IMG/VR virus record: IMGVR_UViG_3300008108_000329
Span: 1 to 31,307 of that record
Strand: one strand, 5' to 3'
Length of the DNA stretch: 31,307 nt
Source of the DNA: a virus
Below the pieces are notes generated by a model. That model was not told the origin of the DNA, searched no databases, and was given only the letters and a program-made list of their open reading frames with translations. Below, one piece after another: positions 1 to 31,307 of this stretch. Within the stretch, counting starts at the first letter, position 1. The number at the start of each line of letters is the position of its first letter. A program made the position numbers and the translations under genes.

Positions 1-1
1 T

Positions 2-1123
2 TTTGAAGCAACTCACGCGAATGCAGCTGGTGCTTTACCAGATACTTCAGGAGTAGCTAAATTTGATCCAGTATTGATCTCATTAGTACGTCGTGCAATT
101 CCACAAATGATCGCTTATGACGTTTGCGGAGTACAGCCGATGACACAACCAACTGGCTTAATATTCGCTATGAAAAGCAGATATACAGCACAGAATGGAA
201 CAGAAGCTTTATTTAACGAAGCTGATTCAGACTTCGGTGGTACAGGTACACATGCTGGTTCAAATCCAGTAAGTGGTGCTTATACAACTGGTTCTGGATT
301 ATCAACAACTGATGCTGAAGGATTAGGCGATTCAGGAACGTTCAATCAAATGGCGTTTTCAATCGAGAAAACTTCAGTGACTGCGAAAACTCGTGCTTTA
401 AAAGCTGAGTACACAGTTGAATTAGCACAAGATCTAAAATCAGTTCATGGTTTAGATGCTGAAAGTGAATTGTCAAATATCCTATCTACTGAAATCCTAG
501 CGGAAATCAATAGAGAAGTTATTCGTACAATTTATGGAGTAGCTAAAACAGGAGCACAAGTAGGTACAGCAGCAGCTGGTACTTTTGATCTTGATGTAGA
601 TTCAAATGGAAGATGGTCAGTTGAGAAGTTCAAAGGGTTATTATTCCAAGTAGAGAGAGAAGCAAATGCGATCGCTCAACAAACTCGTAGAGGAAAAGGT
701 AATTTCATTATTGCTTCTTCTGATGTAGCGAGTGCGTTAGCAATGTCAGGTGCTTTGGACTATGCTCCAGCTCTTTCAACTAATCTAAATGTAGACGAAG
801 CTTCTACAACTTTTGCTGGTGTCCTTAATGGTCGCTACAAAGTGTTTGTAGATCCATATTCTGCTAACTCAGCTTCAACTCAGCTGTTATTAGTAGGATA
901 TAAAGGTAGTTCAGCATTTGATGCTGGAATATTCTATTGCCCATACGTACCATTACAATTAGTACGTGCAGTAGATCCTTCTACATTCCAACCTAAGATC
1001 GCGTTCAAAACAAGATACGGAATGGTGTCAAACCCATTTGTACAACTTGATGGTAATAACACGAACTTACAAGCAGCTTCTAACTACTACTACAGAAAAG
1101 TTGCAATTACAAATTTAATGTAA
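2..1123 (+). CDS. 23: Major capsid protein gp23 (5' end outside window)
   Basis: T4-type major head protein that forms the hexamers of the capsid shell. The reading frame is open from base 2, so the gene starts upstream. The visible part reads through GVAKFDPVLISLVRRA and IAYDVCGVQPMTQPTGLIF, which are hallmark blocks of gp23 in T4-like phages. The TTG at 74 lies inside this conserved block and is not a start. The C-terminal part (PYVPLQLVRAVDP, KIAFKTRYGMVSNPF) also fits gp23. In the family gp23 is processed by the head protease, but that cleavage site would lie upstream of this window. The gene is followed by a strong terminator, as expected for a very highly expressed late gene. The identification is secure; only the N-terminus is missing. 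Confidence 0.97.
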   Translation, partial: FEATHANAAGALPDTSGVAKFDPVLISLVRRAIPQMIAYDVCGVQPMTQPTGLIFAMKSRYTAQNGTEALFNEADSDFGGTGTHAGSNPVSGAYTTGSGLSTTDAEGLGDSGTFNQMAFSIEKTSVTAKTRALKAEYTVELAQDLKSVHGLDAESELSNILSTEILAEINREVIRTIYGVAKTGAQVGTAAAGTFDLDVDSNGRWSVEKFKGLLFQVEREANAIAQQTRRGKGNFIIASSDVASALAMSGALDYAPALSTNLNVDEASTTFAGVLNGRYKVFVDPYSANSASTQLLLVGYKGSSAFDAGIFYCPYVPLQLVRAVDPSTFQPKIAFKTRYGMVSNPFVQLDGNNTNLQAASNYYYRKVAITNLM

Positions 1124-1148
1124 TTTGTAAGGTTGATTATATAATTTT

Positions 1149-1182
1149 AAAGGGGGGAGATGTAAAAGTCTTCCCCCTTTTT
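1149..1182 (+). terminator. Rho-independent terminator after gp23
   Basis: A 12-bp stem (1149-1160 with 1169-1180, a G-rich arm against a C-rich arm, one G-U pair) closes an 8-nt loop and runs directly into a T tract. It lies 25 nt after the capsid stop codon and separates the capsid transcript from the downstream gene. It is the clearest intrinsic terminator in the window. Confidence 0.9.
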
Positions 1183-1190
1183 CATTTATA

Positions 1191-1197
1191 CTAAATA
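1191..1197 (+). promoter_or_regulatory. Possible T4-type late promoter (CTAAATA)
   Basis: CTAAATA follows the gp23 terminator and precedes a virion gene. T4 late promoters carry TATAAATA, and marine T4-like phages are reported to use ATAAATA/CTAAATA variants recognised by gp55, which is encoded at 4834. The ATG of the next gene is only 9 nt after the box, so the leader would be nearly absent. A single seven-base match in AT-rich DNA is weak evidence. Confidence 0.4.
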
Positions 1198-1205
1198 ATT
1201 ATAAT

Positions 1206-1769
1206 ATGACTCTTAAAACTTCAAATAAACCATCTAATATTAATCCACTTAATCCTAACGGATTTTCTTTTTCATTTGCACGTATTCCAAATGTAAATTA
1301 TTTCGTTCAGTCGATTAATATACCTGATCTTACATTAGGTGAGATTGCTCAAGGAACACCACTTTCAGATGCTTACATTCCAGGAGAAAAAATTACTTAT
1401 GGTGTTTGTAATTTAGAATTTATCGTAGATGAAGATATGGAAAATTATCTTGCACTTTATCGTTGGATGGTTGCCCTTGGCAAACCAAGAAATTATGAAC
1501 AATATTTAAATTTTCCAACCACTGATACTGAAGCTTATAAAGCAAATTTAAAAGAATTAGCAAAAAATTTTTCAGATGGTACACTTTTAATACTAAATAA
1601 TAATAACGCAATTAGTAAAATAATTACGTTTAGAGATATGTTTCCAACAGGGTTGTCGTCGATGATATTCGACTCTAAAAGTACCGATGTGACTTACATT
1701 ACAAATACTGTGACTCTAAGATATAGTTATTTTACAATACAGAGTCCTTCTTCTTCGACAGTCTACTAA
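1206..1769 (+). CDS. Tail-tube-fold virion protein at the gp3 position
   Basis: A 187-residue protein without signal peptide or membrane segment. The N-terminal half has the pattern of T4-like tail-tube and baseplate-tube proteins: GFSFSFARIPNVNYFVQSINIPDL, broken here as GFSFSFARIPNVNYF then VQSINIPDL, followed by an IPGEKITYG strand, then FIVDEDMENYLALYRWMVALG (FIVDEDMENY, LYRWMVALG). It sits between gp23 and uvsY, where marine T4-like genomes as I recall them carry gp3, the tail-tube terminator. I infer a tube-related role in late assembly, either the terminator gp3 or another tube-like structural protein; the sequence alone does not decide. A terminator precedes the gene and a possible late promoter abuts it. 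Confidence 0.65.
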   Translation: MTLKTSNKPSNINPLNPNGFSFSFARIPNVNYFVQSINIPDLTLGEIAQGTPLSDAYIPGEKITYGVCNLEFIVDEDMENYLALYRWMVALGKPRNYEQYLNFPTTDTEAYKANLKELAKNFSDGTLLILNNNNAISKIITFRDMFPTGLSSMIFDSKSTDVTYITNTVTLRYSYFTIQSPSSSTVY

Positions 1770-1793
1770 AATAAATTAGAAAGAGACTGTTAA

Positions 1794-2159
1794 ATGCAAA
1801 AAAATATATTCATATTATTTTTATCATTTTTGCTTACTATTGGAGCAGGGCGAAGCTTTGCACAAGGATTGCCACAAAGTGATAAGTATCCAGATTCATC
1901 TTGGATTGAAGAAATACCAGTAATTTGTAATGACTCAACAACACTTCATGCTTTTTTAGAATCTAAGGGTTGGATTATGTCAAAAACATACACTGGAAGA
2001 ACTGGTGCCGAAAGCAATGGAAATCCAGTCTTTATTATAGCACACTATAAGAATGCAAAATCACCAAAAGCAATTATAGAAACAATCACTGTTCCATCAG
2101 GTGAATCTTGCATAATGTATCAAGGATTTGACGAAAAAAATACTTCAAATAAAGCTTAA
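1794..2159 (+). CDS. Secreted or periplasmic protein of unknown function
   Basis: A 121-residue protein with a clear Sec signal peptide: a Lys near the N-terminus, a hydrophobic core (IFILFLSFLLTIGAG) and a likely cleavage after SFA at residue 23. The mature part of about 98 residues contains two cysteines (in VICND and GESCIMY), which could form a disulfide, and looks like a small alpha/beta domain. I do not recognise the family. It is probably cotranscribed with the tail-like gene 24 nt upstream, which suggests late expression. An exported protein next to late genes could act in the envelope during lysis or superinfection exclusion, but nothing in the sequence proves this. Confidence 0.75.
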   Translation: MQKNIFILFLSFLLTIGAGRSFAQGLPQSDKYPDSSWIEEIPVICNDSTTLHAFLESKGWIMSKTYTGRTGAESNGNPVFIIAHYKNAKSPKAIIETITVPSGESCIMYQGFDEKNTSNKA

Positions 2160-2164
2160 AACCC

Positions 2165-2193
2165 TTTACTTACAAGCTTTTTTATAGTATAAT
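2165..2193 (+). promoter_or_regulatory. Early-type sigma70 promoter of uvsY-uvsW
   Basis: TTTACT (2165-2170), 17-bp spacer ending TTATAG, TATAAT (2188-2193). The uvsY ATG starts 7 nt after the -10 box, so transcription should begin at or within a base or two of the start codon. No Shine-Dalgarno sequence can exist in such an mRNA. Confidence 0.85.
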
Positions 2194-2200
2194 ATGAATT

Positions 2201-2638
2201 ATGACACTTGAAGAAATACAAGAACAATGGAAACAAGACTGTATTATAGACGATAATCATTTAGATCGAGAATCTGTTCGTACACCAGTCTTACATTCAA
2301 AATATTTAAACTTACTCATTTCATATAAACATCGTATTACATCAGCACAATCTGAATATAATAGTATGCGTGTAAAAAAATTTAGATATTATCGTGGTGA
2401 AATGAGTAAGGGTGAATTAGAACTTGCTGGTTGGGAACAATGGCAAGGTATAAAACCATTAAGAAATGAAATGGATGAATTTCTAAATGGTGATGCTGAT
2501 TTAATTAAAGCCAAACTTAAAATTGAATATTTAACGAGCATACAGGAACTTCTTGAATCTATATTACAACAGATCAAGTCACGAGATTGGATAATAAGAA
2601 ATTCATTAGAGTGGAAAAAGTTCGTTAGTGGTGCTTAA
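2201..2638 (+). CDS. uvsY: UvsY recombination mediator
   Basis: UvsY loads the recombinase UvsX onto single-stranded DNA coated with the phage single-strand binding protein during recombination-dependent replication. At 145 residues it is close to T4 UvsY (137). The start MTLEEIQEQWKQD parallels T4 MRLEDLQEELKKD, and the SKYLNLLISYKH block and the C-terminal IKSRDWIIRN correspond to T4 SKWLNKHSSIKK and IKSRGFAIKH. This N-terminal match fixes the ATG, although it lies only 7 nt downstream of the -10 box. The stop codon overlaps the uvsW start (TAATG), so the two are coupled. UvsX itself is far downstream at 24946, as in other marine T4-like genomes. Confidence 0.9.
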   Translation: MTLEEIQEQWKQDCIIDDNHLDRESVRTPVLHSKYLNLLISYKHRITSAQSEYNSMRVKKFRYYRGEMSKGELELAGWEQWQGIKPLRNEMDEFLNGDADLIKAKLKIEYLTSIQELLESILQQIKSRDWIIRNSLEWKKFVSGA

Positions 2639-4194
2639 TGTCCGAAGATAATAAATCCCAAATTACAATCGAAAACTATACTGAAACGCACGTTCGTGTA
2701 TTCTCAGATGATTTAGGTATAGAAAAAGAATTATCAGACTATTTTACGTTTTATGTTCCAGGAGCCCATTTTACACCACAATACAGAGCACGTATATGGG
2801 ATGGTAAAACACGTCTTTATGATTTACTTCGTAAGACAGTTTATACTGGTTTAATTCCTTATGTACGCAAATTTGCCTTTGAACGTGGTTATACCATATC
2901 TGAATTAGGGTTTCCAAAGTATATTGAACCTATAACAGAAGAAGAGGTTAAAACCTTTATAAATTCATTAAATATAACCTCTAAAAACGACTCAGACCTA
3001 TCAGTAAGAGACTATCAATATAATGCGGTTTATTCCGCTTTAAAGCGACGAAGAGCCCTATTGTTGAGTCCAACTGCCAGTGGGAAGAGTCTAATAATGT
3101 ATTCTATATTACGTTGGTATTCAACATTAAAAAACAATAAGAAATGCTTAATTATAGTTCCAACAACTAATCTAGTTGAACAGTTATATAAAGACTTTGA
3201 TGATTATTCAACTAAAAATGGTTGGAAAGTAGATACTCATATTCAAAAGCTTTATGCAGGGTTTTCAAAAGAACTTACAAAAAATATATTAATCACTACT
3301 TGGCAAAGTATTTACAAATTACCAAAATCATTCTTCGATCAATTTGACGTAGTTTTCGGAGACGAAGTCCATAAATTTAAGGCAAGAAGTCTTATTACAA
3401 TAATGGAAAAATGTAATAAGATAAAATTTCGTATTGGTACAACTGGAACAATCGATAACAGTAAAATAAATAAATTAGTACTCGAAGGACTTTTTGGAAT
3501 CGTAGAAAAAGTCACAACTACATCTGATTTGATTGACCAGAAAAAATTAGCAGACTTAAAAATTATTTGTTTACTCCTTTCATATGATGATATATCACGC
3601 GAAGGAAGAAAAAATAACGTTTATTCAGACGAAATAGATTGGCTAGTTTCTTGTGATAAAAGAAATAACTATATTACCAATCTTGCTCTTAACTGTAAAG
3701 GTAATACTTTAATACTTTACCAATACGTAAAGAAACACGGAATCCCTTTATATGAAAAACTAAATAGATTAGAGAAGAAATATAATAAAAAAATATATTT
3801 AATCTCTGGTGATACAATCGTTTCTGATAGAGAACAAGTAAGAGATATTGCAGCAGATACAAACAATTGTATTATAGTCGCAAGTTATGGAACTTTCAGT
3901 ACAGGTGTGAATATACCAAGTATTGAAAACATTATATTAGCAAGTCCGATTAAGAGTAAAATACTTAATTTACAAAGTATTGGAAGAGGACTACGATTAA
4001 ATAAGAATAAAACTACTTGTAATTTGTTTGATATTGCTGATGACTTATCTTATAAGAAATGGAAAAATCATACTTATAGACATTTGTTGTCAAGAATGCA
4101 AACTTATGATGAGGAAAAATTTAACTATTCATTAGTAGAGGTAAAATTAGATGCATCAAAAATCATCGACACCGAGAATAATAAAATCGAATGA
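2638..4194 (+). CDS. uvsW: UvsW RNA/DNA and DNA/DNA helicase
   Basis: Superfamily 2 helicase that unwinds R-loops and branched DNA and helps switch T4-like phages from origin-dependent to recombination-dependent replication. The 518-residue length fits T4 UvsW. An N-terminal substrate-recognition domain (about residues 1-110) is followed by Walker A PTASGKS (145-151), the DEVH box at 242-245, and in the second RecA domain motif VI QSIGRGLR (446-453). The ATG overlaps the uvsY stop by one base. The 3' end overlaps the next gene by 44 bases. All catalytic motifs appear intact. Confidence 0.95.
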   Translation: MSEDNKSQITIENYTETHVRVFSDDLGIEKELSDYFTFYVPGAHFTPQYRARIWDGKTRLYDLLRKTVYTGLIPYVRKFAFERGYTISELGFPKYIEPITEEEVKTFINSLNITSKNDSDLSVRDYQYNAVYSALKRRRALLLSPTASGKSLIMYSILRWYSTLKNNKKCLIIVPTTNLVEQLYKDFDDYSTKNGWKVDTHIQKLYAGFSKELTKNILITTWQSIYKLPKSFFDQFDVVFGDEVHKFKARSLITIMEKCNKIKFRIGTTGTIDNSKINKLVLEGLFGIVEKVTTTSDLIDQKKLADLKIICLLLSYDDISREGRKNNVYSDEIDWLVSCDKRNNYITNLALNCKGNTLILYQYVKKHGIPLYEKLNRLEKKYNKKIYLISGDTIVSDREQVRDIAADTNNCIIVASYGTFSTGVNIPSIENIILASPIKSKILNLQSIGRGLRLNKNKTTCNLFDIADDLSYKKWKNHTYRHLLSRMQTYDEEKFNYSLVEVKLDASKIIDTENNKIE

Positions 4195-4693
4195 AGATTT
4201 TGTTATTGTAAGATTATCTACAGGTGAATCAATATTAGCGATTCGTTTAAAAGAAGACGAAAAAGAAATTACTATTGAATATCCATTTGCTCTTAAAAAT
4301 TATCCAAGAATTACAAAACAAGGTGGAATTATAGAACAAGTGACTGCAGGACCATATTGTAGTTTCGCCGAAAATAGAGTTTTTACATTTCCGAAAAAAG
4401 ACGTTTTTTTCATAAAGAAACTTCATTCGTTCGCAATACCATTCTTTATGTCATTGTATAATCAACATGAAAGATTAGTTGCAATGGGATCTTATGAAGA
4501 TTTAATGGATAGATTTATGGATAAACAAGAAATGGCTGATTTGAGACATGACGAACAATTTCCAGATCCAGAACCAGAAGAATATACAAGTAATTACGAT
4601 ACAGAAACAGAAGAACTAACTACTGAAGAGATTGATGGTATAAGAGAAATTTACAATCAGATTAAGAATAAAGATAAGAAAGTAATCCATTAA
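4151..4693 (+). CDS. Sm/Hfq-like small-barrel protein with acidic tail
   Basis: A 180-residue protein. Residues about 15-60 (EDFVIVRLSTGESILA then IRLKEDEKEITIEYP) have the strand-turn-strand pattern of an Sm/LSm-like barrel. A second block (RVFTFPKKDVFFIKKLHSFA) and a helix (FFMSLYNQHERL) follow, then a very acidic C-terminal tail rich in Glu and Asp. It is paralogous to the protein at 18801, which shows the same order of blocks. The start lies inside uvsW in another frame; no good Shine-Dalgarno is seen, so coupling to uvsW translation is likely. An RNA-binding or protein-scaffold role is an inference from the fold pattern only. I recall a gene of this kind between uvsW and gene 55 in related marine phages. 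Confidence 0.6.
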   Translation: MHQKSSTPRIIKSNEDFVIVRLSTGESILAIRLKEDEKEITIEYPFALKNYPRITKQGGIIEQVTAGPYCSFAENRVFTFPKKDVFFIKKLHSFAIPFFMSLYNQHERLVAMGSYEDLMDRFMDKQEMADLRHDEQFPDPEPEEYTSNYDTETEELTTEEIDGIREIYNQIKNKDKKVIH

Positions 4694-4766
4694 TATTAAT
4701 ATTTCAAACCCCAACAGGTGTTATTATAATGTGGAAAAAATTGAAAGTAAAGGCATATTGAAACAC

Positions 4767-4795
4767 TTTACTTACAATATATTTTAGAGTATAAT
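4767..4795 (+). promoter_or_regulatory. Early-type sigma70 promoter of gene 55 operon
   Basis: TTTACT (4767-4772), 17 bp, TATAAT (4790-4795). It follows the Sm-like gene stop and should give a leader of about 32 nt before the gene 55 ATG at 4834. A TTG overlapping the -10 box at 4795 is in frame but would lie upstream of the transcript start, so it cannot be the start codon. Confidence 0.85.
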
Positions 4796-4833
4796 TGCAG
4801 TCTATTTACTCTTTAATATTTAAATCCTTTACA

Positions 4834-5433
4834 ATGAATAAAAAAACTAAAGAAACAAAAATACATTACGTCAATAATGCTGAATTTCTTAAAGCATTAA
4901 TTCAATGGAAAAAAGATTGTGTTGACGCAGAAGATAGTGGAGAAGAACATCCACCAAGAATTCCTAATTATATAGGTGAATGTATTTTAAAAATAGCAAC
5001 ACGTCTTTCTACACGTCCAAATTTTAACAATTATACATATCGTGACGATATGATATTAGATGGTATTGAAAATTGCATTCAATATCTTCATAACTTTGAT
5101 CCTACCAAATCTAAAAATCCCTTTGCTTATTTTACTCAAATCATATACTATGCATTTTTAAGACGTATTATGAAAGAAAGAAAACAAGCTTATATTAAAA
5201 CTAAAATTCTTACTTCTCTACCACCTACTTTTTTTCAAGAACTTGGTATGAGTGATGATGAAATTTCAGAGTCAGAAAGAAACTTTGATAAATTCGTCAA
5301 TAAGATGAGTCAAGCAATAGAAAGCCAAAATAACTTTGATGAATGGCTAGTTAAAAAGTCTGTTGCTAGAAAAATAAAAAATAATATTGAAACGATTGAT
5401 TTAGATGATGACAAAGATAGCGATTATAACTGA
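4834..5433 (+). CDS. 55: gp55 sigma factor for late transcription
   Basis: Sigma-family protein that redirects host RNA polymerase to late promoters and, in T4, works with gp33 and the sliding clamp gp45. The conserved core is obvious: PPRIPNYIGECILKIA, TRPNFNNYTYRDDMILDG, IENCIQYLHNFDPTKSKNPF and AYFTQIIYYAFLRRI, corresponding to sigma region 2. I chose ATG 4834 (MNKKTKETKIHYV) because the upstream in-frame TTG lies within the promoter. The protein has 199 residues, near T4 gp55 (185). The C-terminus is acidic (DLDDDKDSDYN) and not an obvious hydrophobic clamp-binding tail. The 3' end overlaps gene 47 by 26-29 bases. No recognisable gp33 is seen in this window. Confidence 0.95.
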   Translation: MNKKTKETKIHYVNNAEFLKALIQWKKDCVDAEDSGEEHPPRIPNYIGECILKIATRLSTRPNFNNYTYRDDMILDGIENCIQYLHNFDPTKSKNPFAYFTQIIYYAFLRRIMKERKQAYIKTKILTSLPPTFFQELGMSDDEISESERNFDKFVNKMSQAIESQNNFDEWLVKKSVARKIKNNIETIDLDDDKDSDYN

Positions 5434-6475
5434 TACACATTTTGGTGTACGTAATGACATTAGTCACTTTTTAGAATCTCAAAATAAGTTTTTTGATACA
5501 ACGTTTTTTCCTAAAATAGACGAACTAAAGATAGACACATTACTACACTTAGGTGACATATTTGATAGACGCAAATATATCAATTATTACACATTAAAAC
5601 AGAGTAAAACATTTTTCTTCGATAAATTAAGAGAAAGAAACATTACTATGTATGTTGTAATTGGTAATCACGACACATACTTCCGAAACACTAATGAGAT
5701 TAATAGCATATCTCTACTCTTAACTGAATATCCAAATATAAAAATTCTATACGAACCACAAACAATCCAAATAAAAGAAACACTATTTTGTAATATTCCA
5801 TGGATATGTGAAGACAACAAAGATAAATGTTGGGAAGAAATTAAAAATACAAAAGCAGAAGTTTGTATTGGACACTTTGATATTCAAGGATTTGAAATGC
5901 ATACTGGTGCACCATCCAAAGATGGAATACCAAAAGATAAGTTTATGAAATTTGATTTACTTATGTCAGGGCATTTTCATCATCGTTCACAAAATGATAA
6001 TATTACTTATTTGGGTGCTCCATATGAAATGACTTGGTCTGATTATAATGACAAAAAAGGTTTTCATATATTTGATACAGCAACTCGTAAATTAGAATTT
6101 ATACAAAACCCAAACACTATGTTCTTAAAAGTAGAATATGATGAATCTTATTTTGCTGAGAATCCACCAAATTTTGAAGATTATAGAAACAAGTATATAA
6201 AAGTAATTATAACAAATCGTAAAAATTTATTGAAGTTTGATACATTTATAAAAAATTTACATAATCATAATCCATATGATGTGAAAATACTTGAAACGTT
6301 TGTTGACTTTTCATCTGCTAACGTATCTGATGAAATTAACGTAGAAGACACTACTAGCATATTAAATGGTTATGTTGATACAATCACAACTAGTATTGAA
6401 AAAAATAAACTTAAATTATATTTAAACTCGTTGCATGCTGAAGCAATTGCGAACGAGACTATTGTTAAAGAATGA
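5405..6475 (+). CDS. 47: gp47 recombination nuclease subunit (SbcD/Mre11-like)
   Basis: Catalytic nuclease subunit of the gp46/gp47 complex, which resects DNA ends to make 3' overhangs for recombination-dependent replication. Metallophosphoesterase motifs appear in order: DTHFG near residue 10, LGDIFDRR, VIGNHDTY, and SGHFHHRS; the IPWICE block is also shared with T4 gp47. The 356-residue length is close to T4 (339). Two adjacent ATGs (5405 and 5408) are possible; both overlap the end of gene 55. The stop overlaps the gene 46 start as ATGA. Confidence 0.95.
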   Translation: MMTKIAIITDTHFGVRNDISHFLESQNKFFDTTFFPKIDELKIDTLLHLGDIFDRRKYINYYTLKQSKTFFFDKLRERNITMYVVIGNHDTYFRNTNEINSISLLLTEYPNIKILYEPQTIQIKETLFCNIPWICEDNKDKCWEEIKNTKAEVCIGHFDIQGFEMHTGAPSKDGIPKDKFMKFDLLMSGHFHHRSQNDNITYLGAPYEMTWSDYNDKKGFHIFDTATRKLEFIQNPNTMFLKVEYDESYFAENPPNFEDYRNKYIKVIITNRKNLLKFDTFIKNLHNHNPYDVKILETFVDFSSANVSDEINVEDTTSILNGYVDTITTSIEKNKLKLYLNSLHAEAIANETIVKE

Positions 6476-8184
6476 TAATATTTCATAAATTGAAATGGCG
6501 TAATTTCCTCTCAACAGGCAATGTTTGGTGCGAAATACAATTGAATAAAACAAGAAGTACAATCGTGGTAGGAAAAAATGGTGATGGTAAATCTACTATG
6601 CTTGATGCTCTTACATTTGTTTTATTCGGTGAACCATTTAGACAAGTAAAAAAGAATCAATTAATTAACTCAATTAATGGTAAAAATGCTGAAGTAGAAA
6701 TTGAATTTTCTTCTGGAACGAATACCTATAAAATAAGAAGAGGAATTAAGCCTAATATATTTGAGTATTATGAAAATGGTGTGTTACAAAATCAATCAGC
6801 AGCAATCAGTGATTGTCAAAAGAAAATAGAAGAACAAATACTTAAAATTAATTATAGAACATTCTGTCAAGTTTGTATTTTAGGATCTGCTTCTTATATT
6901 CCTTTTATGCAATTACCTACAAATCAACGTAGATTAGTAATTGAAGATATTTTAGATATAGGTATATTCAGTAAAATGAATGATATACTTAAAATAAGAG
7001 CAGTTGATACTAAATTAGCATTAGTCGATGTAAATAAAGATATAGAAATAGCTAAATCAAATATACAAGCTCAAAAAACTATACTTGAAAATTTATCAGT
7101 ATCTAAACAAGAGAATATAATTAAGATAGATGAAAAGATAGAAAAGTATAGAGAAGATATAAAAGAAATACAAAACAAAATAACTATATTAAATAAAAAA
7201 CTTTTAGAGATTGATAGTTTAACAATTGACTCAGTAGATGTATTTGATCGTGTAGACAAAGCAAGAAAACTAATCGCAATAAATGAAAGTCGTATTGCTG
7301 AGATACAAGAAAAAATAATGTTCTTTAATGAGAACGAAAATTGTCCTACTTGCGAATCACCTATACAACATAAACAGCATGCATTAAGTAAATTAGAAAA
7401 AGAAAAAGAAGATATAAAATCTAGACTTTCTAAATTATTAGAAGCTTTGACTGCTGGAGAAACTAGATCAAGAGAAATAAGAACATTATTTAATGAAAAA
7501 ATAGAAATTAATAATGAAATATCTAATTTAAATACTAGTGTAAAATTTACTGAAACTAATATTGAAAACAGTATAGCTGAAAAACGAACACTATCAGACA
7601 CAACTAGTGATACCAACAAATATAAAGATAAAATTAAAGAACTAGCTGAACTAGCATTAGTTAATGTTGATAAAAAGAATAGTTTAATGCAAACAATAGA
7701 AATAGAAAATACTTCTAAATTACTCTTACAAGATTCAGGTGTTAAAACTGCTATTATTCGAAAGTATTTACCTGTAATGAATAAATTGATTAATAAATAT
7801 TTACAAGCGATGGACTTTTATGTTCATTTTGAATTAGATGAGAACTTCACTGAGACGATACGTTCAAGACATAGAGATGAATTCACCTATGATAGTTTTT
7901 CAGAGGGTGAAAAAATGCGTATTGACTTAGCTATATTGTTCACATGGCGACATATAGCAAAAATGAAGAACAGTATTAATACATCTTTATTAGTACTGGA
8001 TGAAATATTTGACTCATCTTTAGATGCATCAGGTGTAGATTATTTCTTAAACCTAATTTCGCAACTAGATTCTCAAGTCAATGTTTTCGTAATTAGTCAT
8101 AAGGGTGATACTCTAATTGAAAAATTTATGAGTACAATTAAATTTGAGAAGAAAAACGACTTCTCTACAATCGTAAATGCATAA
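6472..8184 (+). CDS. 46: gp46 recombination endonuclease ATPase subunit (SbcC/Rad50-like)
   Basis: ABC-type ATPase partner of gp47. Walker A GKNGDGKST is at residues 34-42, a zinc hook CPTC at 291-294 in the middle of a long coiled coil, the ABC signature SEGEK at 477-481, and Walker B LLVLDE at 506-511. The length of 570 residues matches T4 gp46 (560). The Asn/Lys/Glu-rich coiled-coil arms on either side of the hook are typical. The ATGA overlap with gene 47 ensures co-translation of the two subunits. Confidence 0.96.
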   Translation: MIIFHKLKWRNFLSTGNVWCEIQLNKTRSTIVVGKNGDGKSTMLDALTFVLFGEPFRQVKKNQLINSINGKNAEVEIEFSSGTNTYKIRRGIKPNIFEYYENGVLQNQSAAISDCQKKIEEQILKINYRTFCQVCILGSASYIPFMQLPTNQRRLVIEDILDIGIFSKMNDILKIRAVDTKLALVDVNKDIEIAKSNIQAQKTILENLSVSKQENIIKIDEKIEKYREDIKEIQNKITILNKKLLEIDSLTIDSVDVFDRVDKARKLIAINESRIAEIQEKIMFFNENENCPTCESPIQHKQHALSKLEKEKEDIKSRLSKLLEALTAGETRSREIRTLFNEKIEINNEISNLNTSVKFTETNIENSIAEKRTLSDTTSDTNKYKDKIKELAELALVNVDKKNSLMQTIEIENTSKLLLQDSGVKTAIIRKYLPVMNKLINKYLQAMDFYVHFELDENFTETIRSRHRDEFTYDSFSEGEKMRIDLAILFTWRHIAKMKNSINTSLLVLDEIFDSSLDASGVDYFLNLISQLDSQVNVFVISHKGDTLIEKFMSTIKFEKKNDFSTIVNA

Positions 8185-8187
8185 ACT

Positions 8188-8499
8188 ATGAGAAAAAAAA
8201 GAAAAGAAAAAGTAGAAATAAACCCTTTCACAAATAAACCAAGCAAAAAACCAATTCGTGAAGGAGTATCAACACAAACAAATGATGTCGACAGAAAAGA
8301 TGAATCTAAAACTGTTCTTAGAGATAAACAACATCATTTACATTTTAAGTTAAAATTAATTGAAAACTGGATATATGAAAAAAAGCATAGTAAGTTTTTA
8401 TCTGATTCAGAACCAAATCTAAAAGACTTAGAATTAAAACAACATAATATGAAGCATGAATATGATCGTGTGTCTAAATTATTAAAGGAAAGCAAGTAA
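8188..8499 (+). CDS. Small basic hypothetical protein
   Basis: A 103-residue, Lys-rich, largely hydrophilic protein with no signal peptide or membrane segment. It begins with a strongly basic stretch (MRKKRKEKVE) and its second half (residues about 43-103) is predicted helical, probably coiled coil. I do not recognise the family. The gene starts 3 nt after gene 46 and its last base is the first base of the deformylase ATG (TAATG), so it is part of the same operon. The basic N-terminus could bind nucleic acid, which is only a guess. Confidence 0.75.
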   Translation: MRKKRKEKVEINPFTNKPSKKPIREGVSTQTNDVDRKDESKTVLRDKQHHLHFKLKLIENWIYEKKHSKFLSDSEPNLKDLELKQHNMKHEYDRVSKLLKESK

Positions 8500-9287
8500 T
8501 GACTGATGTAAAAGAAGTTGTCTGGGATTCAGTGGATGAAAATGGTAATCCTATAAACCCAAGACTAGCTACAGCTGAAGAAGTAGAAGCAAAAAAGAAA
8601 TCAAAATCACTTCCTATTATAGAAGAATCTTTTGATAAACGTATTTTAAAACCAGAACCAACTGTAGTACAAGTTGAAAAGCTAACAAGTAGTTTAGATG
8701 GAAAAGAAATTATAACACCAGTAAGAACTACTGATGGTTTAATTCCATGGAACGATCCACGTTTAAAAACACCACCAAAAGAATGGGACTTTAAAAAACC
8801 AGTAGAAGAAGCAGCACAATTAGGATTATTATTGATTAAAGTATCACAAAAATTAAATGGTGCTGGTCTTTCAGCTAATCAAATAGGAATAGATGCAAAA
8901 GTGTTTGCAATTACAGTTATTGAAAACTATCAATATGCTGTTTTTAATCCAGAAATATTAGAATCTTCAGAAGAAGTTGAATTAATGGAAGAAGGATGTT
9001 TATCTCGTCCAGGATTATGGCTAAAAATATCAAGACCAAAAAAAATTAAAGTTAAATATTTTACATTCAAAGGCGAAGAAGTTCGTACCGAATTAGATGG
9101 GTTTCATTCAAGAGTATTTCAGCATGAATATGACCATATGTTAGGAATAGACTTTACTCAGAGAGTAGGTAAATTAAAATTAGATATGGCTTTAAAGAAA
9201 TTAGATAAACAATTAAGAAAAGCAGCAACTACTCAACAACTAGAATATGAAGCGAAATTAAGACCTAAATTAAGAATTCCTGATTAA
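8499..9287 (+). CDS. def: Peptide deformylase with N-terminal extension
   Basis: Metalloenzyme removing the N-terminal formyl group from nascent proteins. All three signature motifs are present: GAGLSANQ (121-128, Q128), EEGCLS (164-169, metal ligand C167) and HEYDH (209-213, ligands H209 and H213, catalytic E210). Ordinary deformylases are about 170 residues; this one has about 80 extra N-terminal residues, acidic and low in complexity, with no signal peptide. The catalytic domain starts near LIPWNDPRLK (81-90). Deformylase genes are common in marine T4-like phages, where they are thought to keep up with the demand for new protein. Here it is coupled (TAATG) to a small basic protein behind genes 47 and 46. 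The start at 8499 gives the extension; no better internal start is evident. Confidence 0.95.
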   Translation: MTDVKEVVWDSVDENGNPINPRLATAEEVEAKKKSKSLPIIEESFDKRILKPEPTVVQVEKLTSSLDGKEIITPVRTTDGLIPWNDPRLKTPPKEWDFKKPVEEAAQLGLLLIKVSQKLNGAGLSANQIGIDAKVFAITVIENYQYAVFNPEILESSEEVELMEEGCLSRPGLWLKISRPKKIKVKYFTFKGEEVRTELDGFHSRVFQHEYDHMLGIDFTQRVGKLKLDMALKKLDKQLRKAATTQQLEYEAKLRPKLRIPD

Positions 9288-9316
9288 TTTACTTCCAAGA
9301 AATTTTATAGTATAAT
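9288..9316 (+). promoter_or_regulatory. Early-type sigma70 promoter, copy identical to the one at 19130
   Basis: TTTACT (9288-9293) starts on the base after the deformylase stop; 17-bp spacer; TATAAT (9311-9316). The 32 bases from 9288 are identical to those from 19130. The leader to ATG 9353 is about 30 nt and carries AAAAAGG about 13 nt before the start. Confidence 0.85.
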
Positions 9317-9352
9317 ATATACTTAATCAACTAAAAAGGTACTTTTATTATT

Positions 9353-9526
9353 ATGGACTCAAGATTTGACCACATTAATTCCCTTCAAAAACAAAAACAA
9401 GCATTCGAACACCAATTAAGATTACAAAAAGAAAGAGACGCGATGTATGCTGAATTATCTCGTGTTGGTATTATATTTGGTGTTGGTTTTGCAGCAGGAT
9501 TATTATTTAATGTTATATTCTTTTAA
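9353..9526 (+). CDS. Small single-pass membrane protein
   Basis: A 57-residue protein starting MDSRFDHINSLQKQKQAF. Residues 1-36 are a charged amphipathic helix, probably coiled coil; residues about 37-57 (VGIIFGVGFAAGLLFNVIFF) are one hydrophobic segment that ends the protein, giving a tail-anchored topology. I do not recognise it. It lies directly behind a conserved early promoter with AAAAAGG upstream, which supports the ATG. Its last 17 bases overlap the next gene. An early phage membrane protein may alter host envelope or exclude other phages, but this is a guess. Confidence 0.7.
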   Translation: MDSRFDHINSLQKQKQAFEHQLRLQKERDAMYAELSRVGIIFGVGFAAGLLFNVIFF

Positions 9527-9671
9527 ATCACATAACGAATTAAATAAAAATTTGACTGATTATATTTCAACAGTCACTGATAAAAAAGACATTTCTAAAA
9601 TACCGATCGAATCGATCAATGATTTTTTAAATGGTTTAGAGTCATTTTTAGAAGAATCAGCAAGCAATTAA
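9510..9671 (+). CDS. Small acidic hypothetical protein
   Basis: A 53-residue protein, MLYSFKSHNELNKNL at the start, with a short helix-rich body and an acidic C-terminus (ESFLEESASN). The frame stays open upstream to 9447, but that stretch is the other-frame shadow of the membrane protein, and ATG 9510 fits an overlapping coupled start. No known motif is visible. A direct repeat of ATTAAGGCGA follows at its stop codon. Confidence 0.5.
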   Translation: MLYSFKSHNELNKNLTDYISTVTDKKDISKIPIESINDFLNGLESFLEESASN

Positions 9672-9737
9672 GGCGAAATTAAGGCGACTTTAATATAAGT
9701 CACTGATTTATATACCTTTTTTATTTTCTCCTAATTA

Positions 9738-9766
9738 TATACTTTTAGATCATTTTATAGTAGAAT
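9738..9766 (+). promoter_or_regulatory. Early-type promoter variant (TATACT-17-TAGAAT)
   Basis: TATACT (9738-9743), 17 bp ending TTATAG, TAGAAT (9761-9766). The spacer end and the length match the other promoters of this family, but both hexamers deviate. The ATG of the VWA/peptidase gene is 13 nt after the -10, so the leader is about 6 nt with no Shine-Dalgarno. Confidence 0.65.
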
Positions 9767-9779
9767 ATATGTATATATT

Positions 9780-11987
9780 ATGAATAAAAAAGATTTATTA
9801 GCGAAACTACTTTCTACTGAAAATATAACTGTTTTAAGACAGCCTGTTGCGACTGCATCTTTTAACGTTGAAACTAGAGTTCTTACTCTTCCTGTCTGGA
9901 AGAACCTTTCCGAAAATATCGAAAATATGTTGATTGCCCATGAAGTAGGGCATGCTCTTTACACTCCATTTAGAAAATCAGAAACAGAAGAATTTAATAA
10001 TAATAAACTATTACATTCTTGGGCGAATGTTATTGAGGATGTTAGGATTGAAAAGAAAATACAAAACGAATATCCAGGATTGAAAAAAGACTTTGTTTCA
10101 GCTTATAAAGAATTAGTTGATAGAAATTTTTTTGGTGTTAAAGGTAGAGATTTAGTGAAAGAACAATTTATTAATAAAGCAAATTTATTTTATAAAGCTG
10201 GTTATAATTGTGGTGTTAAATTTACAGCAGAAGAATATGGTTATATAAAAGAAATTGATAATTGCGAAACGTTTGATGATGTTATGAAGTTAGCGAAAAA
10301 ACTTACTGCTTATTCTGTTGCTAAAAAAGAATTAGAAAAACAAGCTTTAGAAAAACTTGCTGCACTGTACTTACAAAATGGTGATGAGAATGAACAAGGT
10401 GAACAACTTAAAGATTCTTTAAAAGGTCTTCTTATGGATGAACTGGACGCAGATGGAAATAAAATAGGTGGTTCTAAATCTAATCCTGAAACAACTGTTC
10501 TTGAAACTGATAATACTACTGAAGAAACAATTCAAGATAAGTTTGATAATATGTTATCAAAACATACAAGTAATAATGAATTTGTTATTGTTGACTATAA
10601 TCCAAAATTTGTAGGATTTGATCCTTATGTACCATATAAAAAATATATGACAGATGTAGATGCTTGGTTAGCAATTAGAAAAACTAAGGAAGATTTAGAA
10701 TTAGCGAATGCTAAAAAAGCAGGTCACGGAGGATGGGAAACTACTGAAGATAAAATAAGATTAGCGAGCATTGAATTCAATTCATATCTACAAGAAACCA
10801 AAAAAGAAGTAAATTACTTGCTTAAAGAATTTGAAATGAGAAAATCAGCAAATCAATATTATAAAACAAAAGAACATAAAACTGGTGTAATTGATATTAG
10901 GAAATTAGCATCTTATAAAATTAAAGAAGAAATATTTAAAACTATCCAATCATTACCAAAGGGAAAAAATCATGGAATGGTTATGTTAATGGATTGGTCT
11001 GGTAGTATGAGTGGCATATTAAAAGACGTTATTAAACAAGTTTATTTGATGACTAGTTTTTGCAAAATAGCAAATATACCATTTACTGTTCTTGCTTTCA
11101 CTAATGGTATATCTGACTCTAATCCTGAGAAAGCATTATGTGATGTTGAAAGAACAAAACAATTTGGTGAAAGATATATACCCTATGATGATAAACTATC
11201 GCCTGAAGAAAATCAAGCTAGAAAGTCAATTACAAATCAATTAGATGTTGAGATGTTTAGAGTTGTTGAAATTTTATCTAATAAAATGAACAAAGAAGAA
11301 TATAATAAAATGGGTGCTTTATTATTCTCTGAAGTATATAAAAATGTTTCTAATTATAAATTAGCATCAACACCTTTAAATGAATCTTTATATTATATGA
11401 TTGATTTCTTACCAAGATTTAAAAAATTAAATAATGTTCAAAAACTTTCTTTTATAGTATTAACAGATGGCGAAGGACATAGCATCCAGCCAAGACGTTT
11501 TGAATCTTACAGTTATTCTATAAAAAAACATTTATATCTTAGGAAAGATAATAAAGAATATGAATTTAAAACATATATGCAAACTGGTACTTTAATTAAA
11601 ATAATAAAAGATCAAGATCCAAATACAACTTGTCTTGCGTTTTCTTTAATAAGAAACAATAGAAGACATATAAGCAATACATTATCTCATTTAAACAGTT
11701 ATACAAATGATGGTCAGTTTGGAAATGCTGACGAATCTACAGTAATTAAAATAGCAAAAGATTTTAAAGAATTAGGTGCTTCTGCATTAAAACAAGTTAA
11801 TTCTTATGATGAATATTATTTAATCCCAATAGAAAATATTAAACCTGAAGCTTTAAATATTGTTAATGATTTGACTTCTACAAAAGAAAAAACAGCAAAT
11901 CAAATAGCAAAATCATTTACTAAGCTTTTAAAACAAAATAGAAATAGTAGATTCTTATTAACTTCTTTTGCAAAGCAGGTAGCATAA
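9780..11987 (+). CDS. VWA-domain protein with HEVGH metallopeptidase motif (CobT-like)
   Basis: A 735-residue protein combining a zinc-peptidase-like N-terminus and a von Willebrand factor A domain. HEVGH at 54-58 and NVIEDVRIE at about 83-91 give two His and a Glu ligand (E86) plus the catalytic E55, the arrangement of gluzincin peptidases. The MIDAS motif DWSGS is at 405-409, with a further TDGEGH motif near residue 562. VWA proteins of this type work with MoxR-family AAA+ ATPases; such an ATPase is encoded nearby at 12570. In marine T4-like phages the pair is often labelled CobT/CobS from its similarity to cobaltochelatase subunits, but a protein-remodelling or proteolytic role is more consistent with the HEXXH site. 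The substrate is unknown. The stop overlaps the next ATG (TAATG). Confidence 0.85.
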   Translation: MNKKDLLAKLLSTENITVLRQPVATASFNVETRVLTLPVWKNLSENIENMLIAHEVGHALYTPFRKSETEEFNNNKLLHSWANVIEDVRIEKKIQNEYPGLKKDFVSAYKELVDRNFFGVKGRDLVKEQFINKANLFYKAGYNCGVKFTAEEYGYIKEIDNCETFDDVMKLAKKLTAYSVAKKELEKQALEKLAALYLQNGDENEQGEQLKDSLKGLLMDELDADGNKIGGSKSNPETTVLETDNTTEETIQDKFDNMLSKHTSNNEFVIVDYNPKFVGFDPYVPYKKYMTDVDAWLAIRKTKEDLELANAKKAGHGGWETTEDKIRLASIEFNSYLQETKKEVNYLLKEFEMRKSANQYYKTKEHKTGVIDIRKLASYKIKEEIFKTIQSLPKGKNHGMVMLMDWSGSMSGILKDVIKQVYLMTSFCKIANIPFTVLAFTNGISDSNPEKALCDVERTKQFGERYIPYDDKLSPEENQARKSITNQLDVEMFRVVEILSNKMNKEEYNKMGALLFSEVYKNVSNYKLASTPLNESLYYMIDFLPRFKKLNNVQKLSFIVLTDGEGHSIQPRRFESYSYSIKKHLYLRKDNKEYEFKTYMQTGTLIKIIKDQDPNTTCLAFSLIRNNRRHISNTLSHLNSYTNDGQFGNADESTVIKIAKDFKELGASALKQVNSYDEYYLIPIENIKPEALNIVNDLTSTKEKTANQIAKSFTKLLKQNRNSRFLLTSFAKQVA

Positions 11988-12304
11988 TGGCTGAAACAAT
12001 ATCATTAAAAGATAAAATTATAGAGTTAAGATCTAAAATACTTATACATTCTTATATGTATTGGTATAAAGATAATCCTCTTGTGTCTGATACTTTATTT
12101 GATGCTTGGAAAAAACAATTAGTTGAATATCAAGCTGAACATAAACAAAAATTTCCTAATGAGAGAATAGAATTTTTTGAAACTGCATTTATTAATTGGG
12201 ATGGCACTAATTCAAAAAGTCTTCCTTTGTTTGATGAGTGGATTACGAATAGAGTTGAAGTGCTTGACAAATATAAAAATGCGACTCCATATTTTAATAT
12301 TTAA
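11987..12304 (+). CDS. Stand-alone NAD+-DNA-ligase Ia-like domain protein
   Basis: A 105-residue protein. Residues about 8-55 (DKIIELRSKILIHSYMYW, YKDNPLVSDTLFDAWKKQL) match the pattern of domain Ia of bacterial NAD+-dependent DNA ligase LigA (a Leu-Arg helix, a Tyr-rich helix, then D-N-P-x-V-S-D and a following helix). In LigA, Ia contributes to binding the NMN half of NAD+. There is no adenylation domain here or in the neighbouring genes. It is translationally coupled to the VWA protein. The protein could bind NAD+/NMN or act as a protein-protein module; this is an inference from a short pattern match. Confidence 0.6.
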   Translation: MAETISLKDKIIELRSKILIHSYMYWYKDNPLVSDTLFDAWKKQLVEYQAEHKQKFPNERIEFFETAFINWDGTNSKSLPLFDEWITNRVEVLDKYKNATPYFNI

Positions 12305-12461
12305 ATTTATGATATTACTATCCTTATCTGGTTGTTTTGGTTCTACACTATTTACTTTGGGTGAAATTAAAATAACCACTGGGGATGTAATGACAAAAAT
12401 AGTTAAAATTATACCAAAAAACGATGAAAATCTAGAAGACTACGAAAATAAAAAACTATAA
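12279..12461 (+). CDS. Small putative lipoprotein
   Basis: A 60-residue protein. Starting at ATG 12279 gives an N-terminus with Arg, His and Lys, a hydrophobic core (LILFKFMILLSLSGC region) and a lipobox LSGC with the acylated cysteine at residue 19. The mature part has about 42 residues and an acidic/basic C-terminus. A later ATG at 12309 would leave only a short uncharged signal, so 12279 is preferred although it overlaps the previous gene by 26 bases. No family is recognised. It does not have the proline-rich look of an Rz1 spanin. Confidence 0.5.
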   Translation: MRLHILIFKFMILLSLSGCFGSTLFTLGEIKITTGDVMTKIVKIIPKNDENLEDYENKKL

Positions 12462-12508
12462 TATGACTAAACCATTGAAATATATATCTTTTTTATTTTC
12501 TGGAAGTA

Positions 12509-12537
12509 TATACTTTTTCAACGAATTATGCTATAAT
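12509..12537 (+). promoter_or_regulatory. Early-type promoter of the MoxR operon (TATACT-17-TATAAT)
   Basis: TATACT (12509-12514), 17 bp, TATAAT (12532-12537). Transcription should start near 12544. This places the in-frame ATG at 12540 upstream of the transcript, so the MoxR gene must start at 12570 or 12573, where AAAAAAGG provides a Shine-Dalgarno. Confidence 0.75.
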
Positions 12538-12569
12538 ATATGTATAAACCAACTAAAAAAGGCAAATAT

Positions 12570-13739
12570 ATGATGAATAATGCGAATATAAAAAAGTTTG
12601 TAGAATCTCTACATAAATCTTATTCCAATGATGAGAATAAATTTAATTGGAAACAGATTGTTAAAGTTTTTAAAACTACTAAGTTTGACAACAAATCAGA
12701 AGTTTATAACTGGGTGAAAGCCCAAAAAACTGGGAGAGGATCTTATATTATTCCTCTTTCAAGTGTTTCTTCTTCAGTGACAAATAATGTTGTTAAAATT
12801 GATACTGTAAAATCTGAATCTTCTAATTTAGATGTTAAGTCTTTAGTTCCAATTAGAGATAGTAATTATGTCCCATTCGGAAATTATAAAGACTTAGAAA
12901 CTATCATAACTTCTAGACAATTTTATCCAACATTTGTGACTGGACCGACTGGTAATGGTAAATCTACTTCGATTGAACAAATTTGTGCAAAACATAAAAT
13001 TTCTTTAATTAGAGTTAATTTAAACAGCTTAACAGACGAAGATCAATTAATCGGTACTAAAACACTTGTCGATGGTAATATACAAATCGTAGAGGGACCA
13101 GTTGTTATAGCAATGAGATTAGGAATCCCATTATTGCTTGATGAGATCGATGCTGGTGGTGCTAATACTCTATTATGTTTACAACCAATTCTAGAGGGTA
13201 AGCCATTCTACTTTAAATTAAAGAACGAGATTATCGTTCCAAAAAATGGTTTTAATATATTCGCCACAGCGAATACCAAAGGCAAAGGTTCAGAAGATGG
13301 AAGATATATTGGTACGAATGTTTTGAATGAAGCATTTCTAGAGAGATTTGCTGTGACATTCCAACAAGAATATCCAACACCATCGATTGAATTAAAGATT
13401 GTTAAAAATCTGATGGACTCTTATAAATGTAAGAATGATAAATTCGCTCAGACTCTAGTTAAGTGGGCTGATGTGATTAGAAAAACAAATGAATCAGGTG
13501 GTGTTGATGAAACAATTACTACAAGAAGATTGGTTCATATTGTAAGAGCATATTCAGTATTTAAAGATATTGATAAATCTATACAGTTATGTACAAATAG
13601 ATTCGATGAAGCAACAAGACTTGCTTTTATTGATTTGTTTGACAAAGTATCAAATAACAGAGAAACTTCGGCTCCGAAACCATCAGAGTCTGAAGTTGCG
13701 AGTGCTGTAGTTAATCAACAACAAACAGTGAGTGCTTAA
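12570..13739 (+). CDS. MoxR-type AAA+ ATPase (CobS-like)
   Basis: A 389-residue ATPase: Walker A GPTGNGKS at 125-132, Walker B LLLDEID ending at 194, sensor 1 IFATANT (about 231-237), and an arginine-rich second region (ETITTRRLVH). MoxR proteins act as chaperone-like partners of VWA proteins; the VWA/HEVGH protein at 9780 is the obvious partner. The N-terminal 80 residues form a separate domain ending in NWVKAQKTGRGSYIIPL, a pattern shared with the two small proteins encoded just downstream. The C-terminus is Ser/Gln/Val-rich and probably disordered. Start chosen at 12570 for its Shine-Dalgarno (AAAAAAGG); 12573 is equally possible. Its stop overlaps the next gene (TAATG). Confidence 0.88.
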   Translation: MMNNANIKKFVESLHKSYSNDENKFNWKQIVKVFKTTKFDNKSEVYNWVKAQKTGRGSYIIPLSSVSSSVTNNVVKIDTVKSESSNLDVKSLVPIRDSNYVPFGNYKDLETIITSRQFYPTFVTGPTGNGKSTSIEQICAKHKISLIRVNLNSLTDEDQLIGTKTLVDGNIQIVEGPVVIAMRLGIPLLLDEIDAGGANTLLCLQPILEGKPFYFKLKNEIIVPKNGFNIFATANTKGKGSEDGRYIGTNVLNEAFLERFAVTFQQEYPTPSIELKIVKNLMDSYKCKNDKFAQTLVKWADVIRKTNESGGVDETITTRRLVHIVRAYSVFKDIDKSIQLCTNRFDEATRLAFIDLFDKVSNNRETSAPKPSESEVASAVVNQQQTVSA

Positions 13740-14104
13740 TGCTAACTTGGAATTCACTTACTAAATCACAAAAACGTTGGGTAGAAAACGTTTCTAAAAT
13801 TCTACCCGATTGTGTAAGTAAAGGGTATATTACAGCAACACAATGTTATGACTCTTTTAAACAATTAGAAAAACAAAGAGTTTCAGGTACTCCAAAAATT
13901 GGATATCCAAATTGGTTGTTTAAACTTAATAAAATTAAAAGAGGAATATACTTATTTCCAGCAGAGGGAGTGACAGTACAAAAAGCATCTCAATCTTTAA
14001 ATGGTAAAGCTGAACCAATTGTTATTACTAGTAGAGTATCAGAAGAAGATAAATCATTTTTAAATGATTTAAAAGCTTTTGGTATTGATATAAGAGTTTC
14101 TTAA
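13739..14104 (+). CDS. Small protein related to MoxR N-terminal domain, copy 1
   Basis: A 121-residue protein with a helical first half (SKSQKRWVENVSKILPD-type residues) and a conserved central block KIGYPNWLFKLNKIKRGIYL (FPAEG follows). It is clearly paralogous to the 115-residue protein at 14204, which shares IGYPNWLFK.NKI..G.Y.FPA. The same NW(V/L)...K..RG.Y..P pattern ends the N-terminal domain of the MoxR ATPase. It is coupled to that gene by TAATG. No enzyme motif is seen. It may act as an adaptor or DNA-binding (winged-helix-like) module; this is inferred. Confidence 0.7.
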   Translation: MLTWNSLTKSQKRWVENVSKILPDCVSKGYITATQCYDSFKQLEKQRVSGTPKIGYPNWLFKLNKIKRGIYLFPAEGVTVQKASQSLNGKAEPIVITSRVSEEDKSFLNDLKAFGIDIRVS

Positions 14105-14123
14105 TGGGAGTTTTTATTAAATT

Positions 14124-14173
14124 GTAAAGTGGGAGTCCCATATAAGAAATTATCCTTTTTTCTCCCACTTTAC
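14124..14173. repeat. 12-bp perfect inverted repeat overlapping a promoter -35
   Basis: GTAAAGTGGGAG (14124-14135) and CTCCCACTTTAC (14162-14173) are perfect reverse complements separated by 26 nt. The right arm includes five of the six -35 bases of the next promoter. No T tract follows, so it is not a normal intrinsic terminator. It may be a 3' stabilising hairpin for the upstream mRNA or an operator. Confidence 0.6.
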
Positions 14174-14197
14174 TTACAATAAAATTTATAATATAAT
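14169..14197 (+). promoter_or_regulatory. Early-type sigma70 promoter, leaderless start
   Basis: TTTACT (14169-14174), 17 bp, TATAAT (14192-14197). The ATG at 14204 is 6 nt after the -10 box, so the mRNA should begin at the start codon. The -35 is embedded in the right arm of the 14124-14173 inverted repeat. Confidence 0.85.
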
Positions 14198-14203
14198 ATT
14201 GAT

Positions 14204-14551
14204 ATGATAACATACGATAATGCTTCTAAAGCTCAAAGAAAATGGGTTGATGCAGTAATTACAATTTTCCCAAATCTTGAGAAAACTGGAGTAATTTCAG
14301 CAGCAGAATGTTATTCGGCTCATATGAATTTATTAAAAAATCGTAAAGCAGATTCAGATAAAATTGGATATCCAAATTGGTTGTTTAAAACTAATAAAAT
14401 AAGTCCAGGAGTTTATTTTTTTCCTGCGAAAGGATTAAATCCTGATAATATAGTTAAAACTATTCCAGTGGGAGATTCTAATATAAGAGCAGAAGTATCA
14501 AAAACAGAAGAAGATAAGCAATTTTTTAAAGATGTATTAACTAATGTATAA
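14204..14551 (+). CDS. Small protein related to MoxR N-terminal domain, copy 2
   Basis: A 115-residue paralogue of the 13739 protein: both open with a short segment, then SKAQRKWVDAV / TKSQKRWVENV, a I(S/T)A..CY helix, IGYPNWLFK.NKI, G.Y.FPA, and an E(E)DK.F helix near the end. The pair is a tandem duplication, but the second copy has acquired its own promoter directly upstream, so the copies are probably expressed differently. It overlaps the next gene by 8 bases. Function unknown; association with the MoxR-VWA pair is suggested by proximity and by the shared N-terminal-domain pattern. Confidence 0.7.
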   Translation: MITYDNASKAQRKWVDAVITIFPNLEKTGVISAAECYSAHMNLLKNRKADSDKIGYPNWLFKTNKISPGVYFFPAKGLNPDNIVKTIPVGDSNIRAEVSKTEEDKQFFKDVLTNV

Positions 14552-14825
14552 ATTTAACGAAGATAAACTATTAAAAGAATTTAAACAATATATTGACCAA
14601 ACATATAAAGGTCATTATTCTAAAAAGAAATTTCAATCAACAGAGTTCATCGTTGATTGTGGTCATGGTCTAGGATTTACACTAGGCAATGTTTTAAAAT
14701 ATGCTCAAAGGTATGGGCATAAAGATGGACAAAATCGTAAAGATCTTTTAAAGATTTTACACTATGCTCTTCTTGCTTTATATATACACGATCAAGGAGA
14801 AAAACTTAATAATGAAAAGGAGTGA
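14544..14825 (+). CDS. DUF3310-like small protein
   Basis: A 93-residue protein with the block GFTLGNVLKYAQRYGHKDG followed by a helix ILHYALLALYIHD. The pattern [FL].LGN.LKY..R.G.KDG...DL.KA..Y resembles the DUF3310 family of small phage proteins, some of which are linked to nucleotide metabolism genes. It starts inside the previous gene and ends 2 nt before the clamp ATG, and it carries the clamp gene's Shine-Dalgarno (AAGGAG) at its own 3' end. Function unknown. Confidence 0.6.
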   Translation: MYKFNEDKLLKEFKQYIDQTYKGHYSKKKFQSTEFIVDCGHGLGFTLGNVLKYAQRYGHKDGQNRKDLLKILHYALLALYIHDQGEKLNNEKE

Positions 14826-14827
14826 GA

Positions 14828-15529
14828 ATGAAACTAAGTAAAGAAACAATTGCGATTATGAAAAACTTCGCAGGAATTAATGCCAATCTAATGTTAAAGA
14901 ATGGTAATAAAATATCAACAATATCGCCAGCAAAAAGTGTAATGGCTGTAGCACAAATTTCAGAGAATTTGCCAATCAATGGTTCTGGAAATTTTGGCAT
15001 ATACGAATTAAACGATTTTTTATCAGCTTATACATTAATGGAAGATGCAGATTTAACATTTGGTGATAATTTTTGTATGATTTCTAAAGGTCATCAAAAA
15101 ATTAAATTCTATTCAGCAGCAAGTGAAATGCTACTTGTTCCATCAAAAGAAAGTTTGCCTGTTTCTAATGATGTATCTTTTAATTTAAAAGCAGCAGATT
15201 TAGATATGATTTCAAAGTCAGCAGCAATTTTAAAAGTAAGCGATATATCAATCGTATCAAAAGATGGTAAAGTAAGTGTTGAAGTTGCTGATAAAAAAGC
15301 ACAACAAGCTGCAAAATCAGGACAATCAACAGCTAATGCTTTTAATCTAGATATTGGTACGTCAGATAAAGAGTTTAAAGTAAATATGAAAGTTGAAAAT
15401 TTACAAAAAATTGTACTTACAGATTATGTAGTGACAGTTGATAGCAAAAAACTATCTAAGTTTTCAGCAACTAAAGGTTCGCTAGTATATTACATCGCAA
15501 TCGAATCTGATTCTGTAATCGGCAAATAA
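14828..15529 (+). CDS. 45: gp45 DNA polymerase sliding clamp
   Basis: Trimeric ring that tethers gp43 to DNA and, in T4, activates late transcription through gp55/gp33. The start MKLSKETIAIMKNFAGIN aligns with T4 MKLSKDTTALLKNFATIN and fixes ATG 14828; an upstream in-frame GTG at 14822 is part of the Shine-Dalgarno region (AAGGAG, about 6 nt before the ATG). The IYELNDFLSAYTL block matches T4 IYDLNGFLGILSL, and YYIAIESDS near the C-terminus matches YVVALEADS. The mature length is 233 residues, near T4 (228). The clamp loader genes follow, separated only by a hairpin. Confidence 0.95.
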   Translation: MKLSKETIAIMKNFAGINANLMLKNGNKISTISPAKSVMAVAQISENLPINGSGNFGIYELNDFLSAYTLMEDADLTFGDNFCMISKGHQKIKFYSAASEMLLVPSKESLPVSNDVSFNLKAADLDMISKSAAILKVSDISIVSKDGKVSVEVADKKAQQAAKSGQSTANAFNLDIGTSDKEFKVNMKVENLQKIVLTDYVVTVDSKKLSKFSATKGSLVYYIAIESDSVIGK

Positions 15530-15531
15530 TT

Positions 15532-15554
15532 TAATGGGAGGAATACTCCCATTA
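15532..15554 (+). promoter_or_regulatory. Perfect hairpin between clamp and clamp-loader genes
   Basis: TAATGGGAG (15532-15540) pairs with CTCCCATTA (15546-15554) around a GAATA loop: nine perfect base pairs. There is no T tract after it. It may act as an attenuator or processing site, lowering gp44/gp62 relative to the clamp, or as a repressor site upstream of the gene 44 start. A second TTAATGGGAG occurs at 14101. Confidence 0.55.
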
Positions 15555-15571
15555 TACATCTATATTATATT

Positions 15572-16525
15572 ATGATAAACACATCTGAAAATCAATTTGT
15601 TTGGGTTGAGAAGTATCGTCCTCGTACAATCAACGAATGTATCTTACCTAAAAATTTTAAACTTACATTAAAGTCTTTCATTAAAGGAGGACAGATACCA
15701 CATTTTCTATTTTATGGTACAGCAGGAGTTGGTAAGACTACTGTCGCTCGTGCATTATGTGATGAAATTGGTGCTGAGTATATAATCATAAATGGTTCAG
15801 AAGAGGGTCGTATGATTGACACTCTAAGAGTAAAGATTAAAGGATTCGCTTCAACTGTATCTTTGACTGCAGCAAAAAAAGTTATTATCCTAGATGAAGC
15901 TGATTATATGACTCCGAATATAATGCAACCAGCTTTAAGAGCATTTATAGAAGAGTTCTCTTCTAATTGTAGATTTATACTTACTTGTAATTTTAAGAAT
16001 AAAATTATTGATCCGATTAAATCAAGATGTTCTGTAGTTGACTTTAAAATACCAACTGATGAAAGAGCAATTATTGCTGCTGATTTTTTCAATAGAGTTA
16101 TTGAGATTCTTGATAAAGAAAATATAAAATACGATAAGAAAGTAGTCGCTACTCTTATACAAAAGTTTTTTCCTGATTTTAGAAAAACATTAAACGAACT
16201 ACAAAGATATTCTGTAGGTGGTACTATCGATACAGGAGTTCTTGTAGGTGTATCAGACGAGTCTTATACAAAACTATTTAAATACTTAAAGAATAAAGAG
16301 TGGGATAAAATGCGTGAATGGGTTGATCTTAATTCAGATATTGATACTACAAATTTATTCTCAGAGATATTTGAAAAGTGCCAACCAGCAATTGAAAAGA
16401 ATTCAATACCAGAGTTGGTTTTAATACTAGCAGATTATCAATACAAGTCAGCTTTCGTAGCAGATGCGAATATTAATAAGATTGCTGCAATGACAGAGAT
16501 AATGAAAAAATGTCAGTGGAAGTAA
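15572..16525 (+). CDS. 44: gp44 clamp loader ATPase subunit
   Basis: AAA+ ATPase that, as a tetramer with gp62, loads the gp45 ring at primer ends. Residues 49-57 are Walker A (GTAGVGKTT), 108-111 DEAD Walker B, N140 sensor 1, and SRC at 151-153 carries the arginine finger. The VEKYRPRTINECILP N-terminus aligns with T4 QKYRPSTIDECILP, and the protein ends in CQWK as T4 gp44 ends in MQWK. Length 317 (T4 319). The last 16 bases overlap gene 62. Confidence 0.96.
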   Translation: MINTSENQFVWVEKYRPRTINECILPKNFKLTLKSFIKGGQIPHFLFYGTAGVGKTTVARALCDEIGAEYIIINGSEEGRMIDTLRVKIKGFASTVSLTAAKKVIILDEADYMTPNIMQPALRAFIEEFSSNCRFILTCNFKNKIIDPIKSRCSVVDFKIPTDERAIIAADFFNRVIEILDKENIKYDKKVVATLIQKFFPDFRKTLNELQRYSVGGTIDTGVLVGVSDESYTKLFKYLKNKEWDKMREWVDLNSDIDTTNLFSEIFEKCQPAIEKNSIPELVLILADYQYKSAFVADANINKIAAMTEIMKKCQWK

Positions 16526-16920
16526 AAAAGTATAAAACGAATCCATTTAAGTTCGTCACAGCTATCAATTACAGTAAAGAAAACCTACACGAAACAGAGA
16601 CTTTCGAAGAAGATTATTTGCCTTATATTATTAATAGATCTCTCTCTATGTTCCCAGATACAGTCCAAATAGCTAATGAAATCAACATTTTGCACTATGT
16701 TCCAAAGAAATGGCAATTTCTATTTTACCTAAATATAGTCGCTAAGAAGAAAAGATATTCGAATAAAAAGTGGGCAAAAAAATCTAAAGATTCTAATGAA
16801 CCCTTTATTATGGAATATTATAACGTTTCTGCTCAAAAAGCAAAAGAGATATTATCCCTTTTAAAACCAGAGCAGATTGAAATTATCAAATCAAAATTTT
16901 ATAAAGGTGGCACGCAATGA
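16510..16920 (+). CDS. 62: gp62 clamp loader small subunit
   Basis: Single-copy partner of gp44 in the clamp loader. The 136-residue protein is shorter than T4 gp62 (187) but keeps the family pattern: KTNPFKFVTAINYSK near the start, PYIINRSLSMFPDTV then ANEIN, and RYSNKKWAKKSK. The overlap with gene 44 and the ATGA overlap with regA reproduce the T4 44-62-regA arrangement. The shorter C-terminus is usual in marine T4-like phages as I recall them. Confidence 0.92.
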   Translation: MSVEVKKYKTNPFKFVTAINYSKENLHETETFEEDYLPYIINRSLSMFPDTVQIANEINILHYVPKKWQFLFYLNIVAKKKRYSNKKWAKKSKDSNEPFIMEYYNVSAQKAKEILSLLKPEQIEIIKSKFYKGGTQ

Positions 16921-17384
16921 GTGAAATTGAAAATAAACAAGAGTCATTAGAGACTGTAAAAGAAGATTCAAATAAGTCTGTTCCATATGCATGGAGTCCA
17001 GACAAAATGTTAGAAGTTTTTCTGATCGAACCAGATAACTTTTTAAAAATTAGAGAAACATTAACACGTATCGGTATCGCAAGTCGTACTGATAAAAAAC
17101 TATATCAATCTTGTCATATATTACATAAACAAGGAAGATATTTTATCGTTCATTTTAAAGAATTATTTTCTTTAGATGGAAAAGAATCTAATATTACTAC
17201 AAACGATATTGAAAGAAGAAATACAATAGCTGTATTACTGGCTGATTGGGGATTATTAAAAATTAAAGATCTTGCTCAAATTTCATCCAAAGCTTCTTTA
17301 AGTCAAATTAAAGTTTTAGCACATAAAGACAAAGCAGGTTGGGAACTTGTGGCTAAATATAATATTGGAAAAAGAGCAAAATAA
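16917..17384 (+). CDS. regA: RegA translational repressor with N-terminal extension
   Basis: RNA-binding protein that represses translation of many early mRNAs by covering their start regions. From residue 31, MLEVFLIEPDNFLKIRETL and TRIGIASRTDKKLYQSCHIL align with T4 RegA from its first residue, and the ending (WELVAKYNIGK) matches T4 WKLVPKYTIGN. The chosen ATG at 16917 overlaps the gene 62 stop (ATGA) and adds 30 residues rich in Glu, Asn and Ser. The alternative ATG at 17007 corresponds to the T4 start but has no Shine-Dalgarno. Several genes in this window have very short leaders, which would affect how RegA can act on them. Confidence 0.94.
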   Translation: MSEIENKQESLETVKEDSNKSVPYAWSPDKMLEVFLIEPDNFLKIRETLTRIGIASRTDKKLYQSCHILHKQGRYFIVHFKELFSLDGKESNITTNDIERRNTIAVLLADWGLLKIKDLAQISSKASLSQIKVLAHKDKAGWELVAKYNIGKRAK

Positions 17385-17540
17385 ATGTTTTATATTTGGC
17401 ATACTTTATTAGTAGTTGCTTTTATAGTTATGGCATTCTTTATGGGTCTTATTTTAGGTAAGAAAATAGACTCAAAGACACGAAATTTAAGCTTATTGAA
17501 TAAAAAAAAAGATAATAAATTCAATAACTTGAATAAATAA
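17385..17540 (+). CDS. Small single-pass membrane protein after regA
   Basis: A 51-residue protein beginning MFYIWHTLLVVAFIVMAF. Residues 6-25 form one hydrophobic segment ending in GLILGKK; the C-terminal half is basic and Asn/Lys-rich, predicted cytoplasmic. The ATG follows the regA stop directly, so it is likely translated by reinitiation. No family is recognised; it is short and AT-rich, so confidence is moderate. Confidence 0.6.
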   Translation: MFYIWHTLLVVAFIVMAFFMGLILGKKIDSKTRNLSLLNKKKDNKFNNLNK

Positions 17541-17545
17541 TATTG

Positions 17546-17584
17546 TATAGGTACTAGTAATTTTAAAAATAATACCTATATAAT
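17546..17584 (+). promoter_or_regulatory. Promoter region of the phasin-like/hsp20 operon with inverted repeat
   Basis: TATAGGTA (17546-17553) and TACCTATA (17573-17580) form a perfect 8-bp inverted repeat that overlaps TATAAT (17579-17584). This promoter lacks the TTTACT -35 seen elsewhere in the window. The bases CCTATAT (17575-17581), with CTAG 17 bp upstream, resemble alphaproteobacterial heat-shock sigma (RpoH) promoters as I recall their consensus (CTTG-N17-CYTATNT). Either reading places the transcript start near 17590. Confidence 0.5.
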
Positions 17585-17585
17585 A

Positions 17586-17683
17586 GTGTATATTCGATCG
17601 TTGTATCGAATATAACACACCTGATTGTTCCAATAGTGGAAAGTCAGTAGTAAATAATAACCTTGCTTTCATAGGAGGATATA
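17586..17683 (+). promoter_or_regulatory. ROSE-like RNA thermometer leader
   Basis: A leader of about 93 nt with three successive hairpins. H1: 17591-17598 with 17605-17612, 8 bp, extendable to 17586-17618 with one bulge. H2: 17621-17631 with 17638-17647, 10 bp with one bulged G. H3 covers the Shine-Dalgarno: UUGCUUU (17663-17669) folds onto GGAGGA (17674-17679) over a short loop, 5 nt before ATG 17684. The UUGCU opposite AGGAGGAU, including a G opposite G, is the signature of the 3' hairpin of ROSE thermometers, known upstream of small heat-shock genes in rhizobia and enterobacteria. Heat would melt H3 and expose the ribosome site. The structure was folded by eye. Confidence 0.7.
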
Positions 17684-17887
17684 ATGATAGCACACATAAA
17701 CCAAGCGATTGACACTCTGTCAAACGCACAAAAGTCTGTTGTTGAAACATTCATCAAAGACTCAAAAGTAGCAGAACCAGTAAATTCAATTATTGATGCT
17801 ACTCAAACTTTTAGCAAAACATTAGCAAAATCATTCGTAAGCTTAGGCGAAACATTTGTTGCGAACGTTAGCAAAGGAGGAAAGTAA
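17684..17887 (+). CDS. Phasin-like small helical protein
   Basis: A 67-residue protein, MIAHINQAIDTLSNAQKSVV at the start, made of amphipathic helices with heptad-like spacing of Ala, Val, Ile and Phe (FSKTLAKSFVSLGETFVANV). This resembles the short phasin-type proteins that coat polyhydroxyalkanoate granules or hydrophobic surfaces, but at this length the match is only suggestive. A strong Shine-Dalgarno (AGGAGG) lies 5 nt upstream, inside the predicted thermometer hairpin. The stop overlaps the Hsp20 ATG (TAATG) and the gene's 3' end carries AAAGGAGG for Hsp20, so the pair is co-translated. A phasin-like protein encoded with a small heat-shock protein suggests a chaperone-type role at protein or lipid surfaces. 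Confidence 0.55.
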   Translation: MIAHINQAIDTLSNAQKSVVETFIKDSKVAEPVNSIIDATQTFSKTLAKSFVSLGETFVANVSKGGK

Positions 17888-18339
17888 TGACTAGACTTCC
17901 TACTTTTTTTAATGACGCATTCAAAGACTTCGATAAGTTTTTCGTAGGATTCGATGATCAATTAGCACGATTCCACGATATACACGAGTCATTTGGAAAA
18001 ATGATACCAAACTATCCACCATACAACTTAAAAAAAGTTGATGATAACAAATATGTTATTGAAGTGGCTGTTGCTGGGTTTGCAAAATCAGATATTGAAA
18101 TCACATTAGAAGATGACAAATTAATCATCAAAGGTGAATCAAAATCTGACGAAACAAAATCAGATTCAAAAGATATTGAACTATACAAAGGTATAGCAAA
18201 TCGTGCATTCGAAAGATCGTTTGCATTATCTGATAACATCGAAGTAAAAGATGCTCAGTATCTAAATGGTATGTTAAAAGTTGTTCTAGAAAGAATAATC
18301 CCAGAACACAAAAAACCAAAAAAAATAGCAGTAAAATAA
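17887..18339 (+). CDS. Small heat-shock protein Hsp20
   Basis: Alpha-crystallin-type chaperone holding unfolded proteins in a refoldable state. Residues about 38-140 form the alpha-crystallin domain: YPPYNLKKVDDNKYVIEVAV, AGFAKSDIEITLEDDKLIIKG, a variable loop, IANRAFERSFALSD, and YLNGMLKVVL. The end IPEHKKPKKIAVK contains the I-x-V type C-terminal anchor. At 150 residues the length is normal. Hsp20 genes are common in marine T4-like phages and may help fold or assemble virion proteins. Expression is probably heat- or stress-responsive through the leader upstream of the phasin-like gene. A hairpin follows at 18356. Confidence 0.95.
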   Translation: MTRLPTFFNDAFKDFDKFFVGFDDQLARFHDIHESFGKMIPNYPPYNLKKVDDNKYVIEVAVAGFAKSDIEITLEDDKLIIKGESKSDETKSDSKDIELYKGIANRAFERSFALSDNIEVKDAQYLNGMLKVVLERIIPEHKKPKKIAVK

Positions 18340-18355
18340 TAATACTGTTTTAAGA

Positions 18356-18387
18356 GGATTGGTAGAGTTTAATTATTCTACCAATCC
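18356..18387 (+). terminator. Hairpin after hsp20, possible terminator
   Basis: GGATTGGTAGA (18356-18366) pairs perfectly with TCTACCAATCC (18377-18387) over a 10-nt loop. The following bases are AAATTTATT and not a T run, so termination efficiency is uncertain. It marks the end of the heat-shock pair and may also protect the mRNA 3' end. Confidence 0.55.
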
Positions 18388-18411
18388 AAATTTATTAAGA
18401 GATAAAATAAA

Positions 18412-18576
18412 ATGATTCCTTATAACATTTGTGAAAACAAATGGGTGAGTAATACTAAAAAAGTTGTTAAAAATAATTGGGATAAACTTCCAATCATTTG
18501 TCAAATAACAGTCTATATGATGGTTATTTCAATTTTTGTTTTAGGTATGCTCACAGCATTTAAAAGTTTTCTATAA
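18412..18576 (+). CDS. Small single-pass membrane protein
   Basis: A 54-residue protein starting MIPYNICENKWVSNTKK. The first 27 residues are polar and basic; residues about 28-47 (PIICQITVYMMVISIFVLGM) form one membrane segment, followed by a short tail. No family is recognised. It precedes another small gene by only two bases. There is no promoter of the conserved type directly upstream, so it depends on readthrough of the hairpin at 18356 or a weak promoter. Confidence 0.55.
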   Translation: MIPYNICENKWVSNTKKVVKNNWDKLPIICQITVYMMVISIFVLGMLTAFKSFL

Positions 18577-18578
18577 AA

Positions 18579-18761
18579 ATGAGCAATCTCTCAAGAGATT
18601 GTATTTTTCGTCTTGAATCTTTGGGCATTCCTTGTTGTTTGCTTAAAGGTTGCAAGTGCGAAGAATCTTTCAATCTTGAAAAAGAAACAAAAACCCCAGA
18701 TAAATCTATTCCAAAAACACCATCAGAATTACTCCAGGATGAATTAGAGCCGATTCTTTAA
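18579..18761 (+). CDS. Small cysteine-containing protein
   Basis: A 60-residue protein with five cysteines in the first half (DCIFRLE, then PCCLLKGCKC), a spacing that could bind a zinc ion or an iron-sulfur cluster or form disulfides. The second half is acidic and proline/serine-rich (KTPDKSIPKTPSELLQDELE) and probably disordered. It may be coupled to the membrane protein 2 nt upstream. No family is recognised. Confidence 0.5.
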   Translation: MSNLSRDCIFRLESLGIPCCLLKGCKCEESFNLEKETKTPDKSIPKTPSELLQDELEPIL

Positions 18762-18764
18762 ACC

Positions 18765-18793
18765 TTTACACACAAGTATTTTTATAGTATAAT
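18765..18793 (+). promoter_or_regulatory. Early-type sigma70 promoter, leaderless start
   Basis: TTTACA (18765-18770), 17 bp ending TTATAG, TATAAT (18788-18793). ATG 18801 is 7 nt after the -10 box, exactly the spacing seen at uvsY, so the mRNA should start at the codon. No Shine-Dalgarno is possible. Confidence 0.85.
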
Positions 18794-18800
18794 ATAATCT

Positions 18801-19121
18801 ATGAATCAAAATAATCCACAAGTTAAAATAATCGTATTGTTAAATGGTCAACATATGATTGGTAAAGTAATTAGAGAAGATGAAAAAGAACTTATTGTTG
18901 AAGCACCTGCTGTTATATTAACAGGTGAAGATAATAAAGAACCAAAAAGAATGTCATTAGCATTCGCACCATTTCTACCCTTTTCATCTGATAAAACATT
19001 TACTTTTAGATCAGATATGATATTAACAACATCAATCCCAGCAGAAGCATTAACTAACGAATATAATCGTATGTTTGGTTCTGGTTTGGATATTATAACA
19101 AAACCATCTTTAATAGTATAA
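18801..19121 (+). CDS. Sm/Hfq-like small-barrel protein, second copy
   Basis: A 106-residue protein. QVKIIVLLNGQHMIGKVIRE, then DEKELIVEAPAVI, repeats the strand pattern of the protein at 4151 (DFVIVRLSTGESILAIRLKE, DEKEITIEYPFAL). The later block DKTFTFRSDMILTTSIPAEAL and the helix LTNEYNRMFG correspond to NRVFTFPKKDVFFIKKLHSFA and SLYNQHERL. This copy lacks the acidic tail. The two are therefore paralogues with a likely Sm-like barrel core and a conserved C-terminal helix. It is transcribed from its own leaderless promoter. A role in RNA binding or as a scaffold is inferred. Confidence 0.6.
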   Translation: MNQNNPQVKIIVLLNGQHMIGKVIREDEKELIVEAPAVILTGEDNKEPKRMSLAFAPFLPFSSDKTFTFRSDMILTTSIPAEALTNEYNRMFGSGLDIITKPSLIV

Positions 19122-19129
19122 TTAAAGGT

Positions 19130-19158
19130 TTTACTTCCAAGAAATTTTATAGTATAAT
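19130..19158 (+). promoter_or_regulatory. Early-type sigma70 promoter, copy identical to 9288
   Basis: TTTACT (19130-19135), 17 bp, TATAAT (19153-19158). The stretch 19130-19161 is identical to 9288-9319. The leader to ATG 19213 is about 48 nt and ends with AAGGAG 10 nt before the start codon, unlike the leaderless members of the family. Confidence 0.85.
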
Positions 19159-19212
19159 ATAGGGAGTAAAGTAAAAAATAAACAATATAGTATAACAAGG
19201 AGTAAATATATA

Positions 19213-19563
19213 ATGACTATACTAAGAAAAATATTTGGTTCAAGAACTTCTACAAGAAGAACTATGAAACAAGTATCAAAAAAAGAACAAGTGCTTAACC
19301 TTTTATCAAAAGGTAAAAACGTTGCATGGCAGACAATTAGAGACAGATTTGATCTAGAGTCTCCAAGAGCGATGATTGATACATTAAGAGCAGAAGGTCA
19401 TATGATTTATGGCAATAAAATTGCTGGTAAAACATATTACAGACTTGGCAATCCAACAAGAGCAATTATTGCTGCTGGGATTGAAGCTTTATATGGTACA
19501 AAATTCAAATATTCTAATTGGAAAAATCCAGTAAGAAAATCTGAATTATCACCAATTAACTAA
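19213..19563 (+). CDS. Winged-helix DNA-binding protein
   Basis: A 116-residue protein. Residues about 22-78 (KKEQVLNLLSKGKNVAWQTI, RDRFDLESPRAMIDTLRAEG, HMIYGNKIAGKTYYRLG) have the helix-turn-helix plus wing layout of small winged-helix proteins. The preceding tail is basic (Arg/Ser/Thr). Start at 19213 is supported by AAGGAG; a later ATG at 19264 (MKQVSKKEQ) also fits the domain edge. It lies between an early promoter and the structured leader of the DNA polymerase gene. It is a candidate early regulator or DNA-packing protein. Confidence 0.65.
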   Translation: MTILRKIFGSRTSTRRTMKQVSKKEQVLNLLSKGKNVAWQTIRDRFDLESPRAMIDTLRAEGHMIYGNKIAGKTYYRLGNPTRAIIAAGIEALYGTKFKYSNWKNPVRKSELSPIN

Positions 19564-19570
19564 TTAAAGA

Positions 19571-19718
19571 ATTTACTGAGAGGGCTAAATCCTCGCCAGT
19601 AAATAGTGGTGTGCCTTTATCTTCTTCTTCTTAGAGCGAAGAAATTTGTTATGTGCCTTCAAATGTGGCACACCACTCATTAATAAAAAGGTTGCGATAT
19701 ATTCGCGAGAAAGACTAA
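19571..19718 (+). promoter_or_regulatory. Structured RNA leader of DNA polymerase gene
   Basis: The 155-nt gap before gene 43 holds several helices. P1: ATTTACTG (19571-19578) with CAGTAAAT (19597-19604), then GAGG with CCTC inside. P2 starts at the very next base: AGTGGTGTGCC (19605-19615) with GGCACACCACT (19667-19677), 11 perfect pairs. Inside P2, TTCTTC pairs with GAAGAA (19638-19643). TGTGCC occurs again at 19652-19657 and could pair with the P2 right arm instead, an alternative fold. A small GCGA/TCGC hairpin (19694-19706) sits before the ATG. T4 gene 43 is autoregulated through a leader hairpin; this could be an analogue or an embedded small RNA. The fold was drawn by eye. Confidence 0.6.
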
Positions 19719-22223
19719 ATGAATTCTAAAATAGGTACAAATTTTTACACTAACGTTTCCACTACAGCCAACGATGTGCTCGTTCGAGCAATCACTGACG
19801 TTGGTACTCGAATCCAAGAAAGAATCCCATTTAAACCACACTGTTATATTACCAAAGGAACTGGTAATACACCCTATAAAACACTAGACGGAAAACCTTG
19901 TTATAGAGTTAATTTTGACTCTATGAAACATGCGAGAACATTCTTTGATGAATTTAAAACGATTTCTAATTTTGACGTGCATGGAATGCTTTCATTCACT
20001 CATCAATATATTAATCAAGCATATCCTGAAGCAAGTTTAGATTTTGATTATTACAAAATAAGAATCTACTCTTTAGATATAGAAACAACAACTGAGAATG
20101 GTTTTCCAGATGTAAATAATCCAACCGAATCTATTATACTTCTTTCAGTACAAGACATTCATACTAAAAAAATCATTACATGGGGATTAAAAAAATATAC
20201 AGGAGAACGTACAGATGTTGAATATCGTGCTTTCCCTGATGAGAATGCTATGCTTGATGACTTCATTAAGTGGTGGCATAAAAATTGTCCAGATATTATT
20301 ACTGGTTGGAATGTAGGTGCATTTGACACAGTTTATCTTTATAAAAGAATTCAATTATTACTAGGTGATTACACTGCTAAAAAACTAAGTCCATGGTCTT
20401 TTATTTCATCTAAAACAGTTTCAGTAAGAAATAAACAAACAACATATATTGATTTTGAAGGAACATCTCTTTTAGATTATATGAGTTTGTATAAAAAATA
20501 TACTTACACAAACAAAGAATCTTATAAACTTATTGATATAGCACAAGATGAATTAGGTGTGACTAAATTAGATCATAGTGAATATGCTTCATTTAAAGAA
20601 TTTTACACAAAAAACTGGAATAAGTTTGTTGACTATAACATAAGAGATACTGAATTAATTACTCAACTAGAAGATAAAATGCGTCTTTTAGAATTAATTG
20701 TCACTTTTGCATATAAAGCGAAAGTTAATTTTACTGATGTTTATTCTCAAGTAAGAACTTGGGATATGATTATTCATAATCATCTTATACAAAAAAATAT
20801 TATTATCCCACCTAAAAAGCCAGTGGGAAAAAGTCAACAGTTTGAAGGAGCATATGTAAAAGACCCAATCTTAGGAATGCATAAATGGGTTGTTGGGTTT
20901 GACTTAACTTCACTTTACCCACATTTAATTATGCACTATAATATCTCGCCAGAAACAATTCAAAATAAAACTTACAAATCAGGAGTAGATCATTATCTAA
21001 ACAATCCAGCTGAGTTTCAAGATGATGAAACTGTAGCAGCAAATGGTTCAGTTTATACAAATAAAATTGAGGGGATGCTTCCTAATATTATGAACACTTT
21101 TTATGCTGAGAGAGATGTTGCTAAAAAGAAAATGATAGAAGCTGAAAAACAATTTCAAACAACTAAAGACCCTAAGCTTAAAAAAGTTATATCAAAATAT
21201 AATAATGAACAAATGGCTTACAAGATCGCTTTAAATAGTGCTTATGGTGCGATAGGTAATGAACATTTTAGATATTTCGATATACGTATGGCTGAAGCAA
21301 TCACACTTGGTGGACAACTTGCTATAAAATGGATTCATAATAAGATGAATGATTATATGAACAAAATTTTAAAAACTGAAAATAAAGATTATATTATTGC
21401 TGTTGATACAGATTCAATTTATGTAAATTTTGAAAAAATAGTAGAGAAAGCATTTTTAGATGCACCTGATAGATCAAAAATTGTAGCATTTATAGATAAA
21501 ATTTGTAAAGATAAAATTATACCATATATTAATACTTGTTATGATGAATTGGCAAAACGTCATAATGCTAAGAATAAAATGATAATGAAACGAGAGAGTA
21601 TTTCTGATAGAGCAATATGGACTGCTAAAAAAAGATATATTCTTTCAGTATTAGATCAAGAGGGTATTTCTTATAGTACACCTAAATTTAAAATAATGGG
21701 TTTAGAAATTGTTAAATCAAGTACACCTATGATTGTAAGGAAAAAACTTAAAGATGCTCTTCCTATTATATTATATGGCAATCAATATGAATTATTTAAT
21801 TTTATTAACAACTATAAAAAAGAATTTTATAATTTAACACCAGAACAGATTGCATTCCCTAGATCATGTCAAGGAATAAATGAGTATGCAGATCCTGTTA
21901 AAATTTATAAACTGTCAACACCAATGCACACTCGTGGTGCTTTAATGCATAATCATTTTGTAAATAAAATGAAACTAACAAAGAAAATAGAACTTATAAG
22001 AGAAAGCGATAAAATCAAATTCATTCATCTTAAAACACCAAACCCTTTACAATCTACAAATGTGATTGCTTTTTTAGATACATTACCAACTGAGTTTAAA
22101 GTACATCAATATATCGACTATGATACAATGTTTCAAAAAGTATTTTTAGATGCTTTAAAGTTAATTATTACACCATTGGGGTGGAAAACTGAAGAAACGA
22201 GTAGTTTAGAGGATTTCTTTTAA
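19719..22223 (+). CDS. 43: gp43 DNA polymerase (family B)
   Basis: Replicative polymerase with 3'-5' proofreading. Exo I motif D120-x-E122 (SLDIETTTENG), a further exonuclease block around TGWNVGAFDTVYLYKR, and polymerase motifs A DLTSLYP (395-401), B (ALNSAYGAIGNEHFRYFDIR) and C DTDS (563-566) are all present. The length of 834 residues is shorter than T4 (898). The C-terminus SSLEDFF (828-834) resembles the gp45-binding tail of T4/RB69 gp43 (SLFDMFDF). The gene has no strong Shine-Dalgarno and is preceded by a structured leader, suggesting translational control by gp43 itself or RegA. Confidence 0.97.
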   Translation: MNSKIGTNFYTNVSTTANDVLVRAITDVGTRIQERIPFKPHCYITKGTGNTPYKTLDGKPCYRVNFDSMKHARTFFDEFKTISNFDVHGMLSFTHQYINQAYPEASLDFDYYKIRIYSLDIETTTENGFPDVNNPTESIILLSVQDIHTKKIITWGLKKYTGERTDVEYRAFPDENAMLDDFIKWWHKNCPDIITGWNVGAFDTVYLYKRIQLLLGDYTAKKLSPWSFISSKTVSVRNKQTTYIDFEGTSLLDYMSLYKKYTYTNKESYKLIDIAQDELGVTKLDHSEYASFKEFYTKNWNKFVDYNIRDTELITQLEDKMRLLELIVTFAYKAKVNFTDVYSQVRTWDMIIHNHLIQKNIIIPPKKPVGKSQQFEGAYVKDPILGMHKWVVGFDLTSLYPHLIMHYNISPETIQNKTYKSGVDHYLNNPAEFQDDETVAANGSVYTNKIEGMLPNIMNTFYAERDVAKKKMIEAEKQFQTTKDPKLKKVISKYNNEQMAYKIALNSAYGAIGNEHFRYFDIRMAEAITLGGQLAIKWIHNKMNDYMNKILKTENKDYIIAVDTDSIYVNFEKIVEKAFLDAPDRSKIVAFIDKICKDKIIPYINTCYDELAKRHNAKNKMIMKRESISDRAIWTAKKRYILSVLDQEGISYSTPKFKIMGLEIVKSSTPMIVRKKLKDALPIILYGNQYELFNFINNYKKEFYNLTPEQIAFPRSCQGINEYADPVKIYKLSTPMHTRGALMHNHFVNKMKLTKKIELIRESDKIKFIHLKTPNPLQSTNVIAFLDTLPTEFKVHQYIDYDTMFQKVFLDALKLIITPLGWKTEETSSLEDFF

Positions 22224-22264
22224 ATAAGCTATTGATTTTATTAACTTTTTTCTTTGAAAAAAAC

Positions 22265-22293
22265 TTTACTTTTAAGAAAAAATATGGTATAAT
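22265..22293 (+). promoter_or_regulatory. Early-type sigma70 promoter, nearly leaderless
   Basis: TTTACT (22265-22270), 17 bp, TATAAT (22288-22293). ATG 22303 is 9 nt after the -10 box, predicting a leader of about 2-3 nt. It drives the small-gene block downstream of gene 43. Confidence 0.8.
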
Positions 22294-22302
22294 ATAGGTT
22301 GT

Positions 22303-22518
22303 ATGAGTAATAAAAATATATTAAAAACTGAAGATATATTAACTGCTATTGATGTTTGTTCAAATATATTAATAGATACATTAAAAGACGTTGAATATCT
22401 TGAAGTTAAAAAAGCAGAGGGTGATCTTACTGATAGTGAATATCAAGACTTACATTATGCTCGTGGATATTCTGATGCTATTCGTACAACAATAAAATAT
22501 CTAGAAACAATAAAATAA
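22303..22518 (+). CDS. Small helical hypothetical protein
   Basis: A 71-residue acidic, wholly helical-looking protein (LKTEDILTAIDVCSNILIDT, then a second helix ending AIRTTIKYLETIK). No membrane segment or motif is seen. The conserved promoter directly upstream and the close spacing (3 nt) to the next gene support it as real. Function unknown. Confidence 0.65.
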   Translation: MSNKNILKTEDILTAIDVCSNILIDTLKDVEYLEVKKAEGDLTDSEYQDLHYARGYSDAIRTTIKYLETIK

Positions 22519-22521
22519 ACT

Positions 22522-23067
22522 ATGAAATATATTGACACAGATCTACCAATAAAAAAAACTACCTTTAAACCAAATTACAAAAGTCAAAAAACAAAATTCA
22601 ATAATGGAAATGAAGCATATATTCTTAGTGTAGTCAATTCTGTTGAAGCTGTTAATAAATTATATGGTGAATTTACCTTAGTGACTGGTAGATATTCTGT
22701 ATATGATACTGTATCTAAGACACACATAGCTGAATTAAAAACTAGAACCTTTGGTTTATACGATGAACATAATGAAAAGAAACTACATCCATTTATATTA
22801 AGAGGGTTGATGATTGAAAAGAAAAAATATGACAATCTAATGAGGGTTTCAAAACAATTTAATAAACCAGCTTTGTATATTAATCATTTACAAGGCGATC
22901 ATTTAATTATTTTTAATTTAAATGAAATTGATCCTACAAAATTAAAATTAACTAATATGAAAGTGAAAGATAAAATAACTCAACAAATTATAATGAAACC
23001 GAGTTATCTACTCAACTATACACTTGGATCGTTTTATATTAATCAATTAGAAACACAATATGTTTAA
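22522..23067 (+). CDS. Possible PD-(D/E)XK-type nuclease
   Basis: A 181-residue protein. The core RYSVYDTVSKTHIAELKTR has an acidic residue (D) followed by a strand carrying E-x-K (ELK), as in the PD-(D/E)XK nuclease fold; a following EKKKYDNLMRV helix and LYINHLQGDHLIIFNL strands fit that fold. An upstream glutamate (EAVNKLYGEF) could be the first-helix acidic residue. Such proteins act as DNA-end or junction nucleases. Identification rests on motif spacing only; an inactive or unrelated alpha/beta protein is possible. It overlaps the next gene by 8 bases. Confidence 0.5.
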   Translation: MKYIDTDLPIKKTTFKPNYKSQKTKFNNGNEAYILSVVNSVEAVNKLYGEFTLVTGRYSVYDTVSKTHIAELKTRTFGLYDEHNEKKLHPFILRGLMIEKKKYDNLMRVSKQFNKPALYINHLQGDHLIIFNLNEIDPTKLKLTNMKVKDKITQQIIMKPSYLLNYTLGSFYINQLETQYV

Positions 23068-23302
23068 ATTTATATTTAAAGTTTTATTAGTATTTTGTGT
23101 TGTATTCACAATCCATAGTTTGGCTCGTAAGAATCCAACCTATGATGCAGTAGTTTTGAATTTAATTCCAAACAGCTGTGATCGTGAATGTAAGAAAAAA
23201 CTATTTGAAGCAGAGATGGAAGAATCTATGCAACAAATGGCTCGTAGTATTATGAGCGAATTACTACATCAAACAAAACAATTAACTAAGGAGAAACAAT
23301 AA
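23060..23302 (+). CDS. Small membrane-anchored or secreted protein
   Basis: An 80-residue protein with a hydrophobic N-terminus (FKFIFKVLLVFCVVFTIHSLA), either a signal peptide cleaved near SLA or an anchor. The remainder contains CDREC (two cysteines separated by three residues) followed by a charged Met/Gln-rich helix (AEMEESMQQMARSIMSELL). It overlaps its neighbours at both ends, so it belongs to a coupled operon with the nuclease-like and the next membrane protein. Function unknown. Confidence 0.65.
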   Translation: MFKFIFKVLLVFCVVFTIHSLARKNPTYDAVVLNLIPNSCDRECKKKLFEAEMEESMQQMARSIMSELLHQTKQLTKEKQ

Positions 23303-23784
23303 TGAACACCAAAAATTTTGGAAGACATTTAGAAAATCCCAAAGTAAATGAAGAATCGTTTGAGAATAGAGAAAAAATGAGCACTCATAGAGAATGGGAT
23401 TGGCAACCAAAAATTAAAATATCAAAATATACTAATCATAAAACTGATTTAATCGGTGCGATTATATTTGCAATTATATTAGTATTACTTTTAACTTTTA
23501 TGCCAAAATCTTCATATTCTTCTGAAAAACCAATTAAAGATGAAATTACAGAGTGGTACGAAAACACAACAATTTCTATTGCGAATGAAATAATTTCTTT
23601 AGGAAACTTTGTAGTTAATGTTCCTGATAAAATAGGAACTGGATTATCTAATTTCTGGCAAGAAACAAAAACATATCAAATTGAAAGTTGGTCTAAAACA
23701 AGAGAAGAAAACCCACAAATATTTGATACTGTAAATAAAATTAAAGAATATTTTGTTCCAACTGTAGAAAGTAAAAAAGAATAA
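23302..23784 (+). CDS. Single-pass membrane protein
   Basis: A 160-residue protein with about 47 polar N-terminal residues, one membrane segment (DLIGAIIFAIILVLLLTFM, about residues 49-67) and a C-terminal domain of about 90 residues that is probably periplasmic, helical and amphipathic (ANEIISLGNFVVNVPDKI). Shine-Dalgarno AAGGAG lies 8-9 nt upstream and the ATG overlaps the previous stop (TAATG). Type II topology with a helical outer domain would suit an envelope-modifying or lysis-related role, for example a spanin-like protein, but there is no recognisable family. Confidence 0.65.
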   Translation: MNTKNFGRHLENPKVNEESFENREKMSTHREWDWQPKIKISKYTNHKTDLIGAIIFAIILVLLLTFMPKSSYSSEKPIKDEITEWYENTTISIANEIISLGNFVVNVPDKIGTGLSNFWQETKTYQIESWSKTREENPQIFDTVNKIKEYFVPTVESKKE

Positions 23785-23864
23785 ATGCATATGTTGTATA
23801 ATAAAATATTTATACATAAACTAGGTAAGGTGACTGCAATTAGAAGAAAAGGAAACCATTGCTA

Positions 23865-24257
23865 ATGAAAAAATTTATTTTTTTAACTTTATTTTATTTT
23901 GTGCTTAGTCTTTTCCTTGCGAAAATAGTGAACGCACAAGCGATAGTAAGATCTTTCAATTCAGATGCATTTGTCACAGCTTATATTAATGGCAATGCGT
24001 ATGGGTACGATGCTGATAGAATTAATCGACAATCTGGTCCGAGAAATTCCTGCATTTATGAAAGTCAAGAGAGAACCAAAGATGGTGTAGTTATTGGCAG
24101 AGATGAAATAAAGCGATGCCACGAAGAAGTAAAAACTGGTGAAAGTGATTCTTCTTTTATAAAAGATTTGATTACATCACCTCTTGGTGAAACATTGATA
24201 GTACTAACATCTTCTCTTTTATTACAAAGAGTTGCTGCTGGTGCATCTACTAGATAG
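23865..24257 (+). CDS. Secreted protein with C-terminal hydrophobic segment
   Basis: From ATG 23865 a 130-residue protein with a signal peptide (MKKFIFLTLFYFVLSLFLAK, cleavage probably after VNA near residue 24). The mature part carries NSCIYES and IKRCHEE, two cysteines that may form a disulfide. A hydrophobic stretch TLIVLTSSLLLQRVAAG lies near the C-terminus and could be a membrane anchor. A TTG at 23859 is in frame but ATG 23865 is preferred. It precedes a lipoprotein gene by 15 nt and supplies a cell-envelope pair. A TATAAT at 23797 may be a promoter but lacks a good -35. Function unknown. Confidence 0.65.
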   Translation: MKKFIFLTLFYFVLSLFLAKIVNAQAIVRSFNSDAFVTAYINGNAYGYDADRINRQSGPRNSCIYESQERTKDGVVIGRDEIKRCHEEVKTGESDSSFIKDLITSPLGETLIVLTSSLLLQRVAAGASTR

Positions 24258-24272
24258 AAAGGAGGAAACGAT

Positions 24273-24725
24273 ATGAAAAAAATATTATTAGTTGGTTCGT
24301 TAATGTTCTTAGGAGCATGTGCTGGTAATTTGTCTAAATTAGATGGCAAAGCATCAGTTGACGGAAACGAAGATTTAATTAAAGTTGCAGCATTAGTATG
24401 TAATGAATTTAAATCTACTGATACAGTATTATATGGCTGTGGTTCTGGTATATCTTCTGATATGGAGTTATCAAAATCAAAAGCAATATTAAATGCTAAA
24501 ATTTCAGTTGCTGACGTGTTATCAAACAGCTTAACAAAGCAAGAAACAATGGCAACGACTGAAAGTACAAAAGACGGAGTAAATCGTCAGTATCAGTCAA
24601 CCGAGAAAAACCAAACATTTGAACAATCTTTGACAAAATATAAAGTTGTTTATGATAAACAATTTTTAGATCAAGGAAGATTCAGATCTTTTATAGTGAT
24701 TGAGTATAAAGTAAAATCTCTATAA
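24273..24725 (+). CDS. Lipoprotein, LPP20-like
   Basis: A 150-residue lipoprotein: signal MKKILLVGSLMFLGAC with lipobox LGAC and lipidated cysteine at residue 16. The mature domain contains YGCGSGISSDMELSKSKAIL followed by NAKISVADVLSNSL, the pattern of LPP20-type lipoproteins (a G-x-G-S block, then an Ala/Lys-rich helix), and a final beta strand (RSFIVIEYKV). A strong Shine-Dalgarno AAAGGAGG lies upstream. A phage lipoprotein facing the periplasm may block superinfection or assist lysis; LPP20-like proteins of bacteria are outer-membrane lipoproteins. The role here is inferred only. Confidence 0.65.
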   Translation: MKKILLVGSLMFLGACAGNLSKLDGKASVDGNEDLIKVAALVCNEFKSTDTVLYGCGSGISSDMELSKSKAILNAKISVADVLSNSLTKQETMATTESTKDGVNRQYQSTEKNQTFEQSLTKYKVVYDKQFLDQGRFRSFIVIEYKVKSL

Positions 24726-24732
24726 TCCCATC

Positions 24733-24776
24733 TTTACTTGCAATTAAAAATGGGGTATAATATATCTATACCCCAT
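24733..24776 (+). promoter_or_regulatory. Early-type promoter of uvsX operon with operator-like palindrome
   Basis: TTTACT (24733-24738), 17 bp, TATAAT (24756-24761). A perfect 10-bp inverted repeat, ATGGGGTATA (24750-24759) and TATACCCCAT (24767-24776), is centred on the end of the -10 box and covers the expected start near 24768. Because transcription would start inside it, the whole palindrome is not in the mRNA and is better explained as a protein-binding site. Confidence 0.75.
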
Positions 24777-24785
24777 AAAAATATT

Positions 24786-24953
24786 ATGAAAACCTTAAAA
24801 GAATTAAAAATAGAATTAAAAGAACTTCAAAAAGAACACGAGTTTGAATCAACCAATTTTCTAAAAAACAATTATAATCTTAAAAAAATAGAAGAAGATA
24901 TAGTTGAATTACAAGACACAATCAATAAAAGGGAGAAATATACAAATGCCTGA
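24786..24953 (+). CDS. Small coiled-coil protein before UvsX
   Basis: A 55-residue protein (MKTLKELKIELKELQKEHEF at the start) that is almost entirely charged heptad-like helix, so a short coiled coil is likely. It starts 24 nt after the -10 box of its promoter and overlaps the uvsX start by 8 bases, with the uvsX Shine-Dalgarno (AAAGGGAG) inside it. It may serve as a coupled leader peptide or be a small accessory protein. Function unknown. Confidence 0.65.
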   Translation: MKTLKELKIELKELQKEHEFESTNFLKNNYNLKKIEEDIVELQDTINKREKYTNA

Positions 24954-26043
24954 TTTTTTAAAAGACGTAATAAAAGATATTAATAACGAATATGCTGGTA
25001 CAGCTGATGGTGATTTAGTAGGAGATTCTACATCATTTGTAGATACTGGATCTTATATATTCAATGCTTTATTATCTGGTAATATCTATGATGGATTGCC
25101 AGCAAACAAAATTACTGCATTAGCAGGAGAACCATCAAGTGGAAAAACATTCTTCACATTAGGAATTTGTAAAACATTTCAACAATTAGGAAAACAAGCA
25201 GGCATTATATACTTTGAAACAGAGGGTGCTATTACTAAAGACATGCTTGCTGAAAGAGGAATAGATCCTAAAAGATTTGTATTAATACCTGTATCGACTG
25301 TACAAGAATTTAGAAATCAAGCTACAAAAATTTGTGACAATGTTGACAAAGTTCCATTAGAAGCAAGACATCCTATTTTGATTGTATTAGATTCTCTTGG
25401 CAATCTTTCAACTGAAAAAGAAGTGAAAGATATTATTGAAGGAAATGATACTCGTGATATGACAAGAGCACAATTAATTCGTGGTGCTTTTAGAGTACTT
25501 GCTTTAAGATTATCTAAATTACAAATTCCTATGATTGTGACAAATCACACATATGATGTAATTGGTGCTTATGTACCAACAAAAGAAATGGGTGGTGGAT
25601 CTGGCTTAAAATATGCTGCATCAACAATCGTATATTTAAGTAAATCAAAAGACAAAGACTCTGATAAAAATATAATTGGTAATATCATAAAAGCTACATT
25701 ACAAAAGTCTAGATTTACAAGAGAATTTTTGAAAGCTGAAATAAAACTTTCATATGAAACAGGTCTTGATAGATATTATGGATTAATTGACGTTGCAGTT
25801 GATGCTGGTATATGGAAAGATGAGGGTGGCAGAATTGACGTTGGTGGAACTAAAGTATTTGGTAAAGCCATTAAAGAAAACCCTGAGAAATATTTTACAA
25901 AAGAAGTATTAGATAAAATAAATGAATATACTCAAAAAGCATTTAGATATGGTTCTACTATCGAACTATCAGATAAGGTGAGTGAAATACAACCAGAAGA
26001 CAAAAAAGATGGTGGACGAAAAACAAAATCAAAATCCGAATAA
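24946..26043 (+). CDS. uvsX: UvsX RecA-like recombinase
   Basis: Strand-exchange protein for phage recombination and recombination-dependent replication, working with UvsY, gp46/47 and the gp41 helicase. Walker A GEPSSGKT at 61-68, Walker B block LIVLDSLGNLSTEKEV (T4: VVFIDSLGNLASKKE), DMTRAQ, NHTYDVIG and MGGGSGLKYAAST match T4 UvsX closely. The protein has 365 residues (T4 391) and a basic C-terminal end (GRKTKSKSE), unlike the acidic tail of T4 UvsX. ATG 24946 (MPDFLKDV) is chosen for its Shine-Dalgarno AAAGGGAG. The gene's end overlaps the next by about 35 bases. Confidence 0.96.
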   Translation: MPDFLKDVIKDINNEYAGTADGDLVGDSTSFVDTGSYIFNALLSGNIYDGLPANKITALAGEPSSGKTFFTLGICKTFQQLGKQAGIIYFETEGAITKDMLAERGIDPKRFVLIPVSTVQEFRNQATKICDNVDKVPLEARHPILIVLDSLGNLSTEKEVKDIIEGNDTRDMTRAQLIRGAFRVLALRLSKLQIPMIVTNHTYDVIGAYVPTKEMGGGSGLKYAASTIVYLSKSKDKDSDKNIIGNIIKATLQKSRFTREFLKAEIKLSYETGLDRYYGLIDVAVDAGIWKDEGGRIDVGGTKVFGKAIKENPEKYFTKEVLDKINEYTQKAFRYGSTIELSDKVSEIQPEDKKDGGRKTKSKSE

Positions 26044-26521
26044 ATCGGAAATTCCAGCTACAAGGGAAAATTTATTCCCTTTTATTGATCCCAATTCATA
26101 TGAATCTAAAGAAGCATATGAAGCAGCAAGGGATGAATATCTTAAATCTAAACCAGTAAGAGTACCACCATATGAAACTTTAGAAACTAAAGGTAAATAT
26201 GGTTCAAATCATATTAAATTCCAAAATGGAATACTTGAAAATGTAGTTGTTTCATTTGGTAAAGTATCATTTGAAAATCAAACAGATGGTAATATTAAAT
26301 TATTCTACGAATATGATGCTAATGTAGAAAAATCATTACACCAATTTAATGTAGATATACCAGAAAGCAAACAATTACTTGAGAGACACTTAGGTGATTT
26401 TCTTATGGCTTGTATAGAAGAACAAGTAAGAAATAAAACCATTTTATTCAAAGGTGGTAAAGAAGAAATGGAAGCATATACAAAAACTAAAACTGATGAG
26501 AATAGAAACAACAATACTTAA
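26009..26521 (+). CDS. Hypothetical protein between uvsX and gene 41
   Basis: A 170-residue hydrophilic protein. The first 50 residues are low in complexity (Lys, Asn, Glu, Pro). The middle (KGKYGSNHIKFQNGILENVV, VSFGKVSFENQ, IKLFYEYDANVE) looks beta-rich, and the C-terminal third is a helix (LLERHLGDFLMACIEEQV). The position matches T4 gene 40, but the T4 product is a membrane protein and this one is not, so I do not use that name. A GTG at 25982 is in frame; ATG 26009 is preferred. It overlaps uvsX and gene 41, so it is translationally linked to the recombination-replication operon. Confidence 0.7.
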   Translation: MVDEKQNQNPNKSEIPATRENLFPFIDPNSYESKEAYEAARDEYLKSKPVRVPPYETLETKGKYGSNHIKFQNGILENVVVSFGKVSFENQTDGNIKLFYEYDANVEKSLHQFNVDIPESKQLLERHLGDFLMACIEEQVRNKTILFKGGKEEMEAYTKTKTDENRNNNT

Positions 26522-27899
26522 AAATTTACTTCACGATGAAGATTATGCTCGTAAAGTTGTACCACATTTACGTGAAGAATATTTTCAAGATAAAATTGAA
26601 AGAGCAATTGCTAGTCAAATACTAAAGTTTTTTACTAAATTTAATAAACCAGCTACAGTTGAAGTTATTGATATTGAACTTGGTAATGATAAAACTTTAT
26701 TTGAAACTGACTATCAACAAGCACAAGCTTATACTAAAGAATTAAAGAATAAAGAAGACATAAATTCTAAATGGTTAGTTGATGCTACTGAGAAATTTTG
26801 TAAAGATAAAGCTGTCTATAATTCTATTATGGATAGTATTAAAATTATAGATGGTCGTGATAAAGTAAGAAAACAAGATAGTATTCCTTCTTTATTATCT
26901 GATGCACTTGCAGTTTCTTTCGATAAATCAGTCGGTCATGATTATCTCGAAAATGCTGATGATCGTTTTGATTTTTATAAACGCACAGAAGAAAAAATAC
27001 CATTTGATATAGACTTATTTAATACAATTACACGTGGTGGTGTAAGCAATAAAACTTTAAATGTTGCCTTAGCAGGAACAGGAGTTGGTAAATCTTTATT
27101 CTTATGTCATTTTGCGTCAGCAAATTTAATGAACAATCTTAATGTACTCTATATAACTTTAGAGATGTCTGAAGAAAAAATTGCTGAACGTATTGATGCG
27201 AACTTATTAAATGTCACTATGGATGAGTTAAAAATCCTAGAGAAAATAGATTTTACTTTACGTGTTGATAGAGTGAAAGAAAAAACTAAAGGAAAACTTG
27301 TTATAAAAGAATTTCCTACAGCAACAGCCCACGTTGGTCATTTTAGAGCATTACTTGATGAACTAAAAATGAAAAAAGACTTTAAACCAGATATCATTTA
27401 CATAGATTATTTAAATTTATGTGTTTCTGCTAGATTAAAATATGGTGGAAATAATAATTCTTATACAATTATTAAAAGTATAGCAGAAGAATTAAGAGGA
27501 CTAGCAGTACAATATGATTTACCTATAATGACTGCTACTCAAACAACAAGACAAGGATATACTTCTTCTGATTTAGGATTAGAAGATACTTCTGAGTCAT
27601 TTGGTCTTCCAGCAACAGCTGACTTTATGTTTGCGATTATTGCTACTGAAGATATGATTAAAGAAGGAATAGCAAGTGTGAAACAATTAAAGAATCGTTA
27701 TAACGATCCTAATTACTATAAAAGATTTGTCGTTGGTGTTGAAAGAAATAAGATGAAAGTCTATAATCTTGAAACAGAACATATGAAAAGACATATGGCA
27801 CTAGCTGACGCAGGAGATTCTACACCTGTATTTGATAAAGGAAATATAGGTGAAAGAATAAAGGCAGAAACAACATCATCGTTTAAATTCGATGAATAA
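26496..27899 (+). CDS. 41: gp41 replicative DNA helicase
   Basis: DnaB-type hexameric helicase of the T4 primosome. The N-terminus LKNLLHDEDYARKVVPHLRE aligns with T4 gp41 LSHLIFDQAYFSKVWPYMDS, fixing ATG 26496. Then SFDKSVGHDY, FNTITRGGVSNKTLNVALAG, Walker A AGTGVGKS, LYITLEMSEEKIAERIDANL, DIIYIDYLNLC and ESFGLPATADFM are all conserved blocks. The length of 467 residues matches T4 (475). The primase gp61 is not in this window. The start lies within the preceding gene by 26 bases. Confidence 0.96.
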   Translation: MRIETTILKNLLHDEDYARKVVPHLREEYFQDKIERAIASQILKFFTKFNKPATVEVIDIELGNDKTLFETDYQQAQAYTKELKNKEDINSKWLVDATEKFCKDKAVYNSIMDSIKIIDGRDKVRKQDSIPSLLSDALAVSFDKSVGHDYLENADDRFDFYKRTEEKIPFDIDLFNTITRGGVSNKTLNVALAGTGVGKSLFLCHFASANLMNNLNVLYITLEMSEEKIAERIDANLLNVTMDELKILEKIDFTLRVDRVKEKTKGKLVIKEFPTATAHVGHFRALLDELKMKKDFKPDIIYIDYLNLCVSARLKYGGNNNSYTIIKSIAEELRGLAVQYDLPIMTATQTTRQGYTSSDLGLEDTSESFGLPATADFMFAIIATEDMIKEGIASVKQLKNRYNDPNYYKRFVVGVERNKMKVYNLETEHMKRHMALADAGDSTPVFDKGNIGERIKAETTSSFKFDE

Positions 27900-27914
27900 C
27901 ATAAAGGAAAAAAG

Positions 27915-29213
27915 ATGACAACAAAAGTGATAACCGCAGCAACTAAGATTGATTGTGAACATTTGCTTGCGACTTTTGTAGATCATTCACACTATGACAC
28001 TTTGGTGGAATATGATTGTGATTTCTATGCTCCATCTGTTGATGGGATAAACAGCGAGAAAAACATTCTGTTTAAATTTAGAAAAAATTGGTTTACGAAA
28101 GAGCAACAAGACTTAGCATATAAAGGTCTTAGAGAAGCAGCAGTCGAAACACAAAATCGTGGCATAGCAGCAGGACCAAAAGGTTCAAAACTTGGTGGTC
28201 GTGACTGGGTGACGGAATATCAAGAAGAAATGCTTGAAGCATTATCTAAGTATGAAACTACACTTGATGGTTCTAATCCTATAACAACAATCACAGAAAA
28301 ATATAAAAACAAAGATAAAACAGCAGCAGGATCTAGAGGATCTGTATGGCTTAAGAATAAAGTCACTGATGAAGGATTTATCTTTGAAGAGTGGTTAAAT
28401 GAAATAAAATCATTACCTCGTGATGAGATAGTTAAAGAAGCAATACGAGTGAAAACTAAATTGACTTCAACAACTTCATACGCACAAGCAGTGTGGTCTG
28501 GTATTGCTGGATATTTTGATAGATATCCTCGTATTCCTTATGGAAGAGCAACATCTTTCACTGAAAAGAATCCTGAGAAATTTGCTATGGGATTCCCATT
28601 CTTACAAAAACTTTCAGATGGTTTTAAACAATTACTGCCTGAACGTTATGCGAAACAAAAAGAAGCATGTGATAAAATGGATCCAAAGTTTATTATTCCA
28701 GGAACTGTATTTACTACAGCGACTGTAAATAAAACTTTTAGAACAGCAGCACATAGAGATGCTGGTGATTTAAATGAAGGATTCAGTAATCTTACAGTAG
28801 TATCAAACAATGGTAAGTACAAAGGAGGTTATCTAGTACTGCCAGAATACAGAGTTGCTGTAAATATACGTCCAGGAGATTTATTATTAATTAATAATCA
28901 CGAGGGTATTCATGGAAATACTGAAATGATTGTTGAAGATCCTGAAGCAGAACGTATTTCTTTCGTATGTTATTTCAGAGAAAAGATGCTAGAACTTGGC
29001 TCTTGGAATTATGAATTAACAAGAAAAAATTACGTCGAGGACAGACGTAGAAATAAAAACCACCCATTACAAAGAGAACTTTGGAATGGAGTTTCAGAAA
29101 ATATGTGGAAAGATCAAGAATGGTATGATTATCTAACATCTAAATTAGGTAAAGAAACATTATACAAATACCATCCTGAAGCAAATAAATCTTCACTTGA
29201 AGCATTTTTTTAA
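27915..29213 (+). CDS. TET/JBP-like 2-oxoglutarate/Fe(II) dioxygenase with clamp-binding-type tail
   Basis: A 432-residue protein. The C-terminal half has the ordered residues of the TET/JBP dioxygenase family: H280-x-D282 (AAHRDAGD), GGYLVLPEYRVAV, PGDLLLINNHEGIHGN with distal His H333, and ERISFVCYFR with 2-oxoglutarate-binding R347. TET/JBP enzymes oxidise 5-methylcytosine or thymine in DNA, and phage members are known next to glycosyltransferases. The N-terminal half (about residues 1-200) is a helical region without clear assignment. The last residues SSLEAFF match the SSLEDFF end of this phage's DNA polymerase, suggesting binding to the gp45 clamp. It is preceded by AAAGGA and followed 3 nt later by a glycosyltransferase gene. 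The substrate base cannot be read from the sequence. Confidence 0.75.
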   Translation: MTTKVITAATKIDCEHLLATFVDHSHYDTLVEYDCDFYAPSVDGINSEKNILFKFRKNWFTKEQQDLAYKGLREAAVETQNRGIAAGPKGSKLGGRDWVTEYQEEMLEALSKYETTLDGSNPITTITEKYKNKDKTAAGSRGSVWLKNKVTDEGFIFEEWLNEIKSLPRDEIVKEAIRVKTKLTSTTSYAQAVWSGIAGYFDRYPRIPYGRATSFTEKNPEKFAMGFPFLQKLSDGFKQLLPERYAKQKEACDKMDPKFIIPGTVFTTATVNKTFRTAAHRDAGDLNEGFSNLTVVSNNGKYKGGYLVLPEYRVAVNIRPGDLLLINNHEGIHGNTEMIVEDPEAERISFVCYFREKMLELGSWNYELTRKNYVEDRRRNKNHPLQRELWNGVSENMWKDQEWYDYLTSKLGKETLYKYHPEANKSSLEAFF

Positions 29214-29215
29214 CC

Positions 29216-30220
29216 ATGTCTCTCCATGAATTTTTAGGAGAGGAACGAGCACTAGATTGGTATTATACTGCTAATTCTTCAAACAAGGGATTAAAACTTG
29301 GTTATCGGAGAGTATCTGGTAAAATAGGATTAACAAATAAAGAATCTGGTGTTCGTGGTGCATGGGTAGAGAAAAGAATTGCACTCTTTAAGAACTTATT
29401 TGCATCTGGTTATTCAATAATTCCTTTTTCAACACCAACAGAAGCAACAGCAGCAGATGGATTTACATCTGTCGATGAATACACAAATTGTGATATTCTT
29501 TTATTAGAATTTGGTGGAACAAATCTACAATTTTATAAAAAAGATTGGGATAAAACAGTTGAACTAATTAAATCACATTCTGGAAAAATAATATTCATTA
29601 ATGACGATCCTGACTTACCATTTCTTTGGGAATTACTACCAAATGAAAAATGGGATAGATGGATAGTTGCAGCAAATGCGACTAATTCTGCAGAAGTATC
29701 AACAATTCTTAAATGCCCAATGGGTGTAAGAGTTGTAGATTTACCAATGGCAAATGGAATGACGTTTGAATCTTTCTCAAATGGTAATATAGATAAAACT
29801 GTCTACATTGGAAGACCGAATGGAAGAACAAAATATTTTAAAGAATTTTTAAAGTCACCAAATCTTGAGATATCAGGAAAGCCAAAAGAGTGGACTGATT
29901 TTGATGTAAATGTTATTGAAAACCCACAACAAAAAGATCGAAGAAAATTTTATAGAAACTATAAAGGTTGTTTAACTGTTTATGACAGTAAACATAAAAT
30001 ATCTGGATGGAGAACTGGTCGTGCTTTCCATGCACTTTATGCTGGTATTCCAGTTTGCGCACCATCAGGAAATAATGGTTTAAACTGGACATATCCTGTA
30101 GAGACTGCAGAAGATTTAACTAAATTTACATCTTTATCAGATGAAAAACGTAAATTAATTTGGGAAAAACAAAAATCAATTATCCAAAACGAAACAAATA
30201 TAGATTTAATTTTATTATGA
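29216..30220 (+). CDS. GT-B-like glycosyltransferase, probable DNA-base modifying
   Basis: A 334-residue protein. The N-terminal half looks like a Rossmann-type domain (GAWVEKRIALFKNLFASGYS, CDILLLEFGG, KIIFINDDPDLP). The C-terminal half carries VYIGRPNGRTKYF and SGWRTGRAFHALYAGIPVCA, the pattern of the second domain of GT-B glycosyltransferases, where a helix after a beta strand contacts the sugar nucleotide. Adjacent to a TET/JBP-like dioxygenase, the likely acceptor is an oxidised (hydroxymethyl) base in phage DNA, as for T4 glucosyltransferases. There is no signal peptide or membrane segment. Its stop overlaps the next ATG (ATGA). Donor sugar and acceptor are unproven. Confidence 0.65.
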   Translation: MSLHEFLGEERALDWYYTANSSNKGLKLGYRRVSGKIGLTNKESGVRGAWVEKRIALFKNLFASGYSIIPFSTPTEATAADGFTSVDEYTNCDILLLEFGGTNLQFYKKDWDKTVELIKSHSGKIIFINDDPDLPFLWELLPNEKWDRWIVAANATNSAEVSTILKCPMGVRVVDLPMANGMTFESFSNGNIDKTVYIGRPNGRTKYFKEFLKSPNLEISGKPKEWTDFDVNVIENPQQKDRRKFYRNYKGCLTVYDSKHKISGWRTGRAFHALYAGIPVCAPSGNNGLNWTYPVETAEDLTKFTSLSDEKRKLIWEKQKSIIQNETNIDLILL

Positions 30221-30666
30221 TAGTATCTTATGATATGGATGGTGTTCTTGCACTTAACCCACCACCAAATACAAAAAAATGGGGGCATATGAATGGGGTT
30301 GAAAGAAGAGCAAGAAAAGAATTTCTATATGATTGGTATAATTCTGCTGAACCATTATATAAACCGACTGAAGATAAATTTCATGTAATTTCAGCAAGGA
30401 AAAAAGACCAACGTACATGGGAAATAACGATGAATTGGTTAAATAAATACTTTCCTGGAAGAGTAATTTCATTATCTTTATTAAATGTGCCAAGAACTGT
30501 AAATAATGTAGTAAAGTTTAAGAATGATGCAATCAATTCAATTGGTGCAGTTGAACATACTGAAGATAATAAAAAAGTATTAAGAGGTATTTCAAAAATT
30601 AATAAAAATATTAAGTTATATTTTTGGGAAAAAGATATGGTAAATAAGGAAGTATTTAATGGCTAA
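30217..30666 (+). CDS. HAD-superfamily phosphatase
   Basis: A 149-residue protein with HAD motif I YDMDGVL (D6, D8) at the N-terminus and a motif II-type strand FHVISAR in the middle; KFKNDAIN may supply motif III. The fold would be a small cap-less or short-cap HAD enzyme such as a nucleotidase or phosphatase. The frame stays open upstream, but ATG 30217 (MIVSYDMDG) puts motif I at the usual place and overlaps the glycosyltransferase stop. In this cassette it may dephosphorylate a nucleotide or sugar phosphate. The end overlaps the next gene by 8 bases. Confidence 0.75.
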   Translation: MIVSYDMDGVLALNPPPNTKKWGHMNGVERRARKEFLYDWYNSAEPLYKPTEDKFHVISARKKDQRTWEITMNWLNKYFPGRVISLSLLNVPRTVNNVVKFKNDAINSIGAVEHTEDNKKVLRGISKINKNIKLYFWEKDMVNKEVFNG

Positions 30667-31249
30667 AAATTATTTTCATTTAAAACTTCCTTTCAAAGAC
30701 CCTTTAAACGAAGATGGCATGAAGTGGTTTTTTGATTTACCACCTTGTTTTATACAAGTACCAAAAAAATATTTTAATGAAGAAGCTGTTAAATTTTTTG
30801 AATCTAAAAAATTATTATATTGGGATGCTGAAGTTTTTTCATTTCCTGCAAACTATACAATGGAAATACACGTTGATGCTGTTGAGTTTACAGAAAAATG
30901 TAAATTAAATTGGGCTTATAGTAAGGGAGAACATCATAATCTTTGGTTTAAACCAAAACCATCTTGGATACCAAGAGCGACTGACGGAGAACAAGATGAT
31001 GGACGTTATGATGATTATAGCTACACTTTCGAAGAAAATGAAGTTGAAGAAGTGGAAAGAACTACTGTAAGAACACCAACTTGTATAGTTAGTGGTCAGC
31101 CACATAGTGTACGAACATATAGTGAACCAAGAAAAGCAATTTCTGTCACTTTATATCCACATGGAACTAATCCACCAGCTTTACCAAAAGATTGGGGAAT
31201 ACCAATATCAAATATGAGAGAGGTTTTAAATGATTACATCGTTGATTAG
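30659..31249 (+). CDS. Putative 2OG-Fe(II) oxygenase-like (double-stranded beta-helix) protein
   Basis: A 196-residue protein. TMEIHVDAVEF gives H71-x-D73, SGQPHSVRTYSEPRKAISVTL gives a distal H149 and R158, the arrangement of Fe(II)/2-oxoglutarate oxygenases of the double-stranded beta-helix fold. LNWAYSKGEHHNLWF between them fits a core strand and loop. An Asp/Glu/Tyr-rich insertion (about 108-135) separates the two halves. This would be a second oxygenase beside the TET/JBP-like one. Cupin-like binding proteins share the layout, so activity is not certain. The gene overlaps the HAD gene by 8 bases and the next gene by 20. Confidence 0.55.
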   Translation: MAKNYFHLKLPFKDPLNEDGMKWFFDLPPCFIQVPKKYFNEEAVKFFESKKLLYWDAEVFSFPANYTMEIHVDAVEFTEKCKLNWAYSKGEHHNLWFKPKPSWIPRATDGEQDDGRYDDYSYTFEENEVEEVERTTVRTPTCIVSGQPHSVRTYSEPRKAISVTLYPHGTNPPALPKDWGIPISNMREVLNDYIVD

Positions 31250-31307
31250 AGCAATCCTTTGGGGATTTGTTAATATTTTATTCTGGATAGTTATAGCGAT
31301 ATTATTT
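31230..31307 (+). CDS. Membrane protein, N-terminus only (cut by window edge)
   Basis: An ATG within the end of the preceding gene opens a frame that runs off the window. The visible 26 residues (MITSLIRAILWGFVNILFWI at the start) contain a single hydrophobic segment. Overlap with the upstream gene suggests coupling. Too little is visible to assign a function. Confidence 0.45.
   Translation, partial: MITSLIRAILWGFVNILFWIVIAILF

Follow-up and report, generated by a model that had tools for sequence, protein, structure and literature searches.

A candidate ROSE-like RNA gate in the leader of a T4-like phage hsp20 operon and its counterparts at other viral hsp20 loci

The DNA considered here, referred to throughout as the window, comprises 31,307 nucleotides (positions 1 to 31,307 of IMG/VR record IMGVR_UViG_3300008108_000329) and is a stretch of a T4-like phage. 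Its genes run in the order clamp loader genes 44 and 62, regA, a 67-aa ORF, hsp20 and DNA polymerase. The regA gene ends at 17384, and a leader with several predicted hairpins (Table 1) is situated between that point and the start of the 67-aa ORF. The 67-aa ORF, the stop codon of which shares one base with the start codon of hsp20 in the sequence TAATG, is the first gene of the operon. The Hsp20 identity, which had been proposed in a first-pass annotation of this DNA, is borne out by the Pfam and PHROG matches listed in the table.

Table 1. Features of the hsp20 operon and its leader, in window coordinates
Feature	Position	Strand	Evidence and remarks
TATAAT, possible -10 box	17579..17584	+	adjoins the 5' side of H1; present in close relatives; weak
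Hairpin H1, loop CGUUGU	17586..17618	+	in minimum-energy fold; covariation
Hairpin H2, bulged G17627, loop AAUAGU	17621..17647	+	in minimum-energy fold; covariation
Anti-SD CCUU-g-CU containing the ROSE motif UUGCU, G17665 bulged	17661..17667	+	predicted fold
Alternative hairpin UGCUuUCAU / AUGAuAGCA	17664..17692	+	start codon hidden, SD in loop; predicted fold
Shine-Dalgarno (SD) AGGAGG, paired with anti-SD	17673..17678	+	predicted fold
67-aa ORF, first gene of the operon, family not recognised	17684..17887	+	27 relatives in viral contigs
Hairpin closing the hsp20 SD (GGAGGA, 17876-17881) by pairing with the hsp20 coding start	17866..17914	+	predicted SD-open probability 0.05-0.08, 5 to 45 °C
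hsp20, 150 aa	17887..18339	+	PF00011 E 1.1e-18; phrog_432 E 2.7e-43
Terminator-like stem 3' of hsp20	18356..18387	+	13 pairs, 5 of them G-C; shuffle mean 0.3 such sites in the region

The product of the 67-aa ORF has a best Pfam match at E 0.078 and a best PHROG match at E 0.12, and a search of the phages collection returned no relatives at E up to 1. It had been described as phasin-like, a label that finds no support and is rejected, since a Pfam search with the window protein and seven relatives, read up to E 10, includes no phasin model; in this search the HMMER filters discard most matches above about 0.1. Small proteins are encoded before hsp20 in many of the related loci. They are mostly about 60-80 aa long with a common IDTIQ- or IDSIQ-like N-terminus, and they match no known family in Pfam or PHROG. 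On the DNA side, a sigma-70 scan returned no plus-strand promoter in the region of the possible -10 box. Directly 5' of the leader, at 17541-17585, lies an A+T-rich inverted repeat (TATAGGTA...TACCTATA) that is largely retained in close relatives.

The leader had been drawn as three consecutive hairpins, and folding recovers all three. The first two, H1 and H2, are both present in the minimum-energy fold at 37 °C, with a z-score of -3.03 and a stability equalled by 2 of 200 shuffles. The third brings the Shine-Dalgarno sequence of the 67-aa ORF into a helix with an upstream anti-SD. Its letters and coordinates had been given correctly; its register had been read as UUGCUUU on GGAGGA with a G opposite a G and has to be revised, as the fold instead sets CCUU-g-CU on AGGAGG and leaves G17665 bulged. 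Like ROSE-like thermometers, the leader has a U(U/C)GCU motif that pairs imperfectly with the SD in the hairpin nearest the 3' end, and with H1, H2 and the SD hairpin it falls within their range of two to four hairpins of which the upstream ones are stable.

Prediction of the SD hairpin (17661-17678) depends on the length of the RNA and on the temperature. On its own (17655-17686; -6.8 kcal/mol at 20 °C, -3.4 kcal/mol at 37 °C) it is the minimum-energy fold at 10, 20 and 37 °C. In an RNA that ends at the AUG it is the minimum-energy fold at 10 or 20 °C but not at 37 °C, and with 30 bases of coding sequence it is so at 10 °C. The RNA folding proposed as a check in the first-pass annotation comes out in favour of H1 and H2 at 37 °C, and of the SD hairpin under some of these lengths and temperatures only. 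With coding sequence included, a hairpin that hides the AUG is predicted to displace the SD hairpin at 20 or 37 °C and to be favoured from about 15 °C.

Comparative evidence within the clade of the window comes from 11 leaders found among 27 close relatives of the 67-aa protein which, with the window, give an alignment of 12 sequences and 11 distinct rows. Across the distinct rows 4 of the 13 pairs of H1 are changed on both sides with 97.9% of cells paired, and for H2 the figures are 3 of 11 pairs and 100%. The 7 double-sided pair changes in H1 and H2 compare with a shuffle mean of 1.4, and none of 500 shuffles reaches 7. The six pairs of the SD hairpin are invariant in this alignment. As far as the aligned sequences go, covariation within the clade therefore backs H1 and H2 and not the SD hairpin. 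The leader, 17586-17690, is real, structured and conserved. A lack of covariation in homologous leaders had been put forward as grounds for abandoning the proposal; covariation is in fact present, in H1 and H2 within the clade and in the SD helix of more distant phages.

The SD hairpin was followed into these other viruses with the motif X3-G-CU...AG-X'3, sought from 650 bases upstream of hsp20 to 60 bases into it, with a start codon required after the motif. The fairer counts are those for loci chosen by protein only, namely four viral sets, a set of 206 loci and a test on 162 ORFs described below. In the four sets, for which the best 80 loci were kept per protein scan, the ROSE motif lies upstream of Hsp20 in 16 of 16, 61 of 61, 5 of 5 and 71 of 71 distinct loci, with reversed controls of 0, 0, 0 and 1; the sets overlap in part, and identical or short upstream regions (9, 18, 0 and 9) as well as two loci without a detectable Hsp20 had been dropped. 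Together with later scans, and after removal of duplicates between sets, these make up the 206 distinct viral loci, of which 204 have the motif, one match (GGU/GUU) perhaps by chance, compared with 11 of 206 for the reversed control. The two loci that lack it are those of Vibrio phages (L394 and L395), both with an Hsp20. For 22 named phages, chosen from 496 matching records, the literal motif is present in 19, S-TIM5 (L407) carries a compensated form, CAC/GUG, and the remaining two, again the Vibrio phages, have neither. In relatives the gate is placed either directly on hsp20 or before a small ORF; a crude count puts the latter at 59 of 171 leaders, in one of which (L184) the small ORF is Hsp20 itself. 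The last motif match falls inside the small ORF in a few loci (L048, L288).

The SD of these leaders is not uniform, including forms such as AAGGAC and AAGGUGG, and the anti-SD varies in step with it whilst the bulged G and the CU...AG pairing stay constant. The helix is GUC/GAC in 73 of 86 leaders, GUU/GAC in 4, CAC/GUG in 3, CUC/GAG in 3 and AUC/GAU in 1; the other two (L429, L442) were scored as unpaired by a script that took an earlier AG and do pair on reading. These 86 leaders, duplicates included, come from loci related by their Hsp20 to S-TIM5 and S-H9-1 (7 and 80 loci, the best 80 being kept per scan), with the cut-off locus L465 omitted. Among 15 distinct aligned SD hairpins, 2 of the 5 pairs are changed on both sides. 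The number of double-changed cells and the covariation score both exceed all 500 shuffles, and the number of double-changed pairs is within chance (84 of 500 shuffles as high). Alignment A8, restricted to 6-base loops, took the place of A7, in which the SD was unaligned; the rows of A8, like those of alignment A4 of the upstream hairpin, were picked by searches that demand pairing, so that their 100% of paired cells arises partly by construction. Judged from the sequences, the covariation of the SD helix appears to be the strongest evidence for selection on SD pairing.

The gate is specific to hsp20. Of 162 SD-bearing ORFs elsewhere in the same loci a single one has the motif, and this proves to be the hsp20-operon leader of a cut contig. 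A scan of viral contigs for the exact motif, made without regard to genes, finds an Hsp20 within 1600 bases in 61 of 80 loci, which are those examined from 120 fetched among the matches listed. By reading, the 19 others include 4 contigs cut just past the hsp20 start (L138, L150, L164, L181), 3 with a small ORF after the motif (L142, L170, L177) and 11 chance-like matches. In the one locus left of these 19, a viral contig, the same anti-SD/SD motif stands before the start of a peroxiredoxin-like gene, AhpC-like by reading (L122:2479-2495, minus strand). Of 11 records searched for the pattern CTCGCTN{2,8}AGGAG, 5 contain it a single time, at hsp20, and 6 lack it, among them three from the clade of the window with its UUGCU form; written backwards, it occurs twice in one record.

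Most of the relatives have a further hairpin upstream of the SD hairpin, and a search that allows any single bulged base finds that base to be G in 202 of 230 leaders, a sample that includes bacterial and motif-selected leaders and from which the hairpin-less L163, L265, L306 and L327 stand apart. In alignment A4, which consists of 17 chosen leaders of one geometry with a 4-base loop, 5 of the 7 pairs of this stem show changes in both partners, a number that 169 of 500 shuffles equal; in A5, with 74 distinct rows fitted to the model, the figure is 4 of 7 (equalled by 322 of 500). In both alignments the double-changed cells and the score exceed all shuffles, and the number of pairs does not. 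Two earlier alignments, A2 and A3, were out of register (L058, L117 and L124 in A2; L166 in A3, where the SD was also unaligned) and were replaced by A4. To judge by these sequences, the layout of most relatives, with a bulged-G hairpin, an A-rich linker and a bulged-G SD hairpin, is that of the Rfam family ROSE_3, and H2 of the window, with its bulged G, may be a diverged counterpart of ROSE_3 hairpin I.

The Rfam ROSE models had been named as a further check, and here the expectation failed: no ROSE model matches the window at the gathering threshold, and at E up to 10 the interval 17480-17780 has six matches, none of them ROSE. Nor does any of 20 relatives have a ROSE match at gathering. 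ROSE_2 gives 94.9 bits to the leader of Salmonella ibpA, which served as a positive control. We do not regard the miss in the window as decisive, because related phage leaders match ROSE_3 at the same spot below the cut-off. Six such matches lie at the hsp20 leader (L109 and L111 out of 5 loci; L402, L404 and L397 out of 15 phage loci given, from 17; and L158), with scores of 21.6-30.6 bits, the best in L402 (30.6), compared with a cut-off of 43. The sole ROSE match above cut-off in a phage-named record is that of an unverified 'Pseudomonas phage Y7' (L393, OQ572409.1), the Hsp20 gene of which carries a ROSE_3 match of 69.2 bits; this leader may be host DNA in the record. As the window fails with Rfam and the phage leaders remain below threshold, the element is called a ROSE-like variant rather than a member of an Rfam ROSE family.

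A model built from 17 other viral leaders (R1, viral sequences only) gives a weak match in the window, where the leader is the best of 12 matches over the 31 kb (10.3 bits, E 0.28) by virtue of its SD hairpin, with hairpin I mostly skipped. When 13 whole records were scanned, the hsp20 leader was the best R1 match in 11, one of which (L111) had helped to build the model, and six weaker matches elsewhere have E 0.16-0.80. Two whole records from the clade of the window have no match at E up to 1; in 27 loci of the clade the one match listed for each is at the leader, with E 0.29-2.6. Of 85 viral loci, 80 have an R1 match upstream of hsp20 (10 of these had been used in its construction), the 5 misses being two of the clade of the window and three with short upstream sequence, and it matches 14 of 17 further named phages. 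In bacteria, mostly SAR11, 58 of 80 loci match at E below 0.01. R1 misses both bacterial ROSE control leaders, Salmonella ibpA and Y7, and matches the Salmonella ibpB intergenic region at E 0.006.

Among the closest known systems is the ibpA thermometer of Pseudomonas, which controls a small heat-shock gene and is described in the available part of PMC3669281 as a short ROSE-like element of two hairpins, the second with U(U/C)GCU opposite the SD and with G39 opposite the SD. ROSE_3 (RF02523) probably models this thermometer. The phage leaders share with it the two hairpins, the U(U/C)GCU at the SD, the small heat-shock gene and, in the ROSE_3 consensus, one unpaired G per hairpin. The window differs in having the extra hairpin H1, a longer inner stem in H2 and a gate on an upstream small ORF. 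The enterobacterial ibpA leaders (ROSE_2, RF01832) likewise precede Hsp20 with an SD hairpin that contains this motif, but ROSE_2 has no match at the phage leaders on which it was run (at gathering, at E up to 10 and at E up to 2). The hsp20 leaders of SAR11 and other bacteria, mostly from Pelagibacteraceae, resemble those of the phages in that 58 of 78 have the literal motif; of the 20 that do not, 12 printed ones have AAUCGCUUAAGGAGG. Some SAR11 hsp20 leaders (L316-L332, for example L320) have AAUCGCUUAAGGAGGAUUA, with which a different hairpin could form that has the SD in its loop.

Few RNA thermometers are named for phages in the accessible text of PMC11182007, which gives lambda cIII and SPbeta blyA (a fourU element) and adds a sigma70 leader; the part available of PMC10586365 also reports a phage-leader RNA structure that responds to temperature, and those of PMC2864753 and PMC7576135 name RNA thermometers in general terms only. 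The lambda cIII, SPbeta blyA and sigma70 fourU elements are thermometers in phage leaders, yet as far as these partial texts go none is ROSE-like or drives a chaperone. The statement made at the outset that no phage-encoded ROSE element had been described accords with our searches of open-licence papers, which found no report of one.

Predictions of how the SD would open were made with ViennaRNA. For the window leader cut at the AUG, the SD-open probability is 0.03 at 5 °C and rises to 0.21 at 45 °C, similar to the rise from 0.01 to 0.17 over the same range predicted for a ROSE_3-positive Pseudomonas leader cut in the same way. Several other phage leaders are nearly flat with temperature, S-TIM5 stays shut and L410, cut at the AUG, is predicted to have its SD open throughout (0.77-0.95). 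Nor does a closed SD set the leader apart, because among 10 SD-bearing starts folded in the window at 15 °C those of regA (0.01) and of an ORF at 24273 (0.02) are predicted to be as closed as the leader (0.07). The opening predictions are thus mixed and appear weak either way.

Since the SD hairpin covers the upstream small ORF, control of hsp20 must be indirect. The SD of hsp20 itself is predicted to be locked in a hairpin of its own (Table 1), and in relatives from the clade at 20 °C it is predicted to be shut in 4 of 6 (0.02-0.08 in L007, L008, L016 and L022) and less so in L021 (0.23) and L011 (0.49). From this predicted closure and the TAATG overlap, control of hsp20 probably passes by translational coupling from the 67-aa ORF.

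The leader is, in our judgement, probably a ROSE-like cis-acting RNA gate that opens on warming, with hsp20 coupled to the 67-aa ORF. At low temperature the anti-SD CCUU-g-CU would lie on AGGAGG and bar ribosomes from the 67-aa ORF, the bulged G keeping the helix from becoming too stable to melt as the temperature rises, whilst H2, together with H1 in the clade of the window, would serve as stable upstream support hairpins. With its SD locked, hsp20 would be translated mainly by ribosomes that finish the 67-aa ORF at TAATG, so that a single opening event would turn on both genes. By analogy with the known thermometers, the phage chaperone would probably be made only once the lock has been opened, by warmth or by damaged proteins. 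The proposal of the first-pass annotation, a ROSE-like element at the head of a phage Hsp20 operon, is upheld in its SD-blocking hairpin, U(U/C)GCU motif, unpaired G, conservation and covariation, and not in its register or in an Rfam hit.

The main rival to the thermometer reading is autorepression in the manner of IbpA. According to this, the leader would be mainly a feedback operator through which the phage Hsp20 represses its own translation, with unfolded clients titrating Hsp20 and temperature acting indirectly. The available text of PMC10474464 reports that E. coli IbpA represses its own mRNA via the ibpA 5' UTR and that Arg93 is required. The matching arginine of the phage protein, R106, placed by counting residues in an alignment with Salmonella IbpA, is invariant in 10 of 10 phage Hsp20 proteins, is also present in L410 and is replaced by Q in Salmonella IbpB; moreover, 107 aligned columns show 50% identity between the Hsp20 of the window and Salmonella IbpA. 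However, R106 is a single residue within a conserved domain, and the same source has small heat-shock genes carrying a thermometer and ibpA answering to IbpA as well, so that the two kinds of control are not exclusive. Autorepression as the main role of the leader is considered unlikely.

The AUG-hiding hairpin raises another alternative for the clade of the window, in which the leader would be a two-state device that adopts either the SD hairpin or the AUG hairpin rather than a ROSE hairpin that simply melts. Both hairpins are predicted, with UGCU common to the two and with the AUG form taking over at the temperature given above, and the bases of the AUG hairpin are mostly retained in close relatives. 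The AUG arm codes for Met-Ile-Ala, however, and so its conservation may be for the protein. Furthermore, one pair is broken by a U to C change in 3 of the 12 aligned rows (L008, L009, L012), no pair changed on both sides was noticed in that 12-row alignment, and an uncounted reading of the printed starts of other phages revealed no AUG arm. Such a switch is rather improbable.

A third alternative, in which the CUCGCUU stretch would be either a DNA element (for instance a Pho box) or the operator of some different protein (for instance RegA, the gene of which ends 300 bases upstream), is very improbable. PMC10976474, in the part available, lists in its Table 2 a putative Pho box ATTCAAACTCGCTTAAATA upstream of hsp20 in cyanophage S-PM2 with the same letters as the anti-SD, and also reports that PhoB does not bind the S-PM2 hsp20 upstream fragment and that the gene does not respond to low phosphate. 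A DNA site also fails to explain base pairing that covaries. The ROSE-like gate offers an alternative reading of that putative Pho box.

On the broader scale we lean slightly towards the view that ROSE-like gates are near-universal on hsp20 of marine and freshwater T4-like phages and of some others, and are common to these and SAR11. Viruses would thus sense temperature or protein damage by RNA and time their chaperone by it, the clade of the window having two locks in the form of a ROSE gate on the small ORF and a locked hsp20 start opened by coupling. A large viral branch would thereby join the ROSE class, and the gate would give a directly testable link from sea or lake temperature to phage gene expression.

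A further element was noticed before the ROSE unit of many relatives. A GGGATGGGA-like motif, none of which was seen in the window leader, is found in 70 of the 95 leaders of relatives for which 250 or more upstream bases are present (for example L043:2903-2977, L103:1352-1427 and L249:1403-1478); Rfam at gathering returned nothing but tRNAs on 20 loci. In 25 short cases a script draws an H-type pseudoknot, the linker of which is mostly A-rich and the stems of which differ in sequence, the drawings for L273 and L297 being of another kind; 9 of 300 shuffles score as high.
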